Source of the DNA: Anaerolineales bacterium
GTDB taxonomy: Bacteria; Chloroflexota; Anaerolineae; Anaerolineales; UBA11579
Reading direction: 5' to 3'
Assembly (NCBI GenBank): GCA_019454165.1
Contig: CP075367.1
Span: 379,971 to 443,970 of the forward strand
DNA length: 64,000 nt
Shown here one piece after another: positions 1 to 64,000 of this stretch. Position numbers and translations under genes: made by a program. Each line of letters opens with the position of its first letter. The stretch's first letter is position 1. The notes under the pieces were generated by a model that saw only the letters and a list, made by a program, of their open reading frames with translations, made no database searches and was not told the DNA's origin.

Positions 1-9
1 GCAAATAAA

Positions 10-43
10 AAACGCCTCAGCATTTGCTGAGGCGTTTTGCTTT
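10..43. terminator. Intrinsic terminator, bidirectional
   Basis: A perfect 10-bp GC-rich stem (13-22 with 25-34) around a TT loop is flanked by A-rich and T-rich runs on both sides. It lies just past the stop of the minus-strand desaturase and can end transcription from either side. Confidence 0.85.
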
Positions 44-62
44 TTATGCGGCAACCCGGCAG

Positions 63-1094
63 CTAGGCTGCCGTAGCCGTCCGCTGGCGCTGCATGCGGG
101 CGTACTCGGTCCAGCTGATCAGCTTGTGGGTCTGCTCATCCCACAAGTGCAGGAAGATGGTCTTGAAGCTGGTGAAGAAGGTGATCGTCTCGACCTGGTG
201 GAAGATCTCGTTCTCGTAGTGCGCGCGTTCCAGGTTGTAGTTGGGGATCTTGGGGGAAAGATGGTGCACATGATGGAAGCCGATGTTGCCGCTGAACCAT
301 TGAGCAACCTTGTTCATCTTGAAGAAGGACGCGCCGCGTAGGGCCGCTTCGGTATAGTCCCACTCCTCATGCCAGCGCCAGTAGGTGTCCTCGAATTGGT
401 GCTGAACGTAGAAGAGGAACACGCCGATCGAGGAGCCAAAGACCATGATCGGCAGCCAGATCAGCAGGGTCTCGCGCCAGCCGATCCACAGGCTGAGCCC
501 GGCGAAGATGACGGCCAGGGCGATGTTGGTGTACAGCACGCTGCGGCGCTCGCGCTTGTCGGCGTCCTTGCTGAGCAGGAAACGGTGCAGCACGATGAAC
601 AGCAGGGTCGGCCCGACGACGAACTTCACCAGCGGGTTGCGGTAGATGCGGTAGGTCAGCTTGCGGTGCCAGGGCAGCGCGGCGTATTCGTCCACGGTCA
701 TGGTGTAGATGTCGCCAATGCCGCGGAAGTCAAGATCGCCGGCGGTGGCGTGGTGCTTGGCATGCGTGCGGCGCCAGTGGTGATAGGGCGTCATCGAGAT
801 GATGCCGAGCACGCCGCCGAGCAGATCATTGAGCTTGGTGGACTTGAAGAACGAATTGTGGCCACAGTCGTGCTGGATGATGAACAGACGCATCATGAAC
901 AACGCGTTCAGAAACGCCAGGCCCAGCGTGATGAGGTAGTTGACGCGCAGGCTGTAATACATCAGCACCCAGATCAGCAGGTAGGGCACCAGGCTGTTGA
1001 TGAGCTGCCATATGCTCTTTTTGTGGTCAGGCACCTGGTACGGCTTAATAGCGTCTACCCAGGCCGGTTTGGTCTTGGCGTTGGTTGTTTCCAT
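63..1094 (-). CDS. Membrane fatty-acid (acyl-lipid) desaturase
   Basis: Di-iron integral membrane desaturase of the DesA/omega-6 type, which introduces a cis double bond into membrane acyl chains using O2 and a ferredoxin-type donor. The three histidine boxes are visible: HDCGH at about residues 75-79, HAKHH at 111-115, and HHVHH near residue 275. Hydrophobic stretches lie between them. I place the start at the second Met of the longer frame (1094) because AGGAG sits about 8 nt upstream; the ATG at 1124 has no ribosome site. The predicted 343 residues fit the family. Which position is desaturated cannot be read from the sequence. Confidence 0.92.
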   Translation of the reverse strand: METTNAKTKPAWVDAIKPYQVPDHKKSIWQLINSLVPYLLIWVLMYYSLRVNYLITLGLAFLNALFMMRLFIIQHDCGHNSFFKSTKLNDLLGGVLGIISMTPYHHWRRTHAKHHATAGDLDFRGIGDIYTMTVDEYAALPWHRKLTYRIYRNPLVKFVVGPTLLFIVLHRFLLSKDADKRERRSVLYTNIALAVIFAGLSLWIGWRETLLIWLPIMVFGSSIGVFLFYVQHQFEDTYWRWHEEWDYTEAALRGASFFKMNKVAQWFSGNIGFHHVHHLSPKIPNYNLERAHYENEIFHQVETITFFTSFKTIFLHLWDEQTHKLISWTEYARMQRQRTATAA

Positions 1095-1169
1095 GCAGCT
1101 GCTCCTGAAGAGGGGTTGATACATTGTAGTGGCATAGCGCTCATAGGGCTAGCCACTGGCATAACTTAG

Positions 1170-1550
1170 TTATGAACGTGGTTGAAGCAACATAGCCGCC
1201 CCGCCCAGCAATGCGGCCAGTGACGCTAGCCAATAGAAGATGCCGATCGATAACGTGGCCAGCAGGGTGAGCAGGACGGCGGTGGCGATGAAGACCCCGG
1301 CGGCGCTGCGCTGACCGCGCCCGTAGAAGAACAAAGGCGCGGCGAACAGGGCGCTGAAGATAATGAGGATGACCACGCCCCACCAGCCCTGGGCTTGCAG
1401 CCAGGTCAGTTGGGTGACGGTCTCCACGCCATTGGTCGTGCTGACTTGGGTGGCGCCGGCGGTGAAGAAGACCAGCAAGCTGGCAACCACGCCGCAGATG
1501 GCGGCGAAAGCGAGCAGGAGAGCGGGCAGGCGGGAGAGGATGGCGCGCAT
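1170..1550 (-). CDS. Small four-helix membrane protein, function unknown
   Basis: 126 residues with four strongly hydrophobic segments (about 7-32, 58-77, 85-105 and 106-122) and no recognised motif. GAGG lies 6 nt before the ATG. It follows another small membrane protein gene after only 7 bp on the same strand, so the two are probably co-transcribed and may act together. I do not recognise the family. Confidence 0.7.
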   Translation of the reverse strand: MRAILSRLPALLLAFAAICGVVASLLVFFTAGATQVSTTNGVETVTQLTWLQAQGWWGVVILIIFSALFAAPLFFYGRGQRSAAGVFIATAVLLTLLATLSIGIFYWLASLAALLGGAAMLLQPRS

Positions 1551-1557
1551 GTGAACC

Positions 1558-1893
1558 TCACTGAAGGGCGATGTAGGCCAGGCCGAACAGCACAGCGGAG
1601 ACGACCAGGCGGCCGGTTTGCTGGTTCCAGGCGGGCTTGCCGCTGGCGTGGGCGCTGTTGACGGCGGCCAGGATGTGCATGGCCAGCAGGCCGATGGCGA
1701 GGGTCCACAGCGCCCACTGGGAGCTGGCCCACACGAGGTAGCCCGCCACCAGCAGCAGGCCGCCTACGATCAGCATCGAGTTGGCGGCCAGGGTGGTTAC
1801 TTTGCCCTGGCGCCACTGCTGCGGGCCGGCCAGCAGGGCCAGCAAGCCATACAGGGCAATGAAGGGGGCGACGACAAATCTGAGCCAATCCAT
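1558..1893 (-). CDS. Small membrane protein, function unknown
   Basis: 111 residues with about four hydrophobic segments. The ATG has no Shine-Dalgarno sequence. Instead a TACAAT -10 box (1905-1900 on the minus strand) ends exactly 6 nt before it, so the transcript would begin at the A of the start codon (leaderless). It is the first gene of a two-gene unit with the membrane protein downstream. No catalytic motif is visible. Confidence 0.7.
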   Translation of the reverse strand: MDWLRFVVAPFIALYGLLALLAGPQQWRQGKVTTLAANSMLIVGGLLLVAGYLVWASSQWALWTLAIGLLAMHILAAVNSAHASGKPAWNQQTGRLVVSAVLFGLAYIALQ

Positions 1894-1991
1894 GCCTGCA
1901 TTGTACTGCCAGGCAGCGCAACAAAACCTGCATCGCTTCGTTAGCTAGCTTGATCGTAGTTGTATCTATCTATGTAATCTAGGAGGAACAA

Positions 1992-2141
1992 ATGCGTTTT
2001 AACAGCAATCTTGGTTTCTTGCTTTTGGGTATCTGGCTGATCCTGATCGGTCTGGGGCAGTTCGTCAACCTCGGCAACCTGGGGGCCTTGACCAACGTTC
2101 TGGCCCTGATCTCGGGCATTCTGATCGTAATGGGGCGCTAA
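1992..2141 (+). CDS. 49-residue single-helix membrane protein
   Basis: A short ORF with a near-perfect ribosome binding site (AGGAGG at 1981-1986, spacing 5) and a strong terminator immediately after its stop. The product is very hydrophobic (Leu, Ile, Gly, Val) with about two short helices or one long one, and almost no charged residues. The RBS and terminator make it a convincing stand-alone gene although it is small. I do not recognise the family. Confidence 0.75.
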   Translation: MRFNSNLGFLLLGIWLILIGLGQFVNLGNLGALTNVLALISGILIVMGR

Positions 2142-2163
2142 AAAAGCGCCCACTCCTCTCTCT

Positions 2164-2193
2164 GGCCGCCCACGCAAGTGGGCGGCCTTTTTT
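2164..2193 (+). terminator. Intrinsic terminator
   Basis: A 10-bp perfect stem (2164-2173 with 2178-2187), GCAA tetraloop and six T residues. It closes the small 49-codon gene and sits two bases before the end of the convergent radA gene. Confidence 0.92.
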
Positions 2194-2194
2194 G

Positions 2195-3640
2195 TTAAGC
2201 CTGCGCTTTTAGCGTGGCCAGATCTAGCGCCTCACGCAGGCTGCGGGCCTCACGAACCTCGATGCCGCTGGGCAGCTCTTCGCTCTTGCGCAGGCGGCGC
2301 GGCATCACGGCGGACTTAAAGCCAAGCGCGGCCGCCTCTTTGAGGCGGGCGGGCGTGTGCGGCACGGTGCGCAGCTCGCCGCTCAGGCCGACCTCGCCGA
2401 TGAGGACGGCATCGGCGCGCAGCGGGCGATCCCAGACGGAGCTGGCGATGGCAGCCGCCAGCGCCAGGTCGGCGGCGGGCTCGCCGATGCGCAGGCCGCC
2501 GACCACATTGACGAAGACGTCTTGCTCGGCCAGGGGCAGGCCGAGGCGGCGGGTGAGTACGGCGGTGATGAGCAGCAGGCGGTTGGTATCCACCCCGTTG
2601 CCGGAGCGGCGCGGGTTGCCGAAGGCGCTGGGGCTGGTGAGGCCCTGGACCTCGACGAGGAGCGGGCGGGTGCCCTCCATGGTGACGGCGATGGCGGAGC
2701 CAGCGGCGTTGACGACGCGCTCGGCCAGGAAGGCTTCGGAGGGGTTGGGCACCTCCTGCATGCCGCGGCCGACCATTTCGAAGACACCCACCTCAGCCGT
2801 GGCGCCGAAACGATTCTTGACGGCGCGCAGCAGACGGAAGGACTGGAAGCGATCGCCTTCGAGGTAGAGGACGGTATCCACCATGTGCTCGAGCAGGCGC
2901 GGGCCGGCGATGACGCCCTCTTTGGTGACGTGGCCGATGAGGAAGACGGCCAGGCCGCTGCTCTTGGCCAGCTGGCGGAAACGGTCGCTGCATTCGCGCA
3001 GCTGGGTGACCGAGCCGGCCGAGGAGTCGATCTGCGGGTCGTAGACGGTTTGGATCGAATCGATGATGAGCAGGCGCGGCTTGATCTGCTCGACATGATG
3101 CAGGATCGCGTCAAGGTTGGTTTCGGTGACCAACAACAAAGAGTCGCTTAGTTGCTTAGTTTCTTGGTCGGGTGGGAGCCAATCATCCGCGGAGTTGCCA
3201 TCGGCAACTCCCGCTGAGCGCTGCAAGCGCTCAGCACGCATCTTGATCTGTGCTGGAGATTCTTCGCCGGAGACGTAGAGCACGCGGCCCTGGGCGGCCA
3301 TCTCCATGGCGGTTTGCAACAGCAGGGTGGACTTGCCGATGCCCGGGTCGCCGCCGATGAGCACCAGCGAGCCGGGCACGATGCCGCCGCCCAGCACGCG
3401 GGCAAACTCGCCGATGGAGAGTGGCATGCGCTCGCTCTCGGCGCCGCCGGCGATCTGGGTCAGCGGTTTGGGGGCCGCGGCGCCGGCGCCGTTGCTGCTG
3501 GCGGCGCGGCGGGTTGGCTCGTCGGCCACCAGCTCTTCGGCGTAGGTGTTCCATTCGCCGCACTGCGGGCAGCGGCCGAGCGCCTTGGCGGCGGCGCGGC
3601 CGCAGCTTTGGCAGACGAAGCGGGTGTGGACCTTAGCCAT
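2195..3640 (-). CDS. radA: DNA repair protein RadA/Sms
   Basis: RecA-family ATPase that promotes branch migration in homologous recombination. It has an N-terminal zinc finger (Cys10, Cys13, Cys24, Cys27), a Walker A motif GGDPGIGKST at 96-105, the RadA-specific KNRFG motif at 275-279, and a C-terminal Lon-protease-like domain. At 481 residues it is some 25 longer than usual. The extra stretch lies at about residues 141-166 between MRAERL and LLLVTETN, where homologues have only a short link. Two perfect DNA hairpins overlap the start of this stretch. Its start overlaps the end of the upstream DinB-like gene by 8 bp, implying translational coupling. Confidence 0.96.
   Translation of the reverse strand: MAKVHTRFVCQSCGRAAAKALGRCPQCGEWNTYAEELVADEPTRRAASSNGAGAAAPKPLTQIAGGAESERMPLSIGEFARVLGGGIVPGSLVLIGGDPGIGKSTLLLQTAMEMAAQGRVLYVSGEESPAQIKMRAERLQRSAGVADGNSADDWLPPDQETKQLSDSLLLVTETNLDAILHHVEQIKPRLLIIDSIQTVYDPQIDSSAGSVTQLRECSDRFRQLAKSSGLAVFLIGHVTKEGVIAGPRLLEHMVDTVLYLEGDRFQSFRLLRAVKNRFGATAEVGVFEMVGRGMQEVPNPSEAFLAERVVNAAGSAIAVTMEGTRPLLVEVQGLTSPSAFGNPRRSGNGVDTNRLLLITAVLTRRLGLPLAEQDVFVNVVGGLRIGEPAADLALAAAIASSVWDRPLRADAVLIGEVGLSGELRTVPHTPARLKEAAALGFKSAVMPRRLRKSEELPSGIEVREARSLREALDLATLKAQA
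3191..3235. repeat. Double palindromic element inside radA
   Basis: Two back-to-back perfect hairpins: 9-bp arms 3191-3199/3203-3211 with a 3-nt loop, and 10-bp arms 3213-3222/3226-3235 with a 3-nt loop. They fall in radA codons about 136-150, at the left edge of a segment that looks like an insertion relative to other RadA proteins. The reading frame is kept. Confidence 0.7.
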
Positions 3641-4115
3641 GCTGGCGCATCTCCCAGCCCATCAGGTCGCCCTCGGGCACGTCCGGCAGCGGCAGGCGGT
3701 GCAGCATGTGCTGCAGCTCGGCGCGGTGGTGCATGTTGTGGGTGATCACATGGGCGATCGCTCCGCCGAAGCTCTTTTGTTGCGGCGGGTTGTCGAGTAC
3801 ATCGGTCCATTTTTCGTCGAGGCGGCCTTGGGCTTCGGTATGGCGCGCAAATGCGGCGAATTCGGCGTAGGCATTCTCGAGACGGCTGAGGAGTTGGGCG
3901 GGCGACGTGCCTTCAAGCTCGCGCACGGGGCGGGCGAGCATCAGGTCAGTCCAGGTCTCGATGTTGAAGATCATGTGCTCGAAGGTAGCGCGCAGGGTAC
4001 GCCAGCCGGCGTCGAACTCGCGGTCAAAGTCTGCGTCGCTGAGAGGCAGGCATAGTTCGAGGAGCTCGCGGGTGGCGGCCTCGTCGTGGCCCAGTAGGCG
4101 TTCCAGAATGCTCAT
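3633..4115 (-). CDS. DinB-like metal-binding four-helix protein
   Basis: 160 residues of the DinB/YfiT superfamily, putative metal-dependent hydrolases or thiol transferases. Candidate metal-binding histidines lie in the EHMIFN segment (near residue 47) and in HVITHNMHH (about 122-130). The gene precedes radA and overlaps it by 8 bp. There is no good RBS, but TAGACT lies 7 nt before the ATG, consistent with a near-leaderless start. The substrate is unknown. Confidence 0.85.
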   Translation of the reverse strand: MSILERLLGHDEAATRELLELCLPLSDADFDREFDAGWRTLRATFEHMIFNIETWTDLMLARPVRELEGTSPAQLLSRLENAYAEFAAFARHTEAQGRLDEKWTDVLDNPPQQKSFGGAIAHVITHNMHHRAELQHMLHRLPLPDVPEGDLMGWEMRQHG

Positions 4116-4161
4116 TGCGCCAAGTCTACTATAAATAGAACATTTGCACTAGAACAGCCTC

Positions 4162-4206
4162 TTGACACTTGGCTCTGAATAGTGTATTTAACATATATGT
4201 TAAATA
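4162..4206 (+). promoter_or_regulatory. Promoter with 22-bp palindromic operator (first ArsR gene)
   Basis: TTGACA at 4162-4167 and TATTTA at 4185-4190 are separated by 17 bp. A perfect 22-bp palindrome spans 4185-4206 and therefore covers the whole -10 box and the predicted start site. An ArsR dimer bound there would block RNA polymerase, so autorepression of the downstream gene pair is likely. Confidence 0.8.
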
Positions 4207-4219
4207 AGGTAGGTGTTAA

Positions 4220-4561
4220 ATGACGGACGCACTTAGCCTCACGTTCTCAGCCTTGGCAGACCCCACCCGCCGGGCGATCCTGGAGCGGCTCTCGAACGGG
4301 CGGGCCAGCGTGTCCGAGCTGGCGGCCCCGTTCAAGATCAGCCTGCCGGCGGTCTCGCGGCACCTTAAGGTGCTGGAGAAGGCCGGGCTGGTTGCCCGGG
4401 CGCGGGATGCGCAGTGGCGCCCGGCGCAACTGCAGGCCGAGCCGCTCAAGAATGTCTCGGTCTGGCTGGAGCGTTACCGCCGCAACTGGGAAGAGAGCTA
4501 CGAGCGCCTGGACGAATACCTCAGCGATGTTCAGAAGAAGCAAACCCAAAAAGGAGAATGA
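4220..4561 (+). CDS. ArsR-family winged-helix regulator
   Basis: 113-residue helix-turn-helix repressor of the ArsR type. The LADPTRRAILERL start and the ISLPAVSRHLKVLEKAGLV recognition helix (about 36-54) are typical. No metal-binding CxC is present, so it belongs to the metal-independent subgroup commonly paired with SRPBCC proteins. AAGGTAGG precedes the ATG. The stop overlaps the start of the SRPBCC gene by one base. It is probably self-regulated through the palindrome on its -10 box. Confidence 0.93.
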   Translation: MTDALSLTFSALADPTRRAILERLSNGRASVSELAAPFKISLPAVSRHLKVLEKAGLVARARDAQWRPAQLQAEPLKNVSVWLERYRRNWEESYERLDEYLSDVQKKQTQKGE

Positions 4562-5040
4562 TGAGTACCCAACGGAAATTTGTGATCAGCATGCCTTCAG
4601 ACACCGAGCTGGTGATGGAGCGCGAATTTGATGCGCCGCGCGAGCTGGTGTTCAACGCCCACCTGGACCGCGAAGCGACCCCGCTGTGGTGGGGGCCGCG
4701 CGGCTACGCCACCGAAGTGGTGGAGCTGGATGCCCAGCCGGGCGGAAAGTGGCGTTTTGTACAGCGCACCACGGAGGGGCAGGAGATCGCCTTCTTTGGC
4801 GAGTATCGTCTGATCTCGCCACACGACAAGTTCGTGAACACATTCGGTTTTGACGGCATGCCAGGCGAGCCGGGCGAAGAGGAGTACAACTTCATTGACC
4901 TGGGCAACGGGCGCACGCTGCTGCGCACTTACTCCAAGTTCAAGACGAAGGAAGAGCTGCAGGCGGTGCTGGAAAGCGGCATGGAGCACGGCGCCAACGA
5001 GACCTACGACCGGCTGGAAGAGTTTCTGGCTGGCAAGTAA
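4561..5040 (+). CDS. SRPBCC / AHSA1-family ligand-binding protein
   Basis: 159 residues of the START-like (AHSA1/CalC) fold, a hydrophobic-ligand pocket. REFDAPRELVFNA and the WWGPRGY segment are characteristic. I choose the ATG at 4561 over that at 4558 because AGGAG at 4552-4556 would otherwise be almost touching the start. It is translationally coupled to the ArsR gene, a widespread pairing in which the partner probably handles the compound the repressor responds to. The ligand is unknown. Confidence 0.9.
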   Translation: MSTQRKFVISMPSDTELVMEREFDAPRELVFNAHLDREATPLWWGPRGYATEVVELDAQPGGKWRFVQRTTEGQEIAFFGEYRLISPHDKFVNTFGFDGMPGEPGEEEYNFIDLGNGRTLLRTYSKFKTKEELQAVLESGMEHGANETYDRLEEFLAGK

Positions 5041-5048
5041 GCCCAACA

Positions 5049-5078
5049 AAAAAAGTAGAGCGATGGCTCTACTTTTTT
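5049..5078. terminator. Intrinsic terminator
   Basis: A 7-bp GTAGAGC/GCTCTAC stem (5055-5061 with 5066-5072) extended by A:T pairs to 13 bp, with a T6 tail on the plus strand and an A7 run on the other side. It ends the first ArsR/SRPBCC unit. Confidence 0.9.
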
Positions 5079-5090
5079 GTTTGAATTAAA

Positions 5091-5147
5091 TTCAACTAGA
5101 TGGTTGACAAATATCGGTTGTGAGGATATATTCAACTATATGGTTGT
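5091..5147 (+). promoter_or_regulatory. Promoter with twin operators, second ArsR gene
   Basis: TTGACA (5104-5109) and TATATT (5127-5132) are spaced 17 bp. Two copies of an imperfect inverted repeat, CAACTAGATGGTTG and CAACTATATGGTTG, occur in 5091-5107 and 5131-5147. They are exactly 40 bp apart. The first overlaps the -35 box, the second covers the predicted start site and the ATG at 5140. Confidence 0.82.
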
Positions 5148-5466
5148 AAAAGAATCCCCCGCACTCGACCGCATATTTCAGGCGCTGGCCAACCCCAGCC
5201 GCCGCGCCATGCTGCGCATGTTGACGGATGGCGAGCAGAACATCAGCAGTCTGGCGGAGCCGTTGCAGATGAGCTTTGAGGGCGCGTCGAAGCATGTACG
5301 CGTGCTGGAGCAGGCAGGGTTGGTGGCGCGGCGGGTACGCGGCCGCGTGCACCTGGTGCGCATACGCCCCATGGCGCTGGTGCAGGCCAATGAGTGGCTG
5401 GAGTTCTACACGCGGTTTTGGAACCAGCAGATGGATGCGCTGGAAGCTATGTTCGATGAGGAGTAG
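5140..5466 (+). CDS. ArsR-family winged-helix regulator
   Basis: 108 residues; DRIFQALANPSRRAMLRML and a MSFEGASKHVRVLEQAGLV recognition helix identify an ArsR-type repressor. The longer frame opening at 5077 lies inside the terminator and promoter, so I start at ATG 5140. The -10 box predicts transcription from 5139, making the mRNA essentially leaderless. Twin operators flank the promoter. It is followed by two VOC-domain genes in the same unit. Confidence 0.92.
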   Translation: MVVKESPALDRIFQALANPSRRAMLRMLTDGEQNISSLAEPLQMSFEGASKHVRVLEQAGLVARRVRGRVHLVRIRPMALVQANEWLEFYTRFWNQQMDALEAMFDEE

Positions 5467-5468
5467 TG

Positions 5469-5873
5469 ATGCAGAAATACACCCCGTTCCTGATGTTTGT
5501 AGGCGAGCAGCACGGCAAGGCTGAGGAGGCCATGCAGTTCTATGCTTCGCTCTTTGGGCAAGCAGAGATCACCAATGTGGACCGATATGGCGCAGGTGAA
5601 GTGGAGCCGGAAGGCACGCTGCGCAATGGCGTGCTCACGCTGGGGGGCACTGAGTTTTTCTTTATGGACAGCAGCCTGGAGCATGCATTCACCTTCACCC
5701 CGGCGTTTTCCATCTTTGTTCGCTGTGAAAGCGAAGAAGAAATTGAAGCCGCGTTTGCCAAGCTGACCGAAGAAGGCCATATCCTAATGCCGCTGGATAC
5801 GTATGGCTTCAGCCGCCAGTTCGCGTGGATACAAGACAAGTACGACGTTTCCTGGCAGATCAACCTGCCCTGA
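5469..5873 (+). CDS. VOC-superfamily protein, PhnB type
   Basis: 134 residues of the PhnB/3-demethylubiquinone methyltransferase-like branch of the vicinal-oxygen-chelate fold. YTPFLMFVGEQHGKAEEAMQFY at the start and the C-terminal YGFSRQFAWIQDKYDVSWQI are typical. GAGGAG five bases upstream supports ATG 5469 rather than the overlapping GTG at 5466. It lies 2 bp after the ArsR gene. The metal-dependent reaction is not predictable. Confidence 0.88.
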   Translation: MQKYTPFLMFVGEQHGKAEEAMQFYASLFGQAEITNVDRYGAGEVEPEGTLRNGVLTLGGTEFFFMDSSLEHAFTFTPAFSIFVRCESEEEIEAAFAKLTEEGHILMPLDTYGFSRQFAWIQDKYDVSWQINLP

Positions 5874-5881
5874 GGACCGGC

Positions 5882-6799
5882 ATGGTGAGAATTAATCAAG
5901 TTTCTGTAACGGTTGACGACCAGGATAAAGCCTTCCGCTTTTATACCGAGGTGCTGGGCTTTGTGAAGAAGACCTTGTACCCGTTGGACGTGAAAGGCGC
6001 ACGCAAGAAGATGACGCTTGTGTCTGCACTGGATAAGCATGGACCTGAACTGGTGTTAGAGCCGATGCAGCCTGCGCTACAAGGCGCCGAGAAGGATTGG
6101 CAAAAGACCATGTACAAGCACAACATTCCCGCGGCCGCGTTTGAAGTTGACGATATCAAGAAGGAGTTCAAGCGGCTTAGCAAACTGGGAGTGGTATTCA
6201 CCCAGGAGCCGATCCGAGCCGGCGCTCCGATCACATGGGCCTTGCTGGACGATACCTGCGGCAACCTGATCCAGTTGTTCGAGTACTGGGACTATCACGG
6301 CGAGACGCGTTCGGTAACTGTGGAGCGACATATTGCCGCGCCGCCAGAGCAGGTGTTCGCGGCCTGGGTCGATCCTGAACTGGCGTGCAAGTGGCTGATG
6401 GCCTCGGCGGAGAGCGTGCCCGGCGATTACGCGCTGGACACTCAGGTGGGCGGCGAGTGGACCATTCACCGCCGCGCCGGTGACAAGATCTATACAGCGG
6501 TGGGTGAATACCTGGAAATCGACCCGCCCCGACGGCTAGTGTTCACTTTTTCCATGCCGCAGTTTGCTGTGGATGTGGGTACCGTGACGGTGGAGATCAA
6601 GCCGGATAAAGGCGGCAGCCTGGTGAAGTTAACCCAGTCCGGTGACCGGCCTGGCTATGAGCGCAGCACGGCCCACGGCTGGGAGGGCATGCTGATCCGC
6701 CTGGAGCGCACTCTGACGGGCAAGACCGGGCAGAAGATGCTGACGCGCACTGCAGGCAAGAAAGCGAAGACCGCAAAGAAGCGTGGATCAAGCAGTTAG
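5882..6799 (+). CDS. VOC (glyoxalase-like) - SRPBCC fusion protein
   Basis: 305 residues. Residues about 1-135 form a glyoxalase/VOC domain (RINQVSVTVDDQDKAFRFY, and a C-terminal DDTCGNLIQLFEY). Residues about 140-285 form an AHSA1/SRPBCC domain (VERHIAAPPEQVFAAWVDP). A Lys/Arg/Ser-rich tail ends the protein. The ATG at 5882 has GAGGA six bases upstream; the longer frame starting at 5825 overlaps the preceding gene. The two domains are usually encoded separately next to ArsR regulators. Here they are one polypeptide in the same operon. Confidence 0.9.
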   Translation: MVRINQVSVTVDDQDKAFRFYTEVLGFVKKTLYPLDVKGARKKMTLVSALDKHGPELVLEPMQPALQGAEKDWQKTMYKHNIPAAAFEVDDIKKEFKRLSKLGVVFTQEPIRAGAPITWALLDDTCGNLIQLFEYWDYHGETRSVTVERHIAAPPEQVFAAWVDPELACKWLMASAESVPGDYALDTQVGGEWTIHRRAGDKIYTAVGEYLEIDPPRRLVFTFSMPQFAVDVGTVTVEIKPDKGGSLVKLTQSGDRPGYERSTAHGWEGMLIRLERTLTGKTGQKMLTRTAGKKAKTAKKRGSSS

Positions 6800-6802
6800 T
6801 TG

Positions 6803-8200
6803 CTAAGCGGCCAGCAGCCGGGCGGCCAACTGCTGGGCCTGGGTGCGGATCTCGGGCATTGCGGTGCTTTCCCACAGCACGCCTTTGAGGGCGGTGCCCA
6901 GCGTGTAGAGGCGCGGGGCAATGGCGCCATCCGGCGCGGCGTGGATGCCCTGGGCCAGATCATCCGCCTGGATGGTTTGGCGGGCGAGCAAGTTTTGCAT
7001 CAGGCGGCTGGGCAGGCGCGCCAGCCGCGTTTCTGAGCCCATGCAGTTAATGACCGCGTCGGCTTGCAGTGTGTGCCCGCCGCTGTGGCTGCGATAGGTC
7101 ACGTTGAACGCAGCGCCGTCGAACTCTATGGCGGTGATGCGGCCTTGCAGGCTGCGCAGCTGGCCGCTGGCGTGCATGGCGTCCAGCGCGGCGGCGCACT
7201 CTTGCGGCATGCGGTGGCGCGACACGTCCCACAGGCGGCGCAAATGGCGCATGAAGCGCCGCTTCTCAGCCGGCGGCAGCTGCTGCCACAGGGTTTGCGT
7301 GCTGGGGCGCAGCGCATCGATGACGGCGCGCCAGTTGCTGCCCTGCTCGGCTGCGGCTTGCAGGTGGCGGCGTATGATGCGTAGCATGGCCGGTAGGGAG
7401 GTAAGGCCGGTTAGTTCTGCCGAAAAGTCTGGATAGCTGTACCCAAGCTGGTGCGCGGCCGGCCACCAGCCGTGGGTGGAGATGGCATAGAGCGGCCCTG
7501 CGTGCTGCTGCCCCTGCAAGCTGAGCAGGGTGTCCACGCCGGTGAGGCCCATACCGATGACCAGGACGCGATCTTGTACGCCGATGCGGCTGGCCAGGTC
7601 TGGCAGCCAGGGATTGTTGAAGTACTTGGGCGCGGCGGCGGCCTGCGGGGTCAGGAAGCCAGGCTGCGGGGGCAGGAAGTTGCCGAAGGCCAGCACGGCC
7701 GCGTCGCTGGTGAGGACGCGGCCGGAGGCCAGGGTGGTTAAAACGGACTCGGGGATTGCTTCGTGCGCAGGCAAGCCTGCGCCTCGCAAAGACGAATCTT
7801 GTGTGGCCACCGCGGCCTGCTCGCCGATCTCAACGTCTATGGCTTCGTCGTGCACCAGCTCGATCTCGATCGAGCCGGATGCGACGGCGGCTTGCAATTG
7901 AGCTTGCAAGTATATGGCGTACAGCTGGCGCGGCACGAAGGCGTCTGGCGCAAAGTCGTGCCCATTCTGCAGCAGCCAGTCGTGGAAATGGCCAGGCTGG
8001 TCCGGGTAGGCGCCCATTTTGTTGGCGGGTACGTTGAGGCGGTGGGCTGGCGTGGTGGTGCCGTAAGCCACACCGCGGCCCATGACGGCGTGCTGCTCGA
8101 CCAGGTAGACGGTAAGCGGCTGGCGAGCCTGGCGGGCCAGCTGCACAGCTAGCAGCGTGCCGCTTGCGCCGGCCCCGATGATGGTGATGGAGTGAGTCAT
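6803..8200 (-). CDS. FAD/NAD(P)-binding protein (COG4529-like)
   Basis: 465-residue flavoprotein with an N-terminal dinucleotide-binding motif GAGASGTLLA at 9-18, RLNVPANKMG near 54-63 (typical of the HCNGP/COG4529 family), and a second GMGLTGVD nucleotide motif near 217-224. It is probably an oxidoreductase or hydroxylase of unknown substrate. Residues about 134-150 are encoded by a palindromic repeat that is read through in frame. The gene ends 3 bp from the convergent VOC-SRPBCC fusion gene. Confidence 0.85.
   Translation of the reverse strand: MTHSITIIGAGASGTLLAVQLARQARQPLTVYLVEQHAVMGRGVAYGTTTPAHRLNVPANKMGAYPDQPGHFHDWLLQNGHDFAPDAFVPRQLYAIYLQAQLQAAVASGSIEIELVHDEAIDVEIGEQAAVATQDSSLRGAGLPAHEAIPESVLTTLASGRVLTSDAAVLAFGNFLPPQPGFLTPQAAAAPKYFNNPWLPDLASRIGVQDRVLVIGMGLTGVDTLLSLQGQQHAGPLYAISTHGWWPAAHQLGYSYPDFSAELTGLTSLPAMLRIIRRHLQAAAEQGSNWRAVIDALRPSTQTLWQQLPPAEKRRFMRHLRRLWDVSRHRMPQECAAALDAMHASGQLRSLQGRITAIEFDGAAFNVTYRSHSGGHTLQADAVINCMGSETRLARLPSRLMQNLLARQTIQADDLAQGIHAAPDGAIAPRLYTLGTALKGVLWESTAMPEIRTQAQQLAARLLAA
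7753..7798. repeat. Palindromic repeat element inside a coding sequence
   Basis: A perfect 8-bp stem (7765-7772 with 7775-7782, AA loop) is nested inside outer half-sites GATTGCTTCGT and ACGAATC. Its layout resembles short interspersed palindromes with GATTGCTTCGT...CGCAATGACG ends that I know from intergenic regions of many bacterial genomes. Here it is inside the flavoprotein gene, in frame. Confidence 0.65.
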
Positions 8201-8215
8201 AGCGCTTTAAACAAA

Positions 8216-8244
8216 ACAAGAGATAGTTACTATCTCTTGTTTTT
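8216..8244 (-). terminator. Intrinsic terminator of clpC
   Basis: A perfect 11-bp stem (8216-8226 with 8230-8240) around TTA. On the minus strand it is followed by TTTTGTTT. It separates clpC from the flavoprotein gene on the same strand. Confidence 0.88.
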
Positions 8245-8264
8245 GATTGGTCTAAGTGTACTGG

Positions 8265-10802
<2,538 letters not shown>

Positions 10803-10915
10803 GATAATCTTCCTTTGATTGCGGCGAAGTGCAGCAACTTTGGGGATTCTACCAAATTCGATTTTATAAAGTGAAGCGGCGAGATTAATGTTGATACGGT
10901 GTTAACAGAGTGGCA

Positions 10916-10951
10916 AAAATAAAGAGCACGCCAAAGCGTGCTCTTTATTTT
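10916..10951 (-). terminator. Intrinsic terminator
   Basis: A perfect 16-bp stem (10916-10931 with 10936-10951) with a 4-nt loop and an AT-rich base. It lies just past the stop of the minus-strand sensor-like gene. Confidence 0.9.
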
Positions 10952-10965
10952 GTGTGCGTACTGAG

Positions 10966-12471
10966 CTATTTGCTCTTCTGGCCCAGGGCATAGATCGGCT
11001 CGCCCAGCTTGGCGCCAAAGCTCGTCAGGGTTTTGACATCGCCGCCGGTGAAGCCGCGGCCCTGCTTGCGCTTGCCCAGGCGCAGCACGCCGATCAGCTC
11101 CGGCCCTTTGCGGCGGGCCAGGTAGATGGGCGTGGTGAGCACGAAAGGCACCGCCTCGTCGCTGAGGATGCCTTTTTTGTGGGCCAACAGGTCTTGCTCG
11201 GCCGGGCTGGCTTGGTAGGCGGGCAGGTCTGCCGGCAAGACGCCGCGGGCGGCCACGGCTACGTATTCGCCGGCGCTGCGGCGCAGATAGATGGCTGATT
11301 GCTCGTGCCCGTAGATGGCTTCGAGATGCTCCAGGGTCGAATCCAGGATGCGCGGCAGGCTGAGCCAGTTCCATAGATTGGCATTGAGCTCTACCAGACC
11401 CTGCGAGAGGTCAACGTTCTCGGGAAATAGGCGGCGGTTGATGGCGCCTTCTACGCGGGTGCGGATGGGGGTGAAGAGGCTGGCAACCACAATGGCGGCC
11501 ACGGCAGCGGCGGCCTGCTGCATCTCTTCGCCGAAGGCGGCCTTGGCGATCTGCGAGAGCACCGCGGCCGTGCCGGCGAAGAGGGCCGCCAGCAAAGTGG
11601 TGAGGACACCATAGACCAGCGAGCGGTTGATGACGACGTCAACATCCCAGAGGCGATAGCGCAAGATGGCGATGCCGATGGAGAGCGGGATGGCGAATAC
11701 GCTCAGGATAAAAATTGTTTCCCCCACCGAGCTGTCTATGTAGCCTTCAACCACAAATCCAATTGCATAGTTGAGCACAAAAATAGCACAGGCAATAAAA
11801 AGCCAGCGCATTTGGGCGCGTTCGACGGCCTCAGATCTGCGGTAGCGCGCGAACACTGACACCAGAGAGGTTAGCGCGCCAGCCACCAGAAAGAATGTCA
11901 TCATTACCAGAAGCACGCCGACTACTTCTTCGGACAGGAAGCCGATTGGATTGGCAAACAACTGCTCGCCATCGCCAACTTCCATGATGGGCGTGAAGGT
12001 GGCCAGAAAAAGAAACAACGCAAAAGCGAAAAAAGTCAGGCTGACGCCCCAGCGCCAGCCTCGGGTGAGTAGCTTGCCGGTGGGGAACAAAAAGAAGATG
12101 AGCAGGATGGGGCCAATAAGCAGCCACCATGACCAGGTGTTGAACCATACATAAACAAGCAAGCCTGTATCAAGCGTTGTGGCTTGCTGAAGGCGCGGTT
12201 CCATGAACTGGCTTAGGACCGTGGCGACCGTGATCATGATCGGCGTGACCATGAGTAGCCAGCCGATCAGGTGGCGACGTTCGCGACTGATGATCAGCGC
12301 GCCGACTATGGCAAAAGTGAGCGCGGCGGTTCTCCACAGGAATTCAAAATACACTCGGTCGGGATAGAGCTCGCGTTGCAAATACAGCAGTGAATAGTTG
12401 AGCACGGCCATGAGCACAACCAGCACCCAGACCGCCACCGGCCAGCGAGACTTCTTCTGCTTTTTGTCCAT
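10966..12471 (-). CDS. Multi-TM sensor-like protein with C-terminal GAF-like domain, no kinase
   Basis: 501 residues. The N-terminal 320 or so hold about nine or ten membrane segments. The stretch YRLWDVDVVINRSLVYGVLT is a signature I associate with the membrane part of ComP-like histidine kinases. The last 150 residues look like a GAF domain. No HisKA, HATPase or GGDEF domain follows. The predicted terminator of the upstream S1 gene sits directly before this gene; I start at ATG 12471 because GGAGCGG precedes it, whereas upstream Mets at 12489 and 12483 overlap the terminator T-run. Confidence 0.7.
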   Translation of the reverse strand: MDKKQKKSRWPVAVWVLVVLMAVLNYSLLYLQRELYPDRVYFEFLWRTAALTFAIVGALIISRERRHLIGWLLMVTPIMITVATVLSQFMEPRLQQATTLDTGLLVYVWFNTWSWWLLIGPILLIFFLFPTGKLLTRGWRWGVSLTFFAFALFLFLATFTPIMEVGDGEQLFANPIGFLSEEVVGVLLVMMTFFLVAGALTSLVSVFARYRRSEAVERAQMRWLFIACAIFVLNYAIGFVVEGYIDSSVGETIFILSVFAIPLSIGIAILRYRLWDVDVVINRSLVYGVLTTLLAALFAGTAAVLSQIAKAAFGEEMQQAAAAVAAIVVASLFTPIRTRVEGAINRRLFPENVDLSQGLVELNANLWNWLSLPRILDSTLEHLEAIYGHEQSAIYLRRSAGEYVAVAARGVLPADLPAYQASPAEQDLLAHKKGILSDEAVPFVLTTPIYLARRKGPELIGVLRLGKRKQGRGFTGGDVKTLTSFGAKLGEPIYALGQKSK

Positions 12472-12489
12472 GTTCCGCTCCATGTTCAA

Positions 12490-12518
12490 AAAAAGAGCGT
12501 GTGCAACACGCTCTTTTT
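12490..12518 (-). terminator. Intrinsic terminator of the S1 gene
   Basis: A 13-bp stem (12490-12502 with 12506-12518) with a 3-nt loop and a run of T on the minus strand. It lies between the S1 gene and the sensor-like gene. Confidence 0.9.
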
Positions 12519-12535
12519 GTTACTGAGGGAGAAGC

Positions 12536-13744
12536 TTAGTTCTCGTCGCCCTGGTCCATCTCGGCCATGGCGGCGGCGTAGTCCAGATCGCTGAACTGAG
12601 CGGAGTCGACCTTGCTCAGCGAGAGGCCGATGCGACGCTTGTCAGGCTCGATCTTGATAATGCGCACCACCAGCTTGTCGCCCTCGTGGACGGCTTCCTT
12701 GGGATGCTCCACGTGGCCTTCGCCCAGCTCGGAGATGTGGATCAGGCCTTCGACGTGCTCATCCAGGCGGGCGAACGCGCCGAACTTGACGAGGCGGGTC
12801 ACGGTGCCTTCGACCAGCTGGCCGACGTGATATTTGGTGATCTGATCTTCCCAGGGATCGCGCTGCAGCTGGCGCATGGAGAGGCCGATGCGCTTGCGGT
12901 CCTGGTCAATGCTGATGACCTTGACCTCAACCTCATCGCCCACCTTGAGCAGCTTGCTGGGGTGATCTACGCGCTCCCAGGAGAGCTCGGAGAGGTGCAC
13001 CAGGCCGTCTGCGCCGTTGATGTTGACGAAGGCGCCAAAGTCAGCCAGGCTGGTGACGTGACCCTTGCGGGTCTCGCCGATGGCGATCTCGCCCAGCAGG
13101 CGCTCTTTCATGGCCTCGCGGGTTTCCTGGTTGGCGGCGCGCTCGCTCATGATGAGGCGGCGGCGCTCGCGGTCAACTTCGATCACGCGGGCGCTGAGCG
13201 GCTCACCCTTCATTTCTTCCCAGCGCAGCTCGGGCGTGTCGCCCTTGTAGCGTAGGCGGCGGGCCTGGCTAATCTGCGAAGCGGGGACGAAGCCGCGCAG
13301 GCGGCCGACGCGGACGATCAGGCCGCCTTTGTTGAAGCCGTCAACAACGCCAGTGTAAGTTTCTTTGGACTTCATCAACTCTTCGGCATTGCTCCAGTCA
13401 TCATCTTCTTTGGAGCGCGTGTAGGAGAGTTGCATCATGCCGCCAGTGCTTTCAGGGCTGACTACATAGACCTGAATTTCCTGGCCGACCTTAATTTGCT
13501 CTCGTTCCTCCGCGGTCATGGCTTCAACTTCGCGGGAGGAGATAATGCCTTCGGACTTGGCGCCGATGCTCACCAGAATCTCGTTGTTGGCTGTGCTTGC
13601 CACGATACCCGTGCGCATCTCGCCGGGGCGGGGCATGTCCAGGTTCAATTCGCTCTGGTTGAGCAGTTCTTCCATGGTCAAGCCGGTGGACTGCGCCTGA
13701 GCGCCGGCTTGCTCCCCCGAATGGGAGAGTTCGTTTTGATTCAT
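12536..13744 (-). CDS. rpsA: S1-domain RNA-binding protein (30S ribosomal protein S1-like)
   Basis: 402 residues with four S1 (OB-fold) RNA-binding domains at about 39-110, 127-200, 223-290 and 308-377. The third and fourth are the most canonical (KGHVTSLADFGAFV, EGTVTRLVKFGAFA). It binds mRNA at the 30S subunit; four-domain versions are usual outside Proteobacteria, which have six. The C-terminus is acidic. A TATAAT box on the minus strand (13785-13780) lies about 35 nt before the ATG. Confidence 0.92.
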   Translation of the reverse strand: MNQNELSHSGEQAGAQAQSTGLTMEELLNQSELNLDMPRPGEMRTGIVASTANNEILVSIGAKSEGIISSREVEAMTAEEREQIKVGQEIQVYVVSPESTGGMMQLSYTRSKEDDDWSNAEELMKSKETYTGVVDGFNKGGLIVRVGRLRGFVPASQISQARRLRYKGDTPELRWEEMKGEPLSARVIEVDRERRRLIMSERAANQETREAMKERLLGEIAIGETRKGHVTSLADFGAFVNINGADGLVHLSELSWERVDHPSKLLKVGDEVEVKVISIDQDRKRIGLSMRQLQRDPWEDQITKYHVGQLVEGTVTRLVKFGAFARLDEHVEGLIHISELGEGHVEHPKEAVHEGDKLVVRIIKIEPDKRRIGLSLSKVDSAQFSDLDYAAAMAEMDQGDEN

Positions 13745-13812
13745 AAGGTGTGGTTACTCCAGAATATTAAGTTAGCCTCATTATAACGCCAAAAATCGGC
13801 GCTTTCATTAGT

Positions 13813-13834
13813 GCTGGGCTGCGGCTGGGCTGCG
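13813..13834. repeat. Tandem 11-bp duplication
   Basis: GCTGGGCTGCG occurs twice in direct succession in the divergent intergenic region between the S1 gene and the chelatase gene. It has no obvious regulatory meaning. Confidence 0.6.
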
Positions 13835-13919
13835 GCAGCGCACCGCGGCAGCGTACCTTACCGCTGTGATAGACTATCCGCCCAGTACAGCAAGCCCAGT
13901 ACAAGAATAAGGAAACTAC

Positions 13920-15032
13920 ATGCCCCGCGCCGCATTCCCCTTTACAGCCATCGTTGGACAAGAGCGCATGAAGCGTGCGCTGATCCTGAACGCCGTTGAC
14001 CAGCGCATCGGCGGGGTGCTGATCCGCGGCGAGCGCGGCACGGCCAAATCGACCGCCTCGCGCGCCATGGCGGCCCTGCTGCCTGAGATCGACGTTTTCG
14101 CCGAATCTCCGTTCAACGATGACCCGAATGCGCCTGAAACCTGGTCAGACTGGGCGCGTGAGCGCAAAGCGGCCGGGCAGGAGCTGAAGGTGGCCAAGCG
14201 CAAGGTGGGCTTTGTGGACCTGCCGGTCAGCGCCACCGAAGACCGCGTGGTGGGCACCCTGGATATCGAGAAGGCCATCCAGAAGGGCGAGCGCCACTTT
14301 GAGCCGGGCGTGCTGGCCGCCGCCAACCGCGGCCTGCTGTACATTGACGAAGTCAATTTGCTGGACGACCATGTGGTGGACCTGCTGCTCGACTCGGCCG
14401 CCATGGGCGTCAACATTGTCGAGCGCGAGGGCATTTCCTTCTCGCACCCGGCCCGCTTCATTCTTATCGGCACCATGAACCCAGAGGAAGGCGACCTGCG
14501 CCCGCAGCTGCTGGACCGCTTCGCCTTCTCGGTGGATATTGGCAGTATCCGGGATGCGCGCCAGCGTGTGCAGATCATGGAGCGCAATCTCAAGTTCGAG
14601 CTCGACCCGGAAGCCTTCTACAAGGAATGGGCGCCCAAAGAGCAGGAGCTGGCTGCGCAGATCCTGGCCGCCCGCCAACTGGTGGACTCGGTCGCCTACA
14701 CCTCGCGCGATCTTGTATCCATCGCGTCCCTGACAGCATCGCTGCAGGTGGACGGCCACCGCGCCGACCTGGTGATCCTCAAGGGAGCCCGCGCCCAAGC
14801 GGCGTTCGACGCCCGCAAGGCCGTGAACGACCTGGATATTGCCATCGCCGCCGAACTGGCGCTGCCACACCGCATCAAGCACGGGCCTTTCCATCAGTCT
14901 GAGATCACCGTGACCGAACTGCAAGAGAAGATCAACGAAATGAAGCAGTCCGGTGAGGCCGATGGGGATGCGGATGCTGAAGAGAGCCAGGACGACAGCA
15001 ACCATAAAGACCCCGTAAAAAAAAAGATCTAG
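13920..15032 (+). CDS. ChlI-like AAA+ ATPase of Mg/Co chelatase (0-frame part of a chlID gene)
   Basis: 370 residues. It has a Walker A GERGTAKST at about 38-46, Walker B LLYIDEVNLL near 139-148, and the ChlI-type insertions FVDLPVSATEDRVVG. This is the small-subunit AAA+ domain that powers insertion of Mg2+ or Co2+ into a tetrapyrrole. The frame ends with KKKI and TAG just after an A9 run. An acidic linker (DGDADAEESQDD) before the stop resembles the linker joining ChlI-like and VWA domains in ChlD. AAGGAA precedes the ATG. No large (ChlH/CobN) subunit gene is in the window. Confidence 0.9.
   Translation: MPRAAFPFTAIVGQERMKRALILNAVDQRIGGVLIRGERGTAKSTASRAMAALLPEIDVFAESPFNDDPNAPETWSDWARERKAAGQELKVAKRKVGFVDLPVSATEDRVVGTLDIEKAIQKGERHFEPGVLAAANRGLLYIDEVNLLDDHVVDLLLDSAAMGVNIVEREGISFSHPARFILIGTMNPEEGDLRPQLLDRFAFSVDIGSIRDARQRVQIMERNLKFELDPEAFYKEWAPKEQELAAQILAARQLVDSVAYTSRDLVSIASLTASLQVDGHRADLVILKGARAQAAFDARKAVNDLDIAIAAELALPHRIKHGPFHQSEITVTELQEKINEMKQSGEADGDADAEESQDDSNHKDPVKKKI
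15017..15032 (+). other. Candidate -1 frameshift site (A9 run)
   Basis: Nine consecutive A residues (15017-15025) followed by G create the slippery sequence A AAA AAG in the 0 frame, the same heptamer used in E. coli dnaX. The 0-frame TAG follows one codon later (15030-15032). Slipping back one base continues into the VWA frame, which is open to 15982. AGGA around 14990 is rather far upstream to act as a stimulatory Shine-Dalgarno. Confidence 0.7.
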
Positions 15033-15982
15033 ATAATACTGAGATCAGCCAGGCCGAGCCGCAGAACCAAACCGCCGAGCCCGGCCCGCAGGATATTTTC
15101 AACGCCGGCGACGCGCGCTGGTGGGATGGGGGCCAGAAGGTAAACCCTACACAGGAAACTTTCGCGCCGCAGAAGCTATCTAACCCACTCGACAAGATCA
15201 CCCGCCGCCGCAGCGGCCGCCGCTCCCGCACGCGTACCGAGCGCAAGCGCGGCCGCTATATCCAGGCCCGCCCGGCCGGCGATGACCTGAGCGACATCGC
15301 CTTCGACGCTACGATCCGCGCCGCGGCCCCCTATCAGAAGACACGCACCGAACAACGCAAGCACATGGCCTTCGCCATCCAGCGCCAGGACCTGCAGCGC
15401 AAGGTGCGCGTCAAGCGCACCGCCAACCTGGTGCTGTTCGTCGTGGACGCGTCGTGGTCTATGGCGGTGGCTGAGCGTATGGCCGCCACCAAAGGCGCGA
15501 TCCTCTCGCTGCTGACGGATGCGTACCAGCGGCGTGACCGCGTTGGATTGGTAGTGTTTCAGAAGGACCGCGCGAACCTGGTGCTGCCCCCCACCAATTC
15601 GGTGCAACTGGCCCAGCGCGCCCTGGCGGATATCCCCGTGGGCGGCAAGACGCCGCTCTCGGCCGGTTTGTTCATGGCGCACGAGGTGATCACGCGCGAG
15701 AAGCGCCTGCACCCGGATGTGCTGCCGCTGATGATCCTGCTGACGGATGGCGCCGGCAATGTGGCCCTAGGGGACGGCGCGCCGCAGCCTGAGGCGCACC
15801 GCTTGGCGGACCAGATCGCCGAAGAGGATATTCGCAGTGTGGTGGTGAATATGGAGCACACCGCCTTTGACCAGGGGCTGGCGGATGCGTTGGCCGAGCA
15901 CCTAAAGGCGCCGTGCTATACGCTGAGCGAGCTGCGAGCCGAGAACCTGTACCAAGCCGTCAAGGCCGAGCTTAATTCCTAA
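15020..15982 (+). CDS. ChlD-like VWA domain of Mg/Co chelatase (-1 frame extension)
   Basis: About 320 codons, open in the -1 frame from the A9 run. An acidic/Pro-rich linker and an Arg-rich segment (ITRRRSGRRSRTRTERKRG) lead into FDATIRAAAPYQKTR and a von Willebrand A domain with the MIDAS motif DASWS and LLTDGAGN. These are ChlD/BchD features. The Met at 15365 falls inside this conserved region and lacks an RBS, so it is not a real start. Joined to the ChlI part by a -1 shift, the product would be about 687 residues, a normal length for single-gene chelatase medium subunits. Its stop overlaps the convergent antiporter gene by 4 bp. Confidence 0.82.
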   Translation, partial: KKDLDNTEISQAEPQNQTAEPGPQDIFNAGDARWWDGGQKVNPTQETFAPQKLSNPLDKITRRRSGRRSRTRTERKRGRYIQARPAGDDLSDIAFDATIRAAAPYQKTRTEQRKHMAFAIQRQDLQRKVRVKRTANLVLFVVDASWSMAVAERMAATKGAILSLLTDAYQRRDRVGLVVFQKDRANLVLPPTNSVQLAQRALADIPVGGKTPLSAGLFMAHEVITREKRLHPDVLPLMILLTDGAGNVALGDGAPQPEAHRLADQIAEEDIRSVVVNMEHTAFDQGLADALAEHLKAPCYTLSELRAENLYQAVKAELNS

Positions 15983-17982
15983 CTATCTGCATCGCCGCCG
16001 CGCATGTAGGCCTCCACGGCAAAGATCTGCGTGGAATCCCCGATGATGCCAACCCGGTCGCCTGCCTGGAACTTGGTGGACGACTTGGGATTGGCGTTGA
16101 GCTTCTGCTCGCGCACCAGGGCCACCACGGAGGCGCCGGTCTTGCCGCGCAGGTCAGACTGGGCCAGGGTTTTGCCCACCAGGGGCGAATCCTGCGGCAC
16201 TTCGATCCAGGTGATCTCGATCTCGCCGATGGCCCGCAGAATGTTGCGCACCAGCGGCTGGGCCGTGCTGTATTCGTTCATGGCTTCGTAGCGCTTGATG
16301 CGCACTTGCTCGGCGTACTCATCCACCTCGCGGCGCGGCAGGCCCAGCTCCAGCAGCGTGTGGCGCACCATCTCCAGCCCGCCTTCGAGTTCCGGATGCA
16401 CGACGAAGCTGGCGCCCAGCTCGGTGAGGCGTTGGATGCCCTCTTCGGTGGCGGCGCGGGCGATGATGGGCAGCTTGGGGTTGATCTCGTGGGCGGCGTT
16501 CACGATCATTTCGGCGGCGGCTTCCTCGGGCACCGAGACCACCAGGGCCTTGGCGTGTTCGAGGTAGGCATGGGTCAGCACCTCTGAGTTGGCGGCATCG
16601 CCGTATAGGACAGGCACGTCTTCGCGGTTGAGCATCTCGACCCGCTCGACATCGGCTTCGATCACCTTGACGGGAATATCCATGGAGCGCAGCACGGAGA
16701 GCAGGTGGCCGCCGACGCGGCCGTAGCCCACCAGCACCACGGGCTGCTCGCCGGCCTTGTCTTCGGTGGCTTCCGGCGCGGTGTGGCGGTTGAGCCGTCG
16801 CCACAGCCACGGGATGCTTTTGAAGAGCTGCTCCGCTTTGGGAATGAGGCGGAACATCCACGGGTTGACGGTGATCGAAAGCAGGGCCGCGGCCAGGATA
16901 AGCGAATATTGATTGCGGTTCAGGAGCCCGAGCATGAGGCCAGCCTGGCCGACGATGAAGGTGAACTCACCGATCTGGCTGAGACCGGCAGCCACCACCA
17001 TGAAGGTTTTGGCCTGCCCGCGGATAAAGAAACCGATGAGCAAGTTAATAAGCATCTTGCCCACCACCACCACCAGGGTCAGCACAAGCACCTGCCCCAG
17101 ATGCTGCACGAGGAAGATGGGATTGACCAGCATGCCCACGGAGACGAAGAACAATACGGCGAAGGCTTCGCGGAAGGGCAGCACATCCGCGCCCACCTGG
17201 TGGCTGAGCGGCGATTCGCTGACGATGGCGCCGGCTACGAAGGCGCCCAGCGCCAGCGAGACTGAGAAGATCTCCGACGCGCCCAGGGCGGTCGCCAGCG
17301 TGATGACGAGGATGGCGAGGATGAACAACTCGCGCGAGCGGGTGTGGGCGATGCGGTCGAGCAGCCAGGGGATGAAGCGCTTGCCGACCAGGAACATGAT
17401 GACGATGAATGCGCCGGCCTTGACCAGCGTGAGCCCCAGCGTGCTGAGGGCAAAGGCGCCGCTTTGCGGCGCCAGGGCGGGCATGAGGATGAGAATCAGC
17501 ACGGTGGCCAGATCCTCAAGCACCAGCCAGCCCACGGCCACGCGGCCGTGGGGCGTATTGAGCAGGTTGTTGTCCATCAGCCCGCGCAGCAGCACCACCG
17601 TGCTGGCGATCGAAATGCCCAGGCCCATGGTGATGCCGGCTGCGGCCGACCAGCCCCACACCTGGCTGAGCGCATAGCCAGCCAGGGTGCCGAGCGTCAT
17701 TTGCAGAATGGCGCCGGGCACGGCGATGCTGCGCACCTTCCACAAGTCAGTGAACGAGAAGTGCAAACCCACGCCGAACATCAGGAAGATGACGCCCAGC
17801 TCGGCCAACTGGCTGATCGTGTCGGTATCGCCCACGAAGCCGGGCGTGAACGGCCCAATCGCAATGCCCGCCAGCAAATAGCCCACAATGGCGGGCAGTT
17901 TGACACGGCGGGCAAGAAGGCCGCCGATGAAGGCGGCGGCAAGCGCGATCGAGATGTTGATGAGCAGCGGTAGATCGTGCAT
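15979..17982 (-). CDS. Kef-type cation:proton antiporter with RCK domains
   Basis: 667 residues. The N-terminal 390 or so form a CPA2 antiporter domain with about twelve membrane helices. A TrkA-N/RCK domain (VVLVGYGRVGGHLLSVL, a Rossmann NAD-binding motif, about 416-432) and a C-terminal TrkA-C domain (PLVGKTLAQSDLRGKTGASVVALVRE) follow. It probably exchanges K+ or Na+ for H+ under control of a bound nucleotide. The architecture matches YbaL/KefB-like proteins. Confidence 0.93.
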   Translation of the reverse strand: MHDLPLLINISIALAAAFIGGLLARRVKLPAIVGYLLAGIAIGPFTPGFVGDTDTISQLAELGVIFLMFGVGLHFSFTDLWKVRSIAVPGAILQMTLGTLAGYALSQVWGWSAAAGITMGLGISIASTVVLLRGLMDNNLLNTPHGRVAVGWLVLEDLATVLILILMPALAPQSGAFALSTLGLTLVKAGAFIVIMFLVGKRFIPWLLDRIAHTRSRELFILAILVITLATALGASEIFSVSLALGAFVAGAIVSESPLSHQVGADVLPFREAFAVLFFVSVGMLVNPIFLVQHLGQVLVLTLVVVVGKMLINLLIGFFIRGQAKTFMVVAAGLSQIGEFTFIVGQAGLMLGLLNRNQYSLILAAALLSITVNPWMFRLIPKAEQLFKSIPWLWRRLNRHTAPEATEDKAGEQPVVLVGYGRVGGHLLSVLRSMDIPVKVIEADVERVEMLNREDVPVLYGDAANSEVLTHAYLEHAKALVVSVPEEAAAEMIVNAAHEINPKLPIIARAATEEGIQRLTELGASFVVHPELEGGLEMVRHTLLELGLPRREVDEYAEQVRIKRYEAMNEYSTAQPLVRNILRAIGEIEITWIEVPQDSPLVGKTLAQSDLRGKTGASVVALVREQKLNANPKSSTKFQAGDRVGIIGDSTQIFAVEAYMRGGDADS

Positions 17983-18106
17983 CTATTCTTCCTGTTCGCA
18001 CCTGGGTACCGTAGTGGCCTACGATAAGCGGTAATGTGTGGTGTTTTTACATGCTCTTGCGTATTTAAATGTATCAGAGAACTGAAAGCGTAGTCTAATT
18101 TAGCGT

Positions 18107-18952
18107 ATGACCGAGAAGCTACCTACGCTGCTTATCACCGGCGCCTCCACCGGCATTGGCAAGGCGTGCGCCGTTCACCTGGCGCAGCGCGGCTGGCGCG
18201 TCTTCGCCGGCGTGCGCCGCACGGCCGATGGCCGCAGCCTGGCCGCGGCGGCCGGCAACATCACGCCTGTGATCCTAGACGTGACCAAGCCGGCTCACAT
18301 TACCCGCGCGGTACAAGCGCTGCAGAAAGCGCTCGGCCGCGGCGGCCTGCAGGCGTTGGTGAACAACGCCGGGATCGCCGTCGCCGGCCCGCTGGAGTTT
18401 TTGCCGATCGAGGAGCTGCGCTACCAGATGGAGGTCAACTTCATCGGCCAGGTGGCGCTGACCCAGGCCTGCCTGCCGTTGCTGCGGGCTGGGCGCGGGC
18501 GCGTGGTGAATGTCAGCTCCATCAGCGGCAAGGTGGCCGCGCCCTTGCTGTCGCCGTACTCGGCTTCCAAGTTTGCGCTCGAAGCCTTCACCGACGCGTT
18601 GCGGCGTGAGCTGCACCCGTGGAGGCTGCCGGTCGTATCCATCGTAGCCGGCAGCATCGCCACGCCCATTTGGGATAAGACGGTAGGCAGCGCCACGCGC
18701 ATGCGCGGCGATCTGCCGCGGCGGGCGGAAAGTTTGTACGGCCCCATGATGCAGCGCGGCTACCAGCGCGCCCAGCGCTCGGCGGCGCGCGGCCTGCCGG
18801 CGGAGGATTTCGCCGCCCTGCTGGAGCGCATCCTGCTGGCCGAGCGGCCGCGCACGCGCTACATCATCGGCAAGGGCACCTGGCTGGCGGCGACCCTGGC
18901 GCGGGTGCTGCCTGACCGCTGGATGGACCGGCTGCTGCGGCGCACCTACTAA
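18107..18952 (+). CDS. Short-chain dehydrogenase/reductase
   Basis: 281 residues with the NAD(P) motif TGASTGIG (about 11-18), NNAG (about 88-91) and the catalytic YSASK (about 150-154). It is a classical SDR, similar in layout to retinol-dehydrogenase-type enzymes; the substrate is unknown. There is no Shine-Dalgarno. TCTAAT at 18094-18099 predicts transcription from about 18106, one base before the ATG. Confidence 0.9.
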   Translation: MTEKLPTLLITGASTGIGKACAVHLAQRGWRVFAGVRRTADGRSLAAAAGNITPVILDVTKPAHITRAVQALQKALGRGGLQALVNNAGIAVAGPLEFLPIEELRYQMEVNFIGQVALTQACLPLLRAGRGRVVNVSSISGKVAAPLLSPYSASKFALEAFTDALRRELHPWRLPVVSIVAGSIATPIWDKTVGSATRMRGDLPRRAESLYGPMMQRGYQRAQRSAARGLPAEDFAALLERILLAERPRTRYIIGKGTWLAATLARVLPDRWMDRLLRRTY

Positions 18953-18985
18953 GCGCGCCGCAAGGCCGCTACGTATAATGTAAGC

Positions 18986-19480
18986 GTGCCGATACTCACG
19001 GATGGCGCCCTCGAAGTCTTCAGCAACAGCCCGGAGCAAACCCGCCGCCTGGGGATGCAACTGGGCGAGCTGTTGGCGCCCGGCGACGTCATCTGGCTGG
19101 AGGGCGACCTGGGCAGCGGCAAGACCACCCTGGTGCAGGGCATGGCCGCCGGCTGGGGCTCGGCTGACTTGGTGACCAGCCCCACCTTCGTGCTGGTGAA
19201 TGTGTACCGCCGCCCCAACCGCCAGCAATTCGCCCACATGGATGCCTATCGCCTGGAGAGCGCCGAAGACGCCGAGCAGCTGGACCTGGACGCGCTGATG
19301 GACCAGGGGCCGCTGATCGTGGAGTGGGCTCCGCGCATTGCGGCCGCCCTGCCGGCAGAGCGGCTGCATTTGCAGTTGCAGACCGTGGATGAAACCCGCC
19401 GTCACATTCTGGTGGAGCCGCACGGCGAGCGATACCAAGACATTGCCCGCGCTTTCAAAGACGCGGTGTACGGAAACTAA
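18986..19480 (+). CDS. tsaE: tRNA t6A synthesis ATPase TsaE
   Basis: 164 residues with the P-loop GDLGSGKTTLVQG (about 46-58), the SPTF motif (about 70-73) and DAYRLE. TsaE is the ATPase of the complex that makes threonylcarbamoyl-adenosine at position 37 of ANN-decoding tRNAs. The start is a GTG preceded by a consensus TATAAT (18974-18979) placed so that transcription begins on the G of the start codon. tsaB follows after 2 bp. Confidence 0.94.
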   Translation: MPILTDGALEVFSNSPEQTRRLGMQLGELLAPGDVIWLEGDLGSGKTTLVQGMAAGWGSADLVTSPTFVLVNVYRRPNRQQFAHMDAYRLESAEDAEQLDLDALMDQGPLIVEWAPRIAAALPAERLHLQLQTVDETRRHILVEPHGERYQDIARAFKDAVYGN

Positions 19481-19482
19481 CT

Positions 19483-20154
19483 ATGACCCTGCTCGCCATT
19501 GACGCTTCGACCCGCAACACCGGCATCGCCATCTACAATGGCGTGCAAGTGGTGTACGAGTGCAGCTGGTTCAGCGAGCAGTTCCATAGTGTGGAGCTGG
19601 CCCCGGCGGTTGAGCTGGGGCTGCGCCGGGCTGGCGTTGGTCCCAAAGATCTGAAGGCGCTGGCGGTTGCCATCGGGCCGGGCTCGTACACCGGCTTGCG
19701 CATCGGCCTGGCGCTGGCCAAGGGGCTGGTGTTCGCCCGCAACCTGGCGCTTGTCTCGGTGCCTACGCTGGATGTGCTGGCGCAGGGCCAGCCGCTGCAA
19801 GAGCTGCCCATGGCGGCCGCGCTGCAGGCTGGCCGCGGCCGCCTGGGCGTGGGCTGGTACCACGCCAAAGCGGGCGCCTGGCACGCCTCGGCCGCGGCTG
19901 AGCTGATGACGGCGGCCGAGCTGGCTGAGCGCATTCAGCGCCCCACCTACGTGTGCGGCGAGTTAAGTGAAGAAGACCGCGCCACCCTGGGGCGCAAGTA
20001 CAAGAACGCCGTGCTGGCCAGCCCGGCCTGGAGCCTGCGCCGGCCCGCCATCCTGGCGGAGCTGGGCTGGCAGCGCTGGCAGGCTGGCGAGCTGACCGAC
20101 CCGGCCGGCTTGACTCCTCTGTACCTGCAGGCCAGCAACGCGGTGCCGCAGTGA
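19483..20154 (+). CDS. tsaB: tRNA t6A synthesis subunit TsaB
   Basis: 223 residues of the ASKHA fold. LLAIDASTRNTGIAIY at the start and GPGSYTGLRIGLALAKGL (about 66-83) are diagnostic. TsaB is the non-catalytic partner of TsaD in t6A synthesis. The gene sits between tsaE and rimI, the usual order, and overlaps the next start codon by 4 bp. tsaD is not in the window. Confidence 0.95.
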   Translation: MTLLAIDASTRNTGIAIYNGVQVVYECSWFSEQFHSVELAPAVELGLRRAGVGPKDLKALAVAIGPGSYTGLRIGLALAKGLVFARNLALVSVPTLDVLAQGQPLQELPMAAALQAGRGRLGVGWYHAKAGAWHASAAAELMTAAELAERIQRPTYVCGELSEEDRATLGRKYKNAVLASPAWSLRRPAILAELGWQRWQAGELTDPAGLTPLYLQASNAVPQ

Positions 20155-20654
20155 GCACGCCTGACTTCATCATCCGGCCGATGCGCCTGGAAGATATTGA
20201 GCCAGTGCACGCCCTTGAGGTTGCCATCTTCCCCACGCCCTGGTCGCTCAACAGCTACTTGTTCGAGCTGCAGCAGAACAGCGCCTCGCATCAATGGGTG
20301 GCGGAAGCCCAGCCTGGCGGCCAGATCGCGGCCTATGTGGTGTGCTGGCTGCTGGGCGGGGATGAGCTGCACATCGCCAACATTGCCGTAGCGCCAGCCC
20401 ACCGGCGGCACGGCTTGGGCCGCCGCCTGCTGGCGCACGCCCTGGCGGCCGGCGCCGCTTTGGGCGCCGAGAGCGCCGCCCTGGAAGTGCGTGCCAGCAA
20501 TCTGGCCGCCCAGCAGCTGTATGCGGAGTTCGGTTTTGAAGTGGCGGCCGTGCGCAAGGGCTATTACCAGGACAATCACGAGGACGCCTGGCTGATGCAC
20601 CTGCCCAGCCTGGGCGCGTTTCTGGCGCAACAGGCCGGCCAAAACTCCGCCTGA
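20151..20654 (+). CDS. rimI: Ribosomal-protein-alanine N-acetyltransferase RimI
   Basis: 167-residue GNAT acetyltransferase. The acetyl-CoA loop VAPAHRRHGLGRRLL (about 84-98) and the LEVRASNLAAQQLYAEFGF segment are typical of RimI. The GTG start overlaps the tsaB stop (GTGA). It acetylates the N-terminus of ribosomal protein S18 in E. coli; here the target is inferred from linkage to the t6A genes. Confidence 0.9.
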   Translation: MSTPDFIIRPMRLEDIEPVHALEVAIFPTPWSLNSYLFELQQNSASHQWVAEAQPGGQIAAYVVCWLLGGDELHIANIAVAPAHRRHGLGRRLLAHALAAGAALGAESAALEVRASNLAAQQLYAEFGFEVAAVRKGYYQDNHEDAWLMHLPSLGAFLAQQAGQNSA

Positions 20655-20730
20655 CTTTCAGGGTAGAGTCTTGCCCAACACGGGTACTATTAAGCCCGCA
20701 TTTTTCGATAGCATCTCTATTAGAGGTTGA

Positions 20731-22050
20731 ATGACTGCAATTCGCACTGAACTTGAGCGCAAGCTGAACGAGCGCCGCGCCCGCATGGCTGTGCTGGGCA
20801 TGGGCTATGTGGGCCTGCCGCTGGCGGCTGTGTTCGCCGAGGCTGGCTTTGACGTCACGGGCATTGACCCGGACCCGCGCAAGATCGAAGCCCTGAACAA
20901 GGGTGAATCCTACATTGGCGACATCCCCAGCAGCCAGGTGGCTGCTTTGGTGAAGGCCGGCAAGCTGCACGCCAGCGCCACCTTCGAGCCGCTGGCCGAG
21001 ATGGACCTGGTGAGCATTTGTGTGCCCACGCCGCTGCGCAAGACCGGCGACCCGGATCTGTCGTACATCCTCTCGGCCACCGAGCAGTTGGCCAAATATC
21101 TGCACGCTGGCATGGTCATCGTGCTCGAATCGACCACCTACCCCGGCACCACGCGTGAGCTGGTGCTCGAGAAGCTCGAGAGCATCAGCGGGCTGAAAGC
21201 GGGGCAGGATTTCTTCCTGGCGTTTTCGCCGGAGCGGGTTGACCCCGGCCGCGAGGACTGGACCACGGTGAACATGCCCAAGGTCATCGGCGGCATCACC
21301 CCGGCCTGCGGCGAAGTGGCCGCGCTGTGGTACGGCCAGGCGCTTAAGACGGTCATTCCGGTCAGCTCGGCCGAGGTGGCTGAGATGGCCAAGCTGCTGG
21401 AGAACACCTTCCGCATGGTCAATATCGGCCTGGTGAATGAGATGGCGCTGATGTGCCAGCGCCTGGGCGTGGACGTGTGGGAAGTCATCGACGCGGCGGC
21501 CACCAAGCCGTTCGGCTTCATGAAGTTCACCCCCGGCCCCGGGCTGGGCGGCCACTGCATCCCGATCGACCCGCTGTATCTCTCGTGGAAGCTGAAATCG
21601 CTCAACTACACGGCGCGCTTTATTGAATTGGCGTCTGAGATCAACACCAACATGCCGCGTTACGTGGTCAGCCGCGTGCAGGAAGCGCTGAACGAGCACG
21701 GCAAGGCGCTCAACGGCAGCAAGGTGCTGGTGGTGGGCGCGGCCTACAAGCCGGATATTGATGATCTGCGCGAATCCCCCGCGCTGGATGTGATCGGCCT
21801 GCTGAAGGAAAAGAAAACCACGGTCAGCTACCACGACCCGTTCATCCCGCATGTGGAGCACGACGGCTGGGCGCTGGAAAGCGTGGCCGATATGCTCAAA
21901 GCCGCCGCCGAGGCGGATGCCGTGGTGGTGGTGACCAACCATACGGACTACGACTACCCGGCGCTGCTCAAGAACGCCAAGCTCATCATTGATACGCGCA
22001 ACGCTTTCGGCGCTACGGCCAAAGACAACCCCAAGGTGATCAAGCTCTAG
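20731..22050 (+). CDS. Nucleotide-sugar dehydrogenase (UDP-GlcNAc/ManNAc 6-dehydrogenase type)
   Basis: 439 residues of the UDP-glucose/GDP-mannose dehydrogenase family. It has the NAD motif GMGYVGLPLA (23-32), the catalytic Cys276 in GPGLGGHCIPIDPLYLSWK, and a C-terminal NDP-sugar-binding domain. The GGHCIPIDPxYL version points to UDP-HexNAc rather than UDP-glucose as substrate, giving an aminohexuronic acid. It heads the glycan operon, and its stop overlaps the next gene by one base. Confidence 0.92.
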   Translation: MTAIRTELERKLNERRARMAVLGMGYVGLPLAAVFAEAGFDVTGIDPDPRKIEALNKGESYIGDIPSSQVAALVKAGKLHASATFEPLAEMDLVSICVPTPLRKTGDPDLSYILSATEQLAKYLHAGMVIVLESTTYPGTTRELVLEKLESISGLKAGQDFFLAFSPERVDPGREDWTTVNMPKVIGGITPACGEVAALWYGQALKTVIPVSSAEVAEMAKLLENTFRMVNIGLVNEMALMCQRLGVDVWEVIDAAATKPFGFMKFTPGPGLGGHCIPIDPLYLSWKLKSLNYTARFIELASEINTNMPRYVVSRVQEALNEHGKALNGSKVLVVGAAYKPDIDDLRESPALDVIGLLKEKKTTVSYHDPFIPHVEHDGWALESVADMLKAAAEADAVVVVTNHTDYDYPALLKNAKLIIDTRNAFGATAKDNPKVIKL

Positions 22051-23018
22051 TGGCTACCTATCTGCTGACCGGTGCGGCGGGCTTCATTGCGGCTCGCGTA
22101 GCGGACCTGCTGCTGCAGGATGGCCACAGCATCGTGGGCGTGGATGATCTCAACGACTCCTACGATGTGCGCATGAAGCAGCACCGCCTGGATGCGCTGC
22201 AGAAGCACAGCCAGTTCGAATTTCATCACATGGATATTGCCGACCGCGACAAAGTGGCTGCCCTGGGGCGGCCATACGACGCGGTGATAAACCTGGCGGC
22301 GCGGGCCGGCGTGCGCGACAGCGTGCGCGACCCGTGGGTGTATATATCCGCCAACATGGTGGGCACCACCAACCTGCTCGAGCTGTGCAAAGCGCACCGC
22401 GTCCCCAAGTTCATCCTGGCGTCCACCTCAAGCATCTACGGTAACGACGCTCCGCTGCCCACGCCGGAGACGGCCGAGAGCAGCCGCCCGCTACAGCCGT
22501 ACGCGGCCAGCAAGAAGGGCGCCGAGGCCATGTGCCATGCGTATCACTACCTGGATGGCATTGATGTCTCGGTGGTGCGCTATTTCACCGTGTATGGCCC
22601 GGCTGGCCGCCCGAATATGTCCATGTTCCGCTTCATGCAATGGATCAACGAAGGCCGCCCGGTGCTGGTGAATGGCGACGGTGAGCAGAAGCGCGGCTTC
22701 ACGTATCTGGACGATATTGCGCGCGGCACCATTTTGGCGCTCAAGCCGGTAGGCTACGAGATCATCAACCTCGGCGGCCACGAAACCATCTCGATCAACC
22801 AGCTCATCACGATGATGGAAGAGGCGCTCGGTAAGAAGGCCACCATCACGCATGGCCCGTTCGACAAAGCTGACATGATGGCCAACTGGGCCGATGTGAG
22901 CAAGGCCGGCCAGCTGCTGGGCTGGGAGCCGGCCGTGGGGCTGCACGAGGGCATTAGCCGCATGGTGGCCTGGTACAGGCAGGAACACAGCTGGGCCAGC
23001 CAGATCAACACGGACTAA
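22050..23018 (+). CDS. NAD-dependent nucleotide-sugar epimerase
   Basis: 322-residue extended SDR: GAAGFIA at 8-14, YAASKKGAE with catalytic Tyr151, and RYFTVYGPAGRPNMSMF. The last motif is typical of UDP-glucuronate 4-epimerases, which fits an enzyme acting on the uronic acid made by the upstream dehydrogenase. The first Gly of the usual GxxGxxG motif is kept, but the third is Ala. The start is a GTG sharing one base with the preceding TAG. Confidence 0.9.
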   Translation: MATYLLTGAAGFIAARVADLLLQDGHSIVGVDDLNDSYDVRMKQHRLDALQKHSQFEFHHMDIADRDKVAALGRPYDAVINLAARAGVRDSVRDPWVYISANMVGTTNLLELCKAHRVPKFILASTSSIYGNDAPLPTPETAESSRPLQPYAASKKGAEAMCHAYHYLDGIDVSVVRYFTVYGPAGRPNMSMFRFMQWINEGRPVLVNGDGEQKRGFTYLDDIARGTILALKPVGYEIINLGGHETISINQLITMMEEALGKKATITHGPFDKADMMANWADVSKAGQLLGWEPAVGLHEGISRMVAWYRQEHSWASQINTD

Positions 23019-23019
23019 T

Positions 23020-24378
23020 ATGCTGCGCAGCCCGCTCGAAAAGCTCAACAAGATCTACTTGCGTGTCTTTGATTCGGAGTTCATGCGCCGCATTCTGCGC
23101 AACTCCAGCTATCTGGTGAGCGCCACGGTGGTGACCGCCGGCATTGGCTTTGTGCAGAACGCCTTCCAGTTCCGCGTGCTGGGCGTGGCTGGCGTGGGTC
23201 TGATGGCGGCCATGGCGGCTTTCACCAACGTCATCAATCGCTTCACCGCCTTCCGCATTGACGAGCTGGTCATCAAGTATGTGCGCCTGTATGTCGAGCG
23301 CAAGGAGCCGCTGAAAGCTGCGGCGGTGTACAAACTGGCCGCCCTGCTGGAAGCTGGCGGGGCCATCCTCGCTTTTGGACTCATCTATTTCCTCGCCCCG
23401 CTGGGCGTGCAGTTCTTCTCGGATGTGAGCGGGGTCGAGGCGCTGTTCGTGCTGTATGGCACGCTGGTGCTGATCAACCTCACCTATGACAGCTCTGACG
23501 GCATCCTGCAGGTCTTCAACCGCTTTGACGCAAAATCGGTCATTGATGTATGCCAGAGCCTGCTGCGCCTGGGACTGACCGCCTGGGTGTTCTTCAACGG
23601 CGGCGGCTTGATGGAGATCATCCTGGCCGAGCTGGCCGGGCGCCTGCTGCGCTCGCTGGCCGTCATCATCCTGGCTTTGCGCACCGCCAAGCGCGAGTGG
23701 GGCGCGGGCTGGTGGCGCACGCCGATCAGCGTGCTGCAGAGTGACCGCCGCAGCCTGCTGACCTTTGCGTTCAGCACCAACCTGAGCGCCACGGTCAGCC
23801 TGGTGGCCAAAGACAGCGAAGATCTGTGGGTCAACGCCTTCCTGGGCAACGTCAGCGGCGGCATTTATGCGGCGGCGCGCAGCCTGATCGGCTTGCTGCA
23901 GATCCCGATCAGCCCGCTGCCCTCCACCACGTATCCGGAGCTTTCGCGCGCGGTGGCGCAGGACAACTGGAAGGCGGTGCGCGGCGTGCTGCGGCGCGGC
24001 TCGCTGTTGGCGGCTTTGTATTCGCTGCCGGTGGCGGTGCTGCTGATCGTCTTCGGCCGCCAGGTCATCACCTGGTATCAGGGTGAAGCGTTCCTGCCGG
24101 CCTATCTGCCGCTTGTGGTACTCACGATCGGCTATACGGTCGTCAATCTCTTTTACTGGAGCCGGGCGGCCTTGCTGGCCTTTAACCGCCCGGTGTATCC
24201 CACCCTGATCAATCTTGCCGGCATGCTGCTCAAGATCGCCGGCGTGTTCGCCTTCGCGCAGTATGGCGCGGTGGGTTTCGCCGCCCTGCTGTCTGGCTAT
24301 TACATATTCACGGTCGGCTTGTCCGTATTGCGCATCAACCAAGACCTGCGCCGCCACCTGGCGCCCGCGGCGGCCTGA
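23020..24378 (+). CDS. Polysaccharide flippase (Wzx/MATE-like)
   Basis: 452 residues with about twelve to fourteen hydrophobic helices in the pattern of the oligosaccharide flippase family (PST/MVF). It probably moves lipid-linked glycan repeat units across the cytoplasmic membrane. It starts 2 bp after the epimerase, and its stop overlaps the glycosyltransferase start by one base. Confidence 0.9.
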   Translation: MLRSPLEKLNKIYLRVFDSEFMRRILRNSSYLVSATVVTAGIGFVQNAFQFRVLGVAGVGLMAAMAAFTNVINRFTAFRIDELVIKYVRLYVERKEPLKAAAVYKLAALLEAGGAILAFGLIYFLAPLGVQFFSDVSGVEALFVLYGTLVLINLTYDSSDGILQVFNRFDAKSVIDVCQSLLRLGLTAWVFFNGGGLMEIILAELAGRLLRSLAVIILALRTAKREWGAGWWRTPISVLQSDRRSLLTFAFSTNLSATVSLVAKDSEDLWVNAFLGNVSGGIYAAARSLIGLLQIPISPLPSTTYPELSRAVAQDNWKAVRGVLRRGSLLAALYSLPVAVLLIVFGRQVITWYQGEAFLPAYLPLVVLTIGYTVVNLFYWSRAALLAFNRPVYPTLINLAGMLLKIAGVFAFAQYGAVGFAALLSGYYIFTVGLSVLRINQDLRRHLAPAAA

Positions 24379-25499
24379 TGCGGGTCGCCCTGATCGAGCC
24401 CGGCGAACTGCCGGCCCAGACCGCCAACAGCATCCAACGCATGAAGATGGCCCAGGCGCTGGCCGCCACGGGCAACAGCGTGCGCGTGTTCGCGCCCGGC
24501 AAGCACCCCGGCATCACCTGGCCCGAGTTTGCCAAGCACTATGGCCTGCAGCACGAATTCGAGCTGGAGTGGGTGCCCAACCTGCCGGCCCTGCGGCGCT
24601 ACGACTTTGCCGTCAACGTAGTGCGCCGGGCGCGCGCTTGGGGCGCGGAGCTGTTGTATTCGCGCTCGCCACAGGCCGCCACCTGGGCGGCGCTGCGCGG
24701 GCTCCCCAGCATCTTTGAGCTGCACGACGTACCGATGGGCTTCATGGGCCCGTGGCTGCTGCGCCGCTTTCTGGCGGCGCCGGCTGCCCGCCGCCTGGTG
24801 GCCAATACCCAGTTCTTGGCGGATACCATCTCGGCACAATACCCGGTCCCGGCCCGCGAGGGCTTTTTGCTGATGGCGCCCAACGGCGTAGATTTGGAAC
24901 GCTATGCCGACTTGCCGCAACCAGCGGCCGCCCGCACGCAGCTTGGCCTGCCGGATGGGTTCACCGTCGGCTACACCGGCCATCTGTACCCCGGGCGCGG
25001 GCTGGACATGATGCTGGAGCTGGCTACGGCGTTGCCTGAGATGCGCTTCCTGCTCGTGGGCGGCAAGCCCGCCGATGTCGATGCGGCCCGCCAGCGGGCG
25101 GCGGGGTTGCCCAATATCACGCTGACCGGCTTCGTGCCCAATGCGGAACTGTCGCGCTACCAGGCCGCCGCGGATGTGCTCATCATGCCGTACAGCCAGC
25201 AGGTGTCCGGTTCCTCTGGTGGCGACATTGCGCCCTACCTGAACCCGATGAAAATGTTCGAGTATCTGGCGTGCGCCCGCCCCATCGTGACCAGCGACCT
25301 GCCTATATTGCGCGAAGTGCTGAGCGAAGATAACGCCGTGATCCTGCCCAGCCAGGATGTGGCCGCCTGGGCTGGGACGCTGCGCCAGCTGGCGGCCGAC
25401 CCAGCCCGCCGGCAGGCGCTGGCGACAGCCGCCCGGCGCGTTGCCGAGCAAAATACCTGGCAGCAACGTGCCCAGCGCCTGTTGGCTGGCCTACGTTAG
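24378..25499 (+). CDS. Glycosyltransferase family 4
   Basis: 373-residue GT-B enzyme. The middle VGYTGHLYPGRGLDMMLELA and the C-terminal NPMKMFEYLACARPIVTSDLPILREVL (the E-x7-E type nucleotide-sugar site) are standard for GT4. It transfers a sugar from an NDP-sugar; donor and acceptor are unknown. The ATG overlaps the flippase stop. Confidence 0.92.
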   Translation: MRVALIEPGELPAQTANSIQRMKMAQALAATGNSVRVFAPGKHPGITWPEFAKHYGLQHEFELEWVPNLPALRRYDFAVNVVRRARAWGAELLYSRSPQAATWAALRGLPSIFELHDVPMGFMGPWLLRRFLAAPAARRLVANTQFLADTISAQYPVPAREGFLLMAPNGVDLERYADLPQPAAARTQLGLPDGFTVGYTGHLYPGRGLDMMLELATALPEMRFLLVGGKPADVDAARQRAAGLPNITLTGFVPNAELSRYQAAADVLIMPYSQQVSGSSGGDIAPYLNPMKMFEYLACARPIVTSDLPILREVLSEDNAVILPSQDVAAWAGTLRQLAADPARRQALATAARRVAEQNTWQQRAQRLLAGLR

Positions 25500-25522
25500 A
25501 ATTAGCGCTGATTTCCATCTGA

Positions 25523-26506
<984 letters not shown>

Positions 26507-26545
26507 TTCGATGTTCGCCAGCAGCCCTGGCGGTAAAATCAACGA

Positions 26546-26581
26546 ATGTCCCCAGTAGGAGCTAATGTACTGGTTTCGTAA
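26546..26581 (+). CDS. Possible 11-codon leaderless upstream ORF
   Basis: An ATG lies exactly where transcription is predicted to start from TAAAAT (26534-26539). It opens an 11-codon frame that ends 17 bases inside the following membrane-protein gene. The real RBS of that gene (AGGAG) lies within this small ORF. It may couple translation, or be coincidental. Confidence 0.3.
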   Translation: MSPVGANVLVS

Positions 26582-28619
26582 CGGCAGCAGCCTGGACCTT
26601 TTGCCCTGGCTGCTGGCCTTTTTGCTTGCCTGGCTGGCAGGCTGGCTGCTGGCTTCGCACGCCTTCAAGCTGAGCCGGAACGAACGCCTGATCGCCGGCC
26701 TGGGCCTGGGTGTGGTGCTGAGCGCCTGGCTGGTGAATGTGGTTGGCCGCTGGCTGCCCGCCAACCTTGCGTTTTGGGCCGCGCCGCTCTTGCTACTGCT
26801 GGTTGGCGGGCTGGCCGCGTGGCGCAGCCCGCGGCGGCCGCTGCTGGCCCGCGCCGACCTGCACATCTGGCCCTGGCTGGTGGCCGGGCTGGGATTTGTG
26901 TGGCTGTTCCTGCTGTGGAGCAAGGGCCTGGCCCTGTTCGACGAGCACAAGAACCTTTCGCTGATCTCGGTCATCGGCAACGGCGAGATCCCGCCGCTAT
27001 ATCACGAGCCCAACTTTTATCTCGCATACCACTACGGCTTTCATTTGTTCGCGGGCGGCTTGATGCAGCTGGGCAAGCTGCTGCCGTGGAGCGCCTTCGA
27101 TGTGGCCAAGTCGCTGGCTTGGGGCATCAGCTTGCTGCTGGCGGTCGTGCTTGGCCGCCGCATGACCGGCAGCGTGTGGGGCGGGTATGCCACCGCGGCC
27201 GTCCTGGCCCTGGCCAGCGGGGTGCGCTATCTGCTCACCATGCTGCCGCCGGGCATCCTGCTGCGGGCGGATAGCTTGATCCAACTGCAGGGCACCAGCT
27301 CATCGATCGGCCTGCCGTTCTCGCAGGCCTTGCTGGCTGGCTGGCCGGTGGATGGCGGCCCGCCGCTGGCCTACCCCTTCGCTTTCCTCAACGGCATATT
27401 GCAGCCGTTTGTCATGGCGCATCAAGGGCCAAATATTTTCTCCGTACTTATTTTTCTTTTGGTGTGGCTGTTGCTGCCGCGCATCACCGGCCGCTTCTCG
27501 ACCGTGGTGCTGGCCGCAGTCTTCGCCATGTGGGCGCTGGTGTGGGAGAGCAGCTATGCTCTGTTCGCGCTCGGCCTGGTGGGCTTTGCGGCCATCCATT
27601 ATTTCCGCAAGCGTGACTTGAACTTGCCATACCTGCGGGCTGCGCTGGCCGCCCTCCTGCTGTCCGCGCCGGTTGTGCTGCTGCAAGGCGGCACCTTCAC
27701 CGAGATGGCGCGCGGCATGCTCACTTCGCTGAGTGCCGGGTCGCAGGCGGCCGGCAGCCTGCTGAGCGCGCTGCTGCCGCACTCCGTTGCGGCCCAGGCC
27801 GAGGCCGCGAATTTCCTCGGCTTCTCGCTGCGCTGGCCGCCCGCCATCGTCTCCTCGCATCTGGGGGCGCTGCGCCTATTCTCGCCGGTCGAGCTGGTAG
27901 TGGCCCTGTTCGAGCTCGGCCCCATCGTGCTGTTCGCGCCGCTGCTGACGGCCTGGGCTTGGCGGCGCGCCCAGGCGGGTGAATGGATATTGGGCGCGCT
28001 GAGCGTGGCGGCCTGGGCCGGTTTGTTGATTCCAATCATTTTCGAATACCAAACTGACCGCGACATTTCTCGCCTGACTAGCCAGGCGCTGCTGATCTGG
28101 GGCATCATGCTGGTCTTCGCCATCGGTGACCGGGCCGCCCGTTGGCGGCCGCAGGTGCGCGTGGCTGCCATCGCCGCCCTGGCGTTGGCTTGCCTGGGCG
28201 GCTTGCTGGTGGCCGGTATCCAGATGACGGCCGCATCCAGCACGCAACTGGGCGATGGCTTTGATAAGCTGGATGCCGATCTTGCCGCTCAGGTGTGGGG
28301 CACCCTGCCCGATGACGCGCGCCTGTTCGGCCCCTTCGGCTCGTCCACGATCCTGACCGGCAGGCTGGCCGGCCAACTGCTGGATGTGCCTGCCGAGGGT
28401 TCGGTTTGGGATATGCTTGAAAAAGAACCCAGCCTGGAAGCTATCCGCTCCTACAGCTTTGACTATGTTTATATCGACAGCCGCTGGTGGGGCAATATTC
28501 CGGCCGCGGCCCGCGCCAATGCCAACCTGAATGCCGGCTGTGTTGTGACCGTGGCTGAAGTTTGGGATAATTCTCGAATTAACTTCCGCCGCCTACTGGA
28601 TCTGAGCAACTGTAACTAA
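26565..28619 (+). CDS. Large membrane protein, GT-C glycosyltransferase-like
   Basis: 684 residues with about thirteen membrane helices and a short soluble C-terminal part (last 130). The loop after the second or third helix, FDEHKNLSLISVIGNGEIPPLYHEPNFYLAYHYGFHLFAGG, has acidic and His residues placed like the first outer loop of GT-C transferases. Its place among glycosyltransferases supports a lipid-sugar-dependent transferase or polymerase. AGGAG lies 3 bp before the ATG. No confident family assignment. Confidence 0.75.
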   Translation: MYWFRNGSSLDLLPWLLAFLLAWLAGWLLASHAFKLSRNERLIAGLGLGVVLSAWLVNVVGRWLPANLAFWAAPLLLLLVGGLAAWRSPRRPLLARADLHIWPWLVAGLGFVWLFLLWSKGLALFDEHKNLSLISVIGNGEIPPLYHEPNFYLAYHYGFHLFAGGLMQLGKLLPWSAFDVAKSLAWGISLLLAVVLGRRMTGSVWGGYATAAVLALASGVRYLLTMLPPGILLRADSLIQLQGTSSSIGLPFSQALLAGWPVDGGPPLAYPFAFLNGILQPFVMAHQGPNIFSVLIFLLVWLLLPRITGRFSTVVLAAVFAMWALVWESSYALFALGLVGFAAIHYFRKRDLNLPYLRAALAALLLSAPVVLLQGGTFTEMARGMLTSLSAGSQAAGSLLSALLPHSVAAQAEAANFLGFSLRWPPAIVSSHLGALRLFSPVELVVALFELGPIVLFAPLLTAWAWRRAQAGEWILGALSVAAWAGLLIPIIFEYQTDRDISRLTSQALLIWGIMLVFAIGDRAARWRPQVRVAAIAALALACLGGLLVAGIQMTAASSTQLGDGFDKLDADLAAQVWGTLPDDARLFGPFGSSTILTGRLAGQLLDVPAEGSVWDMLEKEPSLEAIRSYSFDYVYIDSRWWGNIPAAARANANLNAGCVVTVAEVWDNSRINFRRLLDLSNCN

Positions 28620-29623
28620 TGGCTACATTAAAAAAATCACACCCCGCTGTACGCAAAGACCGCCCCGTGTGGGTGTCGGTTGTCGTGCCGGTCTACAACG
28701 AAGTCAAGAACGTGCCCCTGCTGCACGAGAAGATCACGGCCGCCATGCGCGGCGCCAAGTACGCCTGGGAGCTGGTGCTGGTGGACGATGGCAGCCGCGA
28801 CGGCAGCCTGCAGGCTATGGAAGTGCTGGCCGCCAAGGACGCCAAGCACACTCGTGTGGTGGCGTTGCGCCGCAACTTCGGGCAGACCGCCGCCATCTCA
28901 GCCGGGATCGATTACTCCACCGGCGAGATCATTGTGCTGATGGACGGTGACCTGCAGAACGACCCGGAGGACATTCCCAAGCTGCTGGCCGAGATCGAAA
29001 AGGGTTTTGACGTGGTGAGCGGCTGGCGTAAGTATCGCAAAGATAACTTCATCACCCGCACCCTGCCCTCCATGATCGCCAACGCGCTCATCTCGCGCGT
29101 TACCGGCGTGGTGTTGCATGACTATGGCTGCACGCTCAAGGCCTACCGCCGCGAGGTGCTGACCGGTTTCCGCCTCTACGGCGAGATGCACCGCTTCATC
29201 CCCGCCTATGCGGGCTACGTCGGCGCCAGCATTACCGAGGTGCCGGTGCAGCATCACCCGCGCAAATATGGCTACAGCAAGTATGGGCTGGAGCGCACGA
29301 TCAAGGTCGTGCTGGATCTGTTCACCGTCAAGTTCCTCAGTGGGTATGTCAACAAGCCCATCTATCTTTTTGGTGGCGTGGGCATCGCTTTCAGTGGCAT
29401 CGGCACGCTGGGGCTGCTGTTCCTGTTCGTGCGCAAGTTCCTGATCGGCTCAGGCGTGGTGGATTCGCCGATCTTTATGCTCAGCGCGTTCCTGTTCGCG
29501 CTGGGGGTGCAATCCATCCTGCTGGGTTTGATCGCTGAGATGATGGTGCGCACCTACCACGAGTCGCAATCCAAGCCCATTTACCGGGTCCGCTACGTGA
29601 TCAATGAGCTCCCCAAGCGATAA
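28619..29623 (+). CDS. Glycosyltransferase family 2, polyprenyl-phosphate type
   Basis: 334 residues: a GT-A domain (VVVPVYNEVKNVPLLHEKI, VDDGSRDGS, and the LMDGDLQNDP metal site) followed by two C-terminal membrane helices (about 240-262 and 275-298). This is the layout of ArnC/GtrB/DPM1-like enzymes that load a sugar on undecaprenyl phosphate, the donor used by GT-C proteins. Its ATG overlaps the preceding GT-C-like gene by one base. Confidence 0.93.
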   Translation: MATLKKSHPAVRKDRPVWVSVVVPVYNEVKNVPLLHEKITAAMRGAKYAWELVLVDDGSRDGSLQAMEVLAAKDAKHTRVVALRRNFGQTAAISAGIDYSTGEIIVLMDGDLQNDPEDIPKLLAEIEKGFDVVSGWRKYRKDNFITRTLPSMIANALISRVTGVVLHDYGCTLKAYRREVLTGFRLYGEMHRFIPAYAGYVGASITEVPVQHHPRKYGYSKYGLERTIKVVLDLFTVKFLSGYVNKPIYLFGGVGIAFSGIGTLGLLFLFVRKFLIGSGVVDSPIFMLSAFLFALGVQSILLGLIAEMMVRTYHESQSKPIYRVRYVINELPKR

Positions 29624-30545
29624 GGCGCCTTCGCGAACCAACTGGCTGCGTATCGTCTCCACCCTGGCCGCGCTGGCGCTCATGGTGTATTTGCTGCGCC
29701 AGAACTGGGCCGAGATCACCCAGGCCATCACGCGCATCGAACCCGCTCGCTTTGCGCTGGCGATGGGCTTCATGCTGATCTCGCGCCTGGCCGTGTCCGG
29801 CCGCTGGCATGTCTTGCTGCGCGCTGCCCGCGTGCCGATCACCTGGCGCCAGAGCATCCGCATCACCCTGGCCGGCCTGTTCGCCGGCAACTTTTTGCCG
29901 AGCACTGTGGGCGGGGATGTAGCCCGCCTGGCCGGCACGCTGCAATTGGGCTACGACTCGGCCGTGTCGGCCGCCTCGCTTTTGGTGGACCGCCTGGTGG
30001 GTCTGGTTGGCATGGCCTTGGCCATGCCGCTGGGCGTGCAGAAGCTGCTGACCAGCGGCATTTTGCAGACTTCATCTGTGCCTGTGGCTTTCGCCGCCGG
30101 CCCGTTTGGCAAGTTGCTGGGTTGGGTGCGTTCGGTGTTTGCGCGGGTGATGAAAGCCGTGCGCATGTGGCTGACCCATCCCAAAGCCCTGTTGAGCTCG
30201 CTGTTCTTCACCCTGGTGCACATGGCCTGCATTTTCGCGGCCATGTATATCCTGCTGGAAGACTTGCACGACCCGCTGCCCTTCTGGACGATTGCGGGCT
30301 TGTGGAGCCTGGTGTATGTCATCACCCTGGTGCCCTTCACCATCAATGCGTTGGGCCTGCAGGAGATCAGCATCACCTTCGCCTTTAGCCAACTGGGCGG
30401 CGTGTCTGAGCCGCACAGCCTGATGTTCGCTGTGCTGGTGCGCATCCTGTTCATGCTGGCCAGCTTGCCGGGGGCGCTATTCCTCTCGGATGTGCTGCCC
30501 GGGATATCCAAAGCCGAACCCTTGCTCAAGAAATTCGCCAAATGA
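29604..30545 (+). CDS. UPF0104 / LPG-synthase-like membrane protein
   Basis: 313 residues with about eight helices and the signature AGLFAGNFLPSTVGGDVARLAG (about 91-112) of the lysylphosphatidylglycerol-synthase TM region (UPF0104) family. Family members without the catalytic domain are proposed lipid or glycolipid flippases. It overlaps the GT2 gene by 20 bp and the next membrane gene by 4 bp, so it belongs to this operon. Confidence 0.9.
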   Translation: MSSPSDKAPSRTNWLRIVSTLAALALMVYLLRQNWAEITQAITRIEPARFALAMGFMLISRLAVSGRWHVLLRAARVPITWRQSIRITLAGLFAGNFLPSTVGGDVARLAGTLQLGYDSAVSAASLLVDRLVGLVGMALAMPLGVQKLLTSGILQTSSVPVAFAAGPFGKLLGWVRSVFARVMKAVRMWLTHPKALLSSLFFTLVHMACIFAAMYILLEDLHDPLPFWTIAGLWSLVYVITLVPFTINALGLQEISITFAFSQLGGVSEPHSLMFAVLVRILFMLASLPGALFLSDVLPGISKAEPLLKKFAK

Positions 30546-32524
30546 AGCTCAAGTTTTCTTTTGCGTCGCTGGATGCGCTATTTGCCCTTAAGGTAGCTCT
30601 GCCCGTGCTGGCTTTGCTGTTTGGCCTGGCGTTGCAGCAGTTCGGTGCCCAGATCACGGAGATGGAGCTGATCGTCACCTCGACCCGTTTCCGTGGCGCC
30701 TACTACGCACTGCAAGCCATCACGCTAGGCCTGGCTGCGCTGAGCGCGTATGCCTGGCTGGGCGGCGCTCCGCGCCTGCTGGCCTGGCTGGGCCGCCTGC
30801 AGGTCTGGTTGCAGCGGCCGCCCGGCCCGTGGCTGGCGGCGCGTGCCCTCATTATTTTTGCGCTGGCGTATCCGCTCTTGCTATTCGGTTTCTACGGCAA
30901 CTTTTTAACCCAGCTGTTTCCGCGGTTGGTGAGCTTTGTCCTCTTATTGCTGGTCGGCGCGGGCCTGCTGGCTGTCTGGCGCGGCGGCAACTGGCTGCGC
31001 CACTTGCCGCTGGCGGCTTTGTACCTGGCGGCCTGGTACTGCGCCGCGTCGTTCCTTAACCTGGTAAGCACTTATCCCTTCTCGCTGGAATGGTCTGAGG
31101 TGAGCCGCTTCTACCAGGCGTCCTTCTATTTCAGTGAGCAGGTCTACGGCCTGCGGTTGCCGCTGCCGATCACCCATCCCACCCGGTATCTACTGCAATC
31201 TGTGCCGTTCCTGTGGGCTGAGTCGCCCCTGTGGCTGCACCGCCTTTGGCAGTCCGTGCTGTGGGTAGCGCTGCCGTTGCTGACGTCTTATCTGATGGCG
31301 CGTCGTTTGCCGCTGGGGAAATGGCGCTGGCCGTTTGTGGCCTGGTCCTTTTTGTATCTGATGCAAGGGGCGGTGTTTTACCACTTGTTGCCGGCGATCT
31401 TCATCGTATTGTGGGGCTTTGACGCCCGCCGCCCCTGGCGCAGCCTGGCTTTCGTTGCGGCCGCGTCCGTTTGGGCGGGGCTCAGCCGCGTGAACTGGCT
31501 GCCGGTGCCCGGCGCTCTGGCGGCGCTCCTGTATCTTTTGGAGGTCGCCTGGCAGGCCAAGCGCCCGGCCTGGCGCTACCTGCAGCACCCTGTGCTGCTG
31601 GGCGCGGCCGGCCTGGCCACCGCCGCGGCGGCCTATGCCGTGTACATTGCCAATTCTGGCGTAGACGATGCGAGCCAGTTCGGCTCGGCCTTTACGTCTG
31701 ACCTGTTGTGGCGGCGGCTGTGGCCCAGCCAGGAATTTCTGCTGGGCGTGTTGCCCGGCATCCTGTTGGTCTCGCTGCCCTTGTTCATCATCATCTTCAT
31801 GCGCGTGCGCCAGCGCCATACCGCCCTAGGCCCGTTGCGCGGCGGGCTGATCTTCGTCATCCTGGCCGTGCTGTTTGCCGGCGGCCTGGTGGTCAGTGTC
31901 AAGATCGGCGGCGGCACCAACCTGCACAATATGGATGCCTATATGGTGCTGCTGTGGGTGCTGGCGGCCTACATGTTCGCGGCCGCCTACGCGTCGCAAA
32001 AGGGCAAGCCGCCCGTGCTCACCCTGCCGGTCTGGCTGACAGTGCTACTGCTCAGCATTCCCGTGCTGTTCGCGGTCTTTGGCGGGCGCCCGCTCAACCT
32101 GCCGCGTGATGAAGTTGCTGACGCAGCGCTACAAGACATCCAGCAATTGGTGGCGGAGCGCACAGCCAACGGTGAAGAGGTCTTGCTGATCTCGCAGCGC
32201 CATCTACTCACTTTCCACATGGTGGATGCGCCGCTGGTGCACGAATACGAAAAACTGTTCCTGATGGAAATGGCGATCTCCAACAACCAGCCCTATCTCG
32301 AAGGCTTCTGGGAAGATCTGGATGACCGCCGTTTTGCGTTGATCATTACGGACCCGCTGCACAACTACATCTATACAGACAGCCAGGATGATCTGGCCGC
32401 CGAGAACAACGCCTGGGTGCAGCACGTGTCTGTGCCGGTGCTGTGCACCTACGACACCTTGCGCTGGTACCCTGAGCTTGGCATCGAAGTCTTGCAGCCG
32501 CGCTACCCCACCTGCGAGCCGTAG
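30542..32524 (+). CDS. Large membrane protein, GT-C-like
   Basis: 660 residues with about twelve helices. The region LEWSEVSRFYQASFYFSEQVYGLRLPLPITHPTRYLLQS resembles the acidic first extracytoplasmic loop of GT-C transferases. The final 130 residues are soluble. The ATG overlaps the upstream UPF0104 gene by four bases (ATGA). The function is inferred from topology and operon membership only. Confidence 0.72.
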   Translation: MKLKFSFASLDALFALKVALPVLALLFGLALQQFGAQITEMELIVTSTRFRGAYYALQAITLGLAALSAYAWLGGAPRLLAWLGRLQVWLQRPPGPWLAARALIIFALAYPLLLFGFYGNFLTQLFPRLVSFVLLLLVGAGLLAVWRGGNWLRHLPLAALYLAAWYCAASFLNLVSTYPFSLEWSEVSRFYQASFYFSEQVYGLRLPLPITHPTRYLLQSVPFLWAESPLWLHRLWQSVLWVALPLLTSYLMARRLPLGKWRWPFVAWSFLYLMQGAVFYHLLPAIFIVLWGFDARRPWRSLAFVAAASVWAGLSRVNWLPVPGALAALLYLLEVAWQAKRPAWRYLQHPVLLGAAGLATAAAAYAVYIANSGVDDASQFGSAFTSDLLWRRLWPSQEFLLGVLPGILLVSLPLFIIIFMRVRQRHTALGPLRGGLIFVILAVLFAGGLVVSVKIGGGTNLHNMDAYMVLLWVLAAYMFAAAYASQKGKPPVLTLPVWLTVLLLSIPVLFAVFGGRPLNLPRDEVADAALQDIQQLVAERTANGEEVLLISQRHLLTFHMVDAPLVHEYEKLFLMEMAISNNQPYLEGFWEDLDDRRFALIITDPLHNYIYTDSQDDLAAENNAWVQHVSVPVLCTYDTLRWYPELGIEVLQPRYPTCEP

Positions 32525-32525
32525 C

Positions 32526-33668
32526 ATGCCGGCTGAGCACATCCTCATCGTCAATAGTGAATACCCGCCCATCGGTGGCGGCGCCGGCAACGCCAGCGCC
32601 CAGCTGGCCCGTTACCTGACCCAGCTGGGCCGCAGGGTCACGGTGCTGACGTCTCGCTTCGCCGACCTGCCGCATGATGAGCAGCACGACGGCGTGCGCG
32701 TGGTGCGCCTGCCGGCGCTGCGCTCCCGGCAGGATCGTTCTGACACGCTGGAGCAGATCTCCTTTCTGGTCTCGGCGGCGTTGCTGGGCCTGCCCTGGGT
32801 GCTGCGCCTGCGGCCGCAGGCCGTGATCGCCTTCTTCGGCGCGCCCAGCGGCGTGGCGGTCTGGTTCTGGTCACTGTTCCTCTCGCTGCCCTACATCGTC
32901 AGCCTGCGCGGCGGGGATGTGCCCGGTTTCCGCCCGTACGACTTTGCGCGCCAGCACCGCCTGCTCGCCCCGCTGCTGCGGTGCGTGTGGCGGCGGGCGC
33001 GCGCCGTGGTGGCCAACAGCCAGGGATTGCGCAGCCTGGGCGCGGCCTTTGAGTCCAGGGTGCCGATCGCAGTCATCCCCAATGGCGTTGACCTCGACCG
33101 CTTCCACGTGCCCGAGCGCGCCTGGGGGCCAGCTCGCCTGCTGTTCGTCGGCCGGGTGGTGTACCAGAAGGGGCTGGATGTGCTTTTCGAGGCGCTGGGT
33201 GAGCTTAAAGAACACGAATGGACTTTGACCATTGTTGGCGACGGCCCGCGCCATGCGGAGCTGCTTGCCCAGGCCGAGCGCCTGGGCATCGCTGAGCGTA
33301 TCACCTTCGCCGGTTGGAAGAGCGGCGTGGAGTTGGCCGCGGCGTATACCGAGGCCAACCTGTTCGCCTACGCCTCCCGCCACGAGGGCATGCCCAACGC
33401 GTTACTGGAGGCGATGGCCAGCGGCCTGCCGGCGGTGGCCACGCGTATCGCCGGCAACGAGGAGCTGGTGGCCGAGGGCGAAACCGGCCTGCTGGTGCCG
33501 AGCGAGGACGCAGCTGCGCTGCGGGCTGCGCTGGCCAAGCTGATCGCTGACCCGGCTCTGCGCCAGCGCTATGGCGCCGAAGCGCGCAGGCGCGTGCAGG
33601 CACGATATAGTTGGCAAACCGTCGCCAGCCAGTACGCAAACTTGCTGGACCAGGCCACGGCGGACTAA
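32526..33668 (+). CDS. Glycosyltransferase family 4
   Basis: 380-residue GT-B enzyme. N-terminal NSEYPPIGGGAGNASAQLARYL, ANSQGLRSLG, VFVGRVVYQKGLDVLFEAL-like central strand, and HEGMPNALLEAMASGLPAVATRIAGNEELV (E-x7-E site). I start at ATG 32526, one base after the preceding stop. The longer frame beginning at 32388 overlaps that gene and its extra N-terminus is unlike the family. Confidence 0.92.
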   Translation: MPAEHILIVNSEYPPIGGGAGNASAQLARYLTQLGRRVTVLTSRFADLPHDEQHDGVRVVRLPALRSRQDRSDTLEQISFLVSAALLGLPWVLRLRPQAVIAFFGAPSGVAVWFWSLFLSLPYIVSLRGGDVPGFRPYDFARQHRLLAPLLRCVWRRARAVVANSQGLRSLGAAFESRVPIAVIPNGVDLDRFHVPERAWGPARLLFVGRVVYQKGLDVLFEALGELKEHEWTLTIVGDGPRHAELLAQAERLGIAERITFAGWKSGVELAAAYTEANLFAYASRHEGMPNALLEAMASGLPAVATRIAGNEELVAEGETGLLVPSEDAAALRAALAKLIADPALRQRYGAEARRRVQARYSWQTVASQYANLLDQATAD

Positions 33669-33672
33669 ACCC

Positions 33673-35562
33673 ATGTGTGGCATCTGTGGCATTGCAGACG
33701 GGAGCGGGCGCAGCCTGGATCAGGCCGCCTTGCATCGTCTCAACACCGCCCTGGCCCACCGCGGGCCGGATGGCGAAGGCTATTACGAGCACAACGGCAC
33801 CGGCCTGGGGATGCGCCGCCTGGCGATCATCGATGTAGCCGGCAGCGACCAGCCCATCTTCAACGAAGACAAATCCATCGCCATTGTGTTCAATGGCGAG
33901 ATCTACAGCTACCAGCACCTGCGGGCCGGTTTGCTGCAGCGCGGCCACCAGCTGCGCACCAACGGCGACACCGAATGCATCGTGCACCTCTACGAAGAAG
34001 AGGGGCCGGAATGCCTGCGCCACCTGCGCGGCATGTTCGCCTTGGCGCTGTGGGACGAGAACCGCGGGCGCCTGCTGCTGGCGCGTGACCGGCTGGGTAA
34101 GAAGCCGATCTTCTACACCGTGCAGGATGGCAAGCTCTACTGGGCGGCCGAACTCGGGCCGCTGCTGAGCGTGCTGCCCCGCCAGCCGGAGACCGACCTG
34201 GCGGCGATCGACCAATACCTGAGCCTGCAATACATCCCCGAACCCTACACCGCCTACCAAGGCGTCTATAAGCTGCCGGCCGCCAGCTACGCCATCTGGG
34301 AACGCGGCGAGCTGCACATCCAGCGCTACTGGGAGCTGAACTTTGAGCCCAAGCACGCGGCCAGCGAAGACGCCTTGAGCGCAGAGCTGCGCGAGCTGGC
34401 GGCCGAAGCGGTGCGCCTGCGCCTGATCAGCGAGGTGCCGCTGGGAGCCCACCTGAGCGGCGGCATCGACTCCAGTATTGTGGTGGCGCTGATGGCCGAG
34501 GCCAGCAGCGGCCCGGTCAAGACCTTTTCGGTGGGCTTTGAGGAAAACAGCTTCTCCGAGCTGCCCCTGGCGCGCCAGGTAGCCGAGCGCTACGGCACTG
34601 AGCACCACGAGTTCATGCTGACCTTTGGCGATATCCCGGCCACGCTGGAAACGCTGCTGCAGCATTTCGGTGAGCCGTTCGCTGACCCTTCGGCGTTGCC
34701 GCTGTACCACCTCTCGCGGCTGACCCGTGAGCACGTCACGGTGGCGTTGAATGGCGACGGCGGCGACGAATCCTTCGCCGGCTACCCGCGCTATTGGCTG
34801 GACCCGCTGGCCGACACGTACCTGCGCCTGCCGAGCGCGGTCACGCGCCGCATGGTGCCGGCGCTGGCCGGCGCCCTGCCGGACGCCGGCGACCGCCCAG
34901 TGGGCCGCGGACTCAGCAACGGCATCAAGCGCCTTCCGCAGCTGACCGAGGTGGACGCGCGCGCCAGCCTGCTGCGCTGGTCATCGTATTTCACAGTGGC
35001 GCAAAAGACTGCGTTGTGGCAGCCGGCCGTTGCGGCCGGGCTGAACCTGCGCCAGGCCGAGCACGACATGGCCGCGATCTACGCGGCCGCGCCGGCGAAT
35101 ACGCGCTTGGATCGCACGCTCTACACCGACATCAAGACCTATCTGCCCGGCGCGCTGCTGGTGAAGGCCGACCGCATGACCATGGCGCACGGCCTCGAAG
35201 GCCGCTCGCCGTTCCTCGACCATGTGCTGGTGGAGTGGGCCGCCCGCTTGCCGGTGCGCTACAAGTTGCGCGGCCGCCAGGGCAAGTACCTGCTGCGCAA
35301 AGCCTTCGCCGACAAGCTGCCCGCCGACGTGCTGGCGCACGGCAAGCAGGGTTTTGGCATCCCGGTGGGCGCCTGGCTGCGCGGCCCGCTGGAAGCCTGG
35401 CTGCGTGAACTGCTGCTGGGGCCGGAGGCACCCTTGGTCGGCTGGTTCAGGCGCGATGCGCTGGCCCAGCTGATCGCCGAGCACCAGGCCGGTAAGCAGG
35501 ATCACGGCAAGCGCCTGTGGGCGCTGGCCTGCCTGGCCTTGTGGAAGCGCAGCAGCGCCTGA
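33673..35562 (+). CDS. asnB: Asparagine synthase (glutamine-hydrolysing)
   Basis: 629 residues. The N-terminal class II glutaminase begins MCGICGIA, with Cys2 as nucleophile after Met removal. The synthetase domain has the PP-loop SGGIDS at 262-267. The start at 33673 is fixed by this catalytic Cys; the frame is open further upstream but would bury it. In polysaccharide loci such AsnB homologues often amidate sugars (uronamides). With a nucleotide-sugar dehydrogenase in the same locus, that role is plausible, but general asparagine synthesis cannot be excluded. Confidence 0.94.
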   Translation: MCGICGIADGSGRSLDQAALHRLNTALAHRGPDGEGYYEHNGTGLGMRRLAIIDVAGSDQPIFNEDKSIAIVFNGEIYSYQHLRAGLLQRGHQLRTNGDTECIVHLYEEEGPECLRHLRGMFALALWDENRGRLLLARDRLGKKPIFYTVQDGKLYWAAELGPLLSVLPRQPETDLAAIDQYLSLQYIPEPYTAYQGVYKLPAASYAIWERGELHIQRYWELNFEPKHAASEDALSAELRELAAEAVRLRLISEVPLGAHLSGGIDSSIVVALMAEASSGPVKTFSVGFEENSFSELPLARQVAERYGTEHHEFMLTFGDIPATLETLLQHFGEPFADPSALPLYHLSRLTREHVTVALNGDGGDESFAGYPRYWLDPLADTYLRLPSAVTRRMVPALAGALPDAGDRPVGRGLSNGIKRLPQLTEVDARASLLRWSSYFTVAQKTALWQPAVAAGLNLRQAEHDMAAIYAAAPANTRLDRTLYTDIKTYLPGALLVKADRMTMAHGLEGRSPFLDHVLVEWAARLPVRYKLRGRQGKYLLRKAFADKLPADVLAHGKQGFGIPVGAWLRGPLEAWLRELLLGPEAPLVGWFRRDALAQLIAEHQAGKQDHGKRLWALACLALWKRSSA

Positions 35563-35604
35563 TGGCGCTGTGGGCTTGCCAGCAGGTATAATCTGCACTC
35601 TTAC

Positions 35605-35678
35605 GGGCGCGTAGCTCAGCTGGTTAGAGCGTTGCGTTGACATCGCAAAGGTCGTAGGTTCGAGTCCTATCGCGCCCA
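35605..35678 (+). tRNA. tRNA-Val (anticodon GAC)
   Basis: Full cloverleaf: acceptor GGGCGCG/CGCGCCC, D stem GCTC/GAGC, anticodon stem TTGCG/CGCAA with loop TTGACAT, T stem GTAGG/CCTAT (one G-T pair) with loop TTCGAGT. The CCA end is not encoded. A TATAAT at 35587-35592 lies about 13 bases upstream. Confidence 0.96.
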
Positions 35679-35729
35679 CAGCAGCATCTTTCGCTTTCCC
35701 CATCATTCATTCGCATACTGGAGGCCCGC

Positions 35730-36494
35730 ATGCCCATTGTTGAGCTTGCTGACGTTCAGCTGTATTACGAAGAATACGGCCAGGGTGACGTGATCGTCTT
35801 CACGCATGGCAACTCCTTATTCCACGGGCAGTGGCAGCCGCAGGTGGATGAATTCGCCAAGACGCACCGCGTCATCGTGTGGGATGTGCGCGGCCACGGC
35901 AAGAGCACGCTGCCGCCGGGCGAGGTCGACCCCGAATCCTTCTCGCGCGATCTTATCGGCCTGCTGGATGCGTTGGAGATCAAGACCGCAGTGTTGTGCG
36001 GGCTCTCGATGGGCGGGCACATCTCGCTGCAAGCCGCGGTGCGTTACCCGGAGCGGGTGCGAGCGCTGGTGCTGATTGGCACGCCGTTCTCCAACAACTA
36101 TCACTGGTATGACAAATATCTGGTGGCCACGAACCTGTGGAGCGTACGCCTGTTGCCGTACAAGACCACGGTCTGGCTGACCACCTATGCCGTCAATCCG
36201 CAGCATCGTGATATTGTCGAACAGGGGTTTGGCTTTATGACTCATGAGCAGTTCCTGCGGCAGTGGGCCGGCAACCTGCGCCTGGAAACCAAACATGACC
36301 TGCACAAGGTGCAATGCCCCACCCTGATCTTGCACGGCGAGAAGGATGCGCTGGTAGCCCGCCAGCAGAAGGCGCTGGCCGAAGGGATTGCCGGCGCACA
36401 ACTGCGCACTATCCCTGGCGCCGGCCATTTGACCAACCTGGATAATCCACAGGCGGTCAATGAGTATATACGCGCATTTTTGCGCCAGTTGTAG
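35730..36494 (+). CDS. Alpha/beta-hydrolase
   Basis: 254 residues. The nucleophile elbow GLSMGG (Ser about 92), an oxyanion HGNSLFHG (about 28-35), and the catalytic His in GAGHLTN (about 231-237) are visible. It is similar to the 3-oxoadipate enol-lactonase/esterase branch; the substrate is unknown. GGAGG lies about 6 bases before the ATG. Confidence 0.9.
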   Translation: MPIVELADVQLYYEEYGQGDVIVFTHGNSLFHGQWQPQVDEFAKTHRVIVWDVRGHGKSTLPPGEVDPESFSRDLIGLLDALEIKTAVLCGLSMGGHISLQAAVRYPERVRALVLIGTPFSNNYHWYDKYLVATNLWSVRLLPYKTTVWLTTYAVNPQHRDIVEQGFGFMTHEQFLRQWAGNLRLETKHDLHKVQCPTLILHGEKDALVARQQKALAEGIAGAQLRTIPGAGHLTNLDNPQAVNEYIRAFLRQL

Positions 36495-36629
36495 GTATGG
36501 GGCTGGGCTTCACACCAGGATGTCTAGAATTCTCTATTTTTGTAAATTAGTTTTTCGCTTATGATGACTTGTCAAGAAGATGTGGTGGAGGGGGCTGCTT
36601 CGCCTGTCCCTGAAAGGATGTACGCCTAA

Positions 36630-37634
36630 ATGGTACGTAAAGTCTTTTCCCGTCTACTTCAATTTATATCCACGCCACTTGAGTATTGGCGTGCATCGAA
36701 AAGGTATTCTCTGGCGCGCCGTTTAGATATTGTATGGAATACAGTGCGTCTAGAGTGGACGTACTTCCGGAAAAAGACTTTCTTTGTGCGGCGTGTTCAC
36801 GGACATAAAATGCGCCTAAATGTGCGTCGCGCAGGAGTGGGCTATGGCTTAGCGATCTGGGGAGACCGCGAAGAGCTGGACACTTTTATCGCCAAACAGG
36901 GCGTGTTACCAGGTATGAATGTAGTCGACTTAGGTGCCAATGTGGGGTACTACACACTGCTTATGGCGAATCAAGTTGGTGATAAAGGGCGTGTCAACTC
37001 GCTTGAGCCTTTCCCGGACAATTATCAGGATTTGATATTCAATGTCGAAAGCAACAAACTAAAGAGCAGAGTTTCAACCCGCCAAATAGCGGTCTCCGAC
37101 CAAAAAGGTGAAGCCACATTCTTTGTGGGCGAGGGCGACAACTTGGGTTCGTTGTATAACCTTCGCGGGGAGCGCAATCCTAATCCCCAGCAGATTGTAG
37201 TCAAAACTACTACTCTTGATGAGCTTGCTAAGGATATTGGGCCGATAGACTTTTTGCGAATGGATATTGAGGGGGCAGAAACTTTGGTGTTTGACGGAAT
37301 GAACCAGGTTTTCAAGCAAGCTATCCCGCCGCGCATTCTGTTCGAAGTACACCCAACTGGTGATGTAGATCCGGACCCGCGTTTTACTCCGCACTTCGAA
37401 CGATTGCTAGATGTAGGTTATTTGCCCCGTTACCTGATCTCCTCGGCCAACCCGACTGCTAAGCAACGCTTCAAAGACTTGGGTTATACAGCGATGCTTA
37501 ACTCCCGCGATGGGCAAAGCCTGTTTGCCGATATCTTGCCTGAACATCTGGTGCTACTCGGGGCGCGTCGGCCAAAAGTTGTACGTTCCATTTTCTTGGT
37601 TCATTTTAACGATAGGCGTGTAAGCGCGGATTGA
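36630..37634 (+). CDS. FkbM-family SAM-dependent methyltransferase
   Basis: 334 residues with the SAM motif VVDLGANVGYYTLLM (about 97-111) and the FkbM signature IDFLRMDIEGAE (about 207-218). It probably O-methylates a sugar or other hydroxyl. Codon use is visibly more A/T-rich than in neighbouring genes (many TTA, AAT, GTA), suggesting recent acquisition. It lies just downstream of the glycan locus and may modify its product. Confidence 0.9.
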   Translation: MVRKVFSRLLQFISTPLEYWRASKRYSLARRLDIVWNTVRLEWTYFRKKTFFVRRVHGHKMRLNVRRAGVGYGLAIWGDREELDTFIAKQGVLPGMNVVDLGANVGYYTLLMANQVGDKGRVNSLEPFPDNYQDLIFNVESNKLKSRVSTRQIAVSDQKGEATFFVGEGDNLGSLYNLRGERNPNPQQIVVKTTTLDELAKDIGPIDFLRMDIEGAETLVFDGMNQVFKQAIPPRILFEVHPTGDVDPDPRFTPHFERLLDVGYLPRYLISSANPTAKQRFKDLGYTAMLNSRDGQSLFADILPEHLVLLGARRPKVVRSIFLVHFNDRRVSAD

Positions 37635-37659
37635 CCCGCTGACCCCGTTCTGCTAGAAT
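37631..37659 (+). promoter_or_regulatory. Promoter of the phenylalanine hydroxylase leader
   Basis: TTGACC (37631-37636) and TAGAAT (37654-37659) are spaced 17 bp, with an extended -10 TG (TGCTAGAAT). The start of transcription is predicted near 37666, four bases before the leader-peptide ATG. The -35 overlaps the end of the FkbM gene. Confidence 0.85.
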
Positions 37660-37669
37660 GCTGACACGC

Positions 37670-37756
37670 ATGGCTAAGCACACTGTATCCGTGTACGCCT
37701 ATTATTACGCCGAGACCACCCCGGCTGCTTTGCCCTGCGTTCTGTTGGAAGACTAG
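37670..37756 (+). CDS. Tyrosine-rich leader peptide (28 codons)
   Basis: A 28-codon ORF begins directly after a strong promoter and ends 20 bp before an intrinsic terminator. Codons 9-13 read Y-A-Y-Y-Y, four Tyr in five codons, followed by AETTP. This parallels the Phe run FFFAFFF of the E. coli pheA leader. The next gene makes tyrosine. The peptide is therefore probably a ribosome-stalling sensor of charged tRNA-Tyr and has no function as a protein. Confidence 0.82.
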   Translation: MAKHTVSVYAYYYAETTPAALPCVLLED

Positions 37757-37776
37757 TACACCCACCTCGTTATCCC

Positions 37777-37810
37777 AAAGACCACAGGCCAGCGGCCTGT
37801 GGTCTTTTTT
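37777..37810 (+). terminator. Attenuator terminator before phhA
   Basis: A 14-bp perfect stem (37777-37790 with 37794-37807), AGC loop and six T residues. It lies between the leader peptide and the RBS of the hydroxylase, so full transcription requires read-through. A 7-base segment in the leader (37713-37719, AGACCAC) is complementary to the 3' arm (37799-37805) and could form part of an antiterminator. Confidence 0.9.
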
Positions 37811-37825
37811 GTTTGCGGAGGAAAG

Positions 37826-38572
37826 ATGGCCTTGCCACGCAGTGAAGTTGTATCCGTACGCCGGCGCGAGATGGTGTTCAGCCAGGAGCAGAACGCGGTG
37901 TGGCGCGAGTTGTATGCGCGCCAACTGCCGAATGTGCACGAGTTCGCTTGCCGCGAGTACCTGGATGGGTTCGCGCGGCTTAACTTGCCGGCCGAGCACA
38001 TCCCGCAGCTCAAGGACCTCAACGCGGTGATCACGCCGCGCACCGGCTGGAGCACGGTGCGCACCACCGTGCGCTATTCGGACGCGGTGCCGTGGTATCA
38101 CCATTTCGCCAAGCGCCAGTTCCTCATCACCGACTACATGCGCGGCCGGCACGAGATGGACTTTACGCCTGAGCCGGACATGTTCCACGATATCTTCGGG
38201 CATCTGCCGTTCATGGCGCTGCCAGAGTACACCGCGCTGCAAGACCTGTTCGCCCCGGCCTTTTTGCGGGCCACGGATGCGCAGCGCGAGAACATCAAGC
38301 GCCTGGCCTGGTTCAGCACGGAGTTCGGCTTGATCCGCGAGAATGGCGAACTCAAGATCTTCGGGGCGGGGTTGATGTCTTCGTTCGGCGAGATCCGCCA
38401 TGTGATGGCGGGCAAGACGCCGGTGCGGCCGTTCACGGTGGCCAACGTCATCGGCTACGAGAAGGCCATCTACACGTTCAATGAGGTTTTGTTCGTGATC
38501 GAGTCGATCGAGGCGCTGAAGGCCGAGCTGGCCGCGTATTTTGAAAGCCTGGGTAAACCTTCTGCTGGATGA
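37826..38572 (+). CDS. phhA: Phenylalanine 4-monooxygenase
   Basis: 248-residue pterin-dependent aromatic amino-acid hydroxylase, converting Phe to Tyr with Fe(II), O2 and tetrahydropterin. The iron ligands are visible: His121 and His126 in FHDIFGH, and Glu166 in FSTEFGLI. I start at ATG 37826 (GGAGG four bases upstream); the frame opening at 37799 begins inside the terminator. No regulatory ACT domain is present, as usual for bacterial enzymes. Expression is probably set by the tyrosine leader attenuator. Confidence 0.93.
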   Translation: MALPRSEVVSVRRREMVFSQEQNAVWRELYARQLPNVHEFACREYLDGFARLNLPAEHIPQLKDLNAVITPRTGWSTVRTTVRYSDAVPWYHHFAKRQFLITDYMRGRHEMDFTPEPDMFHDIFGHLPFMALPEYTALQDLFAPAFLRATDAQRENIKRLAWFSTEFGLIRENGELKIFGAGLMSSFGEIRHVMAGKTPVRPFTVANVIGYEKAIYTFNEVLFVIESIEALKAELAAYFESLGKPSAG

Positions 38573-38736
38573 TGGAAGGGCGCCTGGCTGCACTGCCAGG
38601 GAGAAAGTTATTATGCGCGAGAGCGGGAGGGGGTTAAAACTTATAAGTAACAACTTTCGCCGGCCAATAGGCATGCGCCGGTTGTACACGGTTTAGGGCT
38701 GCCGCGGGCCAGGTTATGCCAGAAATCAAGCTGTTG

Positions 38737-39033
38737 TTAGCCGCCGGCGATGGCCCCCATCACGATGAACGGCTCGCGCCCCTCGGCGACGGCGGCGGGC
38801 AGCGGGTTGTCAGTGGGCGCGAAGGACACATCCTCCTGGCAGGCAAAGTAGCGCAGGTAGGCGCGGCGCTGCTTGCTGGCATGCTCTCGGATGGTGCCGC
38901 GCAGCATGGGGTAGCCCGCCTCCAGCGCATCCAGGACGCGCTCGATAGTGACGGGCGCGGCGACCTCCAGCTCGACTTCGCTGCCGACGTTGGCCAGGTT
39001 GCGCAGATGGTAGGGGAGTTGAACGCGGACCAC
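38737..39033 (-). CDS. ThiS/MoaD-like beta-grasp protein with C-terminal Gly-Gly
   Basis: 98 residues of the MoaD/ThiS ubiquitin-like fold: [32 protein letters not shown], and a final VMGAIAGG. The terminal Gly-Gly is the hallmark of proteins activated by adenylation for sulfur transfer or conjugation. No ThiF/MoeB-type E1 or MoaE partner is encoded nearby. The start is a GTG 12 bp after the propeller gene, so the two are co-transcribed. The role is unknown. Confidence 0.85.
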
Positions 39034-39045
39034 GCTGCCCTGCAG

Positions 39046-40158
39046 CTACTTCAGCGTCTGCACTTCGACCGATTTGACCGCCGGCAAATTCTCAGCGATG
39101 GCCAGCCAGTTGTCGCCGCCATCTGGTGAGACGTACACCTGGCCGCCAGTGGTGCCGAAGTAGACGCCGCACTCGTCGAGCGTGTCGACTGCCATGGCGT
39201 CACGCAGCACATTGACGTAGCAGTTCTCCTGCGGCAGGCCCTGGGTGAGCGGCTGCCATTCGTCGCCGCCCTTGCTGCGGTAGACGCGCAGCTTGCCGTC
39301 CGGCGGGTAGTGCTCGCTGTCGCTCTTGATCGGCACCACATAGATGGTCTGCGGGTCGTGGGCGTGCACATCCACCACGAAGCCGAAATCGCTGGGCAGG
39401 TTGCCGCTGATCTCGCGCCAGGTGTCGCCGGCGTCATCGCTGCGCATCACGTCCCAATGCTTTTGCATGAAGAGCACGTTGGGGTGGCTCGGGTGCATGG
39501 CGATGTGGTGGACACAGTGGCCCACCTCTGATTCTGGATCAGGCAGGAAGTTGGACTTGAGGCCCTTGGTGATCGTCTTCCATGTGTCGCCGCCGTCATC
39601 GCTGCGGAAGGCGCCGGCGGCCGAGATGGCGGTGACGATGCGCTGCGGGTTTTGCGGGTCGAGGATGATGGTGTGCAGGCACAGGCCGCCGGCGCCGGGC
39701 ATCCATTGGGAGCCGGTGCGGTGGTCACGCAGGCCGGCCAGCTCGGCCCAGGTTGCGCCGCCGTCGGTGGACTTGAACAGGGCGGCGTCTTCGACGCCGG
39801 CGTAGAGGGTGTCGGCATCGTGATAGGAGGGCTCGAAATGCCAGACGCGCTTGAAGTCCCACGGGTGGGGCGTGCCGTCGTACCACTGGTGGGTGCCGGG
39901 TTTGCTGGCGTAGGCGAACTCGTTGCCCACCGCGGCCCAGGTGGCCCCGCCGTCATCACTACGGTGGACGACCTGGCCGAACCAGTCGTCGGTCTGCGAG
40001 GCCCAGATGCGGTCCGGGTTCAGCGGCGAGCCCTTGACGTGGTAGATGGGCAGCCCGCCGAAGAAGGGACCGTTGATCTTCCACTTCTTGCGGGCGGCAT
40101 CGCTGGTGGCGATGAACGCGCCTTTATGGGTGCCGATGAGTACGCGGATTTTGGGCAT
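39046..40158 (-). CDS. Asp-box (BNR) beta-propeller, sialidase-like
   Basis: 370 residues with at least five Asp-box repeats: [36 protein letters not shown] and SPDGGDNW. These form blades of a propeller related to sialidases and plant photosystem assembly factors. No signal peptide is evident, so it is probably cytoplasmic. True sialidase catalytic residues are not obvious. It is linked to a ThiS/MoaD-like gene. Confidence 0.85.
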
Positions 40159-40177
40159 GTTAGGGCTCCTATCACCA

Positions 40178-41056
40178 TTATTCTAGTAACTTGATGCTAA
40201 TGCAAATCCAATTTTCTGAAACCTTGTTTAACTCAATCAGGCTCTCGACTGCTGCCTTTAAAACGTGGACTTTAGTAGGAGTTAGATTACTAGATGCCCC
40301 TGAATGCAAAAGCTCGTTCCTGGTTTTAAAGAGCTCTGAAAGTTCGTTGCTAATGTTTGCGAATTTACTTTTCCCGGCTTCTGAGAGGATGTCTGGGAAA
40401 AATCTGGATGTGATTTGAGTGATTGGAGCCCTATCTATATAACGAGCTATCGAGTTTGGCAAAGATGACAGTGCTGCGGAAATTTTTTCTTTGATAAATA
40501 TTTCTGCACTTACAGCAAAATCTATAACAGATCTTTTTAAATCACCTTCTCTTTCGTGAACAATGCCATCAAATAGATACTCGTAATAGAGAGGAGTAAT
40601 CTCCTGACTGTTCAATGCAACCTGAACTTCTTTCCATATTTCTTCTGTTGTTGGATTGTCTATAAAAGCTTGATGTAAAACCCCTGTGAGCCATATAGTC
40701 TTGTTATTGTTTTCTTCACTAATAATTCGGCTAGAGCCAAGTGTTAGTTTGTCATCACGTAATGATCTTCCTATGATTGGATTCATTGATTTAATACGCA
40801 TTATGGCTAGCCAGTGGCGAAAGAGGTTGTCTGCCTCTCTCTTTTTTGAGAACCCTAGATCCTCCAACATCTTCAATTCCGACCCATTAAGCAATGAATA
40901 AGCATTTGGGGCTTGAGTAAGCATTCCTTGTGGTATATGAAGGTGGTCTTCTACATCGAGTTTTAAAGTTACTTGTTCTATCCCTATGTAATAGACTCCT
41001 GGGCGGCTTGCTGACTGCTCTCTGAGGAATGTTGGTTGATTGGTCTCTTCCCCCAA
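40178..41056 (-). CDS. HEPN-like protein, C-terminal part of a frameshifted gene
   Basis: Up to 292 residues, in DNA much more A/T-rich than its surroundings. The C-terminal third contains [11 protein letters not shown], an R-x4-H motif of the HEPN (Apea-like) superfamily, many of which are RNases in defence or toxin systems. The Met at 41056 is probably not the real start: adding one base to the G5 run at 41050-41054 (minus strand) joins it smoothly to the upstream frame (LPWG then EETNQPTF). The broken gene has either decayed or been misread. Confidence 0.65.
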
Positions 41057-41244
41057 GGAAGACGAGATTTGATTTCTTCTAAATCTCCATCTGGGAGTGT
41101 AATTTCAGCTTTCACACCTTTGTAAGTGAAGCGATGGGCTTTGCCCAACAAAAAATGTTCAATTGATAAATGTGGAGTTCTGTAATTCCCTATATGGCAT
41201 GTTGCAATAGAAACATGAGAAGCATCACTTTTTGAGTTCTTCAT
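40984..41244 (-). CDS. N-terminal part of the frameshifted HEPN-like gene
   Basis: 86 codons starting MKNSKSDASHV, overlapping the downstream frame by 73 bp. Residues 1 to about 65 (to [12 protein letters not shown]) look like real protein; the rest, rich in Gln/Ser, is an out-of-frame tail. AGGT just before the ATG is a weak RBS. The full gene would be about 354 residues (41244-40178). I do not recognise the N-terminal domain. Confidence 0.5.
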   Translation of the reverse strand: MKNSKSDASHVSIATCHIGNYRTPHLSIEHFLLGKAHRFTYKGVKAEITLPDGDLEEIKSRLPWGKRPINQHSSESSQQAAQESIT

Positions 41245-41261
41245 CTGACCTGATTTGTCTC

Positions 41262-41345
41262 GATCTCGCACCATCCCCACCATCCGCAGCAGCCCGCTTG
41301 CCACCTCGACGTCACACATGAGCACGAAGCCGTAGCGTGAGATTA
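41262..41345 (-). pseudogene. Fragment of a paralogue of the adjacent membrane-protein gene
   Basis: On the minus strand this reads GFVLMCDVEVASGLLRMVGM. It matches two separated parts of the next gene (GFVLVCAAEVACGLL and LLRMVGV) with about 35 residues missing between them. It appears to be a diverged, internally deleted copy of that gene's 3' end, left at the edge of the AT-rich HEPN insert. Confidence 0.55.
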
Positions 41346-41354
41346 TATACAGCT

Positions 41355-41753
41355 TCAGTCTTTAAGATCATCCACCACCCCCACCATGCGTAACAGCCCA
41401 CCCAGCGGGCCAAAGGGCAGCACAAACCCGGCCCAATAGGCCATTTCAAGGGGAAGCAGGGCGAAGGCCAGCCAGCGGCCGGCGGGCTTGTTGGCCCACA
41501 GCAGCAGCCCGCAGGCTACCTCGGCGGCGCACACCAGCACGAAGCCGGCGATCAGCGGCCAGCTGGTGAATAAGCCATATTGCTCGAAGAATGGCCCGGA
41601 CTGGTGGGTTGGGAAGCCCATGAAGTGCCAGACGAAGCCATAGCGGGCGTAGTACCAGGCGCCATAGGCGGCCGGCAGCCCGAAGCCGAGCCCGCTGAGT
41701 ATGGCCATGACTGCGGCAAACTTCCGCATGGGCAAGTCGGCAGTCTTGCGCAT
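41355..41753 (-). CDS. Four-helix membrane protein, function unknown
   Basis: 132 residues from ATG 41753 (the frame also allows a TTG at 41759 or ATG at 41729). Four hydrophobic segments are separated by short loops. The third contains VCAAEVACGLLLWANKPAGRWLA, reminiscent of DoxX-like small membrane proteins, but I cannot assign it. A truncated relative lies immediately downstream. Confidence 0.65.
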   Translation of the reverse strand: MRKTADLPMRKFAAVMAILSGLGFGLPAAYGAWYYARYGFVWHFMGFPTHQSGPFFEQYGLFTSWPLIAGFVLVCAAEVACGLLLWANKPAGRWLAFALLPLEMAYWAGFVLPFGPLGGLLRMVGVVDDLKD

Positions 41754-41768
41754 ACGCAAGTCTATAAC

Positions 41769-41798
41769 AAAAAGCCGCTGGCACGCCAGCGGCTTTTT
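41769..41798 (-). terminator. Intrinsic terminator of the PadR operon
   Basis: A 14-bp stem (41769-41782 with 41785-41798) ending in five A:T pairs on each side. On the minus strand it closes the operon running from the PadR gene at 43796 down to the gene ending at 41821. Confidence 0.9.
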
Positions 41799-41820
41799 GA
41801 TTGGAGGAGCGCGTCAGCGC

Positions 41821-42450
41821 TCAGTGACTGGCGTGAGCCGGGCGGGTGCGTAGCAGCAGGACGGCGGCGATGCACAAGATGGCGGGCACCAGCAAGCTAC
41901 TGGCGTTCATCAGGTCCACCCAGGTTTGTAACTTGAAGGTAATTGCTCCGCCGCGCAGCCACCAGAATTCCCGGGTGCCGACACCGATCAAGAACAAGAC
42001 CGGCAGCAGCAATCCGCCAAGCGTTATCAGGCTGGCCGCCCCTGGTGACTTGGCGCGCAGGGCTAAGCCGAACACGCCCAAGCCGGCCAGATACGCAAAG
42101 TTGCCGTAGAGCTGCAGCAAGCCGATGTTGTTAATGCCTGTCGCCTTGAAGCCCAGGAAGCCGACCATGGTGAGCACGGCCGCGGCCGTGCTCACCAGCA
42201 AAGCAACCCTGGCAAAACTGGCGCTCTTGGCTTGTGAGCGATGGAGCTGCCACGCGCCGGCCGTCATAAGCAGATAACTCAGCGGCATGCCGATCAGCCG
42301 CGTGTACTCGATCCAGCCGTCTGGCCCGCCGAGCGGGTCGTCGTAGGTTTGCTCCAGGCGGCCGGTCGCGGCCACCAGCAGCATCAGAGCCGCGCCGGCC
42401 AGCAAAAGCAAGCTGCCCGGCGATGGATTTGTTGCGCATTCATAGTCCAA
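41821..42450 (-). CDS. Membrane part of a frameshifted prefix-TM protein
   Basis: About 209 residues with six hydrophobic segments (GSLLLLAGAALMLLVAATG onward). No proper start fits: the ATG at 42443 with a good AAGGAGG upstream is in another frame and hits a stop after 19 codons. Inserting one base near 42420 (CGCCGGG) would fuse this frame to the upstream soluble domain, giving a 289-residue protein laid out like the neighbouring gene at 42698-43438. The coordinates given start at an improbable TTG. Confidence 0.5.
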   Translation of the reverse strand: MDYECATNPSPGSLLLLAGAALMLLVAATGRLEQTYDDPLGGPDGWIEYTRLIGMPLSYLLMTAGAWQLHRSQAKSASFARVALLVSTAAAVLTMVGFLGFKATGINNIGLLQLYGNFAYLAGLGVFGLALRAKSPGAASLITLGGLLLPVLFLIGVGTREFWWLRGGAITFKLQTWVDLMNASSLLVPAILCIAAVLLLRTRPAHASH

Positions 42451-42689
42451 ACCTCCTTGATGCGCTCTTCGAGCGCGGTCTTGCAAACATCCAGCAGGGT
42501 GCTGGCCCACAGCGCCAGCAGTGCATCCCCACTGCTGTGCGCGGCGGCCTCGCGGCTGCAGTCCGCGAAGAGCTGGGCCATGTGTGCGCCGTACGCCTGC
42601 CGGTATTGGCGCGGGTACAGGAGCAGCAAGCCTGCAAAGGCTTGCTGGCCGATCGCCTGCGCTTTGCTGAGTGGGCCGCGTGCGTGCAT
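42384..42689 (-). CDS. Soluble prefix domain of the frameshifted prefix-TM protein
   Basis: 101 codons from ATG 42689 (AGGAGA upstream). Residues about 20-85 (LLLLYPRQYRQAYGAHMAQLFADCSREA...LDVCKTALEERIKEV) are clearly homologous to the start of the next upstream gene (LLRCYPPSFRKNYGAHMAQVFGDSSREA). This is the domain often found before permease-like membrane regions. The last 19 codons run out of frame from the membrane part that should follow. Confidence 0.6.
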   Translation of the reverse strand: MHARGPLSKAQAIGQQAFAGLLLLYPRQYRQAYGAHMAQLFADCSREAAAHSSGDALLALWASTLLDVCKTALEERIKEVWTMNAQQIHRRAACFCWPARL

Positions 42690-42697
42690 GCTGTCTC

Positions 42698-43438
42698 CTA
42701 ATCGCAGACCGGCACTCCCAGGAAACACGGCATCTGGTCAGCTACCAGGTTGATCCAGCCGATGGCGATGAACAGCAGGATCGTGCCGCGCAGCACCAGC
42801 GGGGCCAGGTGCGCGTGGGCCAGGGCGTTGCCGCGCACCTGCCTGACGACCGGGACGAGCGTGGCGGCGAACAGCGTGCCCATCAACCACAAGCCGATGA
42901 ACAGCGCATACGGGAATTCTTCGGCGAAGCTGCGGCGGTTGATCAGCTCCATGGCCGCGAACGGCAAGGTGCTGAGCAGGCCAAGCAGCGCAGACAGCAG
43001 CGCGGGCGCTCCGAGCAGCCACAGCCCCACCAGCATCAGCGCCAGTGAGATGAAGCTGAGCGTGCTGGCTGTTTCCGACGAGAGCCAGCTTTGGTCCACA
43101 CCCAGCAGATCAAGCATCAGGCTGATCACCAACGGCAGGCACAGAACAAAGCCTGCCCAGGTTTTGAAGTTCGGATTTGAAAGTAGTTTTGTCATCTTGT
43201 CTCCTATGCTGTGTGTCACTTCTTTCAGGCGCTCCTGCGCGGCGGTCTTGAGCACATCCGGCAGGGTGGCCAGCCACAGGCCGGCCAGGCCGCGGGCGCC
43301 GGCGGCCGACAGCGCCTCGCGGCTGCTGTCGCCGAAGACCTGCGCCATATGCGCGCCGTAATTCTTGCGGAAGCTGGGCGGGTAGCAGCGCAGCAAGCGC
43401 ACGAACCAGCGCTGGGATGCGGTCAGGGTTTGGTCCAT
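42698..43438 (-). CDS. Prefix-domain membrane protein linked to PadR
   Basis: 246 residues: a soluble N-terminal domain of about 70 residues (YPPSFRKNYGAHMAQVFGDSSREALS), then about five membrane helices. It lies 1 bp after the PadR gene and before a paralogous, frameshifted gene. Prefix domains of this kind precede permease-type membrane proteins and are commonly encoded beside PadR regulators. The role is unknown. Confidence 0.75.
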   Translation of the reverse strand: MDQTLTASQRWFVRLLRCYPPSFRKNYGAHMAQVFGDSSREALSAAGARGLAGLWLATLPDVLKTAAQERLKEVTHSIGDKMTKLLSNPNFKTWAGFVLCLPLVISLMLDLLGVDQSWLSSETASTLSFISLALMLVGLWLLGAPALLSALLGLLSTLPFAAMELINRRSFAEEFPYALFIGLWLMGTLFAATLVPVVRQVRGNALAHAHLAPLVLRGTILLFIAIGWINLVADQMPCFLGVPVCD

Positions 43439-43439
43439 C

Positions 43440-43796
43440 TCAGTTGGCCGGGTTGAGGTTCTTGCGGCTCACCAGGTGCACCAGCTTCTGCAGGCGGGCC
43501 GCCTCGGCCGCCGCGGTTCTGCGGCCCAGGCCGCTGAGCTTGTAGTAGCGGCGGCGCTCGTCGTCGAGCGCCGGGTCAGGGCGCTCTGCGCTTTCTTCGA
43601 TGAGCCCCAGCTCGAGCATGCGCTTGATGGCCTGGTACAGCGTGCCCGGGCGCAGCAGCATCTCGCCCTCGGTCTGGGCTTCAACTTCTTTCATGATGCC
43701 GTAGCCGTGGCGCTCCTGATCGGTGAGGGCCAGCAGGATGTGGAAGACGGCCGGGGTCAGCGGCAGCAGTTCGTGCGGGGTTCGTGGTTCGGCCAT
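43440..43796 (-). CDS. PadR-family transcriptional regulator
   Basis: 118 residues; a winged helix with ILLALTDQERHGYGIMKEVE, LRPGTLYQAIKRMLELGLIEES and RRRYYKLSGLGRR, the standard PadR pattern. The C-terminal dimerisation helix is short. It heads an operon with two prefix-domain membrane proteins and probably represses it through the inverted repeat just upstream of its start. Confidence 0.94.
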   Translation of the reverse strand: MAEPRTPHELLPLTPAVFHILLALTDQERHGYGIMKEVEAQTEGEMLLRPGTLYQAIKRMLELGLIEESAERPDPALDDERRRYYKLSGLGRRTAAAEAARLQKLVHLVSRKNLNPAN

Positions 43797-43805
43797 TTCG
43801 CTCCT

Positions 43806-43826
43806 ATATATCCAATATGGATATAT
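43806..43826 (-). promoter_or_regulatory. Inverted-repeat operator upstream of padR-type gene
   Basis: ATATATCC (43806-43813) and GGATATAT (43819-43826) form 8-bp arms around a 5-bp centre, 10 bp before the ATG. TTGACA on the minus strand (43866-43861) marks a probable -35 region upstream. A PadR dimer site between promoter and gene is likely. Confidence 0.7.
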
Positions 43827-43875
43827 TCAATGACGTTATATTGCCCGATTGCGCCCGCAATGTCAAGAGGCAAAC

Positions 43876-43904
43876 TTGCTCGCCAGCCTGCCAGGCTATA
43901 TAAT
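43876..43904 (+). promoter_or_regulatory. Promoter of the thrS T-box leader
   Basis: TTGCTC (43876-43881) and a consensus TATAAT (43899-43904) are spaced 17 bp. Transcription would start near 43911, giving a leader of about 350 nt before thrS. Confidence 0.75.
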
Positions 43905-43910
43905 CAGCCC

Positions 43911-44182
43911 ACATTGCGATACCCGCATTGACCGGGACGAGTAGCTGAACCCGCTGCCACCAGGAAGTTGAGGCCACCGACTGCAAGCCTCAGCAGGCCA
44001 GCCTTCAGCCAAAACCCCCCGCGAGCGGAGAGCCGGAACGGTGCGCCACACACAGGCGCGGCCAGTAAGGTGAACGGGCGCTCCCGTTATAGGGCAGACG
44101 AGATAGTCGATCAAGTCGTTTGGTCGGCTAAGGTAGGTGGAACCGCGGACGCAAGTTCGCCCTATAGATGGGCGAACTTTTT
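43911..44182 (+). ncRNA. T-box riboswitch upstream of thrS
   Basis: The T-box core GGTGGAACCGCG (about 44136-44147) precedes an intrinsic terminator (GTTCGCCC 44155-44162, GGGCGAAC 44170-44177, T5). An uncharged tRNA pairs by its anticodon with the specifier loop of stem I and by its CCA end with the T-box, which prevents termination. AGTA at 43940-43943 starts stem I. An ACC (Thr) triplet at 43949-43951 lies in an internal loop between CTGA/TCAG and GCTG/CAGC helices and is my candidate specifier, with less certainty. This RNA fills most of the 466-bp gap before thrS. Confidence 0.88.
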
Positions 44183-44201
44183 GTTTAAGGCAGTGACCAC
44201 T

Positions 44202-44242
44202 GTGAGCAGTAGTACTCAGGCTGATCACTTGTCACTGCTCAC
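44202..44242 (+). repeat. Inverted repeat between T-box and thrS
   Basis: GTGAGCAGT (44202-44210) and ACTGCTCAC (44234-44242) form 9-bp arms in a stretch rich in CACT/AGTG units, between the T-box terminator and the thrS start. It resembles short interspersed palindromes rather than a known regulatory RNA part. Confidence 0.6.
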
Positions 44243-44262
44243 TAATCACTTGAGGTTGAAAC

Positions 44263-46062
44263 ATGGCTAAGCAACAAGAAAGATACGAAGACTCGCAACT
44301 CTACAAGATCCGCCACTCCGCCGCGCACATCATGGCCCAGGCGGTCAGTGAGCTGTTCGCGCCCGGCGAGGCTAAGGTCGCCATCGGCCCGCCGATCGAA
44401 GACGGCTTCTATTACGACTTTGACCTGCCGCGCCAGCTGACTCCGGATGACTTCCCGGCCATCGAGCAGCGCATGCGTGAGATCATTGGCGGCGGTTTCG
44501 CGTTCCAGAAGCGCGTCGTCAGCGCCGGCGAGGCCAAGCAGGAATTCAAAGACCAGCCCTACAAGCTGGAGCTGATCGAAGGGCTAGACCAAGGCGGCTT
44601 CGACGAGAACGGGGAGCCGCTGAAAGAGAAGCCCGAGATCTCGTTCTATACGCACGATAGCTTCACCGACTTGTGCCGCGGCCCGCATGTGGCCAGCACC
44701 AAGGACATCGCCCCGGATGCGTTCAAGCTGATGAGCATCGCTGGCGCCTACTGGCGCGGCGACGAGGCCAACAAGCAACTGCAGCGCGTCTACGGCACGG
44801 CCTGGGAGAACGCCGAGCAGCTGGCCGATTATCTCTGGCGCCAGGAAGAAGCCAAAAAGCGCGACCACCGCAAGCTGGGCAAAGAGCTGGGCCTGTTCCA
44901 CTTCTCAGAGGACGTCGGTCCCGGTATCCCGCTGTTCACGCCCAAGGGTGAGATGCTGCGCCACCTGATGGAAGGCTATGTGCGCGATGTGCAGACCCGC
45001 TACGGCTACCAGCACGTCTGGACCGGGCACATCGTCAAAGAAGATCTCTACAAGCGCTCCGGCCACTATGAGAACTATAGCGATGTGATGTTCCCGCCCA
45101 TGGTGGATGAGGATGTTGCCTTTCGCCTCAAGCCGATGAACTGCCCCAGCCACATGACCCTCTACAAAGAGATGGGGCTGCACTCGTACCGCGAGCTGCC
45201 GATGCGCTTCTGCGAATTCGCCACGCTGTACCGCTACGAAAAATCGGGCGAGCTGTCCGGCCTGGCGCGGGTGCGCTCGCTGACCCAGGATGATTGCCAC
45301 GTCTTCTGCACGCCAGACCAGATCGAGAGCGAGTTCACGCTGGCCCTCAACCTGATCCGCGAGGTGCTCGACCGCTATCGCTTCTCCGACTACAGCGTGC
45401 GCCTCTCGCTGAAGGGCGAGGAAGGCAAATACGTGGACGACCCGGAGAAGTGGGGCCACGCCGAGAAGGCCCTGCGCGCCGCCCTGGACAAGAACAACGT
45501 CGAGTACTGGGAAGCCGAAGGCGAAGCCGCCTTCTACGGCCCTAAGGCGGACTTCATCGCCAGGGATGTGCTCGGCCGCGAGTGGCAGCTCTCCACCATC
45601 CAGGTTGACTTCATCCAGCCGGCCCGCTTGGGCCTCAGCTACATCGGCGAGGACAACAAGGAGCACACGCCGGTGCTGCTGCACCGCGCCGTGACCGGCA
45701 CCACCGAGCGCTTCATGGCGACGATCATCGAGCACTTCGCCGGCGCTTTCCCGGTGTGGCTGGCCCCGGTGCAGGCTACGCTGATCCCCATCGCCGACCG
45801 CCATGTGGAGTTTGCCAATCAAGTAGCCGCCGAGCTGAAGGCGGCAGGCCTGCGGGCCGAGGTGGACGCCGGCAGCGACCGCATGGGCGCCAAGATCCGC
45901 TACGCCCAATCGCAGAAGGTGCCGTACATGCTGGTGATGGGCGACAAAGAGGTCGAGGCTGGCGCGGTGGCCGTACGCCTGCGCTCAGGCGAGGATCTGG
46001 GCGCTCTGCCGGTGGCCGAGTTCCTGGCGCGCGCCCAGGCGGATATTACCCAGGGTGACTAG
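44263..46062 (+). CDS. thrS: Threonyl-tRNA synthetase
   Basis: 599 residues, class II synthetase charging tRNA-Thr. The protein opens directly with the editing domain (KIRHSAAHIMAQAV, with the HxxxH motif), so the N-terminal TGS domain of typical 640-residue ThrS is missing. The catalytic core has motif 2 YRYEKSGELSGLARVRSLTQDD, and the C-terminal anticodon-binding domain is intact (VWLAPVQATLIPIADRH onward). GAGG lies seven bases before the ATG. A T-box in the leader couples expression to tRNA-Thr charging. Confidence 0.96.
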   Translation: MAKQQERYEDSQLYKIRHSAAHIMAQAVSELFAPGEAKVAIGPPIEDGFYYDFDLPRQLTPDDFPAIEQRMREIIGGGFAFQKRVVSAGEAKQEFKDQPYKLELIEGLDQGGFDENGEPLKEKPEISFYTHDSFTDLCRGPHVASTKDIAPDAFKLMSIAGAYWRGDEANKQLQRVYGTAWENAEQLADYLWRQEEAKKRDHRKLGKELGLFHFSEDVGPGIPLFTPKGEMLRHLMEGYVRDVQTRYGYQHVWTGHIVKEDLYKRSGHYENYSDVMFPPMVDEDVAFRLKPMNCPSHMTLYKEMGLHSYRELPMRFCEFATLYRYEKSGELSGLARVRSLTQDDCHVFCTPDQIESEFTLALNLIREVLDRYRFSDYSVRLSLKGEEGKYVDDPEKWGHAEKALRAALDKNNVEYWEAEGEAAFYGPKADFIARDVLGREWQLSTIQVDFIQPARLGLSYIGEDNKEHTPVLLHRAVTGTTERFMATIIEHFAGAFPVWLAPVQATLIPIADRHVEFANQVAAELKAAGLRAEVDAGSDRMGAKIRYAQSQKVPYMLVMGDKEVEAGAVAVRLRSGEDLGALPVAEFLARAQADITQGD

Positions 46063-46099
46063 CTGACAAATGTCCCGGCCTGATAGGGACATTTGTCAG
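46063..46099. repeat. 14-bp perfect inverted repeat after thrS
   Basis: CTGACAAATGTCCC (46063-46076) and its exact complement (46086-46099) flank a 9-nt loop, starting immediately after the thrS stop. There is no T-run, so it is not a standard terminator. A separate terminator follows 43 bp later. Confidence 0.85.
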
Positions 46100-46141
46100 T
46101 TCGGTGCGCCGTAGCCTTGGCCTAGAGTTAAGCAAGCTGTA

Positions 46142-46187
46142 AGAGCCCTGATGCGGTCTCCTCACCGCGCAGGGCTCTACTTTTTTT
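46142..46187 (+). terminator. Intrinsic terminator after thrS
   Basis: AGAGCCCTG (46142-46150) pairs with CAGGGCTCT (46170-46178), with an inner GCGGT/ACCGC helix, followed after two bases by seven T residues. It separates thrS from the cupin operon. Confidence 0.88.
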
Positions 46188-46204
46188 GCTATCGGAGGCA
46201 TGTA

Positions 46205-46570
46205 GTGAAACCTGTTTCGTTGTTGGATGGCCTGGTATTTAAAGAAGATTCGCCCAACGCTCAGCCCCTGGTGGTGGACGAGAGCGGGCGCGTGATGCGC
46301 TTCACCCTGAAGCCCGGCCAGGTGCTCAAGCCGCACCGCGGCCCCAGGATCGCCCTGCTGATGATCGTGCTCAAAGGCCGCGGCCTGTTCCGCGGCGAGG
46401 ACGAGACTCCCATCGAGTGCGGCCCCGGCACCATGCTGGTCTTCGATGTCGAAGAGCTGCACGGCGCGCAAGCTCTCGATGAGGAGCTGGTCTTCTTGGC
46501 CATTCTGCGCCAGACGCCCAACCCGCAGCCACTGCCGCACGGCGGCGCCCCCGTGGTGCAGATCAAATAA
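46205..46570 (+). CDS. Cupin-domain protein
   Basis: 121 residues of a single cupin barrel: RFTLKPGQVLKPHRGPRIALLMIVLKGRGLFRGEDE then CGPGTMLVFDVEELHGAQAL. Conserved His and Glu positions may bind a metal. I start at GTG 46205, five bases after GGAGG. It leads an operon with two similar membrane proteins and a glutaredoxin-like protein. Confidence 0.87.
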   Translation: MKPVSLLDGLVFKEDSPNAQPLVVDESGRVMRFTLKPGQVLKPHRGPRIALLMIVLKGRGLFRGEDETPIECGPGTMLVFDVEELHGAQALDEELVFLAILRQTPNPQPLPHGGAPVVQIK

Positions 46571-46571
46571 C

Positions 46572-46985
46572 ATGCCGCTGGTCACGCGTGCCTTCATCAA
46601 GGCCTCATTGCTGTACCTGGTGTTGGCGCTCGGCCTGGGTGTATTCCAGGCGGCGCAGAGCTGGCTGGGGCTGGGGCTTGCGGGTCTATCGGCGGTGTAC
46701 TTTCACTTGTTCCTGGTGGGCTGGGTCACCCAGATGATCATGGGCGTGGGGCATTGGTTCTTTCCAAAGTACAGCCAGCAATTGCCGCGCGGCAATGAGG
46801 CGCTGGCGTGGGCCTGCTTTTGGCTGCTCAACATTGGACTGGCGCTGCGCGCCATCGTGGAGCCGGCGCTCAGCGCGCAGGCTGCCCCGCTGCTCAGCGG
46901 GCTGCTGGTGGCCTCGGCGGTGATGCAGTGGCTGGCCGGGCTGCTGTTCGTGTACAACGCCTGGCCGCGTATCAAGGAGCGTTGA
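46572..46985 (+). CDS. Four-helix membrane protein with conserved His (oxidase-subunit-like)
   Basis: 137 residues, four helices. AVYFHLFLVGWVTQMIMGVGHWFFPKY resembles a helix pair of haem-copper oxidase subunit I or NnrS-type proteins, with His residues able to bind haem or a metal. The start at 46572 lies 1 bp after the cupin stop; the longer frame overlaps the cupin gene. It is a paralogue of the next gene, whose equivalent stretch is LLPLHIEFLLIGWIVQLVFAVAYWIFPRY. Confidence 0.75.
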   Translation: MPLVTRAFIKASLLYLVLALGLGVFQAAQSWLGLGLAGLSAVYFHLFLVGWVTQMIMGVGHWFFPKYSQQLPRGNEALAWACFWLLNIGLALRAIVEPALSAQAAPLLSGLLVASAVMQWLAGLLFVYNAWPRIKER

Positions 46986-47422
46986 TGCCGCGCTTCAGCG
47001 TCGTCGCCATCCGCCTGGCTTTGCTGTACTTCCTGCTGGGCATCAGTGTTGGCGCGCTGCTGCTGGTCAACAAAGCCGTGCTGCTGCACCCGGTGCTGTG
47101 GGCGCTGCTGCCGCTGCATATCGAGTTCCTGCTGATCGGCTGGATCGTGCAGTTGGTCTTCGCCGTGGCGTATTGGATCTTTCCGCGCTATCTCAATGAA
47201 CCCAAACGCGGCCGGCCTGCGCTGGCCTGGGCCGCCCTGATATGCTTGAACGCCAGCCTGCTTATGCTCGCCATCCCTGCCTTGGCCGGCTGGGGTCTGC
47301 TGGCTCGCGGCCTGCAGGCGGTCGCCGCGCTGCTGCTGGCCGCCAGCCTGTGGGGCCGCGCCCGGCCCACCCTGACCGGCGTGGCGCGGGCCGCCCAACA
47401 AACACCGAGCCAGAAGGAGTAA
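46985..47422 (+). CDS. Four-helix membrane protein, paralogue of the preceding gene
   Basis: 145 residues, four helices with the motif HIEFLLIGWIVQLVFAVAYWIFPRY. One His is kept (HIEF), while the second His of the upstream paralogue (GVGHWFFPKY) is replaced by Ala or Tyr. The ATG overlaps the preceding stop, so the pair is translated together and may form a heterodimer. I do not know the function. Confidence 0.75.
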   Translation: MPRFSVVAIRLALLYFLLGISVGALLLVNKAVLLHPVLWALLPLHIEFLLIGWIVQLVFAVAYWIFPRYLNEPKRGRPALAWAALICLNASLLMLAIPALAGWGLLARGLQAVAALLLAASLWGRARPTLTGVARAAQQTPSQKE

Positions 47423-47423
47423 T

Positions 47424-47672
47424 ATGCCCCGCATTGTGATGTACGGCGCCGCCGATTGTGATGACACTGCCCGCACGCGCGCCTACCTGCACGCCCAGGC
47501 GATCGCGTTCGAATACATCAACATCGACGAGCACGCTGACGCCGAGCAGTTCGTGATCTTCATCAACAACGGCTTCCGCAGCACGCCAACGCTCGTGATC
47601 GGCGAGGGCAAGCGTAGGATCATTCTCACCGAGCCATCTGATGATGAATTGACAGGCGAATTGGCAAGCTAA
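47424..47672 (+). CDS. Glutaredoxin-like protein
   Basis: 82 residues of the thioredoxin fold with VMYGAADCDDTARTRAYL at the active-site position and the cis-Pro segment RSTPTLVIGEG. Only one Cys is present (CDDT instead of CPYC), so it would work by a monothiol mechanism or be a binding protein. It is the last gene of the cupin/membrane-protein operon, before a strong terminator. Confidence 0.88.
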   Translation: MPRIVMYGAADCDDTARTRAYLHAQAIAFEYINIDEHADAEQFVIFINNGFRSTPTLVIGEGKRRIILTEPSDDELTGELAS

Positions 47673-47701
47673 AAAAGCCGGAGCATTGCTCCGGCTTTTT
47701 T
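47671..47701. terminator. Intrinsic terminator
   Basis: A 14-bp stem (47671-47684 with 47688-47701) of eight G:C-rich pairs plus six A:T pairs around ATT. It overlaps the stop of the glutaredoxin-like gene and works in both directions, towards the convergent GGDEF gene. Confidence 0.93.
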
Positions 47702-47736
47702 TATTCACACTTTTTTGCAAGAGTCTATTTTTAGTA

Positions 47737-48813
47737 TCAAGAAGCGGCGAGCGCTTCTTCCAACGCCACCCGGTTGCGGCCGGCGCGCTTGCCGGCATAT
47801 AGCGCATCATCGGCGCGCTTCAGCAGCCCCTGGAAATTTTCGCCCGGGCGCAGGCTGGCCGCGCCGATGGTGAGGGTGAGTTGCAACGGCTGGCTGGCCA
47901 CGACAAAAGGCGTGTCTTGCATCGCGCTGCGGATGCGCTCGGCCAGCACATGGGCGCCCTCCAGACCGGTGTTGGGCAGCAAGACCAGGAACTCTTCGCC
48001 GCCCCAGCGGCAGACCGCTTCACTTTCGCGCACGCTGGTTTTTAGCAAGTTGGCAAATTCTGCCAGAACGCCATCGCCGGCTTCGTGACCGTGCTCATCG
48101 TTGATCGTCTTGAAGTGGTCCAGGTCGCACATCAACAGGGAGAGCGGCAGCCCGTGTCGTAGGCTGCTGGCAACCTCGCGGCCGCCCAGGTCGGTCATCA
48201 TGCGGCGGTTGTGCAGCCCGGTCAGCAAGTCGGTGGAGGCCAGCGCGGTCAGCTCGGCCTGTTGTTCGGTAATGATGCGGAAGTATTGCCACACAATACT
48301 CGAGATGGCGAAGATGGCCGTGCCCAGGTTCAACCCGCGCATCAGCGAGAACGCGGTGGCATCCAACTGGGTCGTGGGTTGGGTCGTGCCGGCAACTTCC
48401 TGCAGGATGATGGCATAGATGGCGAAGATGATCACCAGCCCCAGCTTTGCGCCGGCCGCCATGCGTGAGCTCACCACCATGATGGGGAACATGCCCAGCA
48501 ACAGGGTCTGAAAGCCGGCCACACGCCCGAGGCTCAGGGTCAGGATGCTGAGGGCGCTCAGGTAGATCGCCCAAAACAAGAGCAGCCCGGGGATAAAGAC
48601 CCGCGCCCTGCGCCGCGGGTCAAGCGCCCATAACAAGCCCGTGCAGATGATCCCATAGGCAAAAGTCACGAGCCATAAAGGGCTTTGAAGCACCAGCAGC
48701 AGGATGGTGTGCACCAGGCTCACCGCGATGCTTAGAACGGCCGCGAAACGGGTCACCCGGCGGTAGGTCAGCCTGACCAGATCGGTATTTTCAAAGGGTT
48801 TCACTCTGAACAT
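47737..48813 (-). CDS. Membrane-bound diguanylate cyclase (GGDEF)
   Basis: 358 residues: about six N-terminal helices (to about residue 180), then a GGDEF domain with the active-site loop RWGGEEFLVLLPNTG. It makes cyclic di-GMP from GTP. The inhibitory RxxD site is degenerate (RESE), so product inhibition is probably absent. I choose ATG 48813, with GAGGG eight bases upstream, over the TTG at 48819. Confidence 0.93.
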   Translation of the reverse strand: MFRVKPFENTDLVRLTYRRVTRFAAVLSIAVSLVHTILLLVLQSPLWLVTFAYGIICTGLLWALDPRRRARVFIPGLLLFWAIYLSALSILTLSLGRVAGFQTLLLGMFPIMVVSSRMAAGAKLGLVIIFAIYAIILQEVAGTTQPTTQLDATAFSLMRGLNLGTAIFAISSIVWQYFRIITEQQAELTALASTDLLTGLHNRRMMTDLGGREVASSLRHGLPLSLLMCDLDHFKTINDEHGHEAGDGVLAEFANLLKTSVRESEAVCRWGGEEFLVLLPNTGLEGAHVLAERIRSAMQDTPFVVASQPLQLTLTIGAASLRPGENFQGLLKRADDALYAGKRAGRNRVALEEALAAS

Positions 48814-49035
48814 TAGCAAGCCCTCAGCTTAGACAATTATCGCATAGCTTGTTAGACACCCCCGTTTCCTTGACATGGCGATCTGGATCGGCGCTGAAAG
48901 CTAATTTGGGGTATACCCTGGCTCAGAGGGGCCAAGTCATGCTTACCGATCCCAGATATCTTTTCAGTTGCACCCCCACCCCCATGCACAGAACGAACAA
49001 CAACTTGATTTTGGGGCTTCTGGTACACTGCCAGC

Positions 49036-50265
49036 ATGAAAGCCGTCCAATTCAACTTCACCATCCCCCGCTATGCCCTCGGGCTGGCTGTGGCCAAAGT
49101 GGCCCCCTCGCTGCTGTGGAGCGGCCTCTCCTGCACCAGCATGCAGGATGTGGCCCAGCCCAGCTTCCCCACGCAGGAGTGGGTGCGCATCAAAACCCGC
49201 CTGGGCGGCATTTGTGGCACTGATCTGGGCACCATTTATCTGCATACCAGCCCGTATTTCTCGCCCTACAGCGATTTCCCCTTCACCTTTGGGCATGAGA
49301 ATGTCGGCACGATCTCTGAAACAGGCGCCGAGGTCAAGGGCTTCAAGCCCGGCCAGCGCGTCATCGTGGAGCCCACCCTGTGGTGCGCCCCGCGCGGCTA
49401 CGCCAAGAACGAGTGGTGCGAGTACTGCGCCAAGGGCGAGATCAACCGCTGCCAGCGCCGCAGCGGCGGCAAGCTGGCCCCCGGCATGTTCATCGGCTCC
49501 TCCAAGGATACGGGCGGCAGCTGGTCTGAATCCTTCATCGCCCACCAGAGCCAGCTCTATGCTGTGCCGGACAAGCTGAGCGACGAGAACGCCCTGATGG
49601 TGGAGCCGTTCGCCTGCGCCGTGCACTGCGTGCTGATGGATATGCCCAAGGATGATGAAACCATCCTGATCCTGGGTGCCGGCACCATGGGTCTGGTGAC
49701 CCTGGCCGCCCTGCGCGGCCTGGGCAGCAAGGCCAAGATCCTGGTCTCAGCGCGCTACCCGCACCAGGCCGAGGCGGCCCGCAAGCTGGGCGCCGACGAA
49801 GTGCTGAGCGGGCGCAACTTATACGAACAGATCGCCGAGCGTACCGGCGCTACCCTGCTCAAGCCCACCATCGGCAAGCTGGTGATGGAAGGCGGCGTGG
49901 ACCGCGTCTACGAGTGCACCGGCAACGACAATTCGCTCGACGATGCCAACCGCTTCGCCAAGCGCGGCGGCACGGTGGTGCTGGTGGGCCTGCCCGGCCA
50001 GGCCAAGGGCATCGACTGGTCGGCCATCTTCACCCAGGAGCTGCGCATCCTCTCGGCCACCGAGTACAGCCACGCCGACGAATACAAGGGCAAGACCTGG
50101 AAGAGCTACGACCTGGCCATTGATCTGATGGAAAAGGGCAAGGTAGACCTGGGCTGGATGGTGACGCGCAAGTACGCCCTCACCGATTACAAAAAAGCCC
50201 TGGGTGATCTGGCCCAAAAGGGTTCCGAAGGCATCATCAAAGCCGCGTTCGTATTCCCGGAGTGA
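49036..50265 (+). CDS. Zinc-type alcohol dehydrogenase (MDR family)
   Basis: 409 residues of the medium-chain dehydrogenase family. GGICGTDLG (catalytic Zn Cys), FTFGHENVG (GHE motif) and the cofactor motif GAGTMGLVTLAALRGLG (about 211-227). The structural-zinc segment is partial (WCEYCAKGEINRC). The substrate is unknown. There is no RBS. An extended -10 (TGGTACACT, 49021-49029) ends 6 nt before the ATG, so the mRNA is predicted to be leaderless. Confidence 0.9.
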   Translation: MKAVQFNFTIPRYALGLAVAKVAPSLLWSGLSCTSMQDVAQPSFPTQEWVRIKTRLGGICGTDLGTIYLHTSPYFSPYSDFPFTFGHENVGTISETGAEVKGFKPGQRVIVEPTLWCAPRGYAKNEWCEYCAKGEINRCQRRSGGKLAPGMFIGSSKDTGGSWSESFIAHQSQLYAVPDKLSDENALMVEPFACAVHCVLMDMPKDDETILILGAGTMGLVTLAALRGLGSKAKILVSARYPHQAEAARKLGADEVLSGRNLYEQIAERTGATLLKPTIGKLVMEGGVDRVYECTGNDNSLDDANRFAKRGGTVVLVGLPGQAKGIDWSAIFTQELRILSATEYSHADEYKGKTWKSYDLAIDLMEKGKVDLGWMVTRKYALTDYKKALGDLAQKGSEGIIKAAFVFPE

Positions 50266-50316
50266 TGCCGGCCGCGTAGCGCAGCGCAAAAAGCCCATCA
50301 GGTAGAATCCGGCCGC

Positions 50317-50874
50317 ATGTCGTACCCTGCTCCCCAAGCCCCCAGCCGCACACTCAAGAAGCGTCTGGGATTATTCACGGCCTCAGTGGGCTTTCTGATC
50401 TTCCTGTTGGGGGCCACCCCGCAGGTGTTCGGCCTCGACCGCAGCCCGGTGGTGGGCTTCGTGCAGATCACCGTGTTCATTCTGGGGCTTGGCCTGCTCG
50501 GCCTGGGGGGTTACTTCACGCTGGATGCGTTGTGGCGTGATACGCCCAAGAACATCTCGGCGGATATTGGTATTCGTTTAGCCGGCACCGGCTATGTCAT
50601 CGCCCTCACCTCCGGCCTGGCGGATGTGTTCGGCCTGGGCACGCGGCCGCTGCCCTCCGTGCCGTTCTTCGGCTACTGGCAGGGCGCAGGGGTGCTGATC
50701 GGCCAGCTCATCATGATCGTGGGCTTCATCATGTTCTCGCCATTTTGGGTGCGGCGCAGCCCGCTCGGTTTGTGGCCGAGGCTGTTCAAGACCCGGCCCA
50801 GCAAGTCCAAACCGGCCCGCGCCGCCAAGGCGGAGCGAGCAGGCACGAGTACCCGAAACAAAAAACGGCGCTGA
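50317..50874 (+). CDS. Four-helix membrane protein, function unknown
   Basis: 185 residues with hydrophobic segments at about 18-38, 46-68, 86-108 and 122-145, then a Lys/Arg-rich cytoplasmic tail (KTRPSKSKPARAAKAERAG). TAGAAT at 50303-50308 places the start of transcription two bases before the ATG. The stop codon lies in the loop of the following terminator. Unrecognised. Confidence 0.7.
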   Translation: MSYPAPQAPSRTLKKRLGLFTASVGFLIFLLGATPQVFGLDRSPVVGFVQITVFILGLGLLGLGGYFTLDALWRDTPKNISADIGIRLAGTGYVIALTSGLADVFGLGTRPLPSVPFFGYWQGAGVLIGQLIMIVGFIMFSPFWVRRSPLGLWPRLFKTRPSKSKPARAAKAERAGTSTRNKKRR

Positions 50875-50885
50875 GCGCCGTTTTT
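50861..50885. terminator. Bidirectional intrinsic terminator
   Basis: AAAAACGGCGC (50861-50871) pairs with GCGCCGTTTTT (50875-50885) around TGA, which is also the stop codon of the plus-strand gene. It serves both convergent genes. Confidence 0.93.
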
Positions 50886-50890
50886 GTTTC

Positions 50891-52246
50891 TTAGTTGGCC
50901 TCAGCCACCCGACTGAGGCCCATGGCGTTGAGCATCTCTTCGTTGCTGGAGAACTTGAACTCCGGCAGGCCGCGCTCGGCGGCCACGGCCGCTTCGGCCT
51001 CCTCCAGGCGCACGAGGTCCTCGTTGCGCACGATGGGGCTGTCCATCGCAGCCAGCTTGGCCTGCAAGGCGGCCAGGGCGCTGCCGCCGCCGGCGTCCAC
51101 CCGGCTGGCCAGGTAGGCCAGCACGGCGTTGGCGGCCTGGGTGCCGTCCTTGCGGGCGGCGCCCACCAGGCCCGTGCTGGCCTCACGCGCCCAGCCCGCC
51201 AGGAACACGCCTTCGACGGCTTGCTGGCGCTCCGGGTCGTAGGCCTCGTAGGAAATATCGTTGCTGGGGAAGCGCGGCTGGGGGTGCTTGGCAAAATCGC
51301 CCCATTTGTCCAGCGGCAGGCCGAACTGGGCGTCCACCTTGTCGCCGATGCAGAAGACGATCGTGTCCCCTTCGATCAGGCGATAGGTGCCTTGACCCTT
51401 GGCGGTCGTGCTGCCGTCTGGGCGGGCGGCCAGCAGCGTGTCCTCGACCTCCAGGCCCATGACGCGGCCGCTCTCATCGCCGACGATGCGGTGCGGCGAG
51501 GCCAGGAAATCGAAGCGCATGCGCGTTTCGGATACCTTGGGTTCGGCGCCCGGCAGCGCAGCCAATATGTAGTCCTTGGCGGCCTGCGGGTCTTGCCCAA
51601 CGGCGGCCATGTTGGGGGCACAGCGGGCGATCTCGGCATCCAGCGCGGCGACGTCAAGATTGGCGGCCACGGTTTCCATTTCCTTCTTGGTGAACTTGAC
51701 GTCGGCCGGGCCGCGGCGCACGGCGGCCACCAGCTCGTCCACCTTGAGCTCCCGCACGGCCCAGTGGGCAATATCCAGCATCACGTTGCCGGCGCCAATG
51801 CACACGAAGCGGCGCCCCACGCCGAATTGCTGCTGGCTGTAGGGCGGCAGCTTGTTGTAGTGGTAGACCAGATCTTTGGCGTGGTAGACGCCCTGCAGGT
51901 CTTCGCCCTCAAGGCCGAGCCATTTGGTGCCCTGGGCGCCCACGCTCACCAGCACGGCGTCAAAGCCCATGCTCTGCAGGTCAGCCAGGCTCAGCGGGCC
52001 GTCGTGCTGGATGCGCAGGTTGCCGAAGTAGGCCACGTTGGGCAGCGCCAGCACCTGGCGGAACTGCTTGCGCAGGCCATCCTTCATTTTGTATTTATTG
52101 GGGTAGATGCCGTACTCCGCCAGGCCGCCGGCTTTGATGTCTCGATTGAGGAGGGCGACTTGAACGCCCGCATTGGCAAGCTCGCGGGCTGCAAAGAGAC
52201 CGGCTGGGCCGGCGCCAATGACGGCAACAGTGGATTGGGTGGACAT
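50891..52246 (-). CDS. Ferredoxin-NADP reductase-like flavoprotein
   Basis: 451 residues of the FprA/adrenodoxin-reductase and GltD-like group. It has the FAD motif GAGPAGLFAA (about 12-21), SVGAQGTKWLGLEGEDLQGVYHA, the NADP motif GAGNVMLDIA (about 155-164), and a C-terminal VFLAGWAREASTGLVGAARKDG. It probably moves electrons between NADPH and a ferredoxin. The ATG at 52246 is preceded by TACAAT and seven bases, a near-leaderless start; the frame is open further upstream but without support. Confidence 0.87.
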   Translation of the reverse strand: MSTQSTVAVIGAGPAGLFAARELANAGVQVALLNRDIKAGGLAEYGIYPNKYKMKDGLRKQFRQVLALPNVAYFGNLRIQHDGPLSLADLQSMGFDAVLVSVGAQGTKWLGLEGEDLQGVYHAKDLVYHYNKLPPYSQQQFGVGRRFVCIGAGNVMLDIAHWAVRELKVDELVAAVRRGPADVKFTKKEMETVAANLDVAALDAEIARCAPNMAAVGQDPQAAKDYILAALPGAEPKVSETRMRFDFLASPHRIVGDESGRVMGLEVEDTLLAARPDGSTTAKGQGTYRLIEGDTIVFCIGDKVDAQFGLPLDKWGDFAKHPQPRFPSNDISYEAYDPERQQAVEGVFLAGWAREASTGLVGAARKDGTQAANAVLAYLASRVDAGGGSALAALQAKLAAMDSPIVRNEDLVRLEEAEAAVAAERGLPEFKFSSNEEMLNAMGLSRVAEAN

Positions 52247-52379
52247 GGGCTTCATTGTACGGCGGAATGCGCACGGCTGCGGTGTCAAACGCCTTGTTTT
52301 CACAGGCAAAATGTCCAAAAGAAGGCCCGCTGTGCTATATTCTTAATCGCCACCTGTTCCGGGTGGCCTCCTATTGCCT

Positions 52380-53666
52380 ATGCAACTTACACAACACACA
52401 CTGCCCAACGGCCTCAAAGTTCTGCTCAAGGAAATCCACACCGCCCCGCTCATCAGCCACTGGCTGTGGGTGCGCGCCGGTTCACGCGATGAGGGGCCGG
52501 GGCTGAGCGGCATCTCGCACTGGGTCGAGCACATGCAGTTCAAGGGCACGCCGCAGTTCCCGGCCGGCGAGCTGGACAAGACCATCTCCCGCGATGGCGG
52601 GTTTTGGAACGCGATGACCTACATCGATTGGACGGCGTACTACGAAACCATGCCGTCGGAGAAGATCGACCTGGCCCTGCGCCTGGAAGCGGATCGCTTT
52701 ATCAACAGCCAGTTTGACCCCAAAGAAGTCGACTCAGAGCGCACGGTCATCATGTCGGAGCGCCAGGGCAACGAGAACAGCCCCATGTTCCTGCTGGATG
52801 AGGATGTGCAGCAGGCCGCCTTCGACAAGCACCCGTACAAGCACGAGGTCATCGGCTACATGGCCGACCTGAAAACCATCACGCGGGATGACCTTTTCAA
52901 CCATTACAAGCACTTTTACGTGCCCGGCAACGCTGTTTTGGCGATCGCCGGCGACTTTGACACCCAGCGCATGCTGGCCCGCGTGGAGGAGCTGTACGCG
53001 GGCGTGCCGAGCGGCCCGGCACCGACGCGCATCGCCCAGGATGAGCCTGCGCCGGAGGAAGAGCGCCGCGTGGTGACCCAGGGGCCGGGCGAGACCGTGT
53101 TCGTGAAGGCGGCGTACCGCTCCCTGCGGGCGACCGACCCGGACTTCTTTGCCCTGACCGTGGCCGACAGCCTGCTGGCCGGCCCCAGCAACCTCAACCT
53201 GTTCAGCGGCGGCATTTCCAACAAGACCTCGCGCTTGTATCGCCGCCTGGTCGAGAAAGACCTGGCCGTGGGCGTGAGCGGCGGCTTGCAAGCCACGATC
53301 GACCCGTATCTGTATGACATCACCATCACGGTGCACCCCAACAGCAGCGCCGAGGCGGCGGTAGCCGCGCTGGACGATGAGATCAAGCGCCTGCAAGATA
53401 CGCCGCCCAAGATCGAAGAATTGCTGCGCGCCGTCAAGCAGGCCAAGGCCCTGTTCGCCTATGGCAGCGAAAGCATCACCAACCAGGCGTTCTGGATGGG
53501 CTTCGCCGAAGTGTTTGACCGCTATGCCTGGTTTGAAACGTACCTGGAACGCCTGGCGGCGGTGACGCCCGCGGATGTGCAGCGGGCTGCCCAGCAGTAC
53601 CTGCGGCCCGAACGGCGCGTGCTGGGCGTGTACCAGCCGGATGGCAGCCCTGCGGAGGAGGAATGA
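52380..53666 (+). CDS. M16 zinc peptidase, catalytic-type subunit
   Basis: 428 residues with the inverted zinc motif HWVEH (HxxEH, about 43-47) and a downstream Glu region SERTVIMSER of the pitrilysin/mitochondrial-processing-peptidase-like family. It degrades or processes peptides. ATG 52380 is preferred over the TTG at 52374. The adjacent second M16 gene overlaps it by 4 bp, so the two probably form a heterodimer. Confidence 0.93.
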   Translation: MQLTQHTLPNGLKVLLKEIHTAPLISHWLWVRAGSRDEGPGLSGISHWVEHMQFKGTPQFPAGELDKTISRDGGFWNAMTYIDWTAYYETMPSEKIDLALRLEADRFINSQFDPKEVDSERTVIMSERQGNENSPMFLLDEDVQQAAFDKHPYKHEVIGYMADLKTITRDDLFNHYKHFYVPGNAVLAIAGDFDTQRMLARVEELYAGVPSGPAPTRIAQDEPAPEEERRVVTQGPGETVFVKAAYRSLRATDPDFFALTVADSLLAGPSNLNLFSGGISNKTSRLYRRLVEKDLAVGVSGGLQATIDPYLYDITITVHPNSSAEAAVAALDDEIKRLQDTPPKIEELLRAVKQAKALFAYGSESITNQAFWMGFAEVFDRYAWFETYLERLAAVTPADVQRAAQQYLRPERRVLGVYQPDGSPAEEE

Positions 53667-54952
53667 TGACGCGGCGCGCATCCATCCCTGGGGCGGATGA
53701 CATCACCCGCGTGGAGCTGGGCAACGGCATCGTTGTGCTGGCGCGTGAGAACCCCAACTCCAAAGCGGTGACTTTGCGCGGCTCGCTGCTGGCGGGCGGT
53801 TTGCTGGACCCGGACGATAAGCTGGGCCTGGCCGACTTCACCGCTTCGATGCTGATGCGCGGCACGGCGGCGCGCGACTTCCAGAGTATTTACGACTCGC
53901 TCGAATCGATCGGGGCCAGTTTTGGCTTCAACAGCGGCACGCACACCACCGGCTTTGGCGGGCGCTCGCTGGCCGAAGACTTTGGCCTGCTGCTGCAACT
54001 GGCCCGCGAGGCGATCTATACCCCGACGTTTCCCGAAGAGCATGTGGAGAAAGTGCGCGCCCAGCTCATGACCGGGCTGGCCTTGCGTGCGCAAGACACG
54101 CGCGATATGGCTTCGCTGTTGTTCGATGAGATGGTGTATCGAAACCATCCGTACGCGCGCGCAGACGAAGGCCACCCGCATACCATCTCAGCCATTACGC
54201 GCGACGACCTGGTGAACTTCCACAAGAACAATTTTGGGCCGCGCGGCTTGGTGGTCGTGGTCGTGGGCGGCATCCCGGCCGCCGCTGCCGTAGAGCAGGT
54301 GCGGGCGGCTTTTGAAGACTGGCACAACCCGCAGCAGCCGGCCCAGGTGCAGTTGCCGCCCTGGCAGCCGCTGCCCGAGCGCGGCTACCGCCGCCTAGAT
54401 ATTGCCGGCAAGAGCCAGAGCGATCTGATGGTGGGCACCGGCGGCCCGCTGCGCAAAGACCCTGACTATATGGCGGCCTCGCTGGGTAACAACATTCTGG
54501 GCCGCTTTGGCCTGATGGGCCGCGTGGGTGACTCGGTGCGCGAGAAGGCCGGCCTGGCCTATTACGCCTACAGCAGCCTGGGCGGCGGCCTGGGGCCGGA
54601 TCCCTGGATCATAGCGGCGGGCGTGAACCCGGCCAATGAAGAGCAGGCGACTGAGCTGATCTTCAAAGAGGTCGAGCGCTTTACGACCGAACTGGTGACC
54701 GAAGAAGAGCTGAGTGACAGCAAATCCAACTATATTGGCAGCATGCCCATCTCGTTGGAGAGCAATGGCGGGGTGGCGGATGCGCTGATGAGCATTGAGC
54801 GCTTCGACCTGGGGATGGACTATTACCGCAAGTTCCCCGACGAGGTGAATGCGGTCACACGCGAACAGGTGCTGGCGGCCGCGGCCCGCTACCTGAAGCC
54901 GGAGCAGATGGCGGTAGCCGTGGCCGGGCCGCCGCGCACGGAGGCGGCGTGA
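53663..54952 (+). CDS. M16 peptidase-like protein lacking the zinc motif
   Basis: 429 residues of the M16 family. At the position of HxxEH it has FTASMLMRGTAA, so it cannot bind the catalytic zinc. The substrate-binding R/Y region of M16 partners is kept (SQSDLMVGTGGPLRKDPDY, KAGLAYYAYSS). This matches catalytically dead subunits that pair with an active M16 subunit, here the gene upstream. Confidence 0.92.
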   Translation: MMTRRASIPGADDITRVELGNGIVVLARENPNSKAVTLRGSLLAGGLLDPDDKLGLADFTASMLMRGTAARDFQSIYDSLESIGASFGFNSGTHTTGFGGRSLAEDFGLLLQLAREAIYTPTFPEEHVEKVRAQLMTGLALRAQDTRDMASLLFDEMVYRNHPYARADEGHPHTISAITRDDLVNFHKNNFGPRGLVVVVVGGIPAAAAVEQVRAAFEDWHNPQQPAQVQLPPWQPLPERGYRRLDIAGKSQSDLMVGTGGPLRKDPDYMAASLGNNILGRFGLMGRVGDSVREKAGLAYYAYSSLGGGLGPDPWIIAAGVNPANEEQATELIFKEVERFTTELVTEEELSDSKSNYIGSMPISLESNGGVADALMSIERFDLGMDYYRKFPDEVNAVTREQVLAAAARYLKPEQMAVAVAGPPRTEAA

Positions 54953-55311
54953 GCCTGCGCACCGGCGTCGACATGATCGAGGTGCACCGCCTGCGGGCCG
55001 CCATCGGGCGGCACGGCGAGCGCTTCCTCCGGCGCATCTACACCGCCCGCGAGCTGGAGCAGCTCAATGGCAACCTGCCCTCGCTGGCGGCGCGTTTCGC
55101 CGCCAAGGAGGCCGTGGCCAAGGCGCTGGGCACCGGCATCGGCGACCTGAGCTGGCTCGAGGTCGAGATCCTGCGTGGCGAGCGCAAGGAGCCGGTGCTG
55201 CAACTGCACGGGGCGGCCCAGACGCTGGCCGCGCAGCACGGCATCACAAGCTGGTCGATCAGTATCAGCCATACCCACGAGCACGCCATCGCCTTTGTCG
55301 TGGCGCTGTAA
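54949..55311 (+). CDS. acpS: Holo-[acyl-carrier-protein] synthase
   Basis: 120 residues; transfers 4'-phosphopantetheine from CoA to ACP. It has TGVDMIEVHRL (Mg-binding Asp) and RFAAKEAVAKALGTGI at about 48-63, followed by SISHTHEHAIAFV. This is a standard AcpS. The start is a GTG overlapping the M16 stop by 4 bp. Confidence 0.95.
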   Translation: MSLRTGVDMIEVHRLRAAIGRHGERFLRRIYTARELEQLNGNLPSLAARFAAKEAVAKALGTGIGDLSWLEVEILRGERKEPVLQLHGAAQTLAAQHGITSWSISISHTHEHAIAFVVAL

Positions 55312-55376
55312 CCCCCTAAACTCCACAGGCGTATAATTCCCGCTGGCTTCATTTTTGAGAGCCAGAGGAGTATTCA

Positions 55377-57890
55377 ATGGGAAAGATCTTGCGCATTCTT
55401 GGGTTGGGCCTGCTTGGCCTGGTCCTCCTTTTGGTGCTGGCGGTGGCGGTTTTGCTGCCCGGCCAGATCAAAGCTTCATATCCTCAAATTGACGGTGAAA
55501 TCCAAGTGCCCGGCTTGCAGGGCGAAGTGGAGGTCATTCGGGATGAGAATGGCATCCCGCACATCTATGCCAGCAATGAGCATGACCTGTTCTTTGCCCA
55601 GGGTTATGTGCACGCCCAGGACCGCTTCTGGCAGATGGACTTTCAGCGCCACACCAGCCGCGGCCGCCTGTCTGAGTTGATGGGCAGCAATACCGTGGAC
55701 ATTGACCAGTTCCTGCGCACCATGGGCTGGGAGCGCGTGGCGCGGGCCGAGCTGGAGCTGATGGACGAGCAAAGCATGGCGATGCTCGAGGCGTATTCGG
55801 CCGGCGTGAACGCCTACATGGCGGATCGCAGCGGCACGGAGCTGAGCCTGGAGTACTTGTTCCTCAAGATCCTCAACAGCAACTACACTCCGCGCCCGTG
55901 GGAGCCGCTGGATACAGTGAGCTGGGCCAAGGCGATGGCCTGGGACCTGCGCGACAACATGGACACCGAGATCGAGCGCGCCATTCTGCTCAAGACCTTG
56001 TCTGAGCAGCAGATCAACGAGCTGTACCCGGCCTATCCTGAAGACATGCCGGTGATCGTGCCCGATTTTGAGCTGAGCGAAGAATCGATCAGCGTGCAGC
56101 AACTAACGCCTCACGGCGCTGAAGTGTCTGCACTGATGGAAACCCTGAGCAGCCGCGTGGCCGCCCTGGATGCCCTGCTGGACAGCGACCCGAATGCTGA
56201 CCTGGGTTCCAACAGCTGGGTCGTCTCAGGTGAGCTGACCGCCAGCGGCATGCCGCTGTTCGCCAATGACCCGCACCTGGGCCAGAGCGCTCCTTCCATC
56301 TGGTATCAGGTGGGCTTGCACTGTGAGCCGGTGGGGCCGGATTGCAATTACAACGCGGCGGGCGTGTCCTTTGTGGGTGCGCCGGGCGTAGTGCTTGGCC
56401 ACAACGACCGCATCGCCTGGGGCTTCACCAATGTGGGGCCGGATGTGATGGACCTGTACGTCGTGCTGGTGAACCCGGACAACCCGTTCCAGTATGAAAT
56501 GAACGGCCAATGGGTTGACATGCAGGTGGTGACCGAAGAGATCGTGGTGGCCGGCGGCGAGACCATCGAGATGCCGGTGCGCATCACGCAGTTCGGGCCT
56601 ATCGTTTCGGACACCTACGGAAGTCTGACTGACTTCGACGAGACCTCGGGCTTGAACCTGCCCGAGAACTACGCCGTGGCCTTGAGCTGGACGGCACTGC
56701 AGCCGGGTACCACGCTGCAGTCTCTGTTCAAGCTCAACCGAGCCCAGAACTTCGAAGAGTTCCGTGAGGCGGCGCGTGAGTTTGTGGTGCCCTCGCAGAA
56801 CCTGCTGTATGCGGATGTGGACGGCAACATAGGCTATCAGATGCCCGGCTACATCCCGCTGCGAGCCGCTGGCGATGGCCGCTTCCCGGCTCCGGGTTGG
56901 ACCGACCAGTTCGGCTGGGTCGGCTACATTCCGTTCGAGCACCTGCCGTACGACTACAACCCGGCTTCGGGCTACATTGTGACCGCCAACAATGCGGTGG
57001 TGGGCGCAGAGTACCCTTACCGGATCGCGGATGTGTGGGATTACGGCTACCGCGCCCAGCGCATTGTGGACATGATCGAGAATGCCCCCGGCCCCATCGA
57101 TGTCGCCTACTATCAGGAGATGCTGGGCGACAACATGAACCTGGGCGCCCTGCCGGTGGCAGACGCCCTGGTGGCGCTGGACTATGGGGATGCGCGCTTG
57201 AACGAGCTGCGCGACCTGCTGGCCCAGTGGGACGGCCGCAATGACAAGGAATCGGCCGGCGCAGCGTTGTTCGTGCCGGTGTGGAAGCACCTCCTGGCCC
57301 AGACCTTCAACGATGACCTGCCTGAGGACGCCTGGCCGAACGCCGGCGGCGGCAGCGGTTGGTACACCGTGATGGAGACCTTGCTGGCGCAGCCTGACAG
57401 CGCCTGGTGGGATGACCGCGCCACGGCCGATGTGGTGGAGACGCGTGACGACATTCTGGCGCGCGCCTTTGCCGCCGGTGTGGATGAAGTGGAAGACAAG
57501 CTGGGCAAAGATGAGAGCCAGTGGGCCTGGGGTGACCTGCACACCATCACTTTTGAGCACGGCGTGATGAGCAGCTTCCCGCTGATCGACCGCTTGTTCA
57601 ACCCTGGCCCGTATCGTCTGTCGGGTGGCAATTCCATCGTGAATGCCACCGGCTGGGGCGGCAGCCCGGACTACGACACCAGCACGATCCCCTCCAAGCG
57701 CACCCTGTTCGATCTGAGTGATTGGCAGAATGGCTTGCAGATCATCTCGCTGGGCCAGTCTGGCCATGTGAACCACGAGCACTATGCGGACCTGGCGCCG
57801 CTGTGGGCGGATATCGAGTTCATCCCGCTGCACTGGGAGCGTGACGCCATCGTGGCCGCGGCCGAAGGACGCCTGCTGCTGAAGCCGTAA
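55377..57890 (+). CDS. Penicillin-acylase-family amidase (exported Ntn hydrolase)
   Basis: 837 residues. An N-terminal hydrophobic signal/anchor (about 5-30) is followed by the alpha domain, then GSNSWVVSG with the Ser278 nucleophile exposed by self-cleavage, and the long beta chain. The family hydrolyses penicillins, acyl-homoserine lactones or other N-acyl amides; the substrate is not predictable. A TATAAT box near 55334 and GAGGAG before the ATG give a conventional leader. A terminator follows. Confidence 0.93.
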   Translation: MGKILRILGLGLLGLVLLLVLAVAVLLPGQIKASYPQIDGEIQVPGLQGEVEVIRDENGIPHIYASNEHDLFFAQGYVHAQDRFWQMDFQRHTSRGRLSELMGSNTVDIDQFLRTMGWERVARAELELMDEQSMAMLEAYSAGVNAYMADRSGTELSLEYLFLKILNSNYTPRPWEPLDTVSWAKAMAWDLRDNMDTEIERAILLKTLSEQQINELYPAYPEDMPVIVPDFELSEESISVQQLTPHGAEVSALMETLSSRVAALDALLDSDPNADLGSNSWVVSGELTASGMPLFANDPHLGQSAPSIWYQVGLHCEPVGPDCNYNAAGVSFVGAPGVVLGHNDRIAWGFTNVGPDVMDLYVVLVNPDNPFQYEMNGQWVDMQVVTEEIVVAGGETIEMPVRITQFGPIVSDTYGSLTDFDETSGLNLPENYAVALSWTALQPGTTLQSLFKLNRAQNFEEFREAAREFVVPSQNLLYADVDGNIGYQMPGYIPLRAAGDGRFPAPGWTDQFGWVGYIPFEHLPYDYNPASGYIVTANNAVVGAEYPYRIADVWDYGYRAQRIVDMIENAPGPIDVAYYQEMLGDNMNLGALPVADALVALDYGDARLNELRDLLAQWDGRNDKESAGAALFVPVWKHLLAQTFNDDLPEDAWPNAGGGSGWYTVMETLLAQPDSAWWDDRATADVVETRDDILARAFAAGVDEVEDKLGKDESQWAWGDLHTITFEHGVMSSFPLIDRLFNPGPYRLSGGNSIVNATGWGGSPDYDTSTIPSKRTLFDLSDWQNGLQIISLGQSGHVNHEHYADLAPLWADIEFIPLHWERDAIVAAAEGRLLLKP

Positions 57891-57905
57891 GGCCACTAGT
57901 GTAAG

Positions 57906-57943
57906 AAAAAGGCCAGGCAGGAATATTCTTGCCTGGCCTTTTT
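57906..57943 (+). terminator. Intrinsic terminator
   Basis: AAAAAGGCCAGGCA (57906-57919) pairs with its full complement (57930-57943) around a 10-nt loop. It ends the acylase gene. Confidence 0.93.
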
Positions 57944-57987
57944 GGTTAGTTTCCACATAGCCGAGTTACGATAAGATACCGCTTATC

Positions 57988-59883
57988 GTGAAGCGTAAAC
58001 CCAGGATCTTGTTCGTTTTGCTGTGCGTTGCTGTGTTAGCGTTGCAACTCAGCCAGCTTGCCGCGCGCTTTTTGCCTGTTGCCGCACAGATACGTCAGGA
58101 TATTGGCAAGTCATCGGCCTGGCGTGGGGCCAACTTTGCCTTTGGCCGGGAAGCGGCTGCCTATCTGGAGTTTGTAAATCGCTCCGTTCCAGTAGATGTT
58201 CCGATCCTGTTGGGCAACCCCGCCGGGCCGGAGTATTTGGCCCGGCCTGTGGATGCGCAGATCTTTCTGTTTCCGCATCATGTATATAACTGTGTAAGTG
58301 ACCAGTATCCGCGTTGCGTGACGGAAGACGCACTGCAAGCGGCGTTGATAACAGACGCAGAGACCGCCGCCCTGGTGCAGGACTCGCCGGCATACGGAGC
58401 GCATACAGATGATCTTGGATTGCTGTTCAGTGGGGAAGCGCCGGGAGTTCAACACTCCACCTGGCGAGACTATTCCAGCGCCGCAGAATTTCTATTCGGT
58501 TACGTTCCCCCCTTGCTCCTGGCGTTGGCGATCGTGGCGCCGGCCATCTTGCTTGCCGCGTTCGGTCTCCCGAAACTGAACGCGCCCCTGCACATTGGAA
58601 CCGGCATTGTCGTTGGCTTTGGCGTGCACTCATTATTAGTATTCCTTGGCTTGCAATTCACCGCGGGAGTAATATCTGGGGGCCTGGTCATTGCCTGTGT
58701 GGTGTTGCCGTGGATATTGGTCGTACTTCTGCGTCGCCCGCTGCTGGCCTTGAATTGGCGGACATGGCTCGATCTGCCGAGGTATTGGCCTATCTATCTG
58801 ACCGTAGTCTGTTTTTGGGGGATAGCCGCTTTTATTGGCACAGGCACCGCCTACTCATACGTTGACGAGTACTTGTTGTGGGCGGCGAAAAGCTACGGCA
58901 TTGTGGCCGAGGGGCTGAAAACAGGGCTCAGTGGTTGGGGCACCTTCACCACCCGCTACCCACTCAACATCTTTTTGAACATCGCCGGCTTTGCCAGCCT
59001 TTTTGGCGATCGCCTGCCCGAATCGAAATTGATCTTCCCCGTGCTGTATGCTGCCATGCTGCTTATGATGGGCGGCTGGATTCAGCAAAGAGGCGGGCGT
59101 ACCTGGGCCTGGGTGGGCGTCTTGATCCTCGCCAGTTCTCCGCTGCTATTCTTTCATGCCACCCTTGGGTATGCCAATCTGGCCCTCTCTGTGTATTCAA
59201 TAGGCGCGTTGGTGATCGGCCTGTCCAGAACGAAGGGGTCGCCGCTGTGGGCAGGCATCCTTTTGGTCCTGGCTGCCTGGACGCGGCCAGAGGGTTTAAC
59301 GATCAGCGCCATGCTGGGATTTCTGCTGTTCGTGTCCTATTGGCGCCTTGATAAAGACAAGAAAGCTCATACATTCCTTGCGATCGCCCTCCCATTGACC
59401 TTGTTTGTACTGGCTTGGTCATTGGTGGCTCCGCGGCTATATGCAGATGCAGGATTCGCGGAGGGATTATTTACGGGCAACCTGGGCAGCCTGCTGAGTG
59501 GGCACATCAATTGGAATGAGTTGGTTTTCACCATTCGGTGGCTTTTTGTTTACCTTTTTTCGCTGCAACCCATTGCCTGGGGCGGTTTAGCTTTGTTTCT
59601 TGTGCTAGCCGCTGCGGGGGCGCTGATCATGCGAGCTTACCCGGATGCGACTGAGCTCGCCCTGCTGGTGGCTGGCGTTGGTGTGCTGGCGATCATTGCC
59701 GGCGGCTATTTCATGACATCTTACGCTTCAGACGGGCAGGATGTTAGTTGGTGGGTGCTGACCGGGATGGATCGCATGATCATGCCTGGCGTGGTCATGC
59801 TGTGGGCGGCCGCGTTTACAGGCAGCCTGCGCATTTTTGGTCTGGCAGAACCAGGTGAACCTCGCGAAACTCTGAGTAGTTAA
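57988..59883 (+). CDS. Large membrane protein, GT-C-like
   Basis: 631 residues with about fourteen hydrophobic segments. One extracytoplasmic segment follows helix 1 (about 30-165), and TAYSYVDEYLLWAAKSYGIVAEGLKTG carries acidic residues like a GT-C loop. It resembles the GT-C-type proteins of the glycan locus in layout but stands alone. The GTG start lies inside an inverted repeat (57968-57975 with 57982-57989). Its stop overlaps the convergent PrsW gene by 4 bp. The assignment is tentative. Confidence 0.68.
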   Translation: MKRKPRILFVLLCVAVLALQLSQLAARFLPVAAQIRQDIGKSSAWRGANFAFGREAAAYLEFVNRSVPVDVPILLGNPAGPEYLARPVDAQIFLFPHHVYNCVSDQYPRCVTEDALQAALITDAETAALVQDSPAYGAHTDDLGLLFSGEAPGVQHSTWRDYSSAAEFLFGYVPPLLLALAIVAPAILLAAFGLPKLNAPLHIGTGIVVGFGVHSLLVFLGLQFTAGVISGGLVIACVVLPWILVVLLRRPLLALNWRTWLDLPRYWPIYLTVVCFWGIAAFIGTGTAYSYVDEYLLWAAKSYGIVAEGLKTGLSGWGTFTTRYPLNIFLNIAGFASLFGDRLPESKLIFPVLYAAMLLMMGGWIQQRGGRTWAWVGVLILASSPLLFFHATLGYANLALSVYSIGALVIGLSRTKGSPLWAGILLVLAAWTRPEGLTISAMLGFLLFVSYWRLDKDKKAHTFLAIALPLTLFVLAWSLVAPRLYADAGFAEGLFTGNLGSLLSGHINWNELVFTIRWLFVYLFSLQPIAWGGLALFLVLAAAGALIMRAYPDATELALLVAGVGVLAIIAGGYFMTSYASDGQDVSWWVLTGMDRMIMPGVVMLWAAAFTGSLRIFGLAEPGEPRETLSS

Positions 59884-61076
59884 GTAGCCTGGCTGCGTCT
59901 TGGTAAGGCGGCAGGACGCAACTGCCTGTTCATCGAGATGATGATGCCCACCGAGGTGAGCGTGATCATAAGCAGAACCGCCCAGGCTGCCAGCTCGCGT
60001 CCTTGAAGCAAGGCGGGCGTGAGGCTTTGCAGCACCACGATGCCATTCCACAAACCGTGCAGCAGGATGTTGAAGCTGTAGACCAGGAAGACGTTCAGCG
60101 CCTTGGCTTCGTTCTTGGCGCGGGCGATCGCCCAGCCCATCAGCCCGGCGGTGGCGATGTGGAAGGCGGTGGCGCCGAAGCGCACGGTGGTGGTGCTGGC
60201 CCACTCCAGGATGCTGGCGGAGAACAGATTCTCCATCAGCGCGAAACCGGCGCCGCCCAGCAGGCCGATGGCGAAGCCCTGGGCGTTGGTGATGGGCCGG
60301 CGCCAGATCAGGATCCACAGAGCGATGGGCTTGAACAGCTCTTCGATCAATGGGGTGAAGAGGGATAGATCCAGCAGCAACAAGCCAAGGATGAACGGAT
60401 CGTTGAGGAAATCATGCAGGAGCGCCAGCATTTGCTCGCCGTCTTGCAGATTAGGTAATACCGCCTCGATGTGCGGGATCTGGTTGGCGAGAAAGGGCGT
60501 GTTGAGCACGTAGATCGTGCCAATGATCAGCAGGCCGAGGCCCACGATGAGCTCAAGGATGATGGCGACCAGGGGCGCGGCGGTGAGCCCGCTGGCGAAC
60601 GCGCCCCAGGTGAGCCGGGGGCCGCCGAGCTTAAGGCCGCGCAACCCCAGCCAGGCCAGGCCGCCGACTGAAAGAGAGGCGGCCAGGATGTGCACGGGCG
60701 GCAGCACGATGTGAAGTTCGGCTTGCAGCAGCCAGCTGCCCGCCAGGATGGCGAGCGGCAGGACGACGAAGGCCAGCACCGCCACGCGGTTATCCAGCTT
60801 GAGGCGCGGCAGCGGCTTGTTGAAAAGATGGGCCAGGCTCAGCACGGCGGAGGGCAGCAGCAGCAAACCGGCCCAGATGGCGGCGGCCGAAGTGAGCAAG
60901 ACATCCCAGTCAGGGCGGGCGGCGGTCTCGAACAGAGGTTGCAGGGCTACATAGGCCAGCGAACTCAGACCGATGCTGAGAAAGCCGGCTGCGCCGAAGC
61001 TGCTGCCGAGGAATTGCAGCCACGAGACCCAGTTGAAGCGCGGTTTGGCCGGCCGAGTGGTTGCAGGGCGGCTCAT
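59880..61076 (-). CDS. PrsW-family intramembrane metalloprotease
   Basis: 398 residues, about ten helices. The PrsW motifs are visible: FTPLIEELFKPIALW (EExxK), GFALMENLFS, TAFHIATAGLMGWAIARAK and ILLHGLWNG, which supply Glu and His zinc ligands. PrsW proteases cut membrane proteins such as anti-sigma factors. The gene overlaps the stop of the DsbA-cyclophilin gene by 4 bp (ATGA), so the two are translated together. Confidence 0.9.
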   Translation of the reverse strand: MSRPATTRPAKPRFNWVSWLQFLGSSFGAAGFLSIGLSSLAYVALQPLFETAARPDWDVLLTSAAAIWAGLLLLPSAVLSLAHLFNKPLPRLKLDNRVAVLAFVVLPLAILAGSWLLQAELHIVLPPVHILAASLSVGGLAWLGLRGLKLGGPRLTWGAFASGLTAAPLVAIILELIVGLGLLIIGTIYVLNTPFLANQIPHIEAVLPNLQDGEQMLALLHDFLNDPFILGLLLLDLSLFTPLIEELFKPIALWILIWRRPITNAQGFAIGLLGGAGFALMENLFSASILEWASTTTVRFGATAFHIATAGLMGWAIARAKNEAKALNVFLVYSFNILLHGLWNGIVVLQSLTPALLQGRELAAWAVLLMITLTSVGIIISMNRQLRPAALPRRSQAT

Positions 61077-62338
61077 TGCTCCTCGATGGTGATGTTGAGG
61101 ATCTGGTCGCCGGACGGCAGGCCGAGGGCTTGCGAGGGGTCACGCGCCGTGAGGGCTTCGACCACGTTCATGCCCTGGATGACCTGCCCGAAGATGGAGT
61201 AGCCCCCGTTGAGGTGTCCGGCGGGGCCGTAGGTGATAAAGAATTGACTGCCGTTGGAGGTTGGGCCAGAATTCGCCATGGCCAGCAAACCGGCCCGGTC
61301 GAACTGCAGACCTGGGCTGGTCTCGATGGCGAAGGCGTAGCCCGGCCCGCCGTAGCCCGTGCCGCTGGGGTCGCCCGCCTGGGCCACGAAGCCGGGCAGC
61401 ACGCGGTGGAAGGTGACATTCTCGAACCAGCCTTGCTGGGCCAGGAAGATGAAGCTGTTCACGGCGAAGGGCGCTACTTCAGGAAACAACTCGACCACGA
61501 TGTTGCCGCGCTCGGTGGCGATGGTGGCGGTGTAGCTGACGCCAGGCTCCAGCTGCATGTCAGGGCAGCGGTTGAACTGGCGCTCGGCCAGCAGCTTGAG
61601 GCGCAGAATGATGTCGAGGCTGTCGAAATCGATCGGGCCGCCGTACGGACCCTCGTTGGTGATCACGAAGGGTAGCGTGCCGAGCGCCTGGGCCTGGCCT
61701 TGATCCCAGGCGGCTTGGGCCAGCCCGGCCAACTCATCACTTTCCAGGGCTGCGGCAAAGGCAGTGCGGTCGATGCCCAGAGTCGTCGCTTGCTGCATCA
61801 GCCAATCGTCAAAGTCGCCGGCGCTCAGGTTGGTCCACTCAGCTTGCTGGCTATAGAGCACATCGTACATTTCCCAGAACATGCCTTGCTGGCCGGCGGC
61901 CTCGGCGGCGACCACCGCTCGCGCAGCTTTGTCATTCAGGGGCTGCTCGGGCGTGCCGATGAGCGGGTAGTGGCGGTAGATGAGGCGAATATCGTCCGGG
62001 TATTGGACTTGCAAGCGGTTCAGCGTTTCGGCGAACTCGGCGCAGGCAGGGCATTGGAAATCGCTGTAGACCAGCAGAACGATAGGCGCGTCGTGTGGAC
62101 CGCGGGCCCAGTCCGCATCGCTGATGGCAGCGAACGGCATGCGGTTGAAATAGGTCACATCCCGCGGGGCGCTGATGGAGGTGCACTGCATGGCTGGGTA
62201 GTCGCCTTCGGCGGCGCCTGCGGCGGCGCCGGTGGGCTGGCTGGCCTGCTGTATTGGCGGCGTGGCGGCGGGTGCGCTGCCACAGGCGGCCAGCAGCAGA
62301 GCGAATGCAGTGCAAACGAGGATGAGGCGAGAGGGCAT
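61073..62338 (-). CDS. Lipoprotein: DsbA-like thioredoxin domain fused to cyclophilin PPIase
   Basis: 421 residues. A lipoprotein signal ends in LLAAC (Cys19). A DsbA-type thioredoxin domain follows with the CPAC active site (Cys96, Cys99; residues about 75-265). A cyclophilin prolyl isomerase occupies about 275-420 (VTFHRVLPGFVAQAGDP, GSQFFITYGP). One anchored extracytoplasmic protein thus combines disulfide and prolyl folding activities. It is co-translated with a PrsW protease, suggesting an envelope folding and quality-control unit. Confidence 0.93.
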   Translation of the reverse strand: MPSRLILVCTAFALLLAACGSAPAATPPIQQASQPTGAAAGAAEGDYPAMQCTSISAPRDVTYFNRMPFAAISDADWARGPHDAPIVLLVYSDFQCPACAEFAETLNRLQVQYPDDIRLIYRHYPLIGTPEQPLNDKAARAVVAAEAAGQQGMFWEMYDVLYSQQAEWTNLSAGDFDDWLMQQATTLGIDRTAFAAALESDELAGLAQAAWDQGQAQALGTLPFVITNEGPYGGPIDFDSLDIILRLKLLAERQFNRCPDMQLEPGVSYTATIATERGNIVVELFPEVAPFAVNSFIFLAQQGWFENVTFHRVLPGFVAQAGDPSGTGYGGPGYAFAIETSPGLQFDRAGLLAMANSGPTSNGSQFFITYGPAGHLNGGYSIFGQVIQGMNVVEALTARDPSQALGLPSGDQILNITIEEQ

Positions 62339-62359
62339 GGGCGGATTCTACCAGTGGGC

Positions 62360-63613
62360 TTATTGCAGTCTGGTCAGCAGGGTTTGCAACTGCTCGAACG
62401 AGGTGAGGCCCTGCATGTGATGAATGAAGTCAGCCAGGGTGGGGCTGAGGCGGCGCAACTGGCGCACGGCTTCGCCGACCGGGTCTTCGCCGGCCGGGCC
62501 GATGGGTGTATCGGCATAGCTGCCATAGAAAGCAAAGTAGGCCTGGTTGAGCTTGCGGATGGCGTAGCCGTTCTCCCAGAACACCAGGCGGCGTGCTTCC
62601 ATGTAGGCTTCGGCCTCTTCCACTTTGCCCTCAGCCAGCAGGGCGTCCACCTGCAGGCGGGTGATGTGCATCTGCTCGCGGAAATCGAAGGCGGGCGGAT
62701 CGTCCGCCCGCGGCGGCACACGGCTGGGCGCGGGCGGCGGGGCGTATTCCGGATAGTAGTGGGCGATGACGGCCGCGCCGATCTCTTTGCCGAACAGGTT
62801 GGCGGCAGTTTCGTTCATCGTGGTCAGGTCTTGGGATTTGCTGTAGTTGAGGCCGAGCAGGTGCCAGGCCAGGTAGTTGTGCAGCCATTCATGGGCGATG
62901 ACCTCGCTGAGCCAGTTGAGCGAGCTGGTCTGCGCCACCATGGTGGGATAGGTGCCAATGCCGCCCACGGGCACCACCAGGGCGGAGACATCCAGCGCAT
63001 CGGTGACGGCATCCTCGATGGCGATGTGCTGCTCCAGGGTCAGGGCGGTCTCGAGCGAGAGATTGGCCAGCTGGCCAATGCTGTCACGCGGCGAGACCAC
63101 CAGCGCCCAGGGCAGCGGCGTGCTGTGATACAGCAGCGGCGGGATGGGCTGGCCGCCGCTGGTGAAGCCGTGCTGGGCCAGCGTTTGGGTGAGCTGGGCC
63201 TGCAATATGCTCTCGGCCAACGGCGCCTGTTCGGCGCGTTGGGTATATAGCGTATCGAGGAAGGCGCGGGTTTCCTCCAGCTGGGCGGACACATCGCCGG
63301 GGTCCGCGTGCAGTTGGTTGAGCACGGCTTCCTGGATCTGGATCTGGGCGATCAGGGCCATGAAATCACGCACCAACTGGGTCTGCGCATCCTCCGGCAG
63401 GTATTGGTGCGCCCCCAGGGCTACCTGCTGCAGCTTGAGGAGGGCCGCATCCAGGGTCCAGCTCACATAGTCGAACTCAACGGCGCGTGTGAAGGCGCGT
63501 ACTTGTTCGCGCGAGTCGGACAGCGGGGCGGTGGAGGTGACCAGGACGGTGGAGTAGGCTGCCAGCAGCAGGCACAGCAGGATGCGGCGCATGCTGGGCA
63601 TGATACTGCCCAT
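62360..63613 (-). CDS. Exported zincin-like protein (HExxH)
   Basis: 417 residues (counting from ATG 63613; ATGs at 63601 and 63592 are alternatives). A hydrophobic signal segment (RRILLCLLLAAYSTVLV) is followed by a mostly helical protein with HEWLH at 241-245 and NETAA with Glu268 downstream. This is the HExxH...E arrangement of gluzincin metallopeptidases. It precedes the DsbA-cyclophilin and PrsW genes on the same strand, 21 bp from the former. I do not recognise the family. Confidence 0.75.
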   Translation of the reverse strand: MGSIMPSMRRILLCLLLAAYSTVLVTSTAPLSDSREQVRAFTRAVEFDYVSWTLDAALLKLQQVALGAHQYLPEDAQTQLVRDFMALIAQIQIQEAVLNQLHADPGDVSAQLEETRAFLDTLYTQRAEQAPLAESILQAQLTQTLAQHGFTSGGQPIPPLLYHSTPLPWALVVSPRDSIGQLANLSLETALTLEQHIAIEDAVTDALDVSALVVPVGGIGTYPTMVAQTSSLNWLSEVIAHEWLHNYLAWHLLGLNYSKSQDLTTMNETAANLFGKEIGAAVIAHYYPEYAPPPAPSRVPPRADDPPAFDFREQMHITRLQVDALLAEGKVEEAEAYMEARRLVFWENGYAIRKLNQAYFAFYGSYADTPIGPAGEDPVGEAVRQLRRLSPTLADFIHHMQGLTSFEQLQTLLTRLQ

Positions 63614-63675
63614 TGCGCCCGGGGCGGATGAGGGCTGGTTTAGCGCACAGGGGTTTTTGGCTATAATCCCAAGCC

Positions 63676-64000
63676 ATGAATTTTCTTATCACCGGCGCGG
63701 CGGGTTTCCTCGGCTCGGCGCTGGCCAATCAACTGGCACGTGAAGGCCACCTGGTGCGGGGCATCGACAACCTCTCCAGTGGTGAGCCGCAAGTGCTGTT
63801 CGACGACGTGCACTTCACCCGCGGCGACGTGAACGACCGCCCCAAGCTGTGGACCCTATTGCAGGACATTGACTGCGTGTACCACCTGGCGGCGCGGGTG
63901 CTGGTGGCCGAATCGCTGCTGTATCCGCGCGAATATACCGACGCCAATGTAGGTGGCACGGTCAGCCTGATGGAGGCCATGCGGGATGTGGGCGTGCGCC
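63676..64000 (+). CDS. NAD-dependent epimerase/dehydratase, 5' part only
   Basis: At least 108 codons, open to the end of the window. It starts MNFLITGAAGFLGSALA, a GxxGxxG Rossmann motif, with DNLSSG and YHLAA as in UDP-glucose 4-epimerase-like extended SDRs. TATAAT at 63662-63667 places the transcript start within about two bases of the ATG, and there is no RBS. The catalytic Tyr lies beyond the window. Confidence 0.88.
   Translation, partial: MNFLITGAAGFLGSALANQLAREGHLVRGIDNLSSGEPQVLFDDVHFTRGDVNDRPKLWTLLQDIDCVYHLAARVLVAESLLYPREYTDANVGGTVSLMEAMRDVGVR

Follow-up and report, generated by a model that had tools for sequence, protein, structure and literature searches.

Short palindromes that sit in frame within protein-coding genes are known mainly from Rickettsia and from some other REP-rich genomes. 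Among described repeats, the CGTC-tagged REPs have a terminal CGTC (often TGTC or CCTC), a stem of 8-9 bp that starts with A-T, a loop of 4-5 nt, a 3-nt unpaired tail that is mostly CCA, and dimers that are mainly head to head (PMC3733652). In the parts of that survey on which we draw, few of these elements lie in genes and a transposase gene was not found (Di Nocera et al. 2013, PMC3733652). Intragenic REPs are proposed there to be possibly neutral because they are located in flexible linkers or loops. The same parts place the Rickettsia elements RPE-4 and RPE-6 in the CGTC group and list the Chloroflexota for GTAG repeats, not for CGTC.

Here we describe a palindrome that lies inside a flavoprotein gene within the window, the 64,000-nucleotide stretch of an Anaerolineales genome (G000) that was analysed. 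The host gene (6803-8200, minus strand) encodes a COG4529-like FAD/NAD(P)-binding protein and reads through as 465 aa, so that there is no frame break, as had been claimed. The COG4529 label comes from a preliminary description of this DNA and the match to Pfam NAD_binding_9 (E 5e-36) was computed here; NCBIfam returned nothing but matches far under cut-off for this protein. Its closest named relatives are metagenome-assembled Anaerolineales of the phylum Chloroflexota. We consider it highly probable that the palindrome represents a non-autonomous interspersed element of REP-like type that inserted in frame into a surface loop of the flavoprotein.

The plus strand at 7754-7798 reads GATTGCTTCG T GCGCAGGC AA GCCTGCGC CTCGCAAAGAC GAATC. 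This comprises a constant left arm, GATTGCTTCG (7754-7763), a variable core hairpin, GCGCAGGC-AA-GCCTGCGC (7765-7782), with a stem of 8 bp and a loop of 2 nt, and a constant right arm, CTCGCAAAGAC (7783-7793), which together with position 7794 forms the tag CGTC on the opposite strand. A GGG tail on the plus strand (7751-7753) reads on the opposite strand as CCC after GCAATC and is the commonest tail of the family (35/58). The 8-bp core stem can thus be read directly at 7754-7793, and the palindrome first reported is real. The outer half-site ACGAATC that had been counted as part of it varies even among orthologous copies (GACGAATC, GACGGATC, GACGAAGC, GACGGAGC), and the family-wide right end is CTCGCAA(T/A)GAC; consequently, we bound the element at 7754-7793 plus the GGG tail. 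The sense (minus) strand from 7745 to 7805 folds with -25.1 kcal/mol (z = -3.43), a value equalled by none of 200 shuffles. No Rfam match was found near the window element.

The element belongs to a large interspersed family. The genome of 2,241,716 bases contains the exact left arm 63 times compared with 2 occurrences of a reversed control, and 58 of these left arms have a right arm at most 95 nt away and are counted as complete copies, the other 5 being dropped. This number is a minimum because the right arm searched alone (CTCGCAAWGACR) occurs 81 times (control 0). The complete copies are 24-76 bp long and carry 54 distinct cores; of the 52 cores no shorter than 12 nt, 43 form a better fold than 48 of 50 shuffles. 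With up to one mismatch the window core is present in 7 of 11 congeneric genomes and occurs four times in G000, where its three further places match at 18/18 bases, with exact arms at two and an altered left arm at the third. All 11 genomes of the genus contain the left arm, in numbers from 15 to 175, and of 151 genomes sampled from the order 80 show the two-arm pattern; the control matched none of them. A search of the PMC literature, including by sequence letters, gave no description of such a repeat in Chloroflexota.

The family is overwhelmingly intergenic, as its first comparison with intergenic repeats implied. With the window (91% coding) as its training set, a home-made codon-score gene caller places 56 of the 58 complete G000 copies between genes and 2 in frame within genes, one in the flavoprotein and one in a methyltransferase, both backed by Pfam; random placement would put ~53 of them inside genes. 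The sister species G008 has 3 of 71 complete copies in genes, one of which merely overlaps a gene end by 15 nt. Close pairs of copies are 7 head-to-head, 1 tail-to-tail and 4 tandem in G000, and 7, 0 and 6, respectively, in G008. The spacers of the seven head-to-head dimers in G000 measure 27-30 nt; several dimer spacers (L037, L041, L031) carry TTTGCAAA or a near variant and are themselves partly palindromic. Further interspersed repeats were noticed in 234 kb of fetched G000 DNA (L001-L050, L297-L306), namely TCATTCCGA (27 times), AGACCCGCCCCTA (18 times) and GCAGCATGCTGCGCC (13 times), all of which are absent from the window.

The flavoprotein was found in 9 of 61 genomes searched, and comparison of its orthologues reveals the empty site that an insertion would leave in its relatives. 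The element is present in five of the eight orthologues of the genus (G000, G008, G007, G001 and G002); the site is empty in the other three (G005, G009 and G010) and all eight aligned distant homologues (seven named relatives and G057) are without the element. There are, therefore, both other copies in the genome and orthologues that do not carry the segment. The genes clpC and radA lie near the flavoprotein gene in filled and empty genomes alike, so the neighborhood is the same. We infer that the insertion arose within the genus. The genome of G005, which has an empty site, is placed among filled genomes. A clade of filled genomes that leaves out G005 is rejected by clpC and radA combined (AU p = 0.020), which makes loss or allele replacement in G005 likely, not proven; the flavoprotein gene tree alone stays compatible with one gain and no loss (AU p = 0.144). 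G005 has probably either lost the element or taken up an empty allele by recombination.

This placement of G005 also bears on a rival account, namely that the patchy distribution arose from related species exchanging filled and empty alleles, by gene transfer or recombination, and not from insertion followed by loss. Exchange of this kind would explain why, in the methyltransferase sequence beside the insert, filled G000 is closer to filled G002 than to its own sister G008. The retained synteny with clpC and radA speaks against it, and it accounts for how alleles spread but not for how the insert originated. We regard it as a plausible account, albeit one that we lean against, and it is compatible with the insertion explanation.

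In the host protein, the 45 bp at 7754-7798 encode residues 135-149 (DSSLRGAGLPAHEAI). Relative to the empty site of G005 the net insertion is 23 codons (53 versus 30 codons between anchors), more than the approximately 16 residues previously estimated. As these 69 nt exceed the 40-bp element, either the insertion brought in additional sequence or the loop lengthened afterwards. An AlphaFold2 model built from 24 sequences has a mean pLDDT of 88.3, and residues 128-149 (7754-7819, minus strand) are its sole stretch below 50. The element lies within this stretch, as does the greater part of the 23 codons of net insertion, for which the exact position of the gap is ambiguous; the stretch sits between beta strands 120-125 and 153-157. 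The insert is thus predicted to form a disordered loop of a beta-hairpin.

The preliminary description called the palindrome domesticated, which would mean that selection has retained the hairpin or the loop peptide for the sake of the protein or its mRNA. Codon comparison appears at first to favor this, since across five species 14 of the 15 third positions in the element's codons are invariant, a number that averages 4.35 and never exceeds 10 across 367 other 15-codon windows. Even among residues invariant in all five species, third positions are invariant at 10 of 11 within the element versus 90 of 270 elsewhere (Fisher p = 1.8e-4). However, same-core copies elsewhere in the genus are equally uniform in their arms, a comparison that chose cores with at most one mismatch and is therefore informative for the arms and less so for the core. 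The uniformity is consequently a property of the element family rather than of the protein, and peptide selection was set back as its cause. At the level of sequence, the conservation points to the element itself and may reflect recent spread, conversion between copies or a constraint on the DNA. Given also that the loop is predicted to be disordered and that the element is absent from the close congener G005, there is no sign that the loop serves the protein, and we consider domestication unlikely. As to the idea that the palindrome arose by chance in a loop prone to vary and has no connection with the interspersed family, the loop region is indeed length-variable among congeners, but the core and both arms of the shared 40-bp sequence recur elsewhere in G000 and the empty orthologues carry none of the element, so that this has a negligible probability.

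In-frame insertion of the REP-like element is paralleled at two other genes. The second in-frame copy of G000 lies in the methyltransferase gene (G000:C1:1140926; L030:1049-1783, minus strand) and is present in three of nine congeneric orthologues (G000, G001 and G002) and missing from G008, G007, G005, G010, G009 and G006. The methyltransferase model, from 8 sequences, is poorer, with a mean pLDDT of 73.9; residues 71-78 and 87-109 fall below 50 and the latter stretch overlaps the insert. In G008, a GcvT-like gene (L262:1125-2444; Pfam GCV_T, E 1.5e-61) contains a head-to-head dimer in frame, and its product exceeds that of the G000 orthologue, in which the site is empty, by 39 residues. The sister species thus differ in which copies are present or absent. 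An automatic procedure labeled 22 G000 and 15 G008 sites as empty, but several proved by eye to be rearranged or diverged, and only site 67887 and the methyltransferase and GcvT-like sites were kept. All three genes translate the tagged arm as S-L-R-G, a number of cases too small for a test.

A palindrome in radA (2195-3640, minus strand) had been put forward as a second embedded case. The palindrome does exist: AGTTGCCATCGGCAACT, at approximately 3193-3209, is perfect apart from its loop and falls in a length-variable linker of RadA. It is single-copy, however, and stands outside the interspersed family, and its exact sequence was found in radA of G000 and G008 only; hence it was rejected as a second instance of the element. 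At the same place in radA, G009 and G010 carry a palindrome that resembles it, with bases changed on both sides.

The cores themselves may be subject to replacement. At the methyltransferase site the G000 core differs from the core of G001 and G002 while the junctions are identical. Between G000 and G008, 25 orthologous copies could be paired (of 58 and 71 complete), copies without both flanks (12 in G000, 36 in G008) being left out; at a threshold of 0.7, 17 pairs have the same core and 8 a different one. Of the differing pairs we set aside three with very short cores (1395852, 1412294 and 805895), one with a weak left flank (1248329) and one that competes with a neighbor (369926, with 370899), which leaves 1065125 and the adjacent pair 1156775/1156813. 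We tentatively suggest a modular palindrome, in which two constant arms of ~10 nt would be recognized and the hairpin between them would be an exchangeable cassette, such that occupied sites, even those in frame, might swap cores and retain their arms and flanks. If true, hairpin turnover would be an ongoing source of new loop peptides.

Copies of the element could spread as single-stranded hairpins, either mobilized in trans by a putative enzyme or copied through template switching at the replication fork. Insertions that break frames or folds would presumably be purged by selection, and the intragenic copies that survive would then be those in frame, in loops and in the stop-free S-L-R-G frame. 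No clean target-site duplication was seen. A profile search for a mobilizing enzyme, made with PF01797 only, gave a single Y1_Tnp match in G000 (37.7 bits); across the genus there is one match in most genomes, with 6 in G004 and 0 in G003. The Y1_Tnp-like domain of G000 (L051:1501-1842) ends a 459-aa frame, and an HUH motif is not visible in it by eye. RAYT was accordingly rejected as the mobilizer, and the 459-aa protein is perhaps a transposase fold in other use.

When set beside the CGTC-tagged REPs, as characterized in the cited parts of the survey (PMC3733652), the family shows a number of likenesses. The end tag is CGTC in 35 and TGTC in 20 of the 57 readable among 58 copies, head-to-head pairs are the main dimer type and few copies lie in genes. 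The first two stem positions are A-T in 44 of 58 copies, with the first pair of the window copy being T-T. The tail is short and unpaired and reads CCC in 35, TGG in 13 and CCA in 1 of 58. A transposase was sought here with PF01797, which gave no RAYT-like candidate to mobilize the family. In contrast to those REPs with their stem of 8-9 bp and loop of 4-5 nt, the outer stem ATTGC/GCAAT has 5 bp, with unpaired bases between it and a distinct core hairpin, and the cores are variable, giving lengths of 24-76 bp. Singletons also predominate, and the host phylum is Chloroflexota. Because the stem and loop measures do not fit, we call the element CGTC-REP-like and not a member of the CGTC-REPs. It resembles the GTAG REP/REPIN elements with RAYT, as far as the cited account describes them (PMC3116915), in having inverted doublets with a short spacer, an extragenic location and a non-autonomous character, but it has no GTAG tag, and G000 showed no RAYT that bears an HUH motif. 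Compared by description only, it is like RPE-4 and RPE-6 in being a short palindrome that keeps the frame of host genes which appear to remain functional (PMC3733652), and the RPE-like combination of in-frame insertion and empty orthologues is found here as well. It differs from them in residing in a genus of Anaerolineales with just 2 of 58 copies in genes. This family extends the described in-frame palindromes to a genus of Chloroflexota, and it adds orthologous sites in both the filled and the empty state as well as evidence that the cores vary between arms that stay fixed. With approximately ten sequenced species that include filled and empty alleles, a dimer present in one sister only and possible core exchange, the genus allows one to test how palindromes move, which loops accept them and whether the arms or the hairpin hold the signal.
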